Below are positions 1-64,000 of a stretch of DNA of 64,000 bases, piece after piece (the first letter of the stretch is position 1; every line of letters starts with the position of its first letter). Below the pieces are notes generated by a model. The model worked only from the letters and a program-made list of their open reading frames with translations, ran no database searches and was not told where the DNA came from. The DNA lies in NCBI GenBank assembly GCA_947476335.1, contig CANJQH010000008.1:1-64000 (forward strand), read 5' to 3'. This DNA comes from Anaerolineae bacterium (lineage in GTDB: Bacteria; Chloroflexota; Anaerolineae; J036; Brachytrichaceae). The position numbers and the translations under genes are program-made.

Positions 1-144
1 CGCGCACTGGTGTCGCACGGCATCGACATCATTCGCGCATCAGTATGTTCGCTGCGTACTCTCCTTGCCGACTGCTTGCCACCGCCGCTTTGGCATATTC
101 GCTGCAAGACGTTCAAAAGAGCCGCGAGCCATGTCCCCTTGTGA
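1..144 (+). CDS. possible 3' end of an upstream gene (partial)
   Basis: The first forward frame is open from the window edge for 47 codons and stops with TGA at 142-144. Its composition is ordinary for this genome. Nothing in it matches a family I know, and without the upstream sequence it cannot be separated from a chance open frame. Confidence 0.22.
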   Translation, partial: RALVSHGIDIIRASVCSLRTLLADCLPPPLWHIRCKTFKRAASHVPL

Positions 145-647
145 GGGGAGGGCACCTGAGGAATTATAAGGAACGAATGCATTCTTTGCGCCCTTCTGCG
201 CCTTTCTGCGCCCTTCTGCGCGGGGGTATTCGGAGTTCGGGGCAAAAATTTTTGTGCGCGAAAACCTCACCCCTGACCCCTTTTCCCCAGCGATTTCGCT
301 TGCCGTTCTCCCGTGTCAGGCTCGATGCAGTGCGCGAAATCCTGGCGGAGAGGGGCGGTCGAGCCCCGCCCGCAGGCGTGTGCGCTGACAAACAATCGCT
401 GTGTGCATCGACGAGTCTCCGCGTCTTCTGATGAAATTCACCCCAAACTGCGGAAGCGCCCTTGCCTGGGGCGTTTGGGCGAGCGTTGCCCGGGGCTCAG
501 CACGTGTGTGCGTCGATGGACCGCGTCTGCGGCGCTCGTGTTCCGCGGAGACATGGGTGCCGGTGTGCGGGTGTTGTGCGTGAGGATGCTGACATACGCC
601 CCGTGCGCCGGATAAATCGTGCAGCAGATGAATCGAGTGACGCAACG
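145..647. other. non-coding stretch with micro-repeats and a family C end
   Basis: I see no convincing gene. The stretch holds a pyrimidine-rich micro-repeat near 180-220, where words like CCTTCTGCGC recur three times. At about 433-455 it holds one terminus of the dispersed palindromic family C, recognised by CACCCCAAACTGCGG. Short open frames here have no recognisable domain. Confidence 0.5.
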
Positions 648-1562
648 TCAGGACAGATGTCTGCGCACCAGGCTCAGAGCTGCGCGCAGCCGGAGCATTC
701 TGCGGGGCGACTGCACGAAATATTCGCCGAGCGACCACAGGCTGCGCAACGTGCCGAAGAAACCGCTCCGCCCTCTTCGTGCCGCATGCATCTGCAGCCG
801 CATCTCCTCCTGCAGATACTGATAGCACGTTTTCCAGTCGCCCCCGAAATGCATGAACAGTTGATTTACTTCCGCGCCGTTCTCACAACGAATGGCACGA
901 CCATTGATCACGTTCACCTCGAAGAAACCGACAGACGGCATACAGAGATTCACTGCAGATGTCTGTGTCTGGATTACAGGCGCATCCAGCCCCGCCTCAT
1001 ACATTGCCATGGCGAAGAGCGGCTCTTCGTTTCGACCGGCTCGGTGTGTGCGAATTTCGAGCTCCTCATATCGATCGTTCCATTCCCTGGCGCGCTCGTA
1101 GATCGCATCCGCAGCAGGCCCCTTTTCGAAATAGTAGGCGGCACCGATCAGCGACAGCCTGCCGGCGCCGGGCACGAGTGCGCGAATCGGCGCCATGCGC
1201 TTGAACCAGCGATTCGGCTTGAGTTCGCTGCCGAATGCGCAGAAAAAGTTTCCCGCCAGCACCTTGAACAGCGGTTCCAGCGACCCATACACGAGCAAAT
1301 CCACGTCGAGGAAAAGCGTGTCGTCGAAAGGCGACATCTCCGGCGCCTGCAGTTTCGACAACAGGCCTGGCCAGCGATCGAATTTCCACGGCACGACGTA
1401 GTCGTATATTCCACGAAACTGGTTCGGATCGAGGTTCGTCGCGATTGCCAGAGGCAGCTGAGGGTCACGCAGGCGAATCGAGCGTGCCAGGTTGATTGCC
1501 ATGCGGCCATAGTCGGCGTGATCCACTGCGATGGCCAGAACGCCACGAGTTTTCTTCGTCAT
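648..1562 (-). CDS. GT8/GT-A-like glycosyltransferase
   Basis: A 304-residue protein with the build of a GT-A fold sugar transferase. The N-terminal Rossmann-like half leads to a hydrophobic strand ending in FLDVDLLVYG. The DVD at about residues 86-88 corresponds to the metal- and nucleotide-sugar-binding DxD motif. A cytoplasmic or membrane-associated role in glycan or polysaccharide synthesis is inferred; donor and acceptor are unknown. The start has an AGAAGG ribosome site about 8 bases upstream. Its ATG overlaps the TGA of the decayed reading frame upstream (ATGA), so the two were once translationally coupled. No signal peptide is visible. Confidence 0.7.
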   Translation of the reverse strand: MTKKTRGVLAIAVDHADYGRMAINLARSIRLRDPQLPLAIATNLDPNQFRGIYDYVVPWKFDRWPGLLSKLQAPEMSPFDDTLFLDVDLLVYGSLEPLFKVLAGNFFCAFGSELKPNRWFKRMAPIRALVPGAGRLSLIGAAYYFEKGPAADAIYERAREWNDRYEELEIRTHRAGRNEEPLFAMAMYEAGLDAPVIQTQTSAVNLCMPSVGFFEVNVINGRAIRCENGAEVNQLFMHFGGDWKTCYQYLQEEMRLQMHAARRGRSGFFGTLRSLWSLGEYFVQSPRRMLRLRAALSLVRRHLS

Positions 1563-1795
1563 CCGACACCTTCTTCGTAGTGGCTGCTTCGAGATATTCG
1601 CCGCAGTGAATTCATTTTGCTCATTATTCTGTTCATGATGGGCGCGCGTGGCTTGTGAAATCTGCGTGGTGGAGTCCGCAGCCAGGTGAACAGTGCATGC
1701 AGAAGAACGGGCCCATCGAAGCGCACTTCGCGGTGCGGGATCACAAACGCCGCATGTAGCCGCATCTCTTCGCGCCCGTAGTTATATCGGCTCCT
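1559..1795 (-). pseudogene. 3' remnant of a glycosyltransferase paralogue
   Basis: Upstream of the intact glycosyltransferase and in its orientation, a frame ends with TGA overlapping that gene's ATG. The remnant reads RYNYGREEMRLHAA, which resembles YQYLQEEMRLQMHAA near the C-terminus of the intact neighbour. It continues with a similar basic, Pro/Arg-rich tail. Only about the last 75-80 codons survive. At about 1800 the similarity stops at the GCGAAGAAC micro-repeat block, so the 5' part was probably lost by deletion or rearrangement. The call rests on this short local similarity. Confidence 0.5.
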
Positions 1796-1799
1796 CGCG

Positions 1800-2010
1800 T
1801 CTCCGTAAAGGTATTTTGCACGCGAAGAACGCGAAGAACACGAAGAGGTCTGAATTCCGTTGCCGAAGAATCTTCCTTAAGCGAAGGCGAAAAGCGAAGG
1901 CGAAAAGCGAAGGCGACGAAAAGCCATCACAAGCTTTTCCCTTCGCGTTCTTCGCGGCTTCGCGTGAGGAAAACCTGCTGTCAAATTTCGCCCCAAACTG
2001 GGGATGCATC
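1800..2010. repeat. GCGAAGAAC inverted micro-repeat block plus family C end
   Basis: The left arm at 1821-1848 repeats CGCGAAGAA words, and the complementary right arm lies at 1941-1967. Between them are two and a half tandem copies of a 13-base unit (GCGAAGGCGAAAA, 1881-1917). A family C terminus (CCCCAAACTGGGGATGCA) follows at about 1990-2008, just upstream of the rpsB promoter region. The block can fold into a long hairpin. Confidence 0.65.
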
Positions 2011-2046
2011 CCCGTGGCGCCGTGGCGGGGGGTGCGGTTAGTTCGG

Positions 2047-2171
2047 TTAGAATAGCCAGGCTTGTATTACAGGCAAAACGCATGTGCGCCGACGTTGCGC
2101 GACCTGTCTCACGGGGAACCGTCGAGATCCGCGGGCGGGGGAAGCGTGCAGAGGATCCCGGTTTTGCCGGG
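2047..2171 (+). promoter_or_regulatory. putative rpsB promoter and leader hairpin
   Basis: A TTAGAAT box (2047-2053) is a plausible -10. No clear -35 is seen. It would give a leader of about 130 nt. The leader ends in a small hairpin, CCCGG-TTTTG-CCGGG (2157-2171), just before the AAAAGGAG ribosome site. Leader-mediated control by free S2 is known in other bacteria, and this hairpin is a candidate for it. Confidence 0.4.
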
Positions 2172-2192
2172 GTAGAAAAGGAGAACAACACT

Positions 2193-3002
2193 ATGTCCGT
2201 AGTTCCAATGAAGTCACTGCTCGAAACGGGTGTGCACTTCGGCCACCGCACCAAGCGCTGGAACCCCAAAATGAAGCCGTACATCTTCACCGAGAGGAAC
2301 GGCGTTCACATCATCGACCTGCAGCAGACGATTGTCGCTGTCGATCATGCGTATAACTTCATCCGCGACATCGTTAGCCGCGGCGGTTCGGTGATGTTTG
2401 TCGGCACGAAGCGTCAGGCGCAGGAGCCGATCGCTACGCAGGCGACGCGCGCCGGCCAGCCCTACATCACTGAGCGCTTCATGGGCGGCACGCTCAGCAA
2501 CTGGCGCACGATCAAGGGCCGCCTCGACCGTATGGCCGAGCTGGAGGCGATGAAGGAGCGCGGCGAGCTGGAGCGCTTCACCAAGAAAGAAGCGCTGCTG
2601 CGCACGCGCGACATCGATCGTTTGAATCGCAAGATGGGCGGCATCAAAACGATGCGCCGCCTGCCGGATGCGCTCTTTATCGTCGACGTGGGCCGTGAGG
2701 GCAACGCGATCAAGGAAGCCAACCGCCTGGGTGTGCCGGTCATTGCCATGGTGGACACGAACTGCGATCCGGACGGTGTGGATTACATCATTCCGTCGAA
2801 CGATGACGCGATCCGCGCGATCAAGCTGATCGTCGAAGCGATGGCCAATGCCGCGCTTGAAGGTCTGGCACTGCGCAAGGGTGCGGATGACATCGTTGAA
2901 GTGACGGGTGCCGAAGATAAGGAAGCGGCTGCTGGGGTTGCTGTAACGGATGTGGGCGAGATGCCGCGCTCGTTCGCTCCGGATGTTGAAGAAGGGGCGT
3001 AA
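2193..3002 (+). CDS. rpsB: 30S ribosomal protein S2
   Basis: S2 binds the head-body junction of the 30S subunit. The 269-residue product matches the family along its length, with the N-terminal LLETGVHFGHRTKRWNPKM and the signature PDALFIVDVGREGNAIKEA. The start is the ATG preceded by AAAAGGAG (2176-2183). An upstream in-frame ATG at 2004 would add a tail absent from the family and was rejected. tsf follows after 3 bases, the usual rpsB-tsf operon. The acidic C-terminal tail ending PDVEEGA is normal variation. Confidence 0.97.
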   Translation: MSVVPMKSLLETGVHFGHRTKRWNPKMKPYIFTERNGVHIIDLQQTIVAVDHAYNFIRDIVSRGGSVMFVGTKRQAQEPIATQATRAGQPYITERFMGGTLSNWRTIKGRLDRMAELEAMKERGELERFTKKEALLRTRDIDRLNRKMGGIKTMRRLPDALFIVDVGREGNAIKEANRLGVPVIAMVDTNCDPDGVDYIIPSNDDAIRAIKLIVEAMANAALEGLALRKGADDIVEVTGAEDKEAAAGVAVTDVGEMPRSFAPDVEEGA

Positions 3003-3005
3003 ATC

Positions 3006-4428
<1,423 letters not shown>

Positions 4429-4499
4429 CTACACTATTTCGACAATGAAGCGGCAGCTGAGGTGACATAAATCAACTGTCAAAACCTCTCCAGCCAGCC

Positions 4500-4508
4500 G
4501 TGATAGCA
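4500..4508 (+). promoter_or_regulatory. possible extended -10 upstream of frr
   Basis: The 139-base gap between pyrH and frr contains TGATAGCAT, a TGN-extended -10-like box, about 60 bases before the frr start. It would give a leader of roughly 50 nt. No -35 is evident. Confidence 0.3.
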
Positions 4509-4567
4509 TTTTCAAGATGGCTTGTGGCAATCGGCAGGCCATCGCCGTTACTGTAAAGAGGTCGCAT

Positions 4568-5134
4568 ATGTCTGACGAAATCAAAGGGCTGATCAAGGAC
4601 GTCGAAAAGTCGATGGAAAAGTCGATTGACTCGATGGAGCAGGATTTTCATGCGCTACGCACCGGGCGTGCGTCGCCGGCGTTGGTTGAGAAGTTGCCGG
4701 TGGAGTATTACGGCAGCGACGTGCCGTTGCTGCAGCTGGCGACGATCAATGTTCCTGAAGCGCAGGTGATCATGATCAAGCCGTTCGATCCGTCTACGAT
4801 CAAGTTGATTGAAAAGGCGATCGCCGTCTCCGAACTAAAGCTGACGCCCAACAACGATGGCAAGGTGATCCGTTTGAATATCCCGCCGTTGACGGGGGAG
4901 CGTCGCCGCGACATCGTGAAGCTGGTGCACCGGCGGATGGAAGAGGCGCGCGTATCGATTCGAAATCATCGACGAGATGCGATGGACATGCTCAAGGAAA
5001 TGGAAGACGAGGGCATGATTAGCGAGGACGATCACAAGCGTGGCAAGGACGAAGTCGAAAAAGTCACAGGTCGCTTCAATGTTCGCATCGATGAACACGG
5101 TGCGCGCAAGGAGCGTGAGGTGATGGAAATCTGA
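4568..5134 (+). CDS. frr: ribosome recycling factor
   Basis: RRF works with EF-G to split post-termination ribosomes. The 188-residue length is close to the family norm of about 185. Diagnostic stretches are [20 protein letters not shown], the tRNA-mimic hinge region, and [17 protein letters not shown]. The chosen ATG has AAAGAGG (4555-4561) at good spacing. An ATG at 4517 would add 17 residues not seen in the family. uppS follows after 28 bases, the usual frr-uppS linkage. Confidence 0.96.
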
Positions 5135-5162
5135 CGGTTCTGTTACGCATCTGCAGCACTCT

Positions 5163-5939
5163 ATGACGATTACAGCGACTCGAAAACTCCCTGGTATTTC
5201 TGTACGCGCGGCGCCGAGCAGCGTGGCAGCAACTGCACCGACGCATGGTATTCGCCATCTGGCGATCATCATGGATGGTAATGGCCGCTGGGCGCGCAAG
5301 CGCAATTTGCCACGGCTGGCCGGTCATAAAGCTGGCACGGACAATCTCCATTGTGTGCTGCGCGAATGTGATCGCCAGGGCATTGAAGTTGTGACGCTCT
5401 ACGCGTTCTCAACGGAAAACTGGAGCCGGCCGGAGGAAGAGGTCAGCGGCTTGATGAAGTTGCTGGAAATCGTCATTGATCGTGAGCTGAACGAACTGCA
5501 CGCGAAAGGTGTGCAGATTCGACATATTGGCCGCATCGATCGCATTCCAGAGATGCTGCAGCGGAAGATTCGTCACGCGATTGAATACACACGCAACAAC
5601 ACGCGCCTGATTCTGAATATCGCGTTGAACTACGGTGGGCGCGCTGAGATCGTCGATGCGGTCAAGCAGCTGATCGCTGAGGGCGTTGATCCGAACTGTA
5701 TTGACGAAAAAACCGTCGGACGCTATCTATACACCGGCGGTCTGCCTGATCCGGATCTGATCGTGCGCACGAGCGGCGAGTATCGCGTGAGCAACTTCCT
5801 GATCTGGCAGGGTGCGTACTCCGAGTACTACATCACAGACGTACATTGGCCCGATTTCGATGAAAGTGAGCTGCGCAAGGCGATCGCTGTGTACAGCGCG
5901 CGCGACCGCCGTTTCGGCGGCGTGACGAAGACGGCATGA
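5163..5939 (+). CDS. uppS: undecaprenyl diphosphate synthase (isoprenyl transferase)
   Basis: A cis-prenyltransferase that condenses IPP onto farnesyl diphosphate to make the undecaprenyl carrier for peptidoglycan and polysaccharide precursors. The 258-residue protein carries [10 protein letters not shown] with the catalytic Asp at about residue 38. It also has the FSTENW segment ([11 protein letters not shown]) and the C-terminal [15 protein letters not shown] and DVHWPDF signatures that bind pyrophosphate. The first 30 residues are a variable extension. The stop overlaps the next start by four bases (ATGA), indicating coupling to the small membrane protein downstream. Confidence 0.96.
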
Positions 5940-6382
5940 GCAAACTGAATCTGCGTTATCTGCTGACGGCGCTGGTTGCCAGCCTGCTTGTCGCGCTGGG
6001 GTTCCAACGCTTCGTCAGCTCGATTCTTATCCCTGAAATGCAGGCTGGGCTGGTGGGCGCTGCATTTATCGCCGGCTGGTGGGGAAATCTAATCACCACG
6101 TTCGTCGTGGCGATTATGGGCGCGCGCAAGGCCGCACGTGAGCTGATCGATCCGCGGCTCGGCCGCATCGTCGGCACGGCGATGGGCGTATGGGTGGGCG
6201 TCGGTGCGGCTGCGGGTAACGTGATCGCGGCGCTGATCCTGGCTGGTGGCCGGCAGGCGGCGCTGAAGACGGGGCTGGTGGCGGTGTTTAGTCTGATCAG
6301 CCTGATTGTGGCGCTGGTGTCGGCGAACATCGCCGGGCGCGAAACTGCACAGCCGCCGGAAGAAGAAGAAGAGGCGGTTTGA
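5936..6382 (+). CDS. small polytopic membrane protein, function unknown
   Basis: A 148-residue protein with about four hydrophobic segments (near residues 9-28, 36-62, 83-107 and 113-135) and an acidic C-terminal tail (PPEEEEEAV). Gly/Ala-rich helices such as [19 protein letters not shown] suggest a compact helical bundle in the cytoplasmic membrane. No known family was recognised. It overlaps uppS by 4 bases and shares one base with the YraN-like gene, so it is cotranslated in the frr-uppS operon. That places it near cell-envelope lipid carrier metabolism, but no role can be assigned. Confidence 0.75.
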
Positions 6383-6777
6383 TGGCTGGCGCCGCGCGCA
6401 GCGAGATTGGCGCGTGTGGCGAGGCCATCGCCGCGCGTCACCTCGAAGCGCGTGGCTGCAAAATTCTGGCGCGTAACTGGCGGCCACCGCGCGGCAGCCG
6501 TGTGCGCGGCGAAATCGACATCGTCGCGTCGTGCGAATTTCGCCTGCTGTTCGTCGAAGTGCGCACGCGCCGCAGCGACACCTTCGGTGAGCCTGAAGAG
6601 AGCATCGATCCCCGCAAATATGCCACGCTCGTGGCCGCTGCTGAAGCGTACGTTCAATTTGAAATCCCCGCTGCTGTGCGCGACGACTGCGACTGGCGCA
6701 TCGACTTGATCGCCGTGCGCCTCGATGCGCACAACGCAGTGCAGCGGCTGGGGCATATCGAGGGGTTGGGAGGGTAG
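6382..6777 (+). CDS. YraN/UPF0102 family endonuclease-like protein
   Basis: A 131-residue protein of the UPF0102 (YraN) family, which has a restriction-endonuclease-like fold and is implicated in DNA processing. N-terminal GEAIAARHLEARGCKILARN is followed by RGEIDIVA and LLFVEVRTRR, the E-x-D...E-x-K/R arrangement of the PD-(D/E)XK core (about residues 46-64). The C-terminal half contains the usual DPRKYATLVAAAEAY helix. Its ATG overlaps the preceding TGA by one base. It is the last gene of the frr-uppS run and is followed by a strong hairpin. Confidence 0.85.
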   Translation: MAGAARSEIGACGEAIAARHLEARGCKILARNWRPPRGSRVRGEIDIVASCEFRLLFVEVRTRRSDTFGEPEESIDPRKYATLVAAAEAYVQFEIPAAVRDDCDWRIDLIAVRLDAHNAVQRLGHIEGLGG

Positions 6778-6782
6778 AAGAA

Positions 6783-6817
6783 GTTCGAAGCGCAGAGTGC
6801 CCCTCTGCGCTTCGAAC
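6783..6817. terminator. 15-bp hairpin between convergent frames
   Basis: A perfect inverted repeat, 15 bp per arm (GTTCGAAGCGCAGAG and its complement) with a 5-base loop, starts 5 bases after the YraN stop. It has no T-run but should stop transcripts from both directions. Confidence 0.65.
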
Positions 6818-6823
6818 CACGAA

Positions 6824-7056
6824 CTATTTCATGCTATCCAGCGGCGTGTACAACCGCCCGACCTGCGGGAAGTAGCTCCAGCGCATCGCCGCCGTCACCA
6901 GGGCATAGGTGCCGAGGCGGTGCATTGGTGCAGTGACGAGCCCGGTGGTGGGGTCGTAAGACTGGCCGGGGACGAGGGACCAGCTGCTCGCCGCGACCCA
7001 CTCATACAGCCACGGCTGCTGGCCGGCGGGGACCATCATGGGATTGACGGGCAGCT
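6824..7056 (-). pseudogene. C-terminal remnant of a secreted FG-GAP/IPT-type protein
   Basis: About 77 codons reading ELPVNPMMVPAGQQPWLYEW...SLVPGQSYDPTTGLVT...TYALVTAAMRWSYFPQVG are clearly homologous to the last about 110 residues of the secreted protein at 24429-27158. The shared segments there are ELPVDPSIVPNGERPWLYVF, ALVPGQRYDPATMQVT and NYYVPQVG. The frame has no natural start and enters repeat A at 7057. Beyond A, the frame that would have preceded the element soon meets a TGA, so the 5' part was already gone before A arrived. It is a decayed duplicate tail and not a functional gene. Confidence 0.75.
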
Positions 7057-7152
7057 CTAAGTTCCTGTCCATAAGTTTTGTCCGGCAGATTCGCCTCCCC
7101 CGCAAAGCGGGGGAGGCGAATCTGCCGCCAGAACTTTTGGCGACTCACTTAG
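7057..7152. mobile_element. family A palindromic MITE, copy A1
   Basis: A 96-bp copy counted from CTAAGT to ACTTAG. Its imperfect arms contain GGCAGATTCGCCTCCCCCGC and the complement around a short loop, here AAA where the other copies have TTT. The ends fit insertion of a 92-bp element into CTAG with TA duplication. It abuts the decayed surface-protein tail. Confidence 0.85.
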
Positions 7153-7218
7153 ATGTCAATGTGCACCGCGGCAGTCTCAGCAGACATTGCATGGATCGGA
7201 AGCAAAGGAGCAGTTGAT

Positions 7219-7479
7219 ATGGCTGAAAACATCGACAAGTGGGAGTACTGCAAGGTTCACTACTCTTCTACTGGCTTGAGCGGCACTTCCGCCTACGTCT
7301 ATCTGGAAGCGCAGACTGGATTTGTCAAGAAAAAAGGCTACGATGCGTCGGATGAATTCAAAGACCTGAAGGCGTTGAATCAGCTCGGTCGTGAGGGATG
7401 GGAGCTCGTGAGCACAACTCAGTATCCCCGGGGAGCGAATGGTGACTTTGCACATTTCTTGAAGCGTCGTTTGCCATAG
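7219..7479 (+). CDS. DUF4177-like small protein
   Basis: An 86-residue cytoplasmic protein with WEYCKVHY near the N-terminus and LNQLGREGWELVSTTQY followed by FLKRRLP at the end. This pattern is typical of DUF4177 and related small beta/alpha proteins of unknown function. The ATG at 7219 has AAAGGAG (7204-7210) at good spacing; an upstream in-frame ATG at 7153 lies against repeat A1 and is less likely. The 5' region borders A1, so transcription must start within or just after the element. No operon partner is seen, and the neighbours are convergent or decayed. Confidence 0.7.
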   Translation: MAENIDKWEYCKVHYSSTGLSGTSAYVYLEAQTGFVKKKGYDASDEFKDLKALNQLGREGWELVSTTQYPRGANGDFAHFLKRRLP

Positions 7480-7640
7480 CCCGGAGCGAACGAAGCATCC
7501 CTGATCTGAGCCGATCTTGACCCGTCAGCGCTGGGCATCACCGTTTTGCCGGCAAAAAGCGCCGAATGCGCGTGACCGATGCAGCCCGGGGCAATGCCAC
7601 CGCAGGTATGCTGCCTTGGAAATTCAGATGCAGCCCGACC

Positions 7641-8393
7641 CTACGGCTCAACACGCGTCACTGCGTCGAGCTTATCGAAGTCGCGGTCGTACGAGTACAG
7701 AGTCTTCTCCTGCGCCAGCAGCATGCCCGCCGCGATGAGCGCATCGCCGAAGTCGAGGCGGGTCTGGGCGAAGAGGTCCAGCGCTGCCATGACCTCTGCC
7801 TGGCTGTCGACTTCGAAGCCTGGCAGACGGATCAGCGTCTGCAGCATTTCCGCGACTGCACTTCGTTCGACCTTGTAGAGGCGCGGGGACGACAGCACAT
7901 ACACCACCTCGGCGATGGTCGTGACCGGCGTGCGCAGCACGAGTTCTCCACGCTCGACGCGCTCGAACAACTCGACTGCTTTCCTCTGTTTCGTAAGATC
8001 GTCGCCAGTCAGCAGGCGCACGATGACATCGGCGTCGAGCCTCCACTGTGTGGAATTGATGACGAAATTGGCGTTGCTCAGCAGGGTGACTTGGGATTCT
8101 GGTGAGCCATCGAAGGAAGTGCCGGTGAGCCGGCTGATCAGCGCGCCGGCGTCGTCCGCGCCTGGGAGATCGAATTCTGAATCGGCGACGATGACGTTGC
8201 CGGAGCTGAGCAGGTAGGTTTCCAGGTTCCAGGAAGGAGCGCCGGGGTAAGGAATATCGATTGCGCCGGCGTCGAGCGGGCGCGGCCCGGTGGCGGCGGC
8301 TGGATGCATGTGCGCGGCCAGCGCCAGGACGGTCGCCGCCAGGGAAGCTGCGATGCGTGACTGACGGATTTTTCGTGCGTTTTCACCCAACAT
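7641..8393 (-). CDS. chimera: exported-protein N-terminus joined in frame to a VapC-like PIN domain
   Basis: Residues about 1-33 form a signal peptide (RIAASLAATVLALAAHMHPAAA). Residues 34-115 resemble the first blade of secreted repeat proteins of the DUF5650 kind (GALISRLTG, VTLLSNANFVINS). From about residue 117 the sequence switches abruptly to a PIN domain: RLDADVIVRLLTGDD, later VTTIAEVVYVL, and C-terminal DFGDALIAAG and LYSYDRDFDKL, carrying the acidic residues of a VapC ribonuclease. The usual VapC start (M-x-D-T-N) is replaced by the junction, and I found no ATG or GTG start in frame at it. No VapB-like antitoxin lies alongside. It is either a deletion-generated fusion that would be exported or a dead toxin. 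The start chosen is the ATG giving the signal peptide. Confidence 0.65.
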   Translation of the reverse strand: MLGENARKIRQSRIAASLAATVLALAAHMHPAAATGPRPLDAGAIDIPYPGAPSWNLETYLLSSGNVIVADSEFDLPGADDAGALISRLTGTSFDGSPESQVTLLSNANFVINSTQWRLDADVIVRLLTGDDLTKQRKAVELFERVERGELVLRTPVTTIAEVVYVLSSPRLYKVERSAVAEMLQTLIRLPGFEVDSQAEVMAALDLFAQTRLDFGDALIAAGMLLAQEKTLYSYDRDFDKLDAVTRVEP

Positions 8394-8540
8394 AGATGCG
8401 CGTACTCTAAAAAAAGTCGGCGATTGTGGAAGGTGAACGTGCCTCACGAATTGGGGGATTCATGTGCATGAATTGGGTGAACTATTTTCTAATGCGGGAT
8501 TTGCGAGATGTTTTTGCCGTTTGGGGTGGATCGCTTGTAA

Positions 8541-9637
<1,097 letters not shown>

Positions 9638-9700
9638 CACTTGCACGACGCAGTTCAGCGTCGCCGACGCTGAGCTGAGTCGTTGTTCGGAATCACGCAC

Positions 9701-11350
9701 ATGCGCACCCTGCGTTCGGCATTGTCCGATGAGCCGCTGGCTCGTCTGATGGCGATTGCGGATGCGTGGGATGCGACGATTACGGCCACGTCCCGCGCGG
9801 ACGTGGCCGTTGCACTTTCCGTGCACATGCTGCAGCCCGATGCGGTGAGCGGTGCCGTTGATGCGCTGCCGGATGCGGCGCGCGAGGCATTACAGGCGAT
9901 TGCGCGCGCCGGCGGCCGCATGCCGGCGGCGACGGCTGAGCGCCGCTTCGGTGTAATTCGCCCGATGGGCCCTGGCCGCCTGGAGCGCGAACGACCATGG
10001 ATTTCACCGACCGGGCCGGCTGAAGTGTTGTGGTACCGCGGCTTCGTTTTTCGCGCCTTCGATCGCAGCGCGCGCGAGCCGGTTGAGGCGCTGTTCATCC
10101 CCACTGATCTGGCGGCGCTGCTTGGGCCGAACGAACCGGCGCCCGCGGCCGTGCCTGCGTCGGCAATACTGCGGCCCGATGACGATAAAGCTTCCAGCCC
10201 CTTGCTCGACGATGTGACTACGCTGCTGTGCCATGTACAGAACAGCGAGGTGCGCGTGCGTGCCGATGGGAGTTGGAATCCGGCTGCGCGCCGCGCTGTG
10301 GCGCGCATGCTGCGCGACGCCGACGGCGTCGAAGATGCACATCCCGACAAGCGCTTTGCACTGCTCGTACATTTGTTAAATACGCTGGGCTGGGTGCGCG
10401 TACAGGACGACCGTCTGCGCATCGTGGCGCAGCCGGTGACGCAGTGGCTGCAGCGGCCTGCGTCTGAGCGGCGCGCAGCGCTGGCGCTCGCGTGGCTGAA
10501 CGATTCTGAGTGGAACGATCTCGCACATGTGCCCGGCCTGGCGCTTGATATGACGCACGCGTGGCAGAACGAACCGCAGCGCGAGCGCGCGGCGATCGTG
10601 CGCATGTTCGGCGAATGGTGTGCGCAGCGCGGCCAGTCCGTTGCGCATGATTCGTACGATGGCGACATCGACGCATTCGTCGCCTATGTGCGCGAGGCGA
10701 ATCCCGATTTCGCGCGGATCGACGGCCGCTACGACGCGTGGCACGTGCGAGATGAAGGTACGGATGAATATTTGCACGGCTTCGAAAATTGGCGACGCGT
10801 CGAGGGCGCGCTGATCCGCAGCGTGCTGCGCGGGCCGCTGACGTGGCTGGAGGACGGCCGCATGCCGGCGCCGCCGCGCATGCCGGCGGATGCGGCGCCC
10901 TTCGTCGTCGGTGCGGATGCGACCATCACTGTGGCGGCGGCGCGCGCGTTTGAGCGTTTTCAGGCGGCGCGCGTGGCGGACTGGGACGAGACGCGGCCGG
11001 GTGCGTTTGTGTATCGGCTGACTCCGCATTCGCTGCGGCGTGCGCAGGAGCAGGGCATTCGGCCGGCGCGCGTCTTGGAGTTCCTCGCGCAGAAAAATGC
11101 TGCGCCGCTTCCCGTGTCGGTGGTGCGCGCGGTCGAGCGCTGGGCCGATGGCGGCGCCGATGCGCTGCTTGAGGCGGTCGTTGTGCTGCGCACGCGTGAT
11201 GCGGCTTCGCTCGATGCGCTGCTGCGGCTGGATGTGCTGCGCCGCGCTGGCGCCGAACGTCTGTCGCCGACCGTGGCGCTGCTGCGGCCGCGTGAGCTGC
11301 GCGCTGTGCGCGCGGCGATCGCGGGAACGGGGCTGCTGGTGGAAGAGTGA
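9701..11350 (+). CDS. Helicase_C_3-domain protein (XPB-associated type), stand-alone
   Basis: A 549-residue cytoplasmic protein with a long Arg/Ala-rich helical N-terminal region and a C-terminal Helicase_C_3-like segment at about residues 405-500 (ADATITVAAARAFERFQAA, then YRLTPHSLRRAQEQGI). The same layout recurs in the two proteins downstream of the XPB helicase at 33-39 kb, so it is a third paralogue without its own helicase. It has no Walker motif. The ATG at 9701 was preferred to a TTG at 9683. No clear ribosome site is visible. It is flanked by repeat A2 and repeat B1. A role in DNA repair or transcription-linked DNA handling is inferred only from the family's XPB association. Confidence 0.65.
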   Translation: MRTLRSALSDEPLARLMAIADAWDATITATSRADVAVALSVHMLQPDAVSGAVDALPDAAREALQAIARAGGRMPAATAERRFGVIRPMGPGRLERERPWISPTGPAEVLWYRGFVFRAFDRSAREPVEALFIPTDLAALLGPNEPAPAAVPASAILRPDDDKASSPLLDDVTTLLCHVQNSEVRVRADGSWNPAARRAVARMLRDADGVEDAHPDKRFALLVHLLNTLGWVRVQDDRLRIVAQPVTQWLQRPASERRAALALAWLNDSEWNDLAHVPGLALDMTHAWQNEPQRERAAIVRMFGEWCAQRGQSVAHDSYDGDIDAFVAYVREANPDFARIDGRYDAWHVRDEGTDEYLHGFENWRRVEGALIRSVLRGPLTWLEDGRMPAPPRMPADAAPFVVGADATITVAAARAFERFQAARVADWDETRPGAFVYRLTPHSLRRAQEQGIRPARVLEFLAQKNAAPLPVSVVRAVERWADGGADALLEAVVVLRTRDAASLDALLRLDVLRRAGAERLSPTVALLRPRELRAVRAAIAGTGLLVEE

Positions 11351-11435
11351 AGAGATTTTGGATTTTAGATTTCAGATTTTTACGTTCCGGGGCCCGTACT
11401 CGGTCTACAATCTACGACTTCAAATCTAAAATCTG

Positions 11436-11547
11436 GTAACTACTCAGGCCAGCTATTTTTCCAACGCGAAACACGCTATTCCTTCCCCCTTCGGGGGAAG
11501 GAATAGCGTGTTTCGCGGGAAATACTGATTTGGGCCTGAGTAGTTAC
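11436..11547. mobile_element. family B palindromic MITE, copy B1
   Basis: A 112-bp copy with terminal repeats GTAACTACTCAGGCC and the complement, and a central CTTCCCCCTTCGGGGGAAGG hairpin. The 8-bp direct repeat AAAATCTG sits at 11428-11435 and 11548-11555, a perfect target duplication. GTAA ends with 8-bp duplications are features of the IS66 family. Confidence 0.9.
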
Positions 11548-11576
11548 AAAATCTGAAATCTGAAATCTGCAACTAA

Positions 11577-13055
11577 ATGACGCTTCTAGAACATTACGCG
11601 CTCGGCCAGCCTGGCCGATTCTTCGACGAAATGTTTGCCGCCGCTGCCGACGGCGAAGCGCGCCCTGAAGCGCGACCTCACTACCGCGAGCTTGCAGAGC
11701 AACTGCAGGCGCTTTCTGCTTCTGCGTTCGAGGAGCGCCGCAAGGCGGCCGACCAGGTTTTCCTCACGCAGGGCATCACCTTTACGGTGTACAGCGAACG
11801 CGACAACATCGAGCGGATTTTCCCGTTCGACCTCGTGCCGCGCGTGATTCCAAACGCTGAATGGCGGCGCCTCGAGCGCGGCCTGCAGCAGCGCGTCGTG
11901 GCGTTGAATTTATTTCTGCACGATGTGTATCACGGGCAGCGCATCGTGCATGATGGCGTGATCCCGGCGCATCTGGTGTATGGGGCTAAAAACTATCGTC
12001 GCGAGATGATCGGTGTGAACGTGCCCAACAACGTGTACATGCACATCGTCGGTACCGACCTGGTGCGTGACGTGCACGGCGAGTACTACGTGCTGGAGGA
12101 CAACGGCCGTTGTCCATCGGGCGTGAGCTACATGCTTGAGAATCGCCAGGCGATGAAGCGTGTGTTTTCGCGTTTGTTCGAACGCTACGGTGTGATGCCG
12201 GTTGAGCATTATCCGATCGAGCTGCACAACATGCTGCGCAGCGTGGCGCCGTGGAATATGTCGCAGGATCGCGACCCGGTGGTGGTGCTGCTGACGCCGG
12301 GCGTGTTCAACTCGGCGTACTTTGAACATTCGTTTCTGGCGCGCATGATGGGCATTGAGATTGTCGAAGGGCGCGATCTGGTGGTGCACGAAGGGCGTGT
12401 ATACACGCGCACGACGCGCGGGCTGAGGCCGGTCGATGTGATCTACCGGCGCGTGGACGACGACTTCGTCGACCCGCTGACGTTCAAGGCGGACACGATG
12501 CTGGGGGTGCCGGGGTTGTTCAACGCAGTGCGCGCTGGCACAGTGACGCTGGCCAATGCGATCGGCACGGGCGTAGCGGACGACAAAGCGACGTATGCCT
12601 TCGTGCCGGAGATGATCCGCTATTACTTGAAGGAAGAGCCGGTGCTGCCGAATGTGCCGACGTATCTGGCCTATCGCGACGACGATCGTCGGTACATTCT
12701 TGAGCATCTCGACGAGCTGGTGGTGAAGAGTGTGAACGAGAGCGGCGGCTACGGCATGCTCGTTGGCCCGCATAGCACAGTCGAACAGCGCACGAAATTC
12801 GCCGAGATGATCCGCCATGATCCACGCAACTTTATTGCGCAGCCGACGTTGTCGCTGAGCCGGCACCCGACTTTTCTGGACGGAGCGCTGGAAGGGTGCC
12901 ACATCGATCTGCGGCCGTATGCGTTGTGTTCGAGTTTGGACAAAGTGACGATTGTGCCGGGCGGGCTGACACGTGTGGCATTGCAGCGCGGCTCGCTGGT
13001 GGTGAATTCGTCGCAGGGCGGCGGATCGAAAGACACGTGGGTTCTCTACGATTAA
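11577..13055 (+). CDS. circularly permuted ATP-grasp family 2 protein (DUF404/DUF407)
   Basis: A 492-residue protein of the circularly permuted ATP-grasp type 2 family. These are predicted to ligate a carboxylate to an amine in a peptide-like product. Recognisable stretches are GITFTVY near residue 65, [41 protein letters not shown] (ATP-grasp core) and a C-terminal [20 protein letters not shown]. It is followed by an alpha-E protein and a transglutaminase-like protein, the standard three-gene cluster. The ATG follows an AAATCTG micro-repeat and lacks a ribosome site. A TACAAT box at 11406-11411 is separated from it by repeat B1. Confidence 0.9.
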
Positions 13056-13063
13056 GGTGTGAA

Positions 13064-13124
13064 GTAACGACTGGGTCCGATGAGTTTCCCATCGCGAAAC
13101 ACAGATGTTTGCCTGAGTCGTTAC
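13064..13124. mobile_element. short family B copy with perfect 8-bp duplication
   Basis: A 61-bp internally shortened B element, GTAACGACT...AGTCGTTAC, flanked by GGTGTGAA at 13056-13063 and again at 13125-13132. It fills the gap between the ATP-grasp and alpha-E genes. Confidence 0.8.
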
Positions 13125-13136
13125 GGTGTGAAAAAC

Positions 13137-14159
13137 ATGCTATCTCGAGTGGCCGATTCCCTGTATTGGATGGCACGCTACATGGAGCGAGCCGAAGACA
13201 TTACGCGCATTTTGACGGTGAACTTCAACGCGCTGCTGGATCTGCCGCCGCACGATGTCGAGCAGTCGTGGCGATCGCTGATTGAAATCACCGGTGATGC
13301 GCCGTTGTATGCGCAGCGTTTCGAGGGCTACACTGCGCGCAATACGATGACGTTCCTGCTGTGGGATGAGGGCAATCCGAATTCCGTGTTCAGCTGCATC
13401 AATCTGGCGCGCGAGAATGCGCGCACGGTGCGCGAGCAGATCAGCAGCGAAATGTGGGAGCAGATCAACCGTTTGTATTTTCATCTGCGCAACGTCAATC
13501 GTTCGGCGGTGCTGCGCGGGCCGGCGGATTTGTTTGCGACGGTGCGCGATGGTTCACATGCTTTTCAAGGGGTGACACATGCGACGATGACGCACGGCGA
13601 CGGCTACCATTTCATTCAGCTTGGCAAGCATCTGGAGCGCAGTGAGAAGACCGCGCGAATTTTGGATGTGAAGTATGCGGCGCTGGGCGGGCTGGAGGAA
13701 GGTTCTCCGGTGCAGACGATTCAGCTTTCGGCGATGCTGCGTTCGTGCAGCGCGATGGAGTCGTATCGCAAGACGGCGCAGACGCTGCAAACGACGCGCG
13801 TGGTTGAGTTCATGTTGTTGAATCGCGAATTTCCGCGCACGGTGTACTTCTGCATGAACAGCGTACTGGATGCGTTGAAGCACATTTCGGAATCGACGGA
13901 AAATTTGGCGACGCGCACGGCTGGCCGTATCGTGTCAGATTTGGCATATCTCGATTTGGCGGAAGTGCTGGGGGATGGATTGCACGAATATCTGGAGCGC
14001 ACGCTGCAGCGCATGAATGCGCTGGGCGACGACATCACACGCACGTTCTTCAGTGCACAGGTGATTCTGCCCGGCTGGCGCAGCTATATGCAGCAGGTAC
14101 AGCAGCAGCAGCAGCAGCAGACGAAGAAGAAAGGGGATAGTAGATCGCGAGGGGAGTGA
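13137..14159 (+). CDS. alpha-E domain protein (DUF403)
   Basis: A 340-residue all-helical alpha-E protein, the regular partner of the circularly permuted ATP-grasp and transglutaminase-like proteins. The N-terminus [21 protein letters not shown] is the family hallmark, followed by helices such as [20 protein letters not shown] and [19 protein letters not shown]. The chosen ATG begins this hallmark. An in-frame ATG 57 bases earlier lies inside the B element and would add its translation. The C-terminus is low complexity ([14 protein letters not shown]), encoded by a CAG run near 14100-14120. The biochemical role is unknown. Confidence 0.9.
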
Positions 14160-14164
14160 TAGTG

Positions 14165-14323
14165 GGTGCTGATTCAGGCCGGGTTATTTTCCATTGCGAA
14201 ACAGGCTGGTCTTTTCACGACAGACGAAGATCACGACAGACGAAGAGAGACAAAGAAGATCAAGAGGGAAGGCAAGCGTGTTCCGCAGGAAAGATCGAGT
14301 GAGGCTGGGATAGCTTTTTACAC
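14165..14323. repeat. degenerate family B copy with internal insertion
   Basis: The left part (GATTCAGGCC, TTATTTTCCATTGCGAAAC) and right part (GGAAGGCAAGCGTGTTCCGC) correspond to the arms of element B. The centre is replaced by GACAGACGAAGA micro-repeats. No target duplication is recognisable. It fills the gap before the transglutaminase gene. Confidence 0.55.
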
Positions 14324-14327
14324 GAAT

Positions 14328-15131
14328 ATGAAACTGAGGATCGAACATCGAACCACGTTTACGTATGACGCGCTGATCAGCGAAGCGTACACGGAAATGC
14401 GGCTGCGGCCGGCGGATGCGGGTGGGCAGATCGTGCATTCGTTCCGGCTTGTCACTGAGCCGCACGGAGAAGTGTTGCACTACATTGATCGGTATGGTGC
14501 TGACGTGCGTTACTTTGACGTGCTGGTGCCGCATCAGCGGCTGAGCGTGACAGCGGCGAGCGAAGTGAGCACGCCGGCGCAGTTCATCGAAGCGGCGGTG
14601 GCATTGTCACCGCTCGACGAGTACGACTATTTGTCATCGACGCGTTACGTGACAGCGGGCAATGCGCTGACCGAGTTTGCGGCGGTGCATGTGAAGAGCG
14701 ATGTGGTGGCGACGGCGAAGGCGCTGATGAATGCGATCTACACGCAGTTCAGGTATGAGCCTGGGGCGACGACGGTAAACACATCGGCGCTTGAGGTGCT
14801 GGATCTGCAGCGCGGCGTATGTCAGGATTTTGCGCACGTGATGATCGGGCTGTGCCGCAGTCAGGGCATTGCGGCGCGTTACGTGAGCGGTTATTTGTAC
14901 AACGCGCGCGTGGCCGAGCGCGACGATGCAGCGAGCCACGCCTGGGTGGATGTATTCGCGCCGGGGCGCGGCTGGATTTCACTTGACCCGACGCACAACT
15001 GCGCACAGGGGGAAGAATACGTACGCCTCGGCATCGGGCGTGACTATGCCGACGCGCCGCCGACGCGCGGCACGTATAAAGGTGCGGCGAAGGAAAAGCT
15101 CGAGGTCAAGGTGAATGTGCGGGGAGAGTGA
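14328..15131 (+). CDS. transglutaminase-like cysteine protease-fold protein
   Basis: A 267-residue protein with the bacterial transglutaminase N-terminal beta domain (MKLRIEHRTTFTYD) and a papain-like core. The catalytic triad is visible as Cys in RGVCQDFAHVMIGLCR, His in SHAWVDVF and Asp in ISLDPTHN. Together with the ATP-grasp and alpha-E genes it forms the known three-gene module, thought to make or cleave a peptide-like compound in the cytoplasm. The start opening the family's first beta strand was chosen. An upstream ATG at 14166 would translate through a degenerate B element. The gene ends in GTGA micro-repeats. Confidence 0.9.
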   Translation: MKLRIEHRTTFTYDALISEAYTEMRLRPADAGGQIVHSFRLVTEPHGEVLHYIDRYGADVRYFDVLVPHQRLSVTAASEVSTPAQFIEAAVALSPLDEYDYLSSTRYVTAGNALTEFAAVHVKSDVVATAKALMNAIYTQFRYEPGATTVNTSALEVLDLQRGVCQDFAHVMIGLCRSQGIAARYVSGYLYNARVAERDDAASHAWVDVFAPGRGWISLDPTHNCAQGEEYVRLGIGRDYADAPPTRGTYKGAAKEKLEVKVNVRGE

Positions 15132-15279
15132 GTGAGTGAATCGTGATGGTGATGGCGGATAGTGATGGCGGATAGTGCATCGTCGACGGTTCTCTGATCC
15201 GAAACCTCGCTATCGCAAATGCACTATCACTATCGACCGTCACTATCGACCGTCACTATCGACCATCACTTTCGACTAC
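15132..15279. repeat. GATAGTG/CACTATC inverted micro-repeats at a convergent junction
   Basis: The left side carries GGATAGTGATGGCGGATAGT words ending in GTGCAT. The right side carries ATGCAC and repeated CACTATCGACCGT words, the reverse complement. The block forms a long stem between the transglutaminase gene and the decarboxylase gene and probably ends both transcripts. The units contain TAG and TGA in several frames. Confidence 0.65.
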
Positions 15280-16551
15280 TCAGCAGATCCCCTGGAAGTC
15301 CGTGATACGGAGCATCCATTCGTCTTCGCGCAGGATTTCGGGGGTGGCGAAACCGTTAAAGGGTGAGCTGACGGAATAGATGTAGGCGCCGCTGGTCTTG
15401 AGGACGAGGCGGTCGCCCATTTTGAGTTCGACGGGTGAGCGCATTTCGAACAGCGTATCGAGCGAATCGCAGGTTGGCCCGGCGAGTCGGTAGGTGCGCA
15501 TGCCGAGCGGCCGCGATTCACGGATGAGCGGCTGTACCGACGGGCGGATGCCGTCGGGGATTTCGTAGAGGCCGCTGAAGAAGCCGCCGTCGAGGTACAG
15601 CCAGGTCTGGCCGTCGGGGCGTTCGGCGACGCCGGTGACTTGCAGGACCATATCGCCGGCATCGCCGCAGATGCCGCGGCCGGGTTCGAGGAACACGCGC
15701 TTGTAGCCGGGCACGAATTCGTCGAGTGCATCGCGGACGGCGTCCGCGACTTCATATGGCTTCGGCACCGGGTTGGTGTAGGGCGCGGGGAAGCCGCCAC
15801 CCATGTCGATCATGTCGAGTTCGATGCCGGCTTCGCGGGCCATTTTCCAGGCCGGGGCGATGGCGGCAAGTGCGTCGATCCAGGTGTCTGGCCTTGTGCA
15901 TTGCGAGCCGACGTGGAAGGCCAGGCCGACGGGTTTGAGGCCGCGGGCTTTGGCGGACTTGAGCAGCTGCACCGCGGCGCGCGGTTCGACGCCGAACTTG
16001 TGCGTGAGCGGCCAGAGTGCTCCGGTGTGCGGCGCCGTCATGCGCACGTAGACCTCGAGCGGATTCTGCGGGTCGTTGAACTGCTCGAGCTTGTCGAGCT
16101 CCGACTCACTGTCGTAGACAAAGAGGCGGATGCCATTGCGCACGGCGAATTCGATGTGCGCCGGCTGTTTGACCGGGTTGGAGAAGAAGATCCGCGAGCC
16201 GTCGATGCCCATGTCGAGCAGCGTCTGGATTTCAGCCTTCGAGGCAATTTCGAAGAGCGAGCCCGGGACGTCGGCGATGGCGGAGAGTAGCCACGGATGG
16301 GGATTGGCCTTCATGGCATAGCCCACCTGGGCGTTGCAGAAGGCGAACGCGTTTTGGATCGCGCGGAAGTTGTCGGCTGCACGCTTGGGATTCAGCAGCA
16401 GCGACGGAGTCGGCACGCGCCAGATAGGATGATCAGCAGCTGTGGCTGGATACTCTATTGGCGAGGCGAAGACTTGAGGGAACGGCAGCTTGTGGCTGCG
16501 AGACGATTGTGCGCCGAGAAACGTGCGCTGTGACTCAAAGACATCGTCCAT
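15280..16551 (-). CDS. PLP-dependent ornithine/lysine-type decarboxylase (alanine racemase fold)
   Basis: A 423-residue fold-type III enzyme related to eukaryotic ornithine decarboxylase, bacterial lysine/ornithine decarboxylases and diaminopimelate decarboxylase. The PLP lysine is in VGYAMKANPHPWLLS and the phosphate-binding glycines in DMGGGFP. EPGRGICGDAGDMV follows. The catalytic Cys of the ornithine/lysine subgroup is in AGPTCDSLDT, with KTSGAYIYS near the end. The GPTCDSLD signature favours an ornithine/lysine decarboxylase, hence polyamine synthesis, over diaminopimelate decarboxylase. Exact substrate is not decidable here. A GAGGAGG box lies about 17 bases before the ATG, rather far for a ribosome site. 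Confidence 0.85.
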   Translation of the reverse strand: MDDVFESQRTFLGAQSSRSHKLPFPQVFASPIEYPATAADHPIWRVPTPSLLLNPKRAADNFRAIQNAFAFCNAQVGYAMKANPHPWLLSAIADVPGSLFEIASKAEIQTLLDMGIDGSRIFFSNPVKQPAHIEFAVRNGIRLFVYDSESELDKLEQFNDPQNPLEVYVRMTAPHTGALWPLTHKFGVEPRAAVQLLKSAKARGLKPVGLAFHVGSQCTRPDTWIDALAAIAPAWKMAREAGIELDMIDMGGGFPAPYTNPVPKPYEVADAVRDALDEFVPGYKRVFLEPGRGICGDAGDMVLQVTGVAERPDGQTWLYLDGGFFSGLYEIPDGIRPSVQPLIRESRPLGMRTYRLAGPTCDSLDTLFEMRSPVELKMGDRLVLKTSGAYIYSVSSPFNGFATPEILREDEWMLRITDFQGIC

Positions 16552-17021
16552 TTAGTAGAAAAACTATTCCTCCTCAGCAGCCACGGCTAACCCTTGTTCT
16601 TTCAAAAGCAAAAGCAAAAGCAAAAGCAAAAGCAAAAGCGAAAGACACACGAGCGCTGTACCGCACTTGAAACCATTTGCATTTCAGCGTCGAATTTTTC
16701 GTTCGACACTTTCTGCAAAACAGGCGGAATATTACAACCTGCACCTGTGAATGCAATGGTGAGAAGCTTAAATTTTCTACATTCTTTTATGGGGTTGCGA
16801 TGGGGTTGCGATGGGGTTGCCGACGGCCGACGTGAATGTGCGGGTGGTTCGCGCAGAGGAAGCGCTCGCCGGCGTGTGGGGGGTGCTGCAGCCTGCCCGA
16901 CAATGGGCGAAATGCGTACGAGGCCTTATGGTTTCGGCAAAATTTTGGCGCGCGGCTGAGAAAAAAGGCCGAGGCCCAGGCGCGGTGCTGCTGGCTGGCT
17001 GGTCCACAGATGCGTTATTTA
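16552..17021. other. non-coding spacer with two tandem micro-repeats
   Basis: No gene is supported. The spacer contains (CAAAAG)6 at 16603-16638 followed by CGAAAG, and three copies of an 11-base unit ATGGGGTTGCG at 16789-16820. Short open frames over the repeats are low complexity. The promoter of the decarboxylase gene should lie in the first about 60 bases, read on the minus strand. Confidence 0.6.
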
Positions 17022-17127
17022 GTACCTACTCAGGCCAGCCAGTTTTCCAACGCGAAACATGCGATTCCTTCCCCCTTCGGGGGAAGGAATCGCATGTTTC
17101 GCGGGAAATACTGATTTGGGCCTGAGT
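17022..17127. mobile_element. family B palindromic MITE, copy B2 (right end clipped)
   Basis: A B element in the same orientation as B1. It starts with GTACCTACTCAGGCC, and its right terminus ends at CCTGAGT, losing the last six bases. It sits 15 bases beyond the malQ stop. No target duplication is seen, consistent with later deletion at the right edge. Confidence 0.8.
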
Positions 17128-17142
17128 TCGCATTCCCGCGTG

Positions 17143-18633
17143 CTACCGACCGTACATCCGCGTCATTTTGCCGAGTCTGGTACACAGCGCGGGGGTGAGC
17201 TGATCCCAGCGGAAGCGCCAGAACCAGTTGCCTTCGGCGCGGCCGGGAAAGTTCATGCGCGCGTCGCTGTCGAGTTCGAGCAGGTCCTGCAGCGTGAGGA
17301 TGACGGTGTTGGCGGTGGACATGAGCAGTGCGCGGAACAGGTCCCAGCAGATGTGTTCGCCGGTGGCGATGCCGAGATATTCGCGCGCCTGCTCGCGGCT
17401 GTCGTCGTCGAGATTTTTCCACCAGCCGACGGTGGTGTCGTTGTCATGCGTGCCGGCGTAGGCGACGCAGTTGGGGATATAGCTGTGTGGGAGAAAGTTG
17501 GCATCGGAGTCGGCGACGAAGCCGAAATGGAGCAGGCGCATGCCGGGGAAGTCGAATGCGTCGCGCAGCTCTTTTACCTCGTCGGTGATGATGCCGAGGT
17601 CTTCGGCGATGATGGGCAGGTTATCACCGAGGGCGGCCTCGATGGCCTCAAAGAGCGCCTTGTTGGGGCCTTTGACCCAGCGGCCATTCATGGCGGTGGG
17701 TTCGCTGGCGGGCACTTCCCAATACGATTCAAAGCCGCGGAAGTGGTCGATGCGGACGTAGTCGTAGAGTTTGAGCGCGGCCTTGGTGCGCTCGATCCAC
17801 CAGACGTAGCCCTGTTTGGCCATGACGTCCCAGCGATAGAGCGGGTTGCCCCAGCGCTGGCCGGTGGGACTGAAGTAATCCGGGGGTACGCCGGCGATGA
17901 AGGTTGGGTGGCCGCGTTCGTCGATCTGGAAGAGTTCGCGGTTGGCCCAGGCGTCGGCGCTGTCATAGGCGACGAAGATTGGGATGTCGCCGATGATTTG
18001 TACGTTCTTCTCGGCTGCGTAGGCGCGCACGGCAGTCCACTGCTGAAAAAACTGAAACTGCATGTATTTGTGCGTCTGCACCTGTTGCGCGTAATCGCGG
18101 CGGGCTTTGCTGAGTGCGGTGGGGGTGCGCCGGGCGATGTCGTCCTCCCAGGTGTGCCAGGGTGCGCCGCGGTGCGCATCCTTGAGCGCCATGAAGAGGG
18201 CGTAGTCGTCGAGCCACGACGCGTTGTCGGTGCAGAAAATTTCGAAAGCTTTCTGCTGTTCGTCGGTGGCGTAGTTGGTGAAGCGCACGTAGGAATGGCG
18301 CAGCACGGCGAGTTTGAATTCGATCACTTCGCCGAAGAGCACGCGATCGTCGGGGAACGAACGAGTGTGAGTGAGCTCATCCGCCTGCAACGCGTCGTCG
18401 CGCACGAGCTGCTCGAGGTCGATCAGCAGCGGGTTGCCGGCGAAGGCGCTGAAGCACTGGTAGGGCGAATCGCCGTAGCCGGTGGGGCCGAGGGGGAGCA
18501 CCTGCCAGAGTTTCTGGCCGGCTTCCGCGAGGAAATCGACGAAGCGACGCGCGTTATCTCCGAGGTCGCCGATGCCATATTTGCCTGGAAGCGAAGTGGG
18601 GTGGAGGAGGATGCCGCTGGCGCGTTTTAACAT
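17143..18633 (-). CDS. malQ: 4-alpha-glucanotransferase (amylomaltase, GH77)
   Basis: Transfers alpha-1,4-glucan segments in maltodextrin or glycogen metabolism. The 496-residue protein begins with SGILLHPTSLPGKYGIGDLG and continues with LPLGPTGYGDSPYQCFSAFAGNP, both hallmarks of GH77. Catalytic elements include the nucleophile region YVRIDHFRGFE, the acid/base region IIAEDLGIITDEV, and GTHDNDTTVGWW. Length matches the bacterial family. It stands alone, with no glycogen genes adjacent. Repeats B2 and B3 lie just outside both ends in opposite orientations. Confidence 0.96.
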   Translation of the reverse strand: MLKRASGILLHPTSLPGKYGIGDLGDNARRFVDFLAEAGQKLWQVLPLGPTGYGDSPYQCFSAFAGNPLLIDLEQLVRDDALQADELTHTRSFPDDRVLFGEVIEFKLAVLRHSYVRFTNYATDEQQKAFEIFCTDNASWLDDYALFMALKDAHRGAPWHTWEDDIARRTPTALSKARRDYAQQVQTHKYMQFQFFQQWTAVRAYAAEKNVQIIGDIPIFVAYDSADAWANRELFQIDERGHPTFIAGVPPDYFSPTGQRWGNPLYRWDVMAKQGYVWWIERTKAALKLYDYVRIDHFRGFESYWEVPASEPTAMNGRWVKGPNKALFEAIEAALGDNLPIIAEDLGIITDEVKELRDAFDFPGMRLLHFGFVADSDANFLPHSYIPNCVAYAGTHDNDTTVGWWKNLDDDSREQAREYLGIATGEHICWDLFRALLMSTANTVILTLQDLLELDSDARMNFPGRAEGNWFWRFRWDQLTPALCTRLGKMTRMYGR

Positions 18634-18668
18634 GGTATTTTTTAAGACAATAGAGATTTAGAGATTAG

Positions 18669-18780
18669 GTAACTACTCAGGCCCAAATCAGTATTTCCCG
18701 CGAAACACACTATTCTCTCCCCCTTCGGGGGAGAGAATAGTGTGTTTCGCGTTGGAAAAATGGCTGGCCTGAGTAGTTAC
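18669..18780. mobile_element. family B palindromic MITE, copy B3
   Basis: A full 112-bp copy in inverted orientation relative to B1 and B2 (arms start GTAACTACTCAGGCCCAAAT). A perfect 8-bp target duplication GAGATTAG lies at 18661-18668 and 18781-18788. It is upstream of malQ, within 40 bases of its start. Confidence 0.92.
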
Positions 18781-18788
18781 GAGATTAG

Positions 18789-18880
18789 TGATAGTCGATA
18801 GTCGATAGTCGATAGTGATTGCGAAAATCGGTTTCGTAGAAGTTGATCCACCGTCACTACTTACTACTCACCGTCACTAC
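18789..18880. repeat. GATAGTC micro-repeats downstream of lon
   Basis: TGATAGTCGATAGTCGATAG words are followed by CCGTCACTACT words that pair with them imperfectly. The block lies between B3 and the lon stop and probably acts as the lon terminator. Confidence 0.5.
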
Positions 18881-21451
18881 TCACTTTTTTTTCTTCGTCT
18901 GCTTCGTTTTTACAAGTGCCGCAGCGAGCACCTGTTCGACGCGATCCACGAGGACGAAGTGCAGCGCGCGGCGCACTTCGCGCGGGAGGTCGTCGAGGTC
19001 GGGTTCATTGCGGCGCGGCAGGATGATGATTTTCAGGCCGGCGCGGTGGGCGGCGAGCACTTTTTCCTTGATGCCACCGACGGGCAGCACCGAGCCGCGC
19101 AGGGTAATTTCGCCGGTCATGGCGATATCAGGGCGGACCTTGCGGCCGGTGAGCAGCGAGGTGATGGCGGTGACGAGTGTGACGCCGGCGCTGGGGCCGT
19201 CTTTGGGCTGCGCGCCGGCGGGCACGTGCACGTGGATATCGCTTTTCTCGAAGACGTCGGCGGCGATGCCGAGTTCGTCGGCGCGGCTGCGGATGTATGA
19301 GAACGCGGCCTGTGCGCTTTCGCGCATGACGTCGCCGAGCTGGCCGGTGAGTTGAAAGCCGCGCGCGCCGGGCATGCGCGTGGCTTCGACGAACAGGATG
19401 TCGCCGCCGACGGGTGTCCAGCTCATGCCGGTGGCGACGCCGGGCAGTTCGGTGCGTTCGGCGATTTCACTGTGGAAGCGCGCCTTGCCGCGCAATTTCT
19501 GTAGGTCACCTTCCCCGACCTTATGGGGAAATGTGAGTTTGCCCTCTTGCATGCGGGTGACGAGTTTGCGGCAGATGCTGCCGATCTCGCGTTCGAGGCT
19601 GCGCACGCCGGCCTCGCGCGTGTAATCGCGCATGAGTTTGAGAATTGCTTCGTCGCTGAACGTCACTTCGCCGGGGCGCAGGCCGTTTTCCTTGAGCTGG
19701 CGCGGCACGAGATAGCCCTTGCCGATGGCGAGCTTCTCCTGTTCGGTGTAGCCGGAGAGCGGCAGGATTTCCATGCGATCGCGCAGCGGGCCGGGAATCG
19801 TGTCGAGCGAATTGGCGGTGCAGATGAAGATCGCTTGCGAGAGGTCGAAGGGCACGTCGAGGTAGTGGTCGCGGAACGAGCGGTTCTGCTCGGGGTCGAG
19901 CACTTCGAGCAGCGCCGATGACGGATCGCCGCGGTAATCGGCGCCGAGTTTGTCGATTTCGTCGAGCATGAAGACTGGGTTGCGGCTTTCGGCGCGGCGG
20001 ATGCTTTGGACGACGCGACCGGGCATGGAGCCGATGTAGGTGCGTCGGAAGCCGCGGATTTCGGCTTCATCGCGCACGCCGCCGACGGCCATGCGGATGA
20101 ACTTGCGGCCCATGGCACGGGCGATGCTGGCGCCGAGCGATGTTTTGCCAACGCCGGGTGGGCCGACGAAGCAGAGGATGACGCCCTCGCGCTCGGGGCG
20201 GATCAGGTCAGCAGAGACTGCGGCTGCGGCTGCGGCTGCGGCTTTGGCTTTACCCTTCTTTTTGGGCGTGGCGACCGTGGCAGCAGCTGTTGCGCGTTCC
20301 TGCGCGAGCTCCATGCGGCGGCGGCGCACAGCGAGAAATTCGAGGATGCGTTCCTTGATGTCGTCGAGGCCGTAATGATCTTCATCGAGCACTTTGTGCG
20401 CGTTTTTGATATCGAGGTTGTCGGGCGTGGTTTTGTTCCACGGCAGCGACGTCATCCAATCGAGGTATGTGCGGATGACGCTGTATTCGGCCGCTTGTGT
20501 GGGCAGCTTAGCGAGGCGTTCGACTTCGCGTTCGGCCTCGCGGCGCGCCTCATCGTTCATGCCGGATTCGGCGATTTTGGCGCGGAAGGTGTTGAGCTCA
20601 ATCTGCTGCTCGTCCGCTTCGCCGAGTTCCTTCTGAATGGCCTTGATCTGTTCGCGCAGATAAAACTCGCGCTGCAGTTTTTCCATTTCGCCGCGCGCCT
20701 GCGTCTGAATTTTTTGACCGAGCTGCAGCACATCCAGCTCTTTGTTCATGAGCTGCAGCAGCGCGAGCATTTTATTCTGCAGGCCATCCATTTCGAGCAG
20801 GCGCTGGGCATCGGCCATTTCCATGCGCATGTACGTGGCGGCGGCGTAGGTGAGCTGGCGCGGGTCGTCGACGTTCTGAACCATCTGCCCAAGTTCGTCG
20901 GGCATGTCCTGGCGCAGTTCGCTGATTTTGGCGAAGAGGTCCTTGATATTGCGGCGCATTGCCTCGATTTCAAGAGACATTTCCCATGGCTCGGGCGCAG
21001 GTTCGATGCGCGCGGTGATGTACGGATCGCTGCCGATGATTTCGACGATTTTGAAACGCTCGGCGCCCTGCACGATCATGTTGAGTACGCCGTCTGGGCC
21101 TTTGAAGTGGCGCACGATGGCGCCGATCGTGCCGTAGCGGAAAATATCGTCCGGGCCGGGTTCTTCCTTTTCGGTGGAACGCGCGGCGACGAGGCCGATC
21201 TGCGCGCGCTGGAGCAGAGCGTCGTCGATGAGCTTGAGCGAACGCGGCTGAGCGATGCGCAGTGGCAATGCAGCCATCGGATAGACGAGTATGCCGCGCG
21301 TGGGGAGCAGGGCGACCACCTGCGGCATTTCGGATGGTTCGGACGATGTGCCGTCGCTTTGTGTGTGGTGCCGGGCATTCGCTTCGGCTTCGGCTGCGGC
21401 GTCCATCATGCCGGCGAGCGTGCTGAACAGGTCGTCGTGATTGTCTTGCAT
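18881..21451 (-). CDS. lon: ATP-dependent protease Lon
   Basis: A cytoplasmic AAA+ serine protease that degrades damaged and regulatory proteins. The 856-residue protein has the N-terminal Lon substrate domain ([20 protein letters not shown]), a coiled middle region, and the AAA+ module with Walker [12 protein letters not shown] (about residue 427) and MLDEIDKLG. The C-terminal protease domain has the Ser-Lys dyad in [11 protein letters not shown] (Ser about 751) and [14 protein letters not shown] (Lys about 794). An unusual Ala/Lys-rich insert ([16 protein letters not shown]) separates the helical region from the AAA+ module. The start is the ATG opening the family N-terminus; an extension to 21571 enters repeat C3. 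The C-terminus ends in a Lys run. Confidence 0.96.
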
Positions 21452-21563
21452 GTGTGAGATACGAAAATAATCCGACGCTGTAAAAGGCAGGCACCGGCGA
21501 TTTTCGAGTAAGGTCGCTAAGTCTAACGGTTTTCGGCGAAGATGTCGGACGGACGACGGGGAA

Positions 21564-21768
21564 GGGTGCATCCGCCGTTGGGGGCAGATTTCATGAAATG
21601 GCGCGTGCTGTCACCCAGACCGCGGGTCTGGGCTGGGGCTGCGTCGCGCCAACGGCGCGGCCCACCGCGGCAGACCAATGGCCAATCCCAAGGGGGCGGT
21701 CGCTTCCCCCGGGTGACTGCGGCGCGACGATGTGCAGTCAAATTTCACCCCAAACTGCGGATGCACCC
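21564..21768. repeat. family C palindromic element, copy C3
   Basis: A 205-bp element with ends GGGTGCATCCGCCGTT and AACTGCGGATGCACCC, inverted and imperfect. It contains smaller GC-rich hairpins (CAGACC-GCG-GGTCTG, GCGCCAACGGCGC). It occupies most of the 386-base divergent region between lon and asnS, 54 bases from the asnS -10 box. No transposase or target duplication was recognised. Confidence 0.7.
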
Positions 21769-21822
21769 TCGCCTCTGCGTCTGCCTCTGCCTTTCTGCCT
21801 TCGTGCGAAACATGCCGCGTCG

Positions 21823-21828
21823 TACAAT
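21823..21828 (+). promoter_or_regulatory. -10 box of asnS, near-leaderless start
   Basis: TACAAT ends 9 bases before the asnS ATG, and no ribosome site is present. Initiation 6-9 bases downstream would give a leader of 0-3 nt. Confidence 0.5.
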
Positions 21829-21837
21829 CGGCGCATC

Positions 21838-23217
<1,380 letters not shown>

Positions 23218-23219
23218 GG

Positions 23220-23335
23220 AGCGTAGAGAGTCAGAGTAGAGAGTAGATTTTCTGACTCTCCACTTTGAATCTCCACTTTGACTCTCCACTTTGACTCTCC
23301 ACTTTGACTCTCTACTCTGACTCTCTACTCAGCAA
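23220..23335. repeat. 13-base tandem micro-repeat hairpin after asnS
   Basis: About six copies of a 13-base word (GACTCTCCACTTT and variants) run from about 23254 to 23330. A left arm GTAGAGAGTCAGAGTAG (23223-23239) pairs with the final copies. The period is not a multiple of three and each unit carries TGA, so all frames close. It probably terminates asnS transcription. Confidence 0.65.
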
Positions 23336-23341
23336 CCGAAC

Positions 23342-24337
23342 ATGTCACCAAGTCAAGCGCACATCCCCCTCCTCGACGGCCCGACGCCGCTGCAGCATTT
23401 GCCGCGCTTGAGCAGGGCGATCGGCGGCGTAGACGTGTTCGTCAAGCGCGACGATCTGATGGGGATTGCGCTGGGCGGCAACAAGCTGCGCAAGCTCGAA
23501 TTTTTGCTCGGCGCGGCGCTGGCCGAAGGGGCCGACACGTTCATCACGGTCGGGGCGCGACAGTCGAATCATGCGCGGCTGAGCGCGGCGGCGGCGGCGC
23601 GCGCCGGTTTGAAATGTGAGCTGGTGCTGACGCGCAGTGTGCCGCGCTTCGACGACGAGTACCTGTGGAATGGCAACGTACTGCTCGACGATCTGTTCGG
23701 TGCGCGTGTGCATGATCTGCCGGCCGGCTCCGACGCGCTGGCGTTCGCCGAGGCGCGCGCGACGGAGCTGGCGGTGGAAGGCCGCAAGGCGTACGTGTGC
23801 CCGGTCGGCGGATCGACGCCGCTGGGCAGCCTGGGCTACGTCGTCTGTGCGGACGAAATCATGGCGCAGGCGAAAGCTCAGGGCATAGCGTTCGACGAGG
23901 TGATCGTGCCGAACGGCAGCGGCGGCACGCACGCCGGGCTGGTGGCCGGCTTCGCGCAGTACGGCGCCGATGCGCCGCCGCTGCTGGCGTTCAGCGTGTC
24001 CGGGCGAGCCGAAGTCGTGCGGGCGTCGACGGCGGCGAAGGCGCGCGCTGCGGCGCAGCTGCTCGATCCGGCGCCGACGATCGCCGACGAGGCGGTGCGC
24101 ATCGACGATACGCAGATCGGTGACGGCTACGGCATCCCGACCGACGCGATGCGCGCAGCCGTGCGGCGGATGGCGACGAGCGAGGGTGTGCTGCTCGACC
24201 CGGTCTACAGCGGCAAGGCGTTTGCCGGTCTGCTGCAGCGCGCCGCCGACGGTGTGTACCGCAGCGGCGCGCGCGTATTGTTCGTGATGACCGGCGGGGC
24301 ACCGGGGATTTTTGCGTATCGTGAAGCGTTCGCGTAG
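23342..24337 (+). CDS. D-cysteine desulfhydrase / ACC deaminase family PLP enzyme
   Basis: A 331-residue fold-type II PLP enzyme. Pyridoxal lysine is in LGGNKLRKLEFLLG (about residues 46-59). The cofactor-binding segment is VGARQSNHARLSAAAAA, and the phosphate loop is in PNGSGGTHAGLVAGF. The family contains D-cysteine desulfhydrase, which releases H2S, ammonia and pyruvate, and 1-aminocyclopropane-1-carboxylate deaminase. D-cysteine desulfhydrase is the commoner annotation, but the substrate is not settled by motifs I can see. It begins 6 bases after the asnS micro-repeat block and lacks an obvious ribosome site. Confidence 0.8.
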   Translation: MSPSQAHIPLLDGPTPLQHLPRLSRAIGGVDVFVKRDDLMGIALGGNKLRKLEFLLGAALAEGADTFITVGARQSNHARLSAAAAARAGLKCELVLTRSVPRFDDEYLWNGNVLLDDLFGARVHDLPAGSDALAFAEARATELAVEGRKAYVCPVGGSTPLGSLGYVVCADEIMAQAKAQGIAFDEVIVPNGSGGTHAGLVAGFAQYGADAPPLLAFSVSGRAEVVRASTAAKARAAAQLLDPAPTIADEAVRIDDTQIGDGYGIPTDAMRAAVRRMATSEGVLLDPVYSGKAFAGLLQRAADGVYRSGARVLFVMTGGAPGIFAYREAFA

Positions 24338-24420
24338 TTCGGAAGAAGTTCCGAGTTCCGAAGAATCGTGCGCCTCACGCGCGCCGATGTCAAGACACAC
24401 TCGGAACTTCTTCCGAACTA
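24335..24420. terminator. bidirectional hairpin with 22-bp perfect arms
   Basis: Arms at 24335-24356 and 24399-24420 are exact reverse complements (TAGTTCGGAAGAAGTTCC and onward). The left arm starts with the TAG stop of the desulfhydrase-like gene, and the right arm ends 8 bases before the stop of the convergent secreted-protein gene. Confidence 0.75.
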
Positions 24421-24428
24421 CGAACTTC

Positions 24429-27158
24429 TTATTTCCTCACATCCATCGCGTACATCGGCCCAACCTGCGGGACGTAGTAGTTGTGCAGGACCAGCGTGCT
24501 GAGCGCGTAGGTTTCCATACGCGACAAGCGCACCGTTACTTGCATCGTCGCCGGGTCGTAGCGCTGGCCCGGGACGAGCGCCCATTGACCGCCGATCGCC
24601 GTCGTCCGACCGCCGTCGTCCATCATCCGTCGTCCGTCGTCCATACGGCGGTCTGCGGTCGGTGGTTGGCGGTCGGCGATGGGCACGAACACATACAGCC
24701 ACGGCCGCTCGCCGTTCGGCACGATGCTCGGGTCCACCGGCAGCTCGATCGTGATCGGCCGTGAGATCTCCGATACTGGAATCCAGTTGAGCAGCGCATC
24801 CAGCCGGAACACGTGCATCAGCACGTTGCCCAGCGGCGGGATCGGCGGCGCAACCGGCGTATAGGTCAGCACGAAGCTGCTGCCCAGCGCCGGCACGGTG
24901 ATCGTCGCGCCACTCGCTGTGGTGATCACACCGCCGGAGGCGGGCACTTCACCGCTTGAAAACGCTACGTACAGGAATGCCTGCGCTGCGGTGGCTGAAC
25001 CGTTCGTCCCGGTCACCACGAAGTCGACGTAGGTGAAGTTTTCGCCGGCCGGCATCTCGGGGATGTCGATGCGGCTGTCATCGCGCACAGTGAAGGTCAC
25101 AGGATTGCCACCCACACTGACGGAGAACACGTCGGTGAAGCCGTGGCCGAACAGCGAGACGGGTATGAGGCCGGCGGGGACGCCGGTCTTTGGCCACACG
25201 TTGCCGATGGCCAGCACACCGGGCGTGGGGGAAGCGGTGGAGATTGGTCCGGGCGTGGGGGAAGCGATGAGGGACGGTGTCGGCGAAGCAGCAGGCGTCG
25301 CCATTGCCGTCGATGTCGCTGTAGGCGTCGATGTCGCTGTAGGCGTCGATGTCGCTGTAGGCGTCGCCGTCGGTGTCGCTGCGTCACGCGCGACCTCGAT
25401 CACGTAGCTGCTGTGGGTGCTGCCGTCAGAGGAAGTGACGGTGACGGTGATCGTGTTGAGGCTGGTGTTCAGCGTGCAGTTTGCAGGGCTGTTGGCTGGC
25501 GTGCAGATGCCGGGCGCGGCGGTGATGGTGTAGGTCGCGCTTGGGTTGCTCAGCGTCGGCGTCACCAGAATGCTGGCGGTCGAATTCGGCACGTTCGCGG
25601 TGTAGGCGAATGTGTGCGTGATGAAGGCCGGTGCCAGCGGGCCCGGATCGATTGTCAGATCGCTCAGCGAGGATATGCGTCCCGGGCTCATTTCGTTGCG
25701 GTATACGACGCTTTCAACCGCATCATTCGCCATGGCGAGGTCGAGGTCGCCGTCGCCGTCCATGTCGCCCCACGTCAGATCGGTGCCTTTATAGAAAGCG
25801 GTTCCGATTTTGACTTTGGTGGCGAAGACGCCTGAACCATCGTTGAGGTACACCCAGCTCTGGGTGTTGGTGCCGCCCATGGCGACATCGAGGTCCCCAT
25901 CGCCGTCGAAGTCGCCGGCGGCGAGGCCGGAGCTGGGTACCAGGCACTGAAAATCGGTCCCTTCAGTGAAATTCGCGGTCCCACCGTTGAAAAAGACGCG
26001 GCAGCGGCTGATCGACGTGGCGACCAGAATGTCGAGGGTGCCATCGGCGTTGAAATCTCCGAGAGCAGCGGCTCTTGCGATGCCGGGCGTCGCCACAGTG
26101 CCGGTTGAAGTCATATAGACGACCGAGGTGGCGAAATTGCCTGCCCCATCGTTGAGATAGGCGATGCTGTTCGTCTGGGCGCTGCTGGTGACGAGATCTG
26201 GGGCGCCGTCGCCGTTGAGATCGCCCCAGAGTGCATCACGAAGGCTCGGAATCGAAGCGATGGTGACGCCGGCGTCGAACGTGCCGTCACCGTTGTTGCG
26301 GTAGACCTTCGTTTCTTTGGTCTGTCCGGCGCCCATCGCCAGATCAAGGAATCCGTCGCCGTTGAAGTCGCTCCATGCGAGATCGCTGAAGCCCAGCGCG
26401 GATGCGCCGATGGGAATGCTGGTCGGCAACAGATTGCCGTGGCCGTCATTGATCCAGACTGCGCTCTGGCCGAAGGCGACGGCGGTCGCAAGGTCGAGAT
26501 CGCCGTCGTTGTCGACATCGCCCCATGCCATGTCGTATACGGCGTCGCCGGAGGTGAAGGGGACCGTGCCGGTGAAATTGCCGGTGCCGTCGTTGAGGTA
26601 GATGAAGTTGTTGCCGTCGAATCTGCCCTGGGCGAGGTCGAGGTCGCCGTCGCCGTCGAAGTCGCCCCATGCGGTGGCCATGGCTACGGTGAGGATCGTG
26701 GTGGGAGCGAGCATATCTCCACCTGCGGCGGAGGTGGCGGTGGTGAACTGAAACACCTTCGCGGAAGTCGGCGCATCGCTGGCGAGGTTGCGCGTTCCGG
26801 TTGTGGCACTTGTCCACACGAGTTCTCCGGGGAAGAAGGCGGTTGTGGGTGATGCAGTGGCTGCTTCGCCGGCTGCGCTGTAGGTGGCATCAACGCGGCC
26901 GCTCATCAGGCCATGCAGGACGATCGTGCGGCTGGTAACTGTGCTGGCATTGAGCGCGGCGCTGTAGGTCAGCACCACGTTGGAGGTGACCGGCGCGGCG
27001 ATCGTGTTCGCTGCGGGGTTGGTTTCCGAAAGCGTCAGCGATGCCGGCCTGGCGTCGGCCGAGCGGAGATTCGACCACGACGGGCCGGTCAGGAGCAGGA
27101 AGGCTGCGATCGTCGCTCGAATAGCGAGCGGCATGTGCGAAGCAGGGAGGATGTTCAT
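24429..27158 (-). CDS. secreted FG-GAP beta-propeller protein with cadherin-like and IPT domains
   Basis: A 909-residue exported protein. It has a signal peptide (AIRATIAAFLLLTG) and a Big_5/Ig-like domain at about 35-155. Seven or so FG-GAP/VCBS repeats follow at about 156-480 (WGDFDGDGDLDLA, WGDVDNDGDLDLAT, calcium-binding DxDxDG loops). A cadherin-like beta-sandwich is at about 496-590, a Thr/Pro/Ala linker (TATSTPTATSTPTATS) at 591-649, an IPT/Ig domain (IGNVWPKTGVPAGLIPVSLF) at 650-740, and a conserved C-terminal domain. No sortase or membrane anchor is seen. It is divergent from a MalT-like regulator 283 bp away, which may control it. The C-terminal domain is also found as a decayed copy at 6824-7056. 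A role in adhesion or substrate contact is inferred. The start before the signal peptide was chosen over longer frames. Confidence 0.85.
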   Translation of the reverse strand: MNILPASHMPLAIRATIAAFLLLTGPSWSNLRSADARPASLTLSETNPAANTIAAPVTSNVVLTYSAALNASTVTSRTIVLHGLMSGRVDATYSAAGEAATASPTTAFFPGELVWTSATTGTRNLASDAPTSAKVFQFTTATSAAGGDMLAPTTILTVAMATAWGDFDGDGDLDLAQGRFDGNNFIYLNDGTGNFTGTVPFTSGDAVYDMAWGDVDNDGDLDLATAVAFGQSAVWINDGHGNLLPTSIPIGASALGFSDLAWSDFNGDGFLDLAMGAGQTKETKVYRNNGDGTFDAGVTIASIPSLRDALWGDLNGDGAPDLVTSSAQTNSIAYLNDGAGNFATSVVYMTSTGTVATPGIARAAALGDFNADGTLDILVATSISRCRVFFNGGTANFTEGTDFQCLVPSSGLAAGDFDGDGDLDVAMGGTNTQSWVYLNDGSGVFATKVKIGTAFYKGTDLTWGDMDGDGDLDLAMANDAVESVVYRNEMSPGRISSLSDLTIDPGPLAPAFITHTFAYTANVPNSTASILVTPTLSNPSATYTITAAPGICTPANSPANCTLNTSLNTITVTVTSSDGSTHSSYVIEVARDAATPTATPTATSTPTATSTPTATSTAMATPAASPTPSLIASPTPGPISTASPTPGVLAIGNVWPKTGVPAGLIPVSLFGHGFTDVFSVSVGGNPVTFTVRDDSRIDIPEMPAGENFTYVDFVVTGTNGSATAAQAFLYVAFSSGEVPASGGVITTASGATITVPALGSSFVLTYTPVAPPIPPLGNVLMHVFRLDALLNWIPVSEISRPITIELPVDPSIVPNGERPWLYVFVPIADRQPPTADRRMDDGRRMMDDGGRTTAIGGQWALVPGQRYDPATMQVTVRLSRMETYALSTLVLHNYYVPQVGPMYAMDVRK

Positions 27159-27441
27159 AGGTTGCTGCGATCTTCGCTGGATATATGGTGAATCGGGGGT
27201 GAATCGGGTGGTGAATTCGACGTGCATTCTGCTGCTCTGGGTGCATGGGCTGTTTGGGGGGATTGCGTGTCGACCGCCGCCCGCTACAGCTGACTGGGAG
27301 CCTGCTCGGAGCGAAGCGCAGGGATTGCCACGAATATGGAAACACCGCATCTCCTGCCGCGCCTGACGGAAGCTGACAAAAGCTGGGCTTGCCATTGCCA
27401 GCCAGCGGGAGGGCTTTTGGAAGTACACTCAACTCCACGAA
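27159..27441. promoter_or_regulatory. divergent promoter region, secreted protein / MalT-like regulator
   Basis: 283 bases between two divergent starts. Toward the regulator, TACACT (27424-27429) ends 12 bases before the ATG. Toward the secreted protein, TATATC (complement of 27180-27185) lies 21 bases before its ATG. GTGAATCGGG occurs twice near 27187-27207, a possible direct-repeat operator. Confidence 0.4.
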
Positions 27442-30051
27442 ATGCGTCAGGCATTACCGCAATCCCGCGTTCGATTGATCGAGCGCTCACGCTTGTTGCA
27501 TTTGCTTGGTGACTGGCGTGAACTACGTCTGATTCGCGTCACTGCACCGGCCGGCTTTGGCAAGACGACGCTGGCGGCAACGTGGCTGCGACAGATGGGG
27601 GATGGGACGATCATCGCGTGGCTGTCGCTCGATGCCGAGGATGACGTAGAGGCAGTGCTGTTGCAGCACATCGAGGAATCGTTGCAGCCTGCGTTGCCGG
27701 AACTGGCAGCGGCTTGGACCCTTGAAAGCGCCGGTCGTCTGACGTTTGTGCAGACATTGCGCCTCTTGTGCCGTGCCGTGGTGGATGCGGGCCGAGATTT
27801 CATTCTGGTGCTGGACGACTGTCATGTGCTGTGCGCTGCGGGGTCGGTGGGTATGTTGCAGCAGTTGCTCGACATGGCGCCGCCGAATCTGCATCTGGTG
27901 CTGCTTTCGCGCGAGACTGTGCCGCTGAACGTGGCGCGCATGCGGTTGCAGGGGACGCTATTGGATATCGTGGCGGCGGACCTAAGCCTGGATCACGAAG
28001 AATTTGACATATTTGTGCGCGGGAGTGCGCTGGCTGGGCTGAGTGCAGATCAATTGGTGAAAATCGAGCAGCGAGCGGCGGGCTGGATCGCTGGCCTGCA
28101 AATGCTGTTGCTGACGCGGCACGCGCGTGAGGCGTTGCCGGATGAGGCGTTGCCGGATGAGGCATGGCAGGCAGGGATCGTGGCTGAATTCATGGAGCAG
28201 GAAGTCTTTCGCTACATGGATCCGGTGGTGCGCGCGTTTCTGATCGACACGGCGCTGTTGCCGTGGCTGGCGGCGGAGCCGGCGGTGGTCGTTACTGGGC
28301 TGGATGAAGCACATTGCACGCGGCTGCTGTATGCGGCGGCTGATACGAACGCATTTGTGACGCCGTTTGCGTCGCCGTCGAAATTTACATGCCGCTGTCA
28401 TCCGCTGTTCCGAGAATTTTTACTGCGCAAGCTGCAGGATGAGCGTTCGCCTGCGCAACTGCGCGCGCTGCGGCTGCGCACAGCGGCGTGGCTTGGCGCA
28501 CACGACGAGATCGACGCGGCGTTGACGCTGCTTCAGCCGATCGGGGCGTGGGATGAGGCGGCGGCGATCGTGGCGGCGGCGAGCCGGCCGGCGATCCTGC
28601 GCATGGATTTGGCGTCGCTGCAACGCTGGCTGGCGCGCCTGCCTGCCGACGTCGTCGATCGCACGCCGCAGCTGGCGGTGGATGCGGCGTGGCTCATGTT
28701 TTTGAGTGACGGCGCCGATCTGAAAGTGCCGGTGGCGCGTGCGTATCAGGCGTTGGCTGGCGCCGAACCCGGCGCGGACGTCGATGAGTGGCGCACCGAA
28801 TTGGGCGTCCTGCAGGTGTTTTGCGAATTGACGGATGGCAATTTCTCTGCGGTGCGCGCTACGATCGCGCGCACGACGCAGATTGCGCACGCAGCTGTTG
28901 GCTTGGGCGCGGGGTATTTGTATCTGGTGAGCAGTTACGAGCCCGCTGATCCATCTGATTTCGATCAGCGCATTCAATTGCTCATCCGCGGCGAGCAGAT
29001 TTTTCAGGCGATCGGCTTCGACTATGGCTGCATCGAAGCTGCCGTGGCGAAGGGTCTGACCAGGCGTCGCTACGCCGACATGAAAAGCACGCTGGCCAGC
29101 ATTCAGTACGCCATCAGTGTGGTTCACAGGTCGGGCTGGGAGCACAGCCTGTACAGCTTCGACTGTCATATTGCGTGCGGCGAAGTTCTATATGAAATGA
29201 ATCAGCTCGATGCTGCGCGCGCCGAATTAAAACTTGCGGTTGCGGCGAATCAATACAGCGCGAGTGCGGATGCAACTGCCTATCTTGCGCGCCTGATGCT
29301 CGAGCTGTGCGACTGGGCAAATGCGGATGTTCTGGCTCTTCCTGAGGATGACGATGTCTGGGCCAATATCGTTGGTACGACCAACCCGATCATCGTGGCG
29401 AACGTGGGCTGGATACGCATTCGGCGTGATCTGTGCGCCGGCCGGCTGGAGCGCTGCTGGCAGACTGTGGAAAACATGGGTGTGTTTCCGGCGAACTTGA
29501 CTGCAGATATGCCGGAAATGACGTGGATCAGCGTGCTGACCGGGGCACTGGCGGATGGGCAGCAATTGGCGCTGCTCGACGTGCTGCTGGCTGATTTCCG
29601 ACGGCGCCTGGAAGCGGCTCACAACAACTGGATGCTGCTGCGCGTACGGGTGATGCAGGTGGTGCATCGGTTGTTCATCGACGATCTGGCTGGCGCCGAA
29701 GCGGAGCTGGAGACGCTGCTGCCGCACATCGAGCAGAGCGGCATGCTGCGGATCGTGCTGGACTGGCCGCAGCTCGAGCTGTTGCTGGCGCGGAGCCAGT
29801 CGCCCTTTGCGCAGCGGCTGAGCGGGATGTTCAGCTATGGCGCGCCTGCAGGGCCTCCGTTTGGCCTGAGCGCGCATGAATTCCAAGTGCTGCGCGGTAT
29901 CGCGACGAATCTGTCGACTGCCGAGATCGCGCGGAAGATGGTCATCGAGACGAGCACCGTGCGCAAGCACCTGGTGCGTGTCTTTCGCAAGATGGGCGTG
30001 CACAGCCGGGACGAAGCAGTGCAGGTGGCTCGTGATGCCGGGGTGGCTTAG
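27442..30051 (+). CDS. MalT-like LuxR-family ATP-dependent transcriptional regulator
   Basis: An 869-residue STAND-type regulator. Walker A is in APAGFGKTTLA (about residues 36-46), Walker B in ILVLDDCHVL, and an R-x-x-P-like sensor in LHLVLLSRE. A helical or TPR-like middle follows, and a C-terminal LuxR helix-turn-helix at about 806-866 (LSAHEFQVLRGIATNLSTAE, TSTVRKHLVRVFRKMGVHSR). In MalT-type proteins an inducer plus ATP drives multimerisation and promoter activation; the inducer here is unknown. It is divergent from the FG-GAP secreted protein. A second copy of this arrangement lies at 58.6-64 kb. Tandem 15-base units in the gene encode ALPDEALPDEA near residue 233. Confidence 0.9.
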   Translation: MRQALPQSRVRLIERSRLLHLLGDWRELRLIRVTAPAGFGKTTLAATWLRQMGDGTIIAWLSLDAEDDVEAVLLQHIEESLQPALPELAAAWTLESAGRLTFVQTLRLLCRAVVDAGRDFILVLDDCHVLCAAGSVGMLQQLLDMAPPNLHLVLLSRETVPLNVARMRLQGTLLDIVAADLSLDHEEFDIFVRGSALAGLSADQLVKIEQRAAGWIAGLQMLLLTRHAREALPDEALPDEAWQAGIVAEFMEQEVFRYMDPVVRAFLIDTALLPWLAAEPAVVVTGLDEAHCTRLLYAAADTNAFVTPFASPSKFTCRCHPLFREFLLRKLQDERSPAQLRALRLRTAAWLGAHDEIDAALTLLQPIGAWDEAAAIVAAASRPAILRMDLASLQRWLARLPADVVDRTPQLAVDAAWLMFLSDGADLKVPVARAYQALAGAEPGADVDEWRTELGVLQVFCELTDGNFSAVRATIARTTQIAHAAVGLGAGYLYLVSSYEPADPSDFDQRIQLLIRGEQIFQAIGFDYGCIEAAVAKGLTRRRYADMKSTLASIQYAISVVHRSGWEHSLYSFDCHIACGEVLYEMNQLDAARAELKLAVAANQYSASADATAYLARLMLELCDWANADVLALPEDDDVWANIVGTTNPIIVANVGWIRIRRDLCAGRLERCWQTVENMGVFPANLTADMPEMTWISVLTGALADGQQLALLDVLLADFRRRLEAAHNNWMLLRVRVMQVVHRLFIDDLAGAEAELETLLPHIEQSGMLRIVLDWPQLELLLARSQSPFAQRLSGMFSYGAPAGPPFGLSAHEFQVLRGIATNLSTAEIARKMVIETSTVRKHLVRVFRKMGVHSRDEAVQVARDAGVA

Positions 30052-30069
30052 TCCGAGTTTTGGGAAATC

Positions 30070-30102
30070 GGGCGTGTGTGTGATAAATCACGTGACTCGC
30101 CC
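30070..30102. terminator. imperfect hairpin between convergent genes
   Basis: GGGCG...GTGAT and ATCAC...CGCCC form an imperfect stem in the 155-base gap between the regulator and the BatA-like gene. No T-run is seen. The rest of the gap shows nothing recognisable. Confidence 0.45.
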
Positions 30103-30206
30103 GCACGCCTCTTTCTCTTTGTGCGATCTGGTGTATTCATGGAAGAAATGCCATAAGACGGCAAGTCACGTTAGATATGTTGACGTGAAGAATCCACTCG
30201 GAACTT

Positions 30207-31994
30207 CTAAATCATCCACCATTCGATCGTCAGCAACAACAGGGCAGCCACGGCAAGCCACGGCCATATTTCCGCGCGGCCGGCGGTTTCTGCGCCTGAG
30301 CTGCCTGCTGCACCTGCCGTGCCGAGTGTGAGCGGGCCGGAAGGTGTGAGGGCGGATTCGCCGTCGTCGGTGAAATTCACAGCAAAGGCGCTGTTTACAG
30401 CGCCGGCATGCACGAGATACATGCCTGGCTGCATCGTTTCTGCAAAGCCTGAGGGTCCGGCGCTGCGCTGTGCGCCGTCTGGCATTTCCACGCGCGCATT
30501 TGCTGGCAGCGGCACGACTTCGCCCGGCTGCACGTCGGCGGGCAGGTCGAGTCCCTGCGCCGGCGCGAGCCATTCGGCGGCGTTGGCGACCAGGATGGGG
30601 AATGCGATCTGCAGCGGCAGGTCGCTGCGATTCAATGAGAAGGGCAGCAGCATGATGCGGCGCTGCTCGGCGTCGACGCCGGCGTAGAGCAGTGGGCCGC
30701 CCTCACTGAGCAGCACTGGCTGCAGCCAGGGTGGTGTGTCGAAACGTTGCGCGCCCTGCACTGCGACCGGCCGCCAGTCGACGGCTTCGAGCACCGGGTG
30801 CGCGTCGGCGCGCAGGAAGCGTGTGTCGGTGAAACAGCTGGTCGGTGCGAAATTGGGTGCGACACCGATGATGAGCGCGCCGGCGCCGGACGGCACGCTG
30901 GCGGTGAACCCGTCGAGCACGTAGAGATCGAATGGCTGTTGTGCGTCGGGTGGGGTGGCGGCGCGCGTCACATCCCACCCGGGCAGCGCGGTGAGGGCCT
31001 GTTCGAGGAAGCGGTTGCTGGAACCGACGAGCACTGTGCGCCGGCGTTCGCGCACAGCGGCGACGGCGTAGGCGTCGTCATCCTCGGCGAGGGCGTTGCC
31101 TTCGGCAGCGTCGAGGTGCGCATGCACGCTGAGTGTGTCAAGCGGCAGGCCGTCGACGGTGAATTCTGTGGACGCGCCGGCGGCGACGATGAGATCGCGC
31201 ATGTCGCTGCGCGCGTCGTCGACGGCGAGGGTCAGGCGTGCGCGCTGTTCCTGTGCCCCAAAGTTCGTTACGCGCACGAAGGCGGCGATGTCGCGCGTGC
31301 GGCGGCGCAGACGTAGTGTGGTCACAGCGAGGTTGTCGCTGGAGACGCCGACGGGGAGGAACTGCACGGGCGTGCGCAGTGCGGCGAAGGCGGGCACGTC
31401 TAGGTTTGCGCCATCGGAGACGACGACGATTGTGGCGTCGCGCACGTTTTCGGCTGTGGCAGCGGCGCCGGCGAGAGAGACGGCCTGCACCCAGCGCGCG
31501 GCGCGCACGCCGGCGATTGCCTGATCGAGCGCGGTGATGAGTGCGACGCGGTCGTCCGTGAGCGCGGTGAGCGCGTGCGGGGCATCGTCGACGAGTACGA
31601 GCTGCATGCGATCGGAGGCGGACATATGGCTGATGATTTCACGCACCTGGGTGCGGGCAGCGTCGAAGCGCGAAGGGGCGACATCGGTGGCGCGCATGGA
31701 GGCGGAGGCATCGAGCAGCACGATGAGGCTGCCGCGCAGGCTGGGGGTGGTGAGGACGAACGGGCGGGTGAGGGCGAAGACGAGCGCGGCGAGCGCGGCG
31801 AGCTGCAGAAAAAGCAGCAGATTGCGGCGCAGGCGCTGCCAGAGCGTGTTCGCCTCGCGGTCGGGCAGCACCTGACGCCAGAGCAGCGTGGAAGTGATGG
31901 GGTGTTCGCGGCGCTGCATGCGCAGCAGGTAAAGCAGCAGAATGGGGATGGCGAGCAGCGCGAAGGCGAGCGCCGCCGGATCGAGCCAGCTCAT
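30207..31994 (-). CDS. BatA-like membrane protein with von Willebrand A domain
   Basis: A 595-residue protein with the BatA N-terminal region: two membrane helices (AALAFALLAIPILLLYLL and LLLFLQLAALAALVFAL) flanking a basic segment. A vWA domain follows at about 88-250, with the MIDAS motif LLDASASM at about residue 95 and VVSDGAN later. The remainder is beta-rich and extracytoplasmic, and a final helix (WPWLAVAALLLLTIEWWMI) anchors the C-terminus. The 4-base overlap with the DUF58 gene upstream matches the common MoxR-DUF58-Bat arrangement, although no MoxR ATPase gene lies next to it. A role in envelope stress or metal-dependent assembly is inferred from the family. Confidence 0.85.
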   Translation of the reverse strand: MSWLDPAALAFALLAIPILLLYLLRMQRREHPITSTLLWRQVLPDREANTLWQRLRRNLLLFLQLAALAALVFALTRPFVLTTPSLRGSLIVLLDASASMRATDVAPSRFDAARTQVREIISHMSASDRMQLVLVDDAPHALTALTDDRVALITALDQAIAGVRAARWVQAVSLAGAAATAENVRDATIVVVSDGANLDVPAFAALRTPVQFLPVGVSSDNLAVTTLRLRRRTRDIAAFVRVTNFGAQEQRARLTLAVDDARSDMRDLIVAAGASTEFTVDGLPLDTLSVHAHLDAAEGNALAEDDDAYAVAAVRERRRTVLVGSSNRFLEQALTALPGWDVTRAATPPDAQQPFDLYVLDGFTASVPSGAGALIIGVAPNFAPTSCFTDTRFLRADAHPVLEAVDWRPVAVQGAQRFDTPPWLQPVLLSEGGPLLYAGVDAEQRRIMLLPFSLNRSDLPLQIAFPILVANAAEWLAPAQGLDLPADVQPGEVVPLPANARVEMPDGAQRSAGPSGFAETMQPGMYLVHAGAVNSAFAVNFTDDGESALTPSGPLTLGTAGAAGSSGAETAGRAEIWPWLAVAALLLLTIEWWMI

Positions 31995-32908
31995 TCGAGC
32001 CAGCCCGCCTTGCGCAGGTCGTGCAGCACGATGTGTTCTGCAGGCTGGCCTGAATTTATAAGGAAGTAGCGTCCGCTTCGGCTGCGACAGGCGGTGGCGA
32101 TTTCATCTGACCATTCCTGCAGGCGGCGCCGGTACGTGGCGAGCAGGCTTTCGTCGATGCTGAGGTCCTGTGTGTCGCCGGTTTCGACGTCGCGCAAACG
32201 TACGTCGCCGGAAAGCTGTGGGTCGAGTTCGTCGGGGGAGAGCACGTGCAGCACGCGTAGGTCGAAGCCGGCTGCGCCGAGGGCGTTGAAGCCGGGCAGC
32301 CAGCCATGCTGCTCGTCGAAGAGGTCGGAGAGCAGGAAGCAGAGGCCGGGGCGGGCGCCCTGGGTGCAGGATTTGAGCCAGCCGGCGAGGGCGAGGTGCG
32401 CGTTGGGAGTGGAGGTGTGAGCGGCTTCGAGGAAGCGCGTTAATTCGGCGAAGGCAGCGAGCCCGCGGCGCGGGCCGAAGCTGCGGCCGGTGCTGAGCTG
32501 CACGGTGAGCGCATCGCCGGCGGCGAGGGCGGCGTAGCCGAGCAGCAGTGTGAGTTGCACGGAGCAGGTGAATTTCGAGGGGGTGAAATCGCCGGGCTGC
32601 GGGAACGGCTGCGGGAACGGCTGCGGGAACGGCTGCGGGAACATAGACGCGCTCTGGTCGATGAGGATGTGCACGGCGAGGTCCTCTTCCTCTTCGAAGA
32701 GCTTGACGACGGCGCGTTCGTGGCGGGCGAAGACATTCCAGTCGATGCGGCGCGGATCGTCGCCCGGGGTGTATGCCCTGTAATCCGCGAACTCAACCGA
32801 ACGGCCACGGCGCGTGCTGCGGCGCTCGCCGGCGGTTGCGCCACGGCGGCGGCGGGCGGTGCTCAGCTTCAGGCCGCGCAGGCGACTGAGGATGGATTCG
32901 GTGAGCAT
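31991..32908 (-). CDS. DUF58 domain protein
   Basis: A 305-residue DUF58 protein, the usual partner of MoxR ATPases and Bat proteins. It contains the signature GRSVEFADYRAYTPGDDPRR (about residues 35-54) and RIDWNVFAR, then a vWA-like part with ILIDQSASM. Immediately after that motif four units of FPQP are inserted, encoded by a 12-base tandem repeat (about 32594-32643). The unit length keeps the frame. Its stop overlaps the BatA-like start. Repeat A3 begins only 10 bases upstream of the ATG, so its ribosome site and promoter are either within A3 or were displaced by it. Confidence 0.85.
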   Translation of the reverse strand: MLTESILSRLRGLKLSTARRRRGATAGERRSTRRGRSVEFADYRAYTPGDDPRRIDWNVFARHERAVVKLFEEEEDLAVHILIDQSASMFPQPFPQPFPQPFPQPGDFTPSKFTCSVQLTLLLGYAALAAGDALTVQLSTGRSFGPRRGLAAFAELTRFLEAAHTSTPNAHLALAGWLKSCTQGARPGLCFLLSDLFDEQHGWLPGFNALGAAGFDLRVLHVLSPDELDPQLSGDVRLRDVETGDTQDLSIDESLLATYRRRLQEWSDEIATACRSRSGRYFLINSGQPAEHIVLHDLRKAGWLE

Positions 32909-32917
32909 GGGGATATT

Positions 32918-33013
32918 CTAAGTTCCTGTCCATAAGTTTTGTCCGGCAGATTCGCCTCCCCCGCTTTGCGGGGGAGGCGAATCTGCCGCCAGAACTTTTG
33001 GCGACTCACTTAG
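32918..33013. mobile_element. family A palindromic MITE, copy A3
   Basis: A 96-bp copy, CTAAGT...ACTTAG, with the same core as A2. It lies 9 bases upstream of the DUF58 start codon and 13 bases from a degenerate B copy. The empty site would read TATTCTAGATTT. Confidence 0.88.
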
Positions 33014-33025
33014 ATTTCAGATTTT

Positions 33026-33107
33026 GTAACTACTCGATCTATTTGGTTTTCCAACGTAAAAAATCGCGTGTTTTGCGGGAAATACTGATTTAGACCTGAA
33101 TCTTTAC
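33026..33107. repeat. degenerate family B copy
   Basis: Starts GTAACTACTCGATC and ends GACCTGAATCTTTAC, with TTTTCCAACG and GTTTTGCGGGAAATACTGAT inside. The central hairpin is shortened to 82 bp in total. No target duplication is visible. It lies between A3 and the XPB promoter. Confidence 0.7.
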
Positions 33108-33147
33108 GAAATCCAAACGCCCTCCCCTCGAAAATTCCCCGCGGGTG

Positions 33148-33156
33148 TGTTCTAAT
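33148..33156 (+). promoter_or_regulatory. extended -10 of the XPB gene
   Basis: TGT-TCTAAT, a TGN-extended -10-like box, ends 12 bases before the chosen ATG. No ribosome site is seen, so a very short leader is expected. Confidence 0.42.
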
Positions 33157-33168
33157 TCCGTCCGCTGG

Positions 33169-35031
33169 ATGCAGAAATATCAGCCTGAAAATCCGCTTAT
33201 TGTGCAAAGCGACCGCAGCGTACTGCTTGAGGTCGATAGTCCCCTGTACACAGAAGCACGTGATGCGCTGGCGCGCTTCGCGGAGCTTGAGAAGAGCCCG
33301 GAGTACGTGCATACGTACCGTATTTCGGCGTTGTCGTTGTGGAACGCGGCGGCGGCTGGGCTGAGCGCTGTACAGATTCTGGCTGAGCTCGAACGCTTTT
33401 CGAAATACCCGCTGCCGGACAATGTGCGCGTTGACATCGCCGATTCGGTCGGCCGTTATGGGCGTTTGAAGCTGCTGCTCGAAGACGGGCGGCTGCTGGT
33501 GGTGGCTGATACGCCGGCGCTGTTGATGGAAGTCGAGCGGCATCGTTATTTTGCGCCGCTGATTTTGCGCAAGCTGTCGCCGACGACGCTGGAGGTTGCT
33601 CCGGGAATGCGTGGGCACGTTAAGCGCGTGCTGCTGCAGATTGGCTTTCCGGCGGAAGACCTGGCAGGTTATCAGGAGGGCGCGGCGCTGCCCTTTGCAA
33701 TACGCGAGCTGATGATGCAGGGCGCACCGTTTGAGATGCGGCATTACCAGGAAGATGCGGCCGAAGTGTTTTGGGCCGGCGGCAGTGCGGCCGGTGGCAG
33801 CGGCGTGGTGGTGTTGCCATGCGGTGCAGGCAAGACCATCGTCGGCATCGCGGCGATGGCGAAGGCGCAGACGGCGACGCTGATTTTGTGCCCCAACACC
33901 GTCGCTGTGCGGCAGTGGATTCGTGAAATCCTTGATAAAACCACGCTGGTGGAGGATCAGGTTGGCGAGTACAGCGGACTGAAGAAAGATGTGAAGCCTG
34001 TGACGGTGTGTACGTATCAGGTGCTCACGCATCGGATGAAGGGCGCGAAAGCGGCGGCTGAAGCGGCCGAAGCCCAAGGTGATACGCCGCCGACGGCGTT
34101 TGTCGAGTTTGCGACGGGCGGCCGCAAGCCGAAGAAGATGCCGCGGCTGGAAGAGTATCCGCATATGCAGCTTTTCAATACGCTGGACTGGGGCCTGATT
34201 ATTTACGATGAAGTGCACCTGTTGCCGGCGCCGGTTTTTCGCATGACTGCCGAGATTCAGGCACGCCGCCGCCTCGGGCTGACAGCGACGCTGGTGCGCG
34301 AGGACGGCATGGAAGGTGACGTGTTCTCACTCGTCGGGCCGAAGAAGTACGACGTGCCGTGGAAGGACCTCGAGCGGCAGGGCTGGATCGCCACGGCCGA
34401 ATGTCATGAAATTCGCGTCGGCATGGCTGAGGAAGAGCGGCTGGAATACGCGGTGGCCGGGCCGGATCAAAAATTTCAGCTGTCGTCGATGAATCAGCGC
34501 AAGGAACAGATTTTGTCGATGCTGATCGAAAAGCACCGCGACGACAGCGTGCTGGTGATCGGGCACTACCTGCCACAGTTGGCGGCGCTGGCGAAGCGCA
34601 TCGGCGCGCCGGTGATCACGGGCGAAACGCCGGTCAAGCAGCGCGAAGTGCTGTATCGCCAGTTCCGCGAAGGCGAGGTCAGCCGGCTGGTGCTGTCGCG
34701 CGTCGGCAATTTCGCGGTGGACCTGCCGGATGCCAACGTGCTGATTCAGGTGAGCGGCATGTTCGGCTCGCGCCAGGAAGAGGCGCAGCGCCTCGGCCGT
34801 GTGCTGCGGCCGAAGAAAAATGGCCTGTTGGCGCATTTCTATACGGTGGTCACGCGCGACACGCTCGACCAGGAGTATGCGTCGAAGCGACAGCTTTTTC
34901 TGACCGAGCAGGGTTACCACTACGACATTTTGTATGAGGAAGAGGTGCCCGCTTTCACACCTGCTGTGATTGCAACGACGGCGGCGCCGGTGCGGCGCAG
35001 CGCAAGTGGCCTGCTGCGCAGCGGCGATTAA
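33169..35031 (+). CDS. XPB-type DNA helicase
   Basis: A 620-residue SF2 helicase of the XPB/ERCC3 family, 3'-5' DNA translocases acting in repair and transcription. The N-terminal DRD-like part leads to Walker A VLPCGAGKT (about 216-224), motif II IIYDEVHL, motif III LTAT, and directly after it the XPB-specific R-E-D in LVREDG. C-terminal motifs include VLSRVGNFAVDLPDANV and the arginine finger motif QRLGRVLRP. The ATG at 33169 is preferred to a GTG at 33145. The next gene starts 7 bases after its stop, so they are cotranscribed. The two downstream Helicase_C_3 proteins are likely partners; in archaea XPB works with the nuclease Bax1, which is absent here. Confidence 0.92.
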   Translation: MQKYQPENPLIVQSDRSVLLEVDSPLYTEARDALARFAELEKSPEYVHTYRISALSLWNAAAAGLSAVQILAELERFSKYPLPDNVRVDIADSVGRYGRLKLLLEDGRLLVVADTPALLMEVERHRYFAPLILRKLSPTTLEVAPGMRGHVKRVLLQIGFPAEDLAGYQEGAALPFAIRELMMQGAPFEMRHYQEDAAEVFWAGGSAAGGSGVVVLPCGAGKTIVGIAAMAKAQTATLILCPNTVAVRQWIREILDKTTLVEDQVGEYSGLKKDVKPVTVCTYQVLTHRMKGAKAAAEAAEAQGDTPPTAFVEFATGGRKPKKMPRLEEYPHMQLFNTLDWGLIIYDEVHLLPAPVFRMTAEIQARRRLGLTATLVREDGMEGDVFSLVGPKKYDVPWKDLERQGWIATAECHEIRVGMAEEERLEYAVAGPDQKFQLSSMNQRKEQILSMLIEKHRDDSVLVIGHYLPQLAALAKRIGAPVITGETPVKQREVLYRQFREGEVSRLVLSRVGNFAVDLPDANVLIQVSGMFGSRQEEAQRLGRVLRPKKNGLLAHFYTVVTRDTLDQEYASKRQLFLTEQGYHYDILYEEEVPAFTPAVIATTAAPVRRSASGLLRSGD

Positions 35032-35038
35032 GTCATAT

Positions 35039-37009
35039 ATGTCGACTTCATCACGTCCCACCGATTCGAGCGGTGCGGCGGCTCGTCCGCTCTGGCCGGT
35101 CGCTCTGCAGTTTCGCCCGACTGAATTGTCGCTGGCTGAAACTGTTGATGCTGAGTTCAACGCAGCGCAGCTGCGCGAATTGGCGCGCTGGTTGAATGTC
35201 CAGCTGCAGGGCAGTTCAAAAATTGGCTTTATGCAACAGGTGGTCACAGCGCTGCATGAGCGTGTGGAGCGCATGTCCCTCGATGCCGAATCTGTGTTGG
35301 AAGGGCTGAGCGCCGAGCAGCAGGATTTCCTGCGGCGCGCCTTCACTGCGCGTGACCATGAGATGCACGTGCCGCGCAGCCTGTTGGCGTCGGTGTGGGC
35401 GCGCCAGTTCGATCGCGACGGCGACCGCAAGTTGAGCGAGATGCTGACCGGGCTGCGCAAGCGCGCGTTGATCTTCCCGACGTCGCCGGTGCAGTTTGGC
35501 CTGCGCGACGTGTATTACCGCTGGCTGTCACTCGGTCCGAATGTGCCTGTGGTGGCGTTTAAGGTTGAATCGCCGCGGCCGCTGCCACCGGAAGGGGCTG
35601 GTGAGCGTGGCGCGTTTCTTGACGACTTCGAGGCGCTGCTCGATGTGTTGATGAAATCCGGTGCGGTGGCGCGTGGGCCGCTGCCGCCGCATCCTCAGGC
35701 GACGCGCTTTCAATGGCTGCGCGACTGGGAGCATGATGCTGACGATGCGCAGCGCGTGCTCGTCTCGCGGCCGGGTTGGGTGCCCGATCCGCAGACGGGC
35801 ATCGGTGTACCGCTGTTTTCGCCGCTGACGCCGCAGTCGACGGCGATGCTGGAGGATCAGACTGGGTTGACAGCGAGCCGGCTGGCGCTGCATGTAGCAC
35901 TGGCGTGCGCGCTGCAGATGATTGATGCGCCGGCGCGCGATGCGAGTGGGCCGCGGCAGATGACGGCGCGCGTGCGCCGTATCGAAGAATGGCTGGTGCT
36001 TGGACCGGAGCAGAAGCTGCGCCGCGCCTGGCGTGCCTGGCTCGAAGAGGTGGCCGATCCTTTCGAAATGCGTGCAGTGGCAGAATCTGCGCGGCCGGGA
36101 GAGTCGTTTGTGATGCAGCGTGCGATCGGTGCGCGTGATTTGACGCCGGGGCATCTGGCGGCGGAATGGTGTGCGTTGCGTCGTTACATGGCGCGCGTGA
36201 TGCGCGGGCTGCCGATAGGTGCCTGGCTGAGCTGGGATGATCTGCGCGCACAGCTCTTTGATTTCCTGCCCGAATGTGCCTGGGCGATGACGGATCGCGC
36301 GGACTGGTGGTTTGTTCAGGCTGGCAGCCGTGCACGGCTGCAAATGGCGCGCCGCGAGGATTGGAATCAGACGCTCGGCGCGGTGTTCGAGCACATCGTC
36401 GGCGATGGCATGGCAAATTTTGGCGCGGTGGAAGTGCAGCGCGTGGACGGCTGTCTGCGCGCGTTTCGGGTGACGGAACTGGGCGCGTGGCTGTTGTGCG
36501 AAACCATGCATCAGCCTCCGGAGTCACTCAGCGGGCGGCGCAGTGAGGCGGAACCGATCGCATGGAACCGTGAGGCGATGACGCTTTACTTGCAGCCAGC
36601 ACCGGATCGGGCAGACATCATCGCGCTGATGCGCCGCATCGCTGATCGCGGTGCGACGTCGTTTACATATGCAATCACGCCGGTGAGTATCGAGCGCGCA
36701 CTGAGCGATGGCATGACGCTGGACGAGGTGTCGCGCCGTTTCAAGCGCGCAGGCGTGAGTTTGCCGCGTCCGGTGAGCGATCTGTTTCGCATTGCGTCGC
36801 GCCGCTTCGGTCGTGTGCGCGTGTATCAATCACTCACAGTGCTGGAATTGGCGGATGAGATGACGGCGCGCGAGCTGGCGGCGAATACAAGCCTGATGCG
36901 GCATGTGGTGTACCGCATTTCGCCGCATGCGTTCGTGCTTCCGGATGATGTGATTGACGATTTGATCGATGAAATGCAGTCGAAAGGGTACACTCCGCGT
37001 ATGCGATGA
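35039..37009 (+). CDS. Helicase_C_3 domain protein, XPB partner 1
   Basis: A 656-residue protein without ATPase motifs. The first 60 residues include a SAP-like helical stretch (LRELARWLNVQLQGSSKIGF). A long winged-helix-rich middle follows, then the Helicase_C_3 region at about 520-650, with FTYAITPVSIERALSDGMTL and the terminal VVYRISPHAFVLPDDVIDDL. It starts 7 bases after the XPB stop. In several bacterial phyla such proteins sit beside XPB and probably regulate or target it. A gene-like GTG extension into the XPB end was rejected in favour of the ATG at 35039. No nuclease motif was recognised. Confidence 0.75.
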   Translation: MSTSSRPTDSSGAAARPLWPVALQFRPTELSLAETVDAEFNAAQLRELARWLNVQLQGSSKIGFMQQVVTALHERVERMSLDAESVLEGLSAEQQDFLRRAFTARDHEMHVPRSLLASVWARQFDRDGDRKLSEMLTGLRKRALIFPTSPVQFGLRDVYYRWLSLGPNVPVVAFKVESPRPLPPEGAGERGAFLDDFEALLDVLMKSGAVARGPLPPHPQATRFQWLRDWEHDADDAQRVLVSRPGWVPDPQTGIGVPLFSPLTPQSTAMLEDQTGLTASRLALHVALACALQMIDAPARDASGPRQMTARVRRIEEWLVLGPEQKLRRAWRAWLEEVADPFEMRAVAESARPGESFVMQRAIGARDLTPGHLAAEWCALRRYMARVMRGLPIGAWLSWDDLRAQLFDFLPECAWAMTDRADWWFVQAGSRARLQMARREDWNQTLGAVFEHIVGDGMANFGAVEVQRVDGCLRAFRVTELGAWLLCETMHQPPESLSGRRSEAEPIAWNREAMTLYLQPAPDRADIIALMRRIADRGATSFTYAITPVSIERALSDGMTLDEVSRRFKRAGVSLPRPVSDLFRIASRRFGRVRVYQSLTVLELADEMTARELAANTSLMRHVVYRISPHAFVLPDDVIDDLIDEMQSKGYTPRMR

Positions 37010-37067
37010 GGGGGCGGATGCGTGAAATAGTCGCAGCCTCGGCCTCTGATTTTCTCCCTAATTTCCT

Positions 37068-38840
37068 ATGGAATCTCCAGCACAAGTCCTGAGCGCATCG
37101 GCCTCCGATTTTCAACGCGATCTGAGTCGCTACTGGCGACATGTGCGCAAGCAGGGCGGTGTGGCGCTGACGCAACAAGGCTGGATTTTCAAATCGAATT
37201 TCAAGTCTTTTCTGACAGCGCTGAATGTGCCGATTGTGTTGCAGAACAACGACGAGCAGAACAACGGCCGGCTATGGTTCATGCGGCGGCTGCTGGTGCA
37301 GATGCACGAGTTGCAGGGTGACAACTTTGGCGATTTTCTCGCGGTGACGTCGGCGAGCCGGCTGCTGACAATGCCGATGGCGCAGCGTGTGCGCTGGGTA
37401 TTTGAAGCGTGGCGCGACGGCGGCGCGTGGAATGAATTAATTCGCATGCCCGGGCAGAATGTCGGCTTCGATCATCGGCGTGAAGCGCCGAGCCTGCTGG
37501 CGAAATCGCGCGGCGTGGTGCTGCGCTCCATTGCGCGGCTGGCAAATGGCACGATCGGTCAGTGGCAGCCGACGGTGGCGCTGGTCTCACAGATTAAAAA
37601 GAACGAATACCAGTTCCTCTTTGAACGCAAGCGTGGCTATGGCGTTGGCGGGCTGTTTGCTTCTCCGTATTACAGCGCAAATAATCCGTACGGCATCAGT
37701 TTTTCGGTCGCACGCGACGAAGCCAGCGGCTGGGATATGGTGGAACGCGCGTTCATTATCGAGATGCTGACCGGTCCGCTGCACTGGCTTGGCATCGTCG
37801 ATCTCGGCTATAACGCGGGTGAGCCGGGCGGTGAGTCGAATTCGCCGCATTCGTATCGACTGACGGATGTCGGTGCGTGGCTGCTCGGCATCGGTGCGCA
37901 GCCGACTTTTATCGAGACGGGTGGCCGGATCGTGGTGCAGCCGAATTTCACCGTGCTGGCAATGGAGCCGATCAGTGATGCTGTGCTGGTGGATCTCGAT
38001 CACTTCGCGGATTCGCGCGGCGGCGATCGTGCGGTGACGTATGAAATTACGCGTGAGTCTCTGTATCGCGGCCAGCAAAGCGGCTGGAGCGCCGAACGGG
38101 TGACGGCATTTCTTGAAAAGCATCAGGGTGCGTCGGTGCCCGCCAATGTGAAGCGCACGTTGGATGAATGGGAATCTACGCATCGGCGCATTACCTTTCA
38201 TCGGCGCCGCATGGTGGTGCAGTTCGCCGATGAAGACGCCGAGCTGCAGGCGTCGCTGCTGCTGACGCCGTATAAGCCGCATGTGCTCGGCGAGCGCGTG
38301 CACTTGCTCGGTTCGGGTGATATGGACAAGATCGTGACTGTGTTGCGCGACGCGGGTTGGATGCCGACCGTGCAGCTGGCCGGGCAAAGTGGCCTGGAGA
38401 ACAGCGTGCGCGCCGATGAGGACGGCACGGTGACTTTTCTGCAGCCTGCGCCGAGTGTGCAGGCGCTCGGCCGCCTGGCGCAGTTCGCCGAAACATCGCC
38501 CTATCGCATCACGGCTGCAAGCGTCCGCGACGCGATGAATCGCGACCTCGATGTCGAGCAGGTGCTGGCGATGCTGGCTGAGTTGCACAGTGGCCCGCTG
38601 CCGGCGGCGCTCGAACGGTCGATTCGGCAGTGGGCGGGCTTTTACGGGAGCGCAGCGTTTCGTGATGTGGTGCTGCTCGAATTGTCGAACGCTGATGTGC
38701 TGGCCAATCTTTTGCAGGATCCGGACGTCGGACGATTTCTTGCGTCGATCGAAGGCTGCACACAACCGCTGGCGTTCGTGACCCCTGAAGGCGTCGATGC
38801 CGTGCGCGCAGTGCTGGCCCAGCGGGGCGTGGCGCTGTAG
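37068..38840 (+). CDS. Helicase_C_3 domain protein, XPB partner 2
   Basis: A 590-residue paralogue of the preceding protein and of the one at 9701-11350. The Helicase_C_3 motif (ETGGRIVVQPNFTVLAM, then VTYEITRESLYRGQQSGWSA) lies at about residues 283-360, followed by a further about 200-residue C-terminal region. It has no Walker or nuclease motifs. It lies 58 bases after partner 1, so the three genes are probably one operon. The TAG stop is the first of four copies of a GCGCTGTAG word, three of them downstream. Confidence 0.75.
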   Translation: MESPAQVLSASASDFQRDLSRYWRHVRKQGGVALTQQGWIFKSNFKSFLTALNVPIVLQNNDEQNNGRLWFMRRLLVQMHELQGDNFGDFLAVTSASRLLTMPMAQRVRWVFEAWRDGGAWNELIRMPGQNVGFDHRREAPSLLAKSRGVVLRSIARLANGTIGQWQPTVALVSQIKKNEYQFLFERKRGYGVGGLFASPYYSANNPYGISFSVARDEASGWDMVERAFIIEMLTGPLHWLGIVDLGYNAGEPGGESNSPHSYRLTDVGAWLLGIGAQPTFIETGGRIVVQPNFTVLAMEPISDAVLVDLDHFADSRGGDRAVTYEITRESLYRGQQSGWSAERVTAFLEKHQGASVPANVKRTLDEWESTHRRITFHRRRMVVQFADEDAELQASLLLTPYKPHVLGERVHLLGSGDMDKIVTVLRDAGWMPTVQLAGQSGLENSVRADEDGTVTFLQPAPSVQALGRLAQFAETSPYRITAASVRDAMNRDLDVEQVLAMLAELHSGPLPAALERSIRQWAGFYGSAAFRDVVLLELSNADVLANLLQDPDVGRFLASIEGCTQPLAFVTPEGVDAVRAVLAQRGVAL

Positions 38841-38873
38841 GAGCGCTGTAGGAGCGCTGTAGGAGCGCTGTAG
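38841..38873 (+). repeat. 11-base tandem repeat of the gene end, three-frame stop
   Basis: Three perfect copies of GAGCGCTGTAG follow the TAG stop of the preceding gene, which itself ends GGCGCTGTAG. Because 11 is not divisible by 3, the TAGs fall in all three frames. Confidence 0.8.
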
Positions 38874-38927
38874 AAAGACGAGGGACGACGATGTTGAGAT
38901 GTCTCAACGTCGTCGTCCCTCGTCTTT
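38874..38927. terminator. bidirectional hairpin with 26-base arms
   Basis: AAAGACGAGGGACGACGA and onward pairs with the complementary right arm with a single mismatch and a 2-base loop. It lies between the convergent XPB operon and the PA14 lipoprotein gene and should terminate both. Confidence 0.75.
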
Positions 38928-38930
38928 CGT

Positions 38931-38960
38931 TTATTCACGTTTATTCACGTTTATTCACGG
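38931..38960 (-). repeat. 10-base tandem repeat of the gene end, three-frame stop
   Basis: Three copies of a 10-base unit, on the minus strand TGAATAAACG, beginning with the TGA stop of the lipoprotein gene. The period of 10 places TGA in all three frames. It mirrors the 11-base repeat on the other side of the hairpin. Confidence 0.78.
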
Positions 38961-40637
38961 CATTGGCGTCGGCTCTTTTAGCACGAGCACTGTCACGACG
39001 CGCTGGCTGCGGCCGACGGTGATTACATAGACGATGGTCGGGTCCTTGAATGGGAGCAGAACATCGTTTAACGCGAAGCGTCCGTTGGCGGCAACGGTGC
39101 GGCGGCCGACGACGATGGCGTCCAGTCCGTTGGTGTTTTCGGTCAGCGAGATGGTGACGCGATCGCCGGCCGGCCAGCGTGCGCCGGAGATGTTGATCAG
39201 CGTACCTCCGGCACCGACGGTGAAAGTGGCGACGGTGGTCGCGGTGATGCCGCCGGTGGCGGTGGCACGTGGCGTACTTGTCGCGATGGGGATGGCTGTC
39301 GCTGTGGCTGGAGTGCGCGGCGTGTTTGTCGCGATGGGGATGGCTGTCGCGATGGCGATGGCCGTCGCGGTGGGCGGCTGGCGCGTCGCGGTGGGCGGCT
39401 GGCGCGTCGCGGTGGGCGGTTTGCGCGTCGCGGTGGCGATGGGAATGGCCGTGGCGATCGGTGGCATGGTCGGCAGTGACGTCGGTGGGATGGGGATGGC
39501 CGTGGCGGTGGGGGGGACGGCGGTGGCCATGGGAATCGGGATGGCCGTGGCGGTGGGGGGGACGGCGGTGGCCATGGGAATCGGGATGGCTGTGGCGGTG
39601 GGGGGGATGGCGGTGGCCATGGGGATGGCCGTGGGGACAGGCGTTCTGGTGGGGCGTGGCGTGTGTGTGGGCAGCGGCGAAGGTGTGATGGGCACGACCT
39701 GATTGAATGACATCTGTGCGATGGCCAGGCCGCTGCGTTCGTAATATTCCACGCGCAGGCGGCGGTTGCCGCGGCCGAGTGTGACTTCGGCTTCGGCGGT
39801 GCGCGAGCCGTCTTGCCATGCATCGATGACGAGCACGTCGTCGATGAACAGGCGCGCGCCATCGTCGACGCGCAGTGTGAAGTGCCAGGTTCCGCCATCG
39901 AAGTACTGCGTGCGCTGCCAGCGCGCGGAGAAGTCGTCGTAGGGGATGCGCGGATCGGGCGAGCCGGTGCGCCAGTTGAAGTCGATGACGTCGTCGTTGC
40001 GGGTGACGGTTGGGTCGCCGTTCAGGCTGGGATTGTTCCAGTAATCGCCGCGCCAATCTGGGAATGACTGGATGGCGGTGGCGGTGGCGGTGGCTGGCAC
40101 CGGTGTGGACGTAGGTTCGGTGGTGTGCGTGGCGGCAGGAAGCACTTTTCTTGTTGGCGGGGCGACGGGAATTTCCGTGGGAGGCGTCGTCGGCGACGCT
40201 GTGGGAATTTCAGCGGGCGTGGCGGACGGGATGAGCAGTGCGGTGGCGGCGAGCAGGGTGAGGCTGGCGCGGGCGAAGGGGCGGCCGATGAGGCTGCTTT
40301 GTGCGAGCAGATCGTAGGGGCCGGCGGTGGATTGAATTGGGATGGCGCCGCTGAAGCGGAAGCGCCCCTCGGCGTCGGCACGTGTGATGCCGATGGCGAT
40401 CGAGCCGCTCGGGTTGGTGCCGACGGGGATGAGGGTGAGTGCGATTTCCTCACCGACCTGCCAGCTGTCGCCGATGACGATAATCGGATCTCCTGCACGC
40501 AGTTCGACCGGCACCACGACGATGTTCGGGCGTGGGAGCTGGGGAGTAGGTGTGGCAGTGGCCTCGCGCCATTGGCAGCCGCTGAGTGTCACGGCTACAA
40601 TCGCTGCGATTGTGCAATTACGAATTGTTTCGAACAC
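38955..40637 (-). CDS. PA14-domain lipoprotein with long Thr/Pro/Ala linker
   Basis: A 560-residue predicted lipoprotein. It has a short signal peptide with lipobox LSGC and an IPT/MG2-like beta domain (VVVPVELRAGDPIIVIG). A first TP-rich linker leads to a PA14 domain at about residues 185-310 (WRGDYWNNPSLNGDP, FTLRVDDGARLFIDDVLVID). A roughly 130-residue linker of PTATAIPIPMATAVP-type repeats and a second small beta domain at the C-terminus complete it. PA14 domains usually bind carbohydrate. The GTG at 40637 is preferred because it places the lipobox at residue about 20 and has AGGA upstream; an ATG at 40700 is the alternative and would overlap the divergent gene's start. Confidence 0.75.
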   Translation of the reverse strand: MFETIRNCTIAAIVAVTLSGCQWREATATPTPQLPRPNIVVVPVELRAGDPIIVIGDSWQVGEEIALTLIPVGTNPSGSIAIGITRADAEGRFRFSGAIPIQSTAGPYDLLAQSSLIGRPFARASLTLLAATALLIPSATPAEIPTASPTTPPTEIPVAPPTRKVLPAATHTTEPTSTPVPATATATAIQSFPDWRGDYWNNPSLNGDPTVTRNDDVIDFNWRTGSPDPRIPYDDFSARWQRTQYFDGGTWHFTLRVDDGARLFIDDVLVIDAWQDGSRTAEAEVTLGRGNRRLRVEYYERSGLAIAQMSFNQVVPITPSPLPTHTPRPTRTPVPTAIPMATAIPPTATAIPIPMATAVPPTATAIPIPMATAVPPTATAIPIPPTSLPTMPPIATAIPIATATRKPPTATRQPPTATRQPPTATAIAIATAIPIATNTPRTPATATAIPIATSTPRATATGGITATTVATFTVGAGGTLINISGARWPAGDRVTISLTENTNGLDAIVVGRRTVAANGRFALNDVLLPFKDPTIVYVITVGRSQRVVTVLVLKEPTPMP

Positions 40638-40698
40638 AGCTGATCCTGTGATTCGTTTGTTCGAAAACTGATGGAGTTGGAGCAACCAAAGACGGCTC

Positions 40699-41613
40699 AT
40701 GATTATGCGTAGATGGCAGCAAATCCCCGGTCCGAAGACCGTACTTTCCATCGCTGTCCGGAGTGCTGCTGAGGAAAATCAGCAGGATGGGTTCTTGATC
40801 GGAACGAACGAGGGCATCTGGGCTGTTTCCGTGTCTTTGAATTTGGAGGCGGATACGGTGTCCGCAACATCTGAGATTGTATCGGAAGGACTGCGACCGG
40901 CGACGGTGTCTGCGACGGCGGCGGCAGGTAGACGGATATTCGTGGGTGCATCGGACGGCATCGCCTTCACGGATGACGAGGGTGCTTCGTGGACGGCGGC
41001 GCTGCTTCCGGGCAGCCTGCATGTTTCGCAGATCGTGCCGTCGCCGGCGTATGCGAGCGACCGGCTGGTATTTGCGGCGACGATGCAGGGTGGCGTGCTG
41101 CGTTCGGCGGATGGTGGGGTGACGTGGGGGTTCTCGAACCTCGGCCTGAGCGATCCGGAGGCGGGGGTGCTGGCGCTTTCGCCACGTTTTCCTTTCGACC
41201 ACATGTTGGTGGCGGCGGTGAACACGGGTGCGTTTATCAGCCGGAACCTGGGCCGCACGTGGAGCCCGCTGCCGATTGAGGCGGTGGCAATGCCAGTGTC
41301 CGGGTTCGCCTGGTCGCGTGATGCGTTGCTGGTGGGCAGTGAGACGCGCGGCGTGTATCACTCGGCGGATTTTGGCCATTCATTTGCGAAGCGTGCGACG
41401 TTCCGTTCGGGCGCGGTGAGTGCGATGGCGGCTTCGCCAGATGGCGGCCGTGTTCTGCTGGTGACGCCGCAGGTGGTGGCGTGGTCGGAGGATCATGGCG
41501 CGACGTGGCAGCGTGCGGAAGGGCGCGGCCCGCGCGGGGCGTTGTGCGCGGCAGTGGGTAATGACGGGCGGCTGTGGTGCGGCACACAGTCGGATGGGCT
41601 GTGGGCGTATTGA
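40699..41613 (+). CDS. BNR/sortilin-like beta-propeller protein
   Basis: A 304-residue protein made of about seven beta-propeller blades with BNR/Asp-box-like motifs (SADGGVTWGF, SRNLGRTWSP, SEDHGATWQRAEG, DDEGASWTA). Such propellers occur in glycan-binding or photosystem-assembly-like proteins, but many are of unknown role. No signal peptide is evident, so a cytoplasmic location is likely unless the start is misplaced. It is divergent from the PA14 lipoprotein. An ATG six bases further in is an alternative start. It is followed immediately by palindrome D1. Confidence 0.7.
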   Translation: MIMRRWQQIPGPKTVLSIAVRSAAEENQQDGFLIGTNEGIWAVSVSLNLEADTVSATSEIVSEGLRPATVSATAAAGRRIFVGASDGIAFTDDEGASWTAALLPGSLHVSQIVPSPAYASDRLVFAATMQGGVLRSADGGVTWGFSNLGLSDPEAGVLALSPRFPFDHMLVAAVNTGAFISRNLGRTWSPLPIEAVAMPVSGFAWSRDALLVGSETRGVYHSADFGHSFAKRATFRSGAVSAMAASPDGGRVLLVTPQVVAWSEDHGATWQRAEGRGPRGALCAAVGNDGRLWCGTQSDGLWAY

Positions 41614-41666
41614 TTATGTAACGAAAATCCCCGTCTTCTTAGAAGACGGGGATTTTTGTTACATAA
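41614..41666. mobile_element. family D palindrome, copy D1
   Basis: A 53-bp near-perfect hairpin, TTATGTAACGAAAATCCCCG...CATAA, starting directly after the TGA of the BNR gene. A homologous copy is D2. It can act as a terminator. Two copies at unrelated loci suggest a dispersed element. Confidence 0.7.
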
Positions 41667-41696
41667 CGCGATTTGCGGATTTTACGGGTGTTTTGA

Positions 41697-42545
41697 ATGA
41701 AAGTGACGATTACCGGCGGCTGCGGCCGCTTCGGCGCAGTGGTGCTGAGCCGACTGACGGCGCAGGGGCACGAGCTGCATGTGCTCGACCGGCAGGCGCC
41801 CAAGAGCACGCTGCCTGGGGGCGCTACCTTCGAACAGAGCGATTTGATGGACGCAGCTTGGCTGCGCAATCGATTTGCCGGCCAGGACGCGGTCGTGCAT
41901 CTGGCGGCGATTCCGCACCCGCTGCTTGATCCGCCCGAACATGTATACGCGAACAATACCGTCGGCAGCTACAACGTATTGATTGCCGCAGCCGAAGCCG
42001 GTGTGCGCAAGGTCTGCCAGGCGTCGAGTATCAACGCCATCGGTGGCGCATGGAGCCGCGTTGCCCGCTACGACTATTTCCCCGTCGATGAGGCACACCC
42101 GACCTATAACGAGGACGCCTACAGCCTGTCGAAATGGGTGGCCGAAGCGCAGGCTGATTCCGTGGCGCGCATGCACTCAGAGATGACGATCACCAGCCTG
42201 CGCCTGCATGGGCTGGCGCCCGGCCCACGCGTGGAACATCATGACGCAGTGTTGATGGACGTGCCGGCTGAGCATCGCTTCCGCATTGTGAACCACCTGT
42301 GGGCGTACGTGAACATCGAATCGGCGGCGCACGCGGTGGAACTGTCCCTGCAGGCACAATGGCGCGGACATCAGGCATTCTTCATCGTGGCGCCGCGCAC
42401 GATTTTCAACCCCGAAATTGCAAGCGCGGCGCTGGCATTTCAGCATTACCCCACCGCGGCGCTGCGCGCGCCACTCGACGGCAACACTGGCTTTTACGAT
42501 TGCGCGAAAGCGGAACGACTGCTAGGCTGGGTTCATCACGAGTAA
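41697..42545 (+). CDS. NAD-dependent epimerase/dehydratase (extended SDR)
   Basis: A 282-residue extended short-chain dehydrogenase. The nucleotide-binding GGCGRFG lies at about residues 7-13, the HLAAIPHP segment follows, and the active-site Tyr/Lys pair YSLSK is at about 142-146. Substrate is not determined; the adjacent sugar-acid-dehydratase-like enzyme makes a sugar or uronate substrate plausible. The last codons read GWVHHE, and the TAA stop is supplied by GTAA, the first bases of repeat B7. The native C-terminus may thus have been longer. ATG 41697 begins the first strand, without a clear ribosome site. Confidence 0.82.
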   Translation: MKVTITGGCGRFGAVVLSRLTAQGHELHVLDRQAPKSTLPGGATFEQSDLMDAAWLRNRFAGQDAVVHLAAIPHPLLDPPEHVYANNTVGSYNVLIAAAEAGVRKVCQASSINAIGGAWSRVARYDYFPVDEAHPTYNEDAYSLSKWVAEAQADSVARMHSEMTITSLRLHGLAPGPRVEHHDAVLMDVPAEHRFRIVNHLWAYVNIESAAHAVELSLQAQWRGHQAFFIVAPRTIFNPEIASAALAFQHYPTAALRAPLDGNTGFYDCAKAERLLGWVHHE

Positions 42546-42704
42546 TTACTCACGTTCAATTCGTTTTTCATTACTTTTCATCGCAAAACACGGTTTTCTC
42601 AGCTCTTTGGAGTTTTTTCGAATCGGAGCTCTTTTCGGAAACTCTTTTCAGAAAAAGGGACAGCGCGTTTTGTGGGAATGACTGGTTTGGGCCTGAGTAG
42701 TCAC
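42542..42704. mobile_element. degenerate family B copy, B7, with 7/8 target duplication
   Basis: A 163-bp element with ends GTAATTACTCA and GCCTGAGTAGTCAC and an expanded, decayed centre. It is flanked by CATCACGA (42534-42541) and CATCAAGA (42705-42712), seven of eight identical. It provides the stop of the SDR gene and ends 10 bases before the next ATG. Confidence 0.75.
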
Positions 42705-42714
42705 CATCAAGATC

Positions 42715-44046
42715 ATGAGCAACAATTCTGACAACCGACGACCTGAGGACAACGTTAAAAGCGCATCGCGGCCGAGCGATCTGCGCATCACTGATGTGCG
42801 CACGTGCACGGTCGGCTGGCATGGCTGGCGCTTTCCACTCGTGCGCATCGACACGAATCAGAGCATTTATGGCATCGGCGAAGTGCGCGACGCCGCGACG
42901 AAGAACTACGCGCTGATGCTGAAGCGCCAGTTGATTGGCGAAAACCCCTGCAATTTGGATAAGGTTTTTCGCAAAATCAAGCAGTTTGGCGGACATGCGC
43001 GCCAGGGCGGCGGTGTCTGCGGCGTCGAAATGGCGTTGATGGACCTCACCGGCAAGGCGTATAACGTGCCCGCATACATGCTCGCTGGTGGAAAATTCCG
43101 CGACAAGGTGCGCATGTACTGCGACACCCCGAATGAGCCGACGGGCGAGGCGATGGGTCACAAGCTGCTCGGTCGCATGGCCAAGGGTTTCACCATGCTG
43201 AAGATGGACGTCGGCATCGAAATGTTGCGCGACGAACCCGGCACGCTCACCTGGCCGGCTGGCATGCTTGGCGAAACGCCGATGAACAGCAGTGAGTTCG
43301 ACAAAATCGTCGACCGCAGCCAGATCATGCACCCGTTTACGCATGTTCATATCACGCCCAAGGGCCTCAAAATGCTGGCCGACTACGTCGCTGATGTGCG
43401 CGCGGTGATCGGTTATGACATCCCCCTCGCGGTCGATCATTTCGGCCATATCGGTGTGGATGACTGTCTGAAGCTGGGCGAGGTGCTGGAACCATTCAAT
43501 CTGGCGTGGCTGGAGGATATGGTGCCGTGGCAGCACACGACCGATTGGGCGCGCCTCGAGCGCTCGCTGCGCACGCCTGTGTGTACCGGCGAGGACATCT
43601 ACCTCAAAGAAGGCTTTAAACCGCTGCTTGAGGCACACGCAGTGAACGTCATTCATCCGGATCTGGCGACGTCGGGCGGCATTATCGAGACGAAGAAGAT
43701 CGGCGATCTGGCGCAGGAATATGGCGTCAGCATGGCCATTCACATGGCCGGCACGCCGGTCAGCACGATGGCGGCGGTGCATTGCGCTGCGGCGACCGAG
43801 AACTTCATCGCGCTGGAGCATCATTTCACTGAGCTGCCGTACTGGAGCGACATTGTGGTCAGCACCGGCGGCGACGTCGGTAACCCGGTCATCCAGAATG
43901 GGTTTATTCCGGTTCCGGAGGCACCTGGCCTCGGCATCGACCTGAACGAAGCCGTTGTGCGTGAGCACATGTTGCCGGGCGAGGAATACTTTGGGCCGTC
44001 GACGCAGTGGGATGATGATCGCTCGTGGGACAGACTTTGGTCCTAG
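42715..44046 (+). CDS. enolase-superfamily (mandelate racemase/sugar-acid dehydratase type) enzyme
   Basis: A 443-residue MR/MLE-type enolase-superfamily protein. The N-terminal capping domain contains YGIGEVRD and CGVEMALMDLTGKAYNVPAY. The barrel carries the candidate base LKMDVG, metal-ligand strands around PLAVDHFGH (Asp about 241), LAWLEDM and VCTGEDIYL, and the His-bearing AIHMAGTP. These features are common to galactonate, rhamnonate and glucarate-type dehydratases and racemases. Pairing with an SDR fits sugar-acid catabolism, but the exact substrate is unknown. A signal peptide is absent. B7 separates it from the SDR gene by 10 bases. Confidence 0.82.
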   Translation: MSNNSDNRRPEDNVKSASRPSDLRITDVRTCTVGWHGWRFPLVRIDTNQSIYGIGEVRDAATKNYALMLKRQLIGENPCNLDKVFRKIKQFGGHARQGGGVCGVEMALMDLTGKAYNVPAYMLAGGKFRDKVRMYCDTPNEPTGEAMGHKLLGRMAKGFTMLKMDVGIEMLRDEPGTLTWPAGMLGETPMNSSEFDKIVDRSQIMHPFTHVHITPKGLKMLADYVADVRAVIGYDIPLAVDHFGHIGVDDCLKLGEVLEPFNLAWLEDMVPWQHTTDWARLERSLRTPVCTGEDIYLKEGFKPLLEAHAVNVIHPDLATSGGIIETKKIGDLAQEYGVSMAIHMAGTPVSTMAAVHCAAATENFIALEHHFTELPYWSDIVVSTGGDVGNPVIQNGFIPVPEAPGLGIDLNEAVVREHMLPGEEYFGPSTQWDDDRSWDRLWS

Positions 44047-44198
44047 TTCGACGTAGGTAATAAGGGTAGGTCTTCAGTTCAGTCCGAATGCGGACGCGCC
44101 GTAGGGCTTCTTGCGGTACTAAAGATGGAGCATGCTTGGGCCTAATGATGGGTTCAGCTGCTACAGGTACCGAAGCTGCGCAGGTGGGTGCGTTTCGA

Positions 44199-44305
44199 GC
44201 AACTACGTAGGCCGGTCAATTTCCAGTCATGAAACATGCCATCTTTCCCCTCGGGGAGGGCCGGCGTGTTTCATGGGAAGTCCTGACCGCAGCTTAGAGT
44301 AATTG
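44199..44305. repeat. degenerate family B copy, B8
   Basis: GCAACTACGTAGGCCGGTCA on the left, GTTTCATGGGAAGTCCTGA on the right, and a CCCCTCGGGG centre match the B layout with many changes. It occupies the second half of the 283-base gap before the wHTH regulator. Nothing was recognised in 44047-44198. Confidence 0.5.
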
Positions 44306-44329
44306 CATTTTGAGGCTGAACTGGGGGCG

Positions 44330-45106
44330 ATGATGAGACAGGCGATTTATTTCGCAGGCAGTAGTGATATAGATGTGGCAGTGAAGCGGGGTCTGTTGCA
44401 GGCGGAATGCAGGGTGTACCAGGCGAAGAGCGTAGCTGAAACGCTGACTTTGCTTGAGCATCAGGCGACGGAGCGGCATATGCTGCGTGTGACTGAGTCG
44501 CTGGTGGTGCTGGTAGCTGAAATCGAGGGCAGCATGATGTTGCTGGAGACGATGTGGCAGCGCGGACTGCGAATGCCTCCGGTGCTGCTGATCGATCGCG
44601 TCGGCGGAGATGTCGAACGCGTTCGGCGCTGTGTGCGGCTTGGCGTGCGCGAGTACCTGTTGCCCTGGGATGACGAGTCGAAGCGTGAATCGCGCGCGCG
44701 GATGTTCGTGGAGTCGGCCGCACAGCAGTTGCTGCGCTGGGTCGCGCCTGTAGAGACGCGCACGGTGAGCCTGCAACGGTCGCGGCGCCTGCCGAATCCG
44801 ATGGCGTCGCTGGATCTGCGCTGGGATGTCGGATCGCACACGATCTTCATAGGCGACAGCGGTACGGTCCAGCTTAGTCCGGCCGAAGCGCGTACTTTCG
44901 ATCTCTTGTATACGCGCCGTGGCAAGACCGTCGGCATCGAAGAGCTGATCGAGTTTACGCTTGCTGCCGACCGTGACCGTAACCCGCAGCGCGAAATTCA
45001 GTTGCTGCGCACGCACCTTGCGCGCCTGCGCCGCCGTCTCGCTGCGCATCCCGGCTTCGGCTATCGCATCGAAAATCTACGCGGTAACGGGTACACGATG
45101 CTCTGA
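44330..45106 (+). CDS. OmpR/PhoB-type winged-helix regulator with degenerate receiver-like N-terminus
   Basis: A 258-residue protein. The C-terminal about 90 residues form an OmpR/PhoB winged helix (VQLSPAEARTFDLLYTRRGK, REIQLLRTHLARLRRRL, YRIENLRGNGYTML). The N-terminal 110 residues have an alternating beta/alpha pattern resembling a receiver domain (LVVLVAEIEG, MPPVLLIDRVGGDVERVRRC), but I cannot place a canonical phosphoacceptor Asp with certainty. No histidine kinase is adjacent. ATG 44330 follows CTGGGGG at ribosome-site distance, with an immediately following ATG as alternative. Target genes are unknown. Confidence 0.7.
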   Translation: MMRQAIYFAGSSDIDVAVKRGLLQAECRVYQAKSVAETLTLLEHQATERHMLRVTESLVVLVAEIEGSMMLLETMWQRGLRMPPVLLIDRVGGDVERVRRCVRLGVREYLLPWDDESKRESRARMFVESAAQQLLRWVAPVETRTVSLQRSRRLPNPMASLDLRWDVGSHTIFIGDSGTVQLSPAEARTFDLLYTRRGKTVGIEELIEFTLAADRDRNPQREIQLLRTHLARLRRRLAAHPGFGYRIENLRGNGYTML

Positions 45107-45117
45107 AGAAGTTCAGA

Positions 45118-45230
45118 GTAATTACTTGGGCAGGTCAGTTTCTGCCGTAAAACGTGCTATTCCTTTCCTTTTCATGGGGAACGGCGGGGTGATGCCGTGA
45201 TTCGCGGGTTCATGTAGTCGAGTTTAGCCA
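45118..45230. repeat. degenerate family B copy, B9
   Basis: GTAATTACTTGGGCAGGTCA, AAACGTGCTATTCC and GATTCGCGGG are vestiges of B arms. The right end is unclear. It lies in the 222-base gap before the aromatic decarboxylase-like gene. Confidence 0.45.
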
Positions 45231-45328
45231 CTCCCGAAATACTCATCCAGTCCTGATGTAGGTACACTGCGGAAGCATTGCTGAGTTTCGAATTTTTTCC
45301 ACGTAAAACTCGGCACTTGGAACTTCCT

Positions 45329-46807
45329 ATGGACATCGAAGAATTTCGCGCGCAGGCGCATGCGCTTGTCGACTGGATTGCAGACTATCGCGCCGGAATC
45401 GCCGCACGGCCTGTGCAGGCGCAGGTGCAGCCCGGGGACGTTCTTGCGCAGCTGCCTGCGCAGCCGCCCGCAGAGCCGGAGTCGTTCGACGCGGTGATGC
45501 GCGACCTCGACGCGATCATCGCGCCTGGCCTGTCGCACTTTCAACACCCGTCGTTTTTTGGCTATTTCCCCGCGAATTCGCTGCCATCCAGCGTGCTCGG
45601 CGATTTCATGAGCACCGGCCTCGGCGCGCTTGGGCTGTCGTGGCAATCGGCGCCGGCGCTGGCTGAGCTCGAAGAGCGTATGGCCGAATGGATGCGCGGC
45701 ATGTTCGGTTTATCGAACCTATGGCACGGCGCGATTCAGGACACCGCGTCGACGAGCACGCTGCTGGCGCTGCTGTGCGCGCGCGAACGCACTACGAATT
45801 TCGGTATGGTGCGCGGCGGCCTGCAGGGCGAGCCGCACCCGCTCGTCGTCTATGTTTCGAAATACAGCCACAGCTCGGTCGATAAGGCGGCGCTGCTGGC
45901 CGGCTTTGGCCGCGCCAATGTGCGTGTGATCGAAGTGGACGAAAATTTCGCACTGCGGCCGGATCTGCTGGAGCACGCTATCACCACCGACCGCGCTGCA
46001 GGTCTTGTGCCGTGCGTCGTCGTTGCCACCATCGGCACTACGACGACGACGGCGCTTGACCCGATCGCCGCCGTGGCCGGCATCGCACAGAAGTACGGGC
46101 TGTGGATGCATGTCGATGGCGCGCTGGCCGGTTCGGCCATGATCCTGCCTGAATGCCGCTGGATGTGGCAGGGCATCGAAGGCGCCGACTCGATTGTCAT
46201 CAATCCGCACAAGTGGCTCGGCGTGGCGTTTGATTGCTCACTTTTCTATGTGCGTGATCCCCAGCATCTGATGCGCGTGATGGGCACAAATCCCAGTTAC
46301 CTGCAGAGCGCGGCCGACGGCGCCGTGAAAAATTATCGCGACTGGGGTATTCCGCTTGGGCGCCGCTTCCGTGCGCTGAAGCTGTGGACGCTGATTCGTA
46401 CCGAGGGCGTCGCCGCCCTGCAGGCACGGCTGCGGCGTGACATGAAAAATGCGCAGTGGCTGGCTGAACAGGTGCGCATACAGGAGAATTGGCGGCTGCT
46501 TGCACCGGTCGTTTTGCAGACGCTGTGCGTGCGCCATGAGCCGCCGGGCCTGCAGGGTGAGGCGCTCGATGCGCATACGAAGAGATGGGTGGATGCGCTA
46601 AACCGCAGCGGACGCGCGTATCTGACGCCGGCGACCCTCGAAGGGCGCTGGATGTGCCGCATCAGCATCGGCGCATACCCAACCGAGCGTGAGCATGTGG
46701 CTGCGTTGTGGGAAACAATAAAGGAGATTTCGGATTTCGAATTTCAGATTTCAGACTTCAGATTTCAGATTGAAGCCTCAAATTTGGAATCTAAATCTGA
46801 AATCTGA
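45329..46807 (+). CDS. group II PLP-dependent amino acid decarboxylase (aromatic-L-amino-acid type)
   Basis: A 492-residue fold-type I decarboxylase of the aromatic amino acid/tyrosine/histidine group. The N-terminus (FRAQAHALVDWIADY) is typical. HPSFFGYFPAN forms part of the active site, DGALAGSAMILPECR precedes the cofactor site, and the Schiff-base lysine is in VINPHKWLGV (about residue 294). Exact substrate is unknown. The conserved fold ends near ALWETIKE. The last about 26 residues (SDFEFQISDFRFQIE and on) are translated from the ATTTCAGATT micro-repeat that invades the gene end. The ATG at 45329 was chosen over an upstream one lacking homology. Confidence 0.88.
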   Translation: MDIEEFRAQAHALVDWIADYRAGIAARPVQAQVQPGDVLAQLPAQPPAEPESFDAVMRDLDAIIAPGLSHFQHPSFFGYFPANSLPSSVLGDFMSTGLGALGLSWQSAPALAELEERMAEWMRGMFGLSNLWHGAIQDTASTSTLLALLCARERTTNFGMVRGGLQGEPHPLVVYVSKYSHSSVDKAALLAGFGRANVRVIEVDENFALRPDLLEHAITTDRAAGLVPCVVVATIGTTTTTALDPIAAVAGIAQKYGLWMHVDGALAGSAMILPECRWMWQGIEGADSIVINPHKWLGVAFDCSLFYVRDPQHLMRVMGTNPSYLQSAADGAVKNYRDWGIPLGRRFRALKLWTLIRTEGVAALQARLRRDMKNAQWLAEQVRIQENWRLLAPVVLQTLCVRHEPPGLQGEALDAHTKRWVDALNRSGRAYLTPATLEGRWMCRISIGAYPTEREHVAALWETIKEISDFEFQISDFRFQIEASNLESKSEI

Positions 46808-46815
46808 AATCTGAA
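46736..46815. repeat. ATTTCAGATT / AAATCTG inverted micro-repeats at a gene end
   Basis: TTTCAGATTTCAGA words are followed by AATCTGAAATCTGAAATCTG words, which form a stem. The 7-base period puts TGA in all three frames. The block contains the stop of the decarboxylase gene and ends at the ATG of the next gene. Confidence 0.7.
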
Positions 46816-47898
46816 ATGACTACGTATCAATCCCAAAAAGTGATGGAAGGCTGGGTTGCGCGCGGCGATTTTGCTGGTGCGGCGCTGATCGTCGTGCGCG
46901 ATGGGTGCGTGACGCAGGAGCACTACGTCGGTGACGCTGCGCCGGGAGTGCCTGCGTCGGCGGGCACGCTGTGGCCGCTTGCTTCGATCTCGAAGGTGTA
47001 TTCGGTCACCATGATCATGCGCCTGGTGGAGCTGGGTGTGCTGTCGTTGAACATGCACGTGCGGCATTTTTTCCCGCAGTTCACCGGCGGCGGCCGCGAG
47101 AATGTCGTGTTGCGGCATCTGCTTACGCATACGTCCGGGTTGATCTACGAATCGCCGCAGATGGATGTGCGCCTCGCCGCACAGGTTCCGATGGATGCGC
47201 TGATCGACGAAGCGCTCACTGCGCCGCTGTTGTTCGCGCCCGGCAGCTCGATGTCGTATGCCGACTACAACACGCTGCTGGCCGGCCACATGGCGCAGAC
47301 GGCGACTGGCCGTCCGTTCGCTGAGCTGGTGGAGCAGCTGGTGCTTGAACCGATGGGCCTGCGCGGCACGCACATTCGGCCGGGCGCTGAGCTGACTCCG
47401 CGCATCGCACGTGTGCGCAATGTGATGGCCGAAGGCACGCCGGGCGAAATGTACAACTCTGTGCATGCGCGCGGTCTGGCGCATCCAGCCTTTGGCGTGC
47501 TGGCGACTGCGCCGGACCTGATGCGATTCCTGCAGCACTTCGCGCCCGGCGGGCCGCGCATTTTGCGCGAAGCGACCGTGCGCACGATGACGAGCGACAT
47601 GGCTGGCGGTGTGCGTGGGCATGTCATTGCCCAGGAAGGCCGCAGCCCGGTTGCGCCGGCGCCGTGGGGGCTCGGCTGGGGCCTGCAGAACGCGTACACA
47701 CCCGGCGTGTACTGCGACTTGTCGTCGAACCGCACCTTCGGCCACGGCGGCGCCAGCGGCTGCTGGTGCTTCGTCGATCCGGACACGAATATCTCTGTGG
47801 CCGTGATGAGCAACACCCATCTGCGCAGCGGCCGCGACGCGTGGACTGTGCGCCTCAAGACGATGGTCAACGCGGCGTACGCTGAAACGGCGGACTGA
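46816..47898 (+). CDS. serine hydrolase of the class C beta-lactamase fold
   Basis: A 360-residue beta-lactamase/esterase-fold protein. The nucleophile motif S-x-x-K is in LASISKVYSV (about residues 58-61), the Y-x-N motif in SYADYNTLL (about 147-152), and an HGG equivalent of KTG in FGHGGASG (about 310). No signal peptide is evident, favouring a cytoplasmic esterase or peptidase over a periplasmic resistance enzyme. It starts directly at the end of a micro-repeat block, so its ribosome site is not recognisable. The permease gene follows after 25 bases. Substrate is unknown. Confidence 0.85.
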   Translation: MTTYQSQKVMEGWVARGDFAGAALIVVRDGCVTQEHYVGDAAPGVPASAGTLWPLASISKVYSVTMIMRLVELGVLSLNMHVRHFFPQFTGGGRENVVLRHLLTHTSGLIYESPQMDVRLAAQVPMDALIDEALTAPLLFAPGSSMSYADYNTLLAGHMAQTATGRPFAELVEQLVLEPMGLRGTHIRPGAELTPRIARVRNVMAEGTPGEMYNSVHARGLAHPAFGVLATAPDLMRFLQHFAPGGPRILREATVRTMTSDMAGGVRGHVIAQEGRSPVAPAPWGLGWGLQNAYTPGVYCDLSSNRTFGHGGASGCWCFVDPDTNISVAVMSNTHLRSGRDAWTVRLKTMVNAAYAETAD

Positions 47899-47923
47899 CT
47901 CTTTACTCCATTCCCAACACCCC

Positions 47924-48712
47924 ATGGTCAAGAAATTCCTCGCCTTTTCCCGCGTTTCCTGGGCGCTGAGCATGGAATATCGCTCGCAGGCCATTCTGTG
48001 GATGATGACGAGCCTGCTGATGGTCATCATGCTGATGGTGTGGCTGGGTGTGAGCGACAAGGGCGCGATCAACGGTTTCACGCGCGGCGATTTCATCGCG
48101 TACTACATGGTGGGCTGGGTAGTGCGCACATTGACGGCTGTGTGGGCGTCGTGGGAGATGGATTATCAGATTCGACAGGGTACGTTGTCGCCGCTGCTGC
48201 TGCGGCCGATTCACCCGATCTTGAATGAAATTGCGGCGAACCTGACGGAGAAAATTTTCCGTATGGCGATTGTGATGCCGATTGTGATCATTGTGCTGAT
48301 TTTGTCGCCAGATGCGCATGTGAACCTGGACATTGTCAGCCTCGCTATGTTTGTGCCTGCGATGATCGGTGCTTGGATGCTGGTGTTTTTGTCGGATTAT
48401 CTGGTCGGGCTGCTGGCATTTTGGACGACGCAGACGGGTGCGTTCATCATGGGTTTTTACGGGCTGCGGCTTCTGCTTTCTGGAATTGTGGCGCCGCTGG
48501 TGATGTTTCCGCAGGCGGCGCAGGAATTTTTGAAATGGACGCCGTTTCCATATATGCTGAACTTTCCGACGGCGATTCTGACGCACAGACTGCCTGCGAA
48601 TGAGCTGTGGTTCGGGTTTGCTGTGCAGGCGTTCTGGGTGACTGCGTTCATATTCGCGGTGCGCGGCGGCTGGCGGCTGGCGATGCGCAGCTACAGCGCG
48701 GTGGGGGCGTAG
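47924..48712 (+). CDS. ABC-2 type transporter permease (PF06182-like), subunit 1
   Basis: A 262-residue inner-membrane protein with six predicted helices. It is of the ABC-2 subfamily in which two different permeases pair with one ATPase. Family-typical stretches are MEYRSQAILWMMTSLLMVIM at the N-terminus and YYMVGWVVRTLTAVWASWEM...IRQGTLSPLLLRPIHP. The next permease begins the base after its stop. The expected ATPase gene, normally upstream, is missing; the upstream gene is a hydrolase. Substrate unknown. Confidence 0.85.
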   Translation: MVKKFLAFSRVSWALSMEYRSQAILWMMTSLLMVIMLMVWLGVSDKGAINGFTRGDFIAYYMVGWVVRTLTAVWASWEMDYQIRQGTLSPLLLRPIHPILNEIAANLTEKIFRMAIVMPIVIIVLILSPDAHVNLDIVSLAMFVPAMIGAWMLVFLSDYLVGLLAFWTTQTGAFIMGFYGLRLLLSGIVAPLVMFPQAAQEFLKWTPFPYMLNFPTAILTHRLPANELWFGFAVQAFWVTAFIFAVRGGWRLAMRSYSAVGA

Positions 48713-49498
48713 ATGCGGAACTTGCAATTGTTTCGGTTGTTCGTGAAGAGCAGTGTGCTCGTCGAGCTGGAATACAGGGCGAATTTTGTCGCGCAGGCAC
48801 TGCTTGGTGTGTTGTGGAGCGTGATCACGTTTTCCAGCGTGGCGCTGTTTTATTCGCACACTGATACGCTGGGCGGCTGGAACTATGGCCAGGCGATGGT
48901 CGTGGTTGGTATGTCGATCCTGCTGGGCGGCATAATCTCCACGTTCTTCGAAGCGAATCTGCAGCGCATCATTGCCATGGTGCGCGACGGCACGATGGAT
49001 TTTGTGCTGATGAAGCCTGTGGATAGTCAGTTTTATTGCACGCTGCGGCACGTGCGATTTTCCGGCCTGACGGACGTCATCGCCGGGCTGGCGGTGACGA
49101 CATATGCGCTGATCACGCTGCGCGCCGCGCCAGGGCTGGCTGAGCTGCTGTCGTTTGCGGGGATGCTGGTGTTTGCGCTGGTGCTGGCATATAGCATCTG
49201 GCTGGCAATGGGCGCGTGCGCGTTTTGGTTCGTGAAGGTCGATAACCTGCAGGAGCTTTTTCGCACCTTGTGGGACACCTCGCGCTTCCCCGTGTCTGCA
49301 TTTACTGGCGGGTTGCGCTTCGCGCTGACGTTCGTCGCACCGGTGGCGTTTATGACCACGGCGCCTGCGCAGGCGCTGCTGGGGCGGCTGGATGTCGGCA
49401 CATTCGTCGCCGGGCTGTGTGTGAGCGCAGCGTTTTACGTCGGTGCAGCGTGGCTGTGGCGACGCGCGGTGCGCAGTTATTCGAGTGCGTCGTCGTGA
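48713..49498 (+). CDS. ABC-2 type transporter permease (PF06182-like), subunit 2
   Basis: A 261-residue six-helix membrane protein, partner of the preceding permease. It has VELEYRANFVAQALLGVLWS at the N-terminus and IIAMVRDGTMDFVLMKPVDS, the cytoplasmic loop typical of this subfamily. The last helix ends in AAWLWRRAVRSYSSASS. The ATG immediately follows the TAG of the first subunit, so the pair is translationally linked. No ATP-binding subunit lies in the window near it. Its TGA is followed directly by palindrome D2, beyond which the truncated drmB-like gene is convergent. Confidence 0.85.
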   Translation: MRNLQLFRLFVKSSVLVELEYRANFVAQALLGVLWSVITFSSVALFYSHTDTLGGWNYGQAMVVVGMSILLGGIISTFFEANLQRIIAMVRDGTMDFVLMKPVDSQFYCTLRHVRFSGLTDVIAGLAVTTYALITLRAAPGLAELLSFAGMLVFALVLAYSIWLAMGACAFWFVKVDNLQELFRTLWDTSRFPVSAFTGGLRFALTFVAPVAFMTTAPAQALLGRLDVGTFVAGLCVSAAFYVGAAWLWRRAVRSYSSASS

Positions 49499-49549
49499 TT
49501 ATGGAATGAAAATCTCTGGGCTAAGAAGCCGGGGATTTTCGTTGCATAA
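49499..49549. mobile_element. family D palindrome, copy D2
   Basis: A 51-bp hairpin, TTATGGAATGAAAATC...GTTGCATAA, homologous to D1. On the minus strand it encodes the last about 16 residues and the TAA stop of the drmB-like frame, so it truncates that gene. Confidence 0.72.
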
Positions 49550-51016
49550 CAACGCGCGTCCGGCCGCGACCAGCGTGCCCGCCGCATCGGCCGCGCCGTA
49601 AATCAGCACGCCGAAGCGCCCACTCGCCTCGTGCGCATAGATGCGCTCTTTGAGATCGGCTTCCGCGCAGTCGCACTTCACCGCAATCTCGGCAATCAAC
49701 AAACGCGCCAGCGCGCTCAGCTGCGCATATGTCGCTCCGTTCTCCGCACGAACTGCGTTCGGATCGAATTCCAGAAATATGCCCTCGCTGTAGTTCTCGT
49801 GCGCCGGCAGCCAGTTTTGTTCTCGGCTCAGCGCGCTGCGCGGCGCATTTGCGGGCAGCTCGCCCTGTTCATCTGGCGCCGTCGCTTCAAAGCGCGTGAA
49901 ACCCAGCAGCGCCGTCACCTCGCGCAGCCGATGTACCAGCATTGCGCGTCGCAGGACACTCATCCATGCCATATCTGCCCATTGCTCGCGCGGCAGCTCG
50001 CGCACCATCAGCATTACCTCATTTGCAGCGCCATCTGCAGCGCCATTTGCAGCGCCATCGACGCATGCGCTGACGAATGCGTCGAACTCAACATGTTTGA
50101 GTGGCTGTATGTCGCGCGTATTGATTTCACGCCGATGAGCCACAGCCGCCAGTATCGATTCTTCACTGAATGGTTGTAGCAACCGACTTACCACGCGTTT
50201 TTGACGCGCTTTCGCTATCTCGGCATGCGTCTCGACAAACTGGAAAATCGTATCCCAATGCGCATGCATGATCTTGTCGAGCGGGTCGCTGACGTCGGGG
50301 ATGGTGATGACGGTGAGCGTCTGTGGGAAGTACGCGTGCGCCGCGTCGCGCAGTAACAGTCGGCTTCGGTTTGTGCATGTAGCGTGCTCATCGTCTCCGA
50401 GCCAGGGCTGCCGTCCGCTGCATCGGCCGAATACGGTCGATGCACTCAGCGTACGCTGCGCTCCGCACTCGCAACGCACTGTGCTGTTTGTGCCGCCTTC
50501 GTCCATCCCTTCGTCCATCCCTTCGTCCATCCATAGATCATGTGTGCATTCGCTGGCTTTGTGATGCACGAAACTGCGCCAATTGATGTCGTCGATATGG
50601 CCACTCACGCAGGCCTGCACAAAGTGCACGGGCAGAACTTTTTGTTTTTTGTTTGTGCGGTGGTCATGAAAATTACCGTCGTCGAGTTGACTGATATGCA
50701 CCAGGCGGCGGCCCAGCTTGTGCGCCTCCGTGTTTTGCACGAGGAACCATTCCGGAAATTGCCACGCCGTCACTTTTGTGCGCGCGCCGTACTTTTGCGT
50801 ACTGTGCGGCAGCGCACGCAGCGTCAGCGCCGGCGCTTTGCAATGCCGCCTGAGCCGCATCGTCAGACGTGGCTCATCGATGGGATGCGCATCTCCTGGG
50901 ACGTAGTGCCAGTCGTCCAGCCCGGCGATGATGGCCGTGGCGTTGGTCGTGTTTAGCAACGCGCCCGGCCCTCTGTGCGTCACCAGATGGATGCTTTGCA
51001 TTTGCCCTTTGCCCAT
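49499..51016 (-). CDS. DrmB-like (DUF1998) DISARM protein, C-terminally truncated
   Basis: A 505-residue protein with the DrmB layout. The N-terminal HRGPGALLNTTNATAIIAGLD corresponds to the GPGA...VIVAGLD opening. FPEWFLVQN and VHFVQACVSGHIDDINWRSF follow, then a Cys cluster (VRCECGAQR, GRCSGRQPWLG), YFPQTLTVITIP, and NYSEGIFLEFD. Near the end, LIAEIAVKCDCAEADLKERI and GVLIYGAADAAGTL match the start of the DUF1998/MZB region. The last Cys-rich about 80 residues of typical DrmB are missing: after GTLVAAGRA the frame runs through palindrome D2. It begins one base after the drmA-like stop, with GAGGAGG inside drmA, so the pair is coupled. DrmB is a core DISARM anti-phage protein; activity of this form is doubtful. 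Confidence 0.75.
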   Translation of the reverse strand: MGKGQMQSIHLVTHRGPGALLNTTNATAIIAGLDDWHYVPGDAHPIDEPRLTMRLRRHCKAPALTLRALPHSTQKYGARTKVTAWQFPEWFLVQNTEAHKLGRRLVHISQLDDGNFHDHRTNKKQKVLPVHFVQACVSGHIDDINWRSFVHHKASECTHDLWMDEGMDEGMDEGGTNSTVRCECGAQRTLSASTVFGRCSGRQPWLGDDEHATCTNRSRLLLRDAAHAYFPQTLTVITIPDVSDPLDKIMHAHWDTIFQFVETHAEIAKARQKRVVSRLLQPFSEESILAAVAHRREINTRDIQPLKHVEFDAFVSACVDGAANGAADGAANEVMLMVRELPREQWADMAWMSVLRRAMLVHRLREVTALLGFTRFEATAPDEQGELPANAPRSALSREQNWLPAHENYSEGIFLEFDPNAVRAENGATYAQLSALARLLIAEIAVKCDCAEADLKERIYAHEASGRFGVLIYGAADAAGTLVAAGRALLCNENPRLLSPEIFIP

Positions 51017-51017
51017 G

Positions 51018-53648
51018 TCATCCTCCTCGGATTCCGCGCCTGACGCGCTGTGGTACGCGCCGTATTTCAACTTCCACAACCGGTTCGATGATGTGCAGCG
51101 TGCGTTCTGCACGGAAGGTACAGCCTTCAATTTGTATTTCAGAAAATTCACGCAACAGCGGTGGATAACCGCCGGCCAGCTCCGTGCCGTATTGCAGTGG
51201 CGCCTCTGTCTGCTGCTGGTCGTTGACGATGCGCCTCCACTCTTGCAGCAGATTGCGCCCGCGCACCAGCACAGCTTCGACGAATTCGTCGTCAGCCCCG
51301 CTCGATGCCGCGCGCTGCGCCAGCGTCAGCGTCGCGCATTCGGCCGCATCTGTCGCCTGTGCGATTTGTGCTGCGCCCTGCGGCGGCGTCATCTCCGGTT
51401 CGCTGTAGCGCACCAGCGCGACGAGCAGCGCCGGCAACGCCCGATCCAGCGCGCGTGGCGAAAATGACGCCGTACGTGGCGGCGTTTCGCACGCACACAG
51501 GAAGCGCTCGCAACGCCGCCGCTCGCGCAAATTTTGCATGTTCAGCACGGTGACGATGAGGCCATCGTTCTGCTGTGGCAGGCGCGCGCGTATGGCTTCT
51601 GCCTGCTGCACAGTTGCTGCGGCAATGTAGATGTGGGTTTGTGCGTGCGACGCTTCGTGGGGACGATTTAGAGGCGGAGGGAAACTCGTCGTCTCGCGCC
51701 GGTCAAATAACCCGCGCATGAATTCTTTCGCCGGGAACGCCTCCGCCGCGCCGGCGATGATCTTCGGCCGCACGCGCTGGCCTTTCACCATGCGCGTCGC
51801 CAGCGTGTCAACCACAGCTTCATAGGCACCGAACATGCTGCCAAAGACGCCGCATAGATGTTCTAGACCTTCCTGCAGAATCAGGTCGGGCCCTGGCAGC
51901 ACGTCGTGCAGCTGCACGCAGTCGCGCGGTCGCACTGCACCTGTCTGCGCCGGTCCGTAGTAGCCGTGCGCATCCCATGCATCGACGTGGCCGAACAGCG
52001 CGCCGAGTTCGCCGGCCCAAGGCAGCGCTGCAAATTTATCGGCGTCGGCGATCAGAAACGCCGGTAGCCGCCGGTGGATGGATTCATCGACGGTGTGCAC
52101 CGGCAGGCTGTGCTCGCCGCCGAAGTCGCAGTTCGGATTGGCGCAGCGCACGCGCATTTCGAGCGGATCGCGGTCGTTTGGCCACATGGAGAATGACCCC
52201 CGACTGAATTTTGTCCCGCACCATGGGCACGCCTGCAGCGGAATCGGTGCAGGATTGCGCTGGTCGTCTTGTTTAAAGCGCATCATGCGCGCGTAAGCGG
52301 AGTGCTCAGCGTCGATATGTTTTTCGCCGGCGCGGCCGATGCGGACGGATGCGCTGGTGTGTTCAACCCATAGGCCAATTTCGAAAGGCCATTCGCCCAT
52401 CTGCTGTGGAGCGCGCGCGCGTTCGAGCTCAAGCGCACAGATGATGCCTGTGGCGCGGCTGAGCAGATCGGGGGTGAGGGCATGCCTGGCGGCGCGCAAC
52501 AGTACGCTTACGCCGCCGCCGTCCCGTCCCGGCTTGCGCAGGCGGCGCAGTACCATGGCGAAGGCGGCTGGGCCGAGGTGCGCATTGAGCCGCTCATCAT
52601 CGTCGAGCCGAAAAAACAAATCCGCTCGCTCACGATCAACATGTGCCGGATCGCAGAGTCCGCGCAGCGTCAACAGCAGGAAAGTCAGTTGGAATGGGTG
52701 CCATGTGGCACTCGCTTTGCGCTGGCGTGCCGCAGCGGCCAGTGCACGGCTGGTGATGCAAAAAGCGCTGAGAATTTGCTGGTCATGCAGCAGGGCAATG
52801 CCCTCCTCGACGCGCTGTGCATCGTCGCCGGCCAGCACCGCGAGGGGGGCGAGTGCCGCCGCTGCCGCAGCGCCATCAGCCAGCGCACCGAGGACGTCCA
52901 TGCTCAGTTCACCAAGCGCTGTGGGCGGTGCAGATTCCAGCGGCGCAGTCGGTGTCCAGTCGCTGCGCACTTCGCGGCAGACGCCGTCGGCATCGAGCTG
53001 CTGCGCTGGCGCGATGCCGTGGCCAATGGCGAATGTGTTCGGCTGTGAGGCGTGTGGGGCGTGTGGGGCGAAGCCTTCGGCACAGCGCAACACCAGTGTC
53101 ACCTGAAATGCACAGCTGCGCTGGGGTGCGTTCGGCTGTGCTGCGCGGCGGTTGATGAGAAAGACGTCGACGAACTCGCCACGCATGCGCACCGTGAGCT
53201 GCAGCCCGCCGGAATCGGGCACGTCGATGGGCACACCTGGCGCTGGAATCGGGATGCACAACATTGCGCTGCGTGGAATGCGTCGATAACAATCCCCCGC
53301 TTCTTGTTCATAGTCCCCCCAGTACACTTCCACGTCGAGCGCCGCAACGGATCGTCGCAGCCGCACGTTCAGGCCCAATGAGGTCGGTGCCGTGTAGTCA
53401 GGGGCGTCATCGAAGGCCTGTGTGTGCGCAAGTTCAGGGTATGAGCTGACGAAATTGGCAGCCGCATGTGGTTTGACGCGCGCCTCCGTCGAGGTGAGCA
53501 AACCGAGCGGATATCGGCACTGCGGTGGTTCCGACAGCATCTCGTGCGCCCCCAGGGGCGCATCCGGGGCCGCTGGCTCATAGAAATGCTCCGGACCAAT
53601 CAATCTTAGTCGGAGTGTATGGATGTGAGCGGGATAGTTTTTATCCAT
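51018..53648 (-). CDS. DrmA-like DISARM protein lacking helicase motifs (pseudo-helicase)
   Basis: An 876-residue protein whose conserved scaffold matches the DISARM helicase DrmA: GPAAFAMVLRRLRKPGRDG, ICALELERA...FEIGLWVEH, CPWCG (about 470), LPVHTVDESIHRRLPAFLIA, ADKFAALPW, FGSMFGAYEAVVDTL, PKIIAG, FPPPLN, and VTVLN...SPRALDRALPALLVALVR. The catalytic motifs are absent. Where the family has GGGKTEAYLG this protein has DDDERLNAHLG (about 346-356). QDELHLI is QEGLEHLC, and the SAT-type motif is GAAEA. The region with the arginine-finger motif VI is deleted between about residues 685 and 692. No GK[ST] occurs anywhere. The frame is nonetheless intact. The start is the ATG before the conserved N-terminus; an extension through B4/A4 is spurious. 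Confidence 0.72.
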   Translation of the reverse strand: MDKNYPAHIHTLRLRLIGPEHFYEPAAPDAPLGAHEMLSEPPQCRYPLGLLTSTEARVKPHAAANFVSSYPELAHTQAFDDAPDYTAPTSLGLNVRLRRSVAALDVEVYWGDYEQEAGDCYRRIPRSAMLCIPIPAPGVPIDVPDSGGLQLTVRMRGEFVDVFLINRRAAQPNAPQRSCAFQVTLVLRCAEGFAPHAPHASQPNTFAIGHGIAPAQQLDADGVCREVRSDWTPTAPLESAPPTALGELSMDVLGALADGAAAAAALAPLAVLAGDDAQRVEEGIALLHDQQILSAFCITSRALAAAARQRKASATWHPFQLTFLLLTLRGLCDPAHVDRERADLFFRLDDDERLNAHLGPAAFAMVLRRLRKPGRDGGGVSVLLRAARHALTPDLLSRATGIICALELERARAPQQMGEWPFEIGLWVEHTSASVRIGRAGEKHIDAEHSAYARMMRFKQDDQRNPAPIPLQACPWCGTKFSRGSFSMWPNDRDPLEMRVRCANPNCDFGGEHSLPVHTVDESIHRRLPAFLIADADKFAALPWAGELGALFGHVDAWDAHGYYGPAQTGAVRPRDCVQLHDVLPGPDLILQEGLEHLCGVFGSMFGAYEAVVDTLATRMVKGQRVRPKIIAGAAEAFPAKEFMRGLFDRRETTSFPPPLNRPHEASHAQTHIYIAAATVQQAEAIRARLPQQNDGLIVTVLNMQNLRERRRCERFLCACETPPRTASFSPRALDRALPALLVALVRYSEPEMTPPQGAAQIAQATDAAECATLTLAQRAASSGADDEFVEAVLVRGRNLLQEWRRIVNDQQQTEAPLQYGTELAGGYPPLLREFSEIQIEGCTFRAERTLHIIEPVVEVEIRRVPQRVRRGIRGG

Positions 53649-53702
53649 GTGCCTTACTGCTATAGATTGCCATAGTTCTTTTACGGAATTTCGTAGTAAA
53701 TC

Positions 53703-53908
53703 GTAACTACTCAGGCCCAAATCAATATTTCCCAACGCGAAACATGCGATTCCTTCCCCTTCAGGGGAAGGAATCGCATGTTTCGCGTTGGGAAAATGGC
53801 TAAGTTCCTGTCCATAAGTTTTGTCCAGCAGATTCGCCTCCCCCGCTTTGCAGGGGAGGCGAATCTGCCGCCAGAACTTTTGGCGACTCACTTAGCCTGA
53901 GTAGTTAC
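53703..53908. mobile_element. family B MITE, copy B4, interrupted by A4
   Basis: A B element in the orientation of B3. Perfect target duplications AGTAAATC lie at 53695-53702 and 53909-53916. It totals 206 bp because A4 is inserted near the right end. Subtracting 94 bp (92-bp A plus one TA) leaves 112 bp, exactly the length of B1, B3 and B6. Confidence 0.93.
53800..53895. mobile_element. family A MITE, copy A4, nested inside B4
   Basis: A 96-bp A copy inserted between ATGGC and GCCTGAG of B4. The empty site reads GGCTAGCC where other B copies read GGCTGGCC, so a CTAG target was present and TA duplicated. A4 has two small differences in its arms compared with A2 and A3 (GTCCAGCAG, TTTGCAGG). 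Confidence 0.93.
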
Positions 53909-53989
53909 AGTAAATCGCATTTGCCGCGGTGGGTCAGTGTTCTGGCGCAAACGCTGATCCGGGCACGTCCGAACCTGCGCCGTTTTATG

Positions 53990-54409
53990 AGAGGCGTCTT
54001 CACCGCCGAATGCGCTCCGCGGCGGCGGTGAAGACGCCGTTGGGGACAGATTTCACGAAATGGTGCGGGCCGCCACCCAGACTCTCGGTCTGGGCGGGTG
54101 CGCGTGCGTGCGCGTGGTGATTCGTGCACGGCGTGAAATTGGGCGCATCCGCCGTTTGGGGCAAACGTTGACCGCGCGTCGCTGCGCCGCCGCCACCCGT
54201 GGCATGTGCACCTTCGGTGCTCCGCCCCGGGCTGGGGAAGCGACCGCCCCTGCGGGGCGAGGGGCTGGTTTGTTGCGGTGGACCGCGCCTCCGGCGCGCA
54301 TGTTCCGCGGAAAAAGCGCCAACAGCACGACGCTGCGGACCCTCGGTCCGGGTCCGGGTGACAGCCGCTGTCATTTCGTGAAATTCGCCCCAAACGGCGG
54401 ATGCACCCC
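53990..54409. repeat. family C palindromic element, copy C4, with adjoining partial copy
   Basis: The main copy (54141-54409) runs from GGGCGCATCCGCCGTTTGGG to CAAACGGCGGATGCACCCC. It contains GC-rich hairpins and phrases shared with C3 (TTTCGTGAAAT, GGGTGACAGC). A partial copy (about 54020-54110, GCCGTTGGGGACAGATTTC) abuts it. This fills the 806-base stretch between drmA and the acyl-ligase gene together with B4/A4. No gene is supported there. Confidence 0.65.
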
Positions 54410-54439
54410 GGTGAAATTTCGTCCCGAACGCCGTACCCC

Positions 54440-54445
54440 TACAAT
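54440..54445 (+). promoter_or_regulatory. -10 box of the acyl-ligase fusion gene, near-leaderless
   Basis: TACAAT ends 9 bases before the ATG, the same spacing as asnS. No ribosome site is seen. The box lies 30 bases after the end of C4. Confidence 0.5.
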
Positions 54446-54454
54446 TCAATCCTT

Positions 54455-57262
54455 ATGCTCTTCGTGAATGTCATTGCTGCCCATACATTGTGCACGCCAC
54501 AGCAAACTGCACTGACGTTTTTTCGCAATTCCGCATCTGTTTCGGACGTTACCTATGCCGTGCTGCATGCCGCAGCGCTGCGCGTCGCGGCTGGCCTGCG
54601 CGCCGCCGGGCTGCGCACGGGCGATGTGGTGCTGGTCGCCGGTGAGCATGATGCGCAGATGGTTGGAACTTTTCTCGGCGCGATGTACGCCGGCTGCGCG
54701 CCTGCGATCACTGCGTATCCGGACACGTTCAGCCGCATCGAGCTGTATTACGAACGCCTGCGCAAACTCGTGCAGGCCAGCAGCGCCGCCGCCGTGCTCA
54801 TCGCACCGCAGTATGCCCACGCACTCGATGGGCTGCCGGTGCGCGTGTTCGGCCTCGACTTGTCCGCTCAGCCCGGCGCACCTCCGATGGACGGTCCGGT
54901 TTCGCTCGAACCGATGGATGCGGCGTATGTGCAGTTCAGCAGCGGGACGACTGGCATGCCGAAGGCGGTGCTGGTATCGCATGGCGTGCTGATGCGTTAT
55001 CTGCAGCGCCTGATGCTCGTGGAGGACGTCACCAGCACGGACGTCATCGTCGGCTGGCTGCCGCTGCATCATGATTTTGGCCTGATCGAGTGCCTGCTGT
55101 TGCCCCTGTGCGCCGGTGTGCGCAGCGTGCTGATTGCGCCGCAGACGTGGGTGCGGCGTCCGCGCCTGCTGCTGGAGGCGATCCATGTGTATCGCGGGAC
55201 GATCGTGCCGACGCCGAATTTCGGCCTGGTGCACACGACCGAGCACGTGCGCGAAAAAGATCTTGCCAGCCTTGATTTGTCTTCGCTGCGTCGGGTCTTC
55301 GTTGGTGCGGAGCTGGTGCAGGAGCAGTCGGCGCGTGCGTTCGAGGAGCAGTTGCAGTCGTGTAATCTGCGGCCGGGGGTGATCTTCCCGGCGTACGGCA
55401 TGGCTGAAAGCGTGTTGGTTACGACGCTGCGCGCAGCGGATCGGCCGCTGCGGACGGATCGTATCGACCCGCTGGCGCTGATCGAACATGGCATCGCCCA
55501 GCCCAGCGATGCGGCCGGCGCGCGCGCGGTGGTCAGCTGCGGCATGCCGATCCGCGACACGAGCATCGAAATCGTGGACGAGGCCGGCCGTCCGCTGCCG
55601 GAGCGGCGGGTCGGCGAGATCGTGGTTTCGACGGATGCGCTGTTCAGCGGTTACATCGGCCAGCCCGAGCGCACGGCGCGTGCGCTGCAGCCGGACGGGC
55701 TGCACACCGGAGACCTGGGCTATCTGGCGGACGGCGAGCTGTTCGTGCTGGGCCGCATGGACGGCGTGATCATCGTGGCGGGCAAGCACGTGCTGCCGGA
55801 AGGGCTCGAAGAGATCGCGCTGGAGGCAGCGGGCGAAGCGGCCGGGCGTGCGGCGGCGTTCGGCGTCTATGACGAACGTCTGGGCCTGACGACGCCGGTG
55901 CTGGCCTGTGAGGTGCGCGGCGGCCTCGCCGGCGACGAAGCGGCGCAGCTGGCCGAGCGGATACGTGCGCAGGTGCTGCAGCGCACGGATGTGTCGCTCG
56001 CGGATGTGCGCCTCGTGCGGCGCGGGTGGATTCCGGTGACGACGAGCGGCAAGGTGCGGCGTTCGGCGGCGGCTGAAAAATATGCGTCGATGCCGAAGGC
56101 TGTGATCGCAGCTGAGCCGGCGACGCTGGCTGCGCGCCTGCTGCAGGAATTTGCGGCGGCGGCCGGCCAGCCGACGCTCGCACTGCACGATGACCTGTAC
56201 GACGCCGGTCTGCAGTCGCTGCGCCTGCTCCAGCAGCTGGTGCGGGTCGAGCAGACCTACGGTTGCAAACTGAATCTGGCGCAGCTCGTCGTGCGACCGA
56301 CGGTGCAGGAGATTTTGAATCAGATCGAGAGTCGGCGGTCGTCGGCGGCAGCGTCGATGAGCGCGCCGCCGAGTGGGCTGCCGAAAACTTCCTGGCTGCG
56401 GCGCATGCGCCATCGCCTCATCGAATCGATTCGGAACACGTTTTGGCGGATCGTCGAAAGGACATTGTCGTATGACAGCGTGATGAGGCTGCAGCGTGTC
56501 ATTCTCTCGAGTGGGCTTGTGCGGAACGCATTCTGGCGATCCCAGCTTCGCGTGCTGCGTGCGTGGCACTCACAGCTTGGTGACGCACGACCTTTTGATG
56601 AAGTTGCTCGCACATCTCTGCAAGTGAATCTCCTGCGCAGCTACCGGCGCCGCACGCTGAAGCGTATGCGGCCGACGAGCCTGCTGCAATGGGCCGGCGA
56701 CGTCGGTCTTCTAGAATCTTCAGCGCCGCTGGTTCTGGTCTTCACCCATACCGTGGCCGAGTGGGACAACCTGGCAGGGGCGCTGCGCGAGTGCAATCGG
56801 CCGATCCAACTGGTTCGACGGGGCGCTGCAGAAAATCATCGTTTATTATCCGTGGCGTTGCTGCCTCAGTTGTATGCGGCGCGGCAGGCGCTTCAGAGCG
56901 GAGGAATTTGTCTGATCGCCGGAGACGGCAGAGTCGGGCCGGTTGCGTTGACTCGAAATCACTGCGGACTGACTTTCGAATTTCGCTCCGGCGCCTTCGA
57001 GCTGGCGTTCGGCAGCCGAGCACGCCTGGCCGCGGTGTTCGGATCGATCGCGTCCAATGGCGCCCACACGTTCGAGCTCGTGGAGATTCCGATGTCCGCC
57101 GCGACCGATGAACGCGCCGCAGTCGCTGATCTGTTGCAGCGTTACTCGACGCTTTGGGTCGAACGATTCACGCAGAGCTACGAGCAATGGCCTAATAAAC
57201 GCTTGTTGCATATCTGGCTAAATGCCAGCGCTTTCCACGGCAGCGCTGCAAATCAGACGTGA
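54455..57262 (+). CDS. fused fatty-acyl-AMP ligase - acyl carrier protein - LpxL-like acyltransferase
   Basis: A 935-residue three-domain protein. Residues 1-550 are an adenylate-forming ligase of the FAAL type. It has P-loop QFSSGTTGMPKA (about 161-172), YGMAESVLVTT, HTGDLGYL (about 417-424), and the C-terminal Lys in TTSGKVRR. Residues about 560-625 are a carrier domain with the phosphopantetheine Ser in DLYDAGLQSLRLLQ (about 587). Residues about 680-935 resemble LpxL/HtrB lysophospholipid acyltransferases (LVLVFTHTVAEWDNL with His about 764, GGICLIAGDGRVGP, RSGAFELAFGSRARLAAVFG). The His motif is spaced atypically (HTVAEWD). The inferred role is to activate a fatty acid, hold it on the carrier, and transfer it to a lipid acceptor at the membrane. 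An earlier ATG lies in repeat C4. Confidence 0.8.
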   Translation: MLFVNVIAAHTLCTPQQTALTFFRNSASVSDVTYAVLHAAALRVAAGLRAAGLRTGDVVLVAGEHDAQMVGTFLGAMYAGCAPAITAYPDTFSRIELYYERLRKLVQASSAAAVLIAPQYAHALDGLPVRVFGLDLSAQPGAPPMDGPVSLEPMDAAYVQFSSGTTGMPKAVLVSHGVLMRYLQRLMLVEDVTSTDVIVGWLPLHHDFGLIECLLLPLCAGVRSVLIAPQTWVRRPRLLLEAIHVYRGTIVPTPNFGLVHTTEHVREKDLASLDLSSLRRVFVGAELVQEQSARAFEEQLQSCNLRPGVIFPAYGMAESVLVTTLRAADRPLRTDRIDPLALIEHGIAQPSDAAGARAVVSCGMPIRDTSIEIVDEAGRPLPERRVGEIVVSTDALFSGYIGQPERTARALQPDGLHTGDLGYLADGELFVLGRMDGVIIVAGKHVLPEGLEEIALEAAGEAAGRAAAFGVYDERLGLTTPVLACEVRGGLAGDEAAQLAERIRAQVLQRTDVSLADVRLVRRGWIPVTTSGKVRRSAAAEKYASMPKAVIAAEPATLAARLLQEFAAAAGQPTLALHDDLYDAGLQSLRLLQQLVRVEQTYGCKLNLAQLVVRPTVQEILNQIESRRSSAAASMSAPPSGLPKTSWLRRMRHRLIESIRNTFWRIVERTLSYDSVMRLQRVILSSGLVRNAFWRSQLRVLRAWHSQLGDARPFDEVARTSLQVNLLRSYRRRTLKRMRPTSLLQWAGDVGLLESSAPLVLVFTHTVAEWDNLAGALRECNRPIQLVRRGAAENHRLLSVALLPQLYAARQALQSGGICLIAGDGRVGPVALTRNHCGLTFEFRSGAFELAFGSRARLAAVFGSIASNGAHTFELVEIPMSAATDERAAVADLLQRYSTLWVERFTQSYEQWPNKRLLHIWLNASAFHGSAANQT

Positions 57263-57286
57263 TGGGGATTTTAGATTGCAGATTTC

Positions 57287-57400
57287 GTAACTACTCAGGC
57301 CTAAATCAGTATTTCCCGCGAAACGCGCTATTCCTTCCCCCCGAAGGGGGGAAGGAATAGCGCGTTTCGCGTTGGAAAAATGGATGGCCTGAGTAGTTAC
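57287..57400. mobile_element. family B palindromic MITE, copy B5
   Basis: A 114-bp copy in the B3 orientation, with two extra bases in the CCCCCCGAAGGGGGG centre. The flanks (CAGATTTC and GAAATCTG) are inverted, not direct, repeats, so the palindrome extends outward and no target duplication is seen. It separates convergent acyl-ligase and trxB genes. Confidence 0.85.
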
Positions 57401-57421
57401 GAAATCTGCAATCTGCAATGC

Positions 57422-58336
57422 TCAGTGTCCCGCGAGGAACTTCTCTGCTTCCATCGCCGCCATGCAGCCGAAGCCTGCGCTGGTGATCGCCTGCTTGAAC
57501 CAGTTGTCGTGGATTTCGCCGGCGGCGAACACGCCCGGCACGCTGGTGTGCAGGCGCTCGTTGACCGACACATAGCCCTCTTCGCTCATCGCCAGGTTCC
57601 CGTGGAAAAGCTGTGAATTCGGTTCGTGGCCGACGAAGACGAAGATGCCGTCCGCGCTGCTCGGCGACTGCTCGCCGGTTTTGACGTTGCGGAAAATAAC
57701 TTCGTTGACCTTGCCGTTGCCGCGAATCTCTTCGATCACGGTGTTCGTCACCAGTTCGATTTTCGGATTCTCGCGCACCTGGCGCTGCAGCGTGGCGCCG
57801 GCGCGGAATTCGTCGCGACGGTGGACGATGCGCACGCGCTTGCCGAATTTCGTGAGGAACAAGCTTTCCTGAAAGGCGCTGTCGCCGCCGCCGACGACCA
57901 GAATTTCCTTGTCGCGGAAGAAGAAGCCGTCGCATGTGGCGCAGTAGCTCACGCCGCGCCCGATGAATTCCTGTTCACCCGGCACGCCCAGCGGCCGCGG
58001 CGTCGCCCCAGTGGCGATGATCACCGACAGCACTTCGTACTCTTTTTCGTTGCTCGTCAGCTTGAACGGCCCGCCCGACGTGAAGTCGACCTTTTCGATG
58101 ATCTCTTCCACCATGCGCGAGCCGAAGCGCTCGGCCTGCTCGCGCATATTCGCCGTCAGCTCCGGCCCCTGCAGGCCGTGCGGGAAGCCGGGGAAATTCT
58201 CGACTTCGGTCGTCATCGCAATTTGGCCACCGAAGGCCGGCCCGACGAACACGAGCGGTTCCAGAAACGCACGGGCCGCGTAGACGGCGGCGGTCAGACC
58301 CGCCGGCCCGGCGCCGATGATTGCCAATTTTTCCAT
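57422..58336 (-). CDS. trxB: thioredoxin reductase
   Basis: An FAD- and NADPH-dependent flavoenzyme that reduces thioredoxin. The 304-residue protein has the FAD motif IIGAGPAGLTAAVYAARA at the N-terminus, the redox-active CATC at about residues 132-135 in VSYCATCDGFFF, the NADPH-binding GGGDSAFQESLFLTKFG, and the C-terminal GVFAAGEIHDNWFKQ. The usual GD of the FAD-binding GVFAAGD is GE here, a conservative change. Length fits low-molecular-weight TrxR. A TAGAAT box lies 7 bases before the ATG, so translation is probably leaderless. Repeats B5 and B6 bracket the gene in direct orientation. Confidence 0.94.
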   Translation of the reverse strand: MEKLAIIGAGPAGLTAAVYAARAFLEPLVFVGPAFGGQIAMTTEVENFPGFPHGLQGPELTANMREQAERFGSRMVEEIIEKVDFTSGGPFKLTSNEKEYEVLSVIIATGATPRPLGVPGEQEFIGRGVSYCATCDGFFFRDKEILVVGGGDSAFQESLFLTKFGKRVRIVHRRDEFRAGATLQRQVRENPKIELVTNTVIEEIRGNGKVNEVIFRNVKTGEQSPSSADGIFVFVGHEPNSQLFHGNLAMSEEGYVSVNERLHTSVPGVFAAGEIHDNWFKQAITSAGFGCMAAMEAEKFLAGH

Positions 58337-58343
58337 ACGATGG

Positions 58344-58349
58344 ATTCTA
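58344..58349 (-). promoter_or_regulatory. -10 box of trxB, near-leaderless
   Basis: On the minus strand TAGAAT ends 7 bases upstream of the trxB ATG. No ribosome site is present. Confidence 0.45.
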
Positions 58350-58409
58350 CGCAGGCCGTGTTAGAAGTAGATAGTGGATAGTGATACCGGATAGTGATAG
58401 TGGATAGTG

Positions 58410-58521
58410 GTAACTACTCAGGCCCAAATCAGTATTTCCCGCGAAACACGCTATTCCTTCCCCCGAAGGGGGAAGGAATAGCGTGTTTCGCGTTGGAAAA
58501 ATGGCTGGCCTGAGTAGTTAC
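58410..58521. mobile_element. family B palindromic MITE, copy B6
   Basis: A 112-bp copy in the B3/B5 orientation. Flanks GGATAGTG (58402-58409) and GAATAGTG (58522-58529) agree at seven of eight positions. It is inserted in a GATAGTG micro-repeat block between trxB and the regulator gene; parts of that block survive at 58366-58409 and 58522-58590. Confidence 0.88.
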
Positions 58522-58573
58522 GAATAGTGAATAGTGGATAGAAAAGAGGGACGACCCGCAGCAGTTCTTTTCT

Positions 58574-61213
58574 CTATCCACTATCACTATCCCCTATTCC
58601 CACCGACCGCGCCACGCGCACGGCTTCGGTGCGAGAGTGGACGCCCATCTTCTGATAAATCTTGTGGCGATGGCCGTAAAGCGTGCCGATGGTGATGGAC
58701 AACTCGTCGGCGATTTCCTGAGGAGAACGGCCGGCGACGAAGCGCTGCAGGATTTCCAGCTCGCGCGCGCTGAGGTTGAAGGGGGTGGCGGCGGAGCGCG
58801 GCATGCGGTGGACCAGCGACTGCGCGTAGTGCGAGCCTTCGACGGCGAGCAGCGGCGCGAGGTCCGGAAAGTCGAGAATCATGCGCGACGCGCGCGCTTC
58901 TTCGATGCGCGGAAGGATATCGCGCAGCATAGTGTGAGCTGCCTCGGTGCGCCTGGTGCGCATCAGCAGCACGACTTCGAGGATTTGCAGGTAGACATCC
59001 AGCCATGCCCATTCGCGCTGGCGGGCGATTTCCCTGAGCTGTCGCAGCGAAGCGAGGAGTGATTCCGTGGCTTCGCCGGCGTAGAGCTCGCTGAGCAGCA
59101 GGGCCAGCCACTGCGATTCCGGCATCTCCGGCGTGAGCTGATCGAGAGCGACGCCCAGGCCGGCAGCGATGCGGCGCGCGCCGAGCAGCTGGCCCGTGCG
59201 CAGATCGCGCCGGACGCGCATCCATGCGCTGCGTGTGACGACCCAGTGTGGCGACTTGTGACGGACCTCGGCCCAATGGTCGGCGTCGTTGTCGAGCACA
59301 TCCTGTGATGATGCACCTGCGAGTAAATCGCACTCTTGCAAATGCACGCGTGCCCAGTCGACCATATAGACGCTGTCGCCGAGCAGGGTGTGGAGTTGAA
59401 CGACGCGTTCGAATTCGACGCGCGCTTCGTCGAGGCGATTCATAAGGAAGAACAGTTCGCCGCGGTCGTAGTGCAGCTCGGCGGCGGCGGCACTGAGTTC
59501 GAGGTTCTCGGCGGCGACGATTGCGGCGGCCTCATTAAAGGCGATCAGCGCGCGTGGCAGGTCGAAGCTGCGCCACAGCAGCACGCCGTGCGCCATCAAA
59601 CATTCGACGTTGGCGTGTTCGTGTTTCAGCTCGTGAAAGATTGCCGCCGCCTGCTGCAGCAGGCGACCCTGTTCCGCCAGTGCAGGGCTGTGCGGCGGTA
59701 CGTAGATGCTTTTCTGCAGCCGGAACGCCTCGGCGAGGCCGCGCAGATCGTGCGGCGTATCGGCGGCGCGCTGCAGAGCAACGTGCACGCGATCGAAGTT
59801 CCACTCGTTCTGCGCAATGATGGCGTCCAGCACGTGCAGTTCCGCCTCCCATTCGCTGCGCACGTGGTCGGGGAAATTCGCGCTGATCGCGTCGACGACG
59901 GCGTGAGCGGTGGAATAGCGCTCACGCATGCGCTTGTCGGTGGTGCCGTAGGCAAGCCAGGTGTCATCGATGACGAGCTGCGGCTGAGAGCGCAGTGCTT
60001 CGGCCGGAAGCAGGCGCAGCCAGCGTTGCAGGGAAACGATGTCGGTGCGCAGGACGGCGGCGCGTGAGTGCGCGGCGATCACGCGGGCGGCGCCGAGGGA
60101 GTCGTCGATGAGGAGTGCGAGGGCGGCGTCAACGTCGCCGGCGTCGGCGAGTGCGGTGGCCGAGCGCGTGCGCAGGTCGGCGACGTCGGCGGTGGGAATC
60201 TGCGTCGGCATCTGCGCGAGCAGGTAATCGCGGAAGAGGGGATGCAGGCGGAAGATCACGTCGCTGTGCGCGCTGGCGTGCTGCTCGAATTTCTGAAAAG
60301 GCAGATCGGTTTGCTGAATGTCCTGCAGCAGGCTGAACGCGGCGGCGCGATCGATGCACAGGACGGACGTAAGTCTGGCCGCGTCGAGAGTCGGAAGGAA
60401 GGCGGACCGCAGCAGCGCAGCGGCAAGCAGAGTGGGCAGGCGACGCAGGAGCTCACCGTGCAGATATTCAGCGAGAAAGGCGTCGGCGACGGCTGAGTCG
60501 TTGGAGTGCTTCTGCGCTGCGGCGAGGGCAAAAAGCTGCAGGCCGGCCGGCCAGCCTTCGGTGCGTCGTTCGATTTCGGCGATGCGTTCGGGGGTTGAGT
60601 GAGCGAGCGGCCCGCAACGGACGAACGCTTGAAATTCCGCGTGGTCGAAGGCGAGATCACGGGCGGTGAGTTCGAGCAGATCGCCGGCGAGGCGCAGGCG
60701 CATCAGCGAGAACGGCGGCGGCGTGCGTGACAGAAAAATGAGATGCAGATTCGGCGGAGCTTCGTTGACCAGGCTGTGTAGCAGGGCATGAACCGGCTCG
60801 CTGTGGAGCAGGTGTAGATCGTCGAGGATGAGCAGCCGCGGCTGTTCGTCCTGTGTGAGGGCATCGATGACGAGTGAGAGACCTTTTTCCGGCGACATGT
60901 CGCCGTGAGAGACGGCGGTGGCGATGTGCGCGCTGTTCGCGCTGTTCGAGTTGTTTGCGCCGTTCGCGCTCAGTGCCTCGGCGAGATGCTGCACGAGGGT
61001 GTGGGGCGAGTCGTCGGCCGTGGAGAGGTTCCACCAGGCGGCGTGCGGGCTCGTGGGAAGGGTGCGCAGCCATTCTGCGATGAGCGAGGATTTGCCGAAT
61101 CCCGCCGGGGCGCTGGCGCAGATGAGTCGAAAGGCGAGCCCGTTGCCGAGAGCGCCGTAGAGGCGTACGCGCGCTATGAGAGAGCGACGAGCGCGCGGAA
61201 TGGTGAACCTCAT
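58574..61213 (-). CDS. MalT-like LuxR-family ATP-dependent transcriptional regulator, second copy
   Basis: An 879-residue STAND regulator built like the one at 27442-30051. Walker A is in SAPAGFGKSSLIAEW (about residues 34-48), Walker B in RLLILDDLHLL, and LHLIFLSRTPPP follows. A long helical middle leads to the C-terminal LuxR helix-turn-helix (FNLSARELEILQRFVAGRSP, TIGTLYGHRHKIYQKMGVHSR). The inducer is unknown. It is divergent from a giant RCC1 secreted protein 180 bases away. The C-terminal GDSDSG and stop are encoded by a GATAGTG micro-repeat. TATAGT lies 9 bases before the chosen ATG, supporting this start and a leaderless message. Confidence 0.9.
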   Translation of the reverse strand: MRFTIPRARRSLIARVRLYGALGNGLAFRLICASAPAGFGKSSLIAEWLRTLPTSPHAAWWNLSTADDSPHTLVQHLAEALSANGANNSNSANSAHIATAVSHGDMSPEKGLSLVIDALTQDEQPRLLILDDLHLLHSEPVHALLHSLVNEAPPNLHLIFLSRTPPPFSLMRLRLAGDLLELTARDLAFDHAEFQAFVRCGPLAHSTPERIAEIERRTEGWPAGLQLFALAAAQKHSNDSAVADAFLAEYLHGELLRRLPTLLAAALLRSAFLPTLDAARLTSVLCIDRAAAFSLLQDIQQTDLPFQKFEQHASAHSDVIFRLHPLFRDYLLAQMPTQIPTADVADLRTRSATALADAGDVDAALALLIDDSLGAARVIAAHSRAAVLRTDIVSLQRWLRLLPAEALRSQPQLVIDDTWLAYGTTDKRMRERYSTAHAVVDAISANFPDHVRSEWEAELHVLDAIIAQNEWNFDRVHVALQRAADTPHDLRGLAEAFRLQKSIYVPPHSPALAEQGRLLQQAAAIFHELKHEHANVECLMAHGVLLWRSFDLPRALIAFNEAAAIVAAENLELSAAAAELHYDRGELFFLMNRLDEARVEFERVVQLHTLLGDSVYMVDWARVHLQECDLLAGASSQDVLDNDADHWAEVRHKSPHWVVTRSAWMRVRRDLRTGQLLGARRIAAGLGVALDQLTPEMPESQWLALLLSELYAGEATESLLASLRQLREIARQREWAWLDVYLQILEVVLLMRTRRTEAAHTMLRDILPRIEEARASRMILDFPDLAPLLAVEGSHYAQSLVHRMPRSAATPFNLSARELEILQRFVAGRSPQEIADELSITIGTLYGHRHKIYQKMGVHSRTEAVRVARSVGIGDSDSG

Positions 61214-61393
61214 GTGAATAGGACTATACCCGCATACCAGACACATACCACCGACGTACTTTTTTGGCACGGAAACGTGCTAGTCCCCTATCGATTGCGT
61301 CAAGCTTCACGCAACGATATTTGCTATTTTGGAATTTGCTATTCAGGTTACCAATCTGAAATGCACGTAACAAATAGGACGCATCACGGAGAT
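61214..61393. promoter_or_regulatory. divergent promoter/operator region, regulator 2 / RCC1 protein
   Basis: 180 bases. On the minus strand TATAGT (complement of 61223-61228) lies 9 bases before the regulator ATG. Two dyads follow: GCACG-GAAA-CGTGC near 61267-61280, and an imperfect one with arms TTGCGT (61295-61300) and ACGCAA around CAAGCTTC. TTTGCTATT occurs twice near 61321-61346. These are candidate sites for the adjacent regulator. Confidence 0.42.
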
Positions 61394-64000
61394 ATGGACA
61401 CGAGCAACATGAGACCAGGACAAATTTTTCGCACGCTGGCAGCTGTCGCGATGACGGCAATGAGTATGGGGCTGACGAGCCCAGGGGCGCCGAACGCGCT
61501 GGCGGCGCCGGCAGCGCCGGCGGCGTCTTCGGACAGCTATCTGTCAAATCTGTCCTTTGATCAGGGCACGCTCACACCGGCGTTCATTAGCACGACGCAG
61601 GAGTACACACTGACGGCACCGTATGTGCCGTCCGTCGTCGTATCGTATACGACGAATTCCCCGCTTGCCTCTGGCATTTCATATCACTGTTATGGAACTC
61701 CGGAGACGTGTTCGCTTAAGGATTCGAATACCGGGCAGTATGTGTTTGGAGTGAATGCAGAGGACTCTAGTCGACGGTACTACACGGTCACGTACCAGCG
61801 AGCAGACGGGGTGATGGCGGATCCGATGATTGCGCCGGTGGTGAAGCTGAGCCAGAGCGCCACCGCGGAGCACAAATGTGCTGTGCTGCGCAATGGCAAG
61901 CTGCTGTGCTGGGGCGAAAACAAGTATGGCCAGCTTGGGCTGGGGACGACCTCGAGCGAGGAATACTTGCCGCTGACGGTAACCGGGGTGACGGATGCCG
62001 TGGATGTGGCGGTCGGACTTGATCACACGTGCATCCTGCGCACCGGCGGCGCGGTGCAGTGCTGGGGAGCCAACGACAAAGGTCAGCTCGGTGACGGCAC
62101 CACGACCAACCGCACGACGCCGGTGGACGTGCTGAATCTGGCTGGAACAGGCCCGCTGACAGGCGTGACGAGCATTTCGCTCGGTGCGGGATTTACCTGC
62201 GCAGTCGTAAATAGCACGGCGCTATGCTGGGGGCTTGATTTCGTCTTGAGCGACTATACCAACACGTACTCTCACACGCTGCCGCTGGCGGTATCGGGTG
62301 TGAGCGGTGTGGCTGATGTGGCTGTGGGGGAAGGGTTTGCGTGTGTGTTGACGAACGCTGGCAAAGTGCAGTGCTGGGGGAATGGCAACTCGAATGGCAA
62401 AATGGGCATTGGTACGACGTCCCTTGACCCGATCTCGGTGCCGGTGACGATGAAGGACCCGTCTGGAACAGCGGACCTGATCGGCGCCACGGCGCTGCGT
62501 GCGGGTCAAGACTACACATGTGTCATCGCGGCATCTGGATATCAGCTGTGCACCGGCAGCAACTCCTATTACACGATGAGCGACGGCGACCCAGCCACCT
62601 CTCGGACATTGCTGGTGACGATGACGGTGACAGGCACCGCTCAGGCGCTGGCGAACGTGGTGCAGTCTGCTCCGGGTATGTTTCACAAGTGCGTTCTGGT
62701 AGCTGGTGGCACAGTGCACTGTAGCGGAAGTGGTTATAACGGCTCGGTGGGCATTGGCCTGGATTACCCACTTGCGGAAAGCTCCCGTGCGGTGACAGTG
62801 ACGACGTCCCTCGGTGGCCCGCCGCTGAGCGGGGTGGTGGAAGTTGCCACCAGCGGATCCGACAGCACATGCGCGCGCACGGATACGGGCGTCTACTGCT
62901 GGGGCAGATTGGTGGGAAATGGTTTGTTCTCGCCGATGTTCTCACCGCATTTGTCGATCGTCATTCCACCGGCCTCGAGCGACGACGCTTCGCTGGCGGC
63001 GCTGACGCTGGACGCGCCGGCGGTGCTGCAGGGGACGTGGGTGTCGTCGACGACGCGCTACACGGTGAATGTGTCGGCGGGCGAGACCGGGGTGATGTTC
63101 GCGCTGACGCCGTCGGTGACGTCGACGCTGAACATCAACGGCGACTCGTCGGCGGGCGGCTGCGACGTCTCGTACTCGCAGGGTGAGGAAGGCGGCAACG
63201 GCGGCTGCACGATCGACCCGAGCGGAACGACGTGGATCACGCTGACGGTGACGGCGGAAGACGGGACGACGCTGGACTACGTGATCGTGGTCAACCCACC
63301 TGTGGCCTCGAGCGACGACGCTTCGCTGGCGGCGCTGACGCCGGACGCGCCAGCGGTGCTGCAGGGGACGTGGGTGTCGTCGACGACGCGCTACACGGTG
63401 AATGTGCCGGCGGGCGAGACCGGGGTGATGTTCGCGCTGACGCCTTCGGTGACGTCGACGCTGAACATCAACGGCGACTCGTCGGCGGGCGGCTGCGACG
63501 TCTCGTACTCGCAGGGTGAGGAAGCGGGCAACGGTGGCTGCACGATCGACCCGAGCGGAACGACGTGGATCACGCTGACGGTGACGGCGGAAGACGGGAC
63601 GACGACGCTGGACTACGTGATCGTGGTCAACCCACCTGTGGTCTCGAGCGACGCGACGTTGAGCGCACTGGCGATCGTGCCGGGGACGCTGTCGCCGGCG
63701 TTCGTGAGCAGCACGACGAGCTACACGGCGCAGGTGCCGGCCGGCACGACGAGCGTGGCGGTGACGGCGACGGTGAACCAGGTGAGCGCCACGGTGGCAT
63801 ATACCTCGTCGGCGGGGGCGTGCACGGCGGGTACGTGCACCGTCGCTGCGCCGAAGACGTGGATCACGGTGACGGTGACGGCCGAGGACGGCACGACGAC
63901 GGAAGAGTACGTGATCGAGATCACGGTGGCGGCATCGCTGACGACGATCGACAGAGTGTGGCCGGGGACTGGCCTGCCGGAAGGCGGGATGCCGGTGCAG
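61394..64000 (+). CDS. giant secreted RCC1-repeat / cadherin-like protein (runs off the window)
   Basis: The frame is open from 61394 to the window edge, at least 869 residues. A signal peptide (residues about 1-37, TLAAVAMTAMSMG, ending near NALAAPA) is followed by a cadherin-like beta-sandwich (SFDQGTLTPAFISTTQEYTL). About six RCC1/BLIP-II-type propeller repeats come next at about 155-515 (CAVLRNGKLLCWGENKYGQL, CWGANDKGQLGDGT, CWGNGNSNGKMGIGT). Three cadherin-like domains follow at about 527-850, two nearly identical, and then an IPT domain begins (IDRVWPGTGLPEGG). That IPT start resembles the one in the FG-GAP protein at 24429-27158. Extracellular sensing or adhesion is inferred. An ATG 15 bases later (61409) is an alternative start. 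Confidence 0.82.
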   Translation, partial: MDTSNMRPGQIFRTLAAVAMTAMSMGLTSPGAPNALAAPAAPAASSDSYLSNLSFDQGTLTPAFISTTQEYTLTAPYVPSVVVSYTTNSPLASGISYHCYGTPETCSLKDSNTGQYVFGVNAEDSSRRYYTVTYQRADGVMADPMIAPVVKLSQSATAEHKCAVLRNGKLLCWGENKYGQLGLGTTSSEEYLPLTVTGVTDAVDVAVGLDHTCILRTGGAVQCWGANDKGQLGDGTTTNRTTPVDVLNLAGTGPLTGVTSISLGAGFTCAVVNSTALCWGLDFVLSDYTNTYSHTLPLAVSGVSGVADVAVGEGFACVLTNAGKVQCWGNGNSNGKMGIGTTSLDPISVPVTMKDPSGTADLIGATALRAGQDYTCVIAASGYQLCTGSNSYYTMSDGDPATSRTLLVTMTVTGTAQALANVVQSAPGMFHKCVLVAGGTVHCSGSGYNGSVGIGLDYPLAESSRAVTVTTSLGGPPLSGVVEVATSGSDSTCARTDTGVYCWGRLVGNGLFSPMFSPHLSIVIPPASSDDASLAALTLDAPAVLQGTWVSSTTRYTVNVSAGETGVMFALTPSVTSTLNINGDSSAGGCDVSYSQGEEGGNGGCTIDPSGTTWITLTVTAEDGTTLDYVIVVNPPVASSDDASLAALTPDAPAVLQGTWVSSTTRYTVNVPAGETGVMFALTPSVTSTLNINGDSSAGGCDVSYSQGEEAGNGGCTIDPSGTTWITLTVTAEDGTTTLDYVIVVNPPVVSSDATLSALAIVPGTLSPAFVSSTTSYTAQVPAGTTSVAVTATVNQVSATVAYTSSAGACTAGTCTVAAPKTWITVTVTAEDGTTTEEYVIEITVAASLTTIDRVWPGTGLPEGGMPVQ
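62973..63647 (+). repeat. in-frame tandem duplication of a 333-bp domain unit
   Basis: Units 62973-63305 and 63306-63641 are nearly identical and encode 111- and 112-residue cadherin-like domains; the second has one extra codon. A diverged third unit follows. High identity implies a recent duplication or gene conversion. Confidence 0.85.

Follow-up and report, generated by a model that had tools for sequence, protein, structure and literature searches.

A DrmA–DrmB-like gene pair lacking helicase motifs in an Anaerolineae genome

The closest known counterpart of the gene pair reported here is the DrmA–DrmB complex of DISARM, in which the ATP site is built from the RecA domains and a DUF1998 domain at the RecA1/RecA2 boundary is proposed to act as an allosteric relay, passing DNA binding on to the motor (PMC9142583). 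Mutation of the DrmA residues that contact ADP lowered DISARM defence, removal of the DrmA trigger loop resulted in broader DNA binding, and the interface of the complex is formed from the DrmA tail and the N-terminal region of DrmB (PMC9142583).

The gene pair and its genomic setting

The window, a 64,000-nucleotide stretch of an Anaerolineae genome, contains a drmA-like gene (51018..53648, minus strand; 876 aa) that lacks Walker A and the bulk of RecA2 and includes the chassis, the RecA1 scaffold and the C-terminal part, followed by a drmB-like gene (49499..51016, minus strand; 505 aa) without the DUF1998 zinc-cluster segment. The assembly is a draft (125 contigs, 92.7% complete), with the locus situated inside a 69-kb contig. 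At the junction of the two genes (51014..51031, minus strand; GAGGAGGATGACATG) the TGA stop of drmA is separated by 1 base from the ATG of drmB, and the strong Shine-Dalgarno sequence of drmB, GAGGAGG, lies within the final drmA codons. The drmA frame opens with ATG and has no internal stops. From stop to stop it would reach 53891, and this coding extension was ruled out, positions 53698..53900 (no strand assigned) being a palindromic, multi-copy intergenic repeat upstream of and outside the gene. The repeat, seen also at L092–L096, is ~100–200 bp long, occurs in more than 40 genome copies at >80% identity and is MITE-like or REP-like. A promoter search of the region upstream of drmA gave no match. 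The GC3 of the pair is 0.67–0.69, lower than the 0.72–0.83 of neighbouring genes.

Membership of the 876-aa protein in the DrmA family, as proposed in the initial annotation, is borne out by matches to the PADLOC DrmA profile (E=1.8e-101) and to NCBIfam DrmAS (NF038325, E=8.9e-114), where the score lies under the model's full-length cut-off because large parts of the protein are absent (relatives have ~1,135–1,215 aa). Its pairing with DrmB also holds, as the 505-aa partner matches NCBIfam DrmB (NF038324) with E=3.6e-88 and 296.9 bits, above the cut-off of 240.

A search of the window genome with the DrmC of a relative as query gave no match, and DrmMI had no match either in the genome or beside the pair, the assembly being 92.7% complete and the searches covering DrmC, DrmMI and DrmD. 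As neither DrmC nor DrmMI was detected, the pair is taken to be a two-gene remnant or derivative. The SNF2 proteins matched with DrmD in the window genome are of the DpdE and HmaA types. Elsewhere in this genome (L190, G000:C28; 727–17486) lies a defence cluster with a DpdE-like SNF2 protein, a 1752-aa Druantia DruE-like helicase and a complete-looking HmaA–HmaB, which is a possible partner context for a motor-less DrmAB.

Related loci resemble ordinary DISARM: genome G094 has the order drmD-drmMI-drmA-drmB-drmC, and G410 has drmMI, drmA, drmB and drmC together with a GmrSD-like gene and a DarTG-like pair. In the G410 locus (L049), the DarTG-like pair and the GmrSD/type IV-like gene are situated between drmMI and drmA in the DISARM operon (8142–11908), and the frame of drmA (4588–7973) breaks after GRPGLVVS, the helicase motifs being intact, through either ordinary breakage or an error in assembly. 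A further reduced DISARM layout may occur on plasmid pTs485 of Ca. Thiodictyon syntrophicum (L189, 7971–13204), which carries an annotated drmA and an adjoining DUF1998 gene, no annotated drmC alongside and, upstream, both a transposase and a DNA methyltransferase.

Losses and retentions in the two proteins

The motif changes in the DrmA-like protein were read off an alignment to active relatives, with all positions on the minus strand. At motif I (Walker A; 52572..52610), FPTGGGKTEAYLG is replaced by RLDDDERLNAHLG, and at motif Ia (52461..52496), RYTLRLLTLDQL is replaced by RAARHALTPDLL, RYTLRLLT becoming RAARHALT. A conserved loop (52344..52370) reads WVEHTSASV for WVGKGATPN. At motif Ib (52029..52052) IATVDKFA has become IADADKFA, in which the equivalent of K803, a lysine touching DNA in active DrmA, appears to be retained. 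Motif II (DExH; 51840..51887) has changed from DLIIQDELHLISGPLG to DLILQEGLEHLCGVFG, and motif III (SAT; 51729..51758) from IASTATVRRA to IAGAAEAFPA. The RecA2 scar (51549..51674) marks the in-frame loss of ~10, 100 and 53 residues, including motifs IV–VI, and the RecA2 deletion totals ~150 aa, the bulk of the domain. With SF2 motifs I, II, III, V and VI and the ATPase site all substituted or deleted, the protein is therefore a DrmA homologue and not an active DrmA. The alignment confirms each of the Walker A, DELH and SAT-like changes first read from the sequence, and GK[ST] is absent from all 876 residues. The list of lost motifs given at that stage was short, as Ia and Ib are altered as well, and motif VI, correctly reported as deleted, has gone together with IV and V.

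The extent of the divergence was gauged on the 232 DrmA columns in which 30 active DrmAs reach an identity of 95% or more. Of these, 122 are unchanged in the window protein, 63 carry substitutions and 47 are missing, compared with a retention of 88–100% by active relatives in a leave-one-out test on the same columns. The substitutions cluster in motifs I, Ia, Ib, II and III and in the WVGKGATPN loop. The initial annotation had described loss confined to catalytic positions in a protein with an intact, end-to-end scaffold. The concentration in motifs and the open frame both stand, but the description is overstated, given the shortened length, the ~11 lineage-specific in-frame indels and the divergence of the terminal parts, where 40% (N-terminal chassis) and 44% (C-terminal part) of the close-set invariant residues are changed, compared with 32% and 37% in the active sister G409.

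The zinc-finger region of the DrmA-like protein (CPWC...C....C; 52128..52229, minus strand) keeps 4/4 cysteines that are invariant in 30/30 relatives, and 5/5 invariant DrmA cysteines are retained overall. The counterpart of the pivot arm with which DrmA wraps DrmB, the C-terminal tail (51021..51128, minus strand), is present as FRAERTLHIIEP for FRASRSLRDVEP, with the equivalents of R1294 replaced and of V1296 changed. In an alignment to 7s9v, whose chain numbering seems offset by one, the equivalents of the DNA contacts R659 and K803 appear to be kept. The segment preceding PSSxGL, the trigger loop by position, has a net charge of -3, compared with -4 to -12 in active DrmAs.

DrmB is altered in parallel with DrmA, a point missed in the initial annotation and added here. 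A loop of 30 residues is missing from the DrmB-like protein, as is the DUF1998 segment at its C-terminus. Its cysteine-rich region (50375..50611, minus strand) retains 5/5 near-invariant cysteines. At the C-terminal scar (49502..49546, minus strand) CNENP is present and the four further DUF1998 cysteines are deleted, so that 4/5 conserved columns are gone and no four-cysteine zinc cluster is left. Functionally, what the DrmA-like protein has lost matches what the DrmB-like protein has lost, because the DrmAB structure places DUF1998 at the RecA1/RecA2 boundary (PMC9142583).

AlphaFold models have mean pLDDT values of 76 (DrmA-like) and 83 (DrmB-like), from alignments of 31 and 33 sequences. 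Those sequences are active relatives, and the confidence therefore shows that the proteins are compatible with the fold, without indicating that they are stable. The models are confident over most of the N-terminal chassis, RecA1 and C-terminal helices, but not at the scar in RecA2 or over the final residues of DrmB. The best PDB matches of the models are 7s9w_A/7s9v_A for the DrmA-like and 7s9v_B for the DrmB-like protein.

Within-gene constraint and the search for a second case

No stop was observed in the 876+505 (1,381) codons of the pair, compared with ~10 in drmA and ~6 in drmB (~16 in total) expected from simulated neutral drift to 34% amino-acid change. The ~16 lineage-specific indels, some of which may predate loss of the motor, are all in frame. 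No hidden frameshifts were found by a frameshift-tolerant aligner at a penalty of 12 or 16, and a penalty of 8 yielded mostly short compensating groups at a gain of a few points.

Residues invariant in close active relatives are changed at 38/63 motif positions (60%) and at 20/114 positions of the RecA1 scaffold (18%; P=1.3e-8), whereas the active sister G409 has changes at 1/64 motif (2%) and 36/150 scaffold positions (24%). With a broader set of 30 DrmAs the contrast was repeated, 30/52 motif versus 7/59 scaffold residues being changed (P=3e-7). Codon-position-2 divergence was compared in place of classical dN/dS because third positions are saturated (~0.5–0.7 differences). In the scaffold it is 0.27–0.29 for the window gene versus 0.25–0.29 among active relatives, and in the motifs 0.40–0.43 versus 0–0.03 at position 2, and 0–0.07 at most. 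Region-wise branch lengths are inverted in the same sense (motifs 2.13, scaffold 0.64). Thus the scaffold is conserved and the catalytic positions are free to vary, as in a pseudo-helicase.

The nearest relatives are the DrmA proteins of G410 (51%) and G409 (49%, both over the central 400 residues), two genomes from the same taxonomic family, followed by DrmAs of another family of the phylum (47–51%). The tree groups the window protein with G409/G410 as their sister (98/92); its branch is very long, which makes the placement uncertain. The homologues with the same lost motifs called for in the initial annotation were sought in 28 genomes of the order, 396 of the class and 400 of the phylum, in two scans of genome contigs, and in viral contigs and plasmids, and none was found, the best identity being 51%. 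The matches from sources other than plasmids retain the motifs wherever the region is present. The same is true of ~120 other DrmAs (35 ORFs of the phylum and ~90 more), none of which shares the window pattern, and motif absences among them were traced to fragments, contig ends, spelling variants and frame breaks.

Four candidates for a second motor-less DrmA were ruled out: L104 has ATGGGKT, both Walker A and DELH are present in L137, L115 is a fragment of the N-terminal part, and L128, from a Latescibacterota MAG, is a copy with a broken frame that retains GGKT and DELH. The Walker A of L128 is one Gly short (PTGGKT), and its frame stops before RecA2. The motor-less DrmAB is a singleton, and no report of an inactivated DrmA was found in the literature searched. 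As no second case was found, dN/dS across homologues is impossible for now and selection is inferred from one sequence.

Interpretation and comparison with known systems

The sequence evidence is best explained by a DISARM drmA–drmB core that became a motor-less pseudo-helicase complex and was retained by purifying selection, to which a probability of about 0.6 is assigned. Selective loss of motifs within a conserved scaffold gives partial support to the repurposed pseudo-helicase suggested at the outset, whose new use, perhaps in a two-gene system that restricts phage, is hypothetical. The main rival, considered unlikely, is plain decay, in which DISARM lost its other genes and drmA–drmB are drifting pseudogenes that have stayed open by chance so far. 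Undetected DrmC and DrmMI, the long branch, the large deletions, the lack of a homologue in the same state and the slightly eroded GC3 would all fit such a relic. The open frame, the exclusively in-frame indels, the motif/scaffold contrast and the kept cysteines argue against uniform neutral decay, which fits them poorly: 0 stops occur for ~16 expected, frameshifts are absent, the contrast reaches P=1e-8 with no acceleration of the scaffold, and every invariant cysteine outside DUF1998 is kept. Moreover, L128, a copy broken in the usual way, has a frame break but otherwise intact motifs.

It is improbable that the pair is a decoy or dominant-negative form, mixing with an incoming, mobile, active DrmA or DrmB so as to block it or avert self-attack. 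Active DISARM is present in the same family and the interface, which joins the tail of DrmA to the N-terminal part of DrmB, is partly kept, but the window genome has no active DISARM core to inhibit, the R1294 and V1296 equivalents of the tail are changed, and the proposal is purely hypothetical. A sequencing or assembly artefact mimicking motif loss can be given next to no weight even in a draft of 125 contigs, since dozens of codon-respecting substitutions and in-frame deletions in an open frame are beyond read error and the window lies within a 69-kb contig.

For the favoured pseudo-helicase complex, the following course is envisaged. The drmA–drmB core would derive from the same stock as the DISARM of the two other genomes of the family. 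The sequences show that the ATP site (motifs I–III), the motifs for stepping along DNA (Ia, Ib, IV–VI) and the DrmB DUF1998 cysteine cluster have been lost, and that the DrmA chassis, the RecA1 scaffold and zinc finger, the other DrmB cysteine region, the DrmB-wrapping DrmA tail and the operon coupling are retained. The pair would still heterodimerise and would be unable to bind or hydrolyse ATP or to step along DNA. Apparent retention of the R659 and K803 contacts, a less acidic loop and the broader binding that follows loop removal favour an ATP-free role, most likely in DNA-end/ssDNA binding or scaffolding, the exact function being put forward with low confidence. It may passively sense or block phage DNA or DNA ends, or serve as a subunit of another cellular defence system. 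It is proposed tentatively that the two proteins derive from the DISARM core but act independently of ATP, the motor having been removed jointly with the allosteric relay and the remainder, a DNA-binding or scaffold complex, being selected for a new role. If correct, a motor-less DrmAB with a kept framework would imply another use of the complex that needs no ATP, and would provide a natural dissection of the DISARM parts that bind DNA from those that drive it. The comparison of motif and scaffold constraint within one gene would also offer a way to tell, from a single genome, whether a defence gene has been repurposed or is decaying.

Of the known systems, DISARM DrmA–DrmB (7s9v/7s9w; PMC9142583) is the top match in both sequence and fold, sharing the gene order, chassis, RecA1 scaffold, zinc finger and N-terminal part of DrmB. 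The window pair differs from it in lacking Walker A, DExH, SAT, most of RecA2 and the DUF1998 cysteine cluster, with no DrmMI or nuclease found, and the ATP binding or hydrolysis that DISARM requires is, by sequence, not possible. The YprA-family defence helicases (Dpd, Druantia, ARMADA) belong to a common superfamily, in which canonical Dpd, as described in passages of a survey (PMC12458937), is also without the DUF1998 cysteine cluster; those passages describe no inactivated YprA/DrmA helicase core. Utp25 of the yeast SSU processome, titled a pseudohelicase (PMC9539457), is from an unrelated family and an RNA context, and no homology to the window DrmA is claimed, but it provides an analogy for how such a protein could work, namely as a helicase fold that serves without helicase activity.
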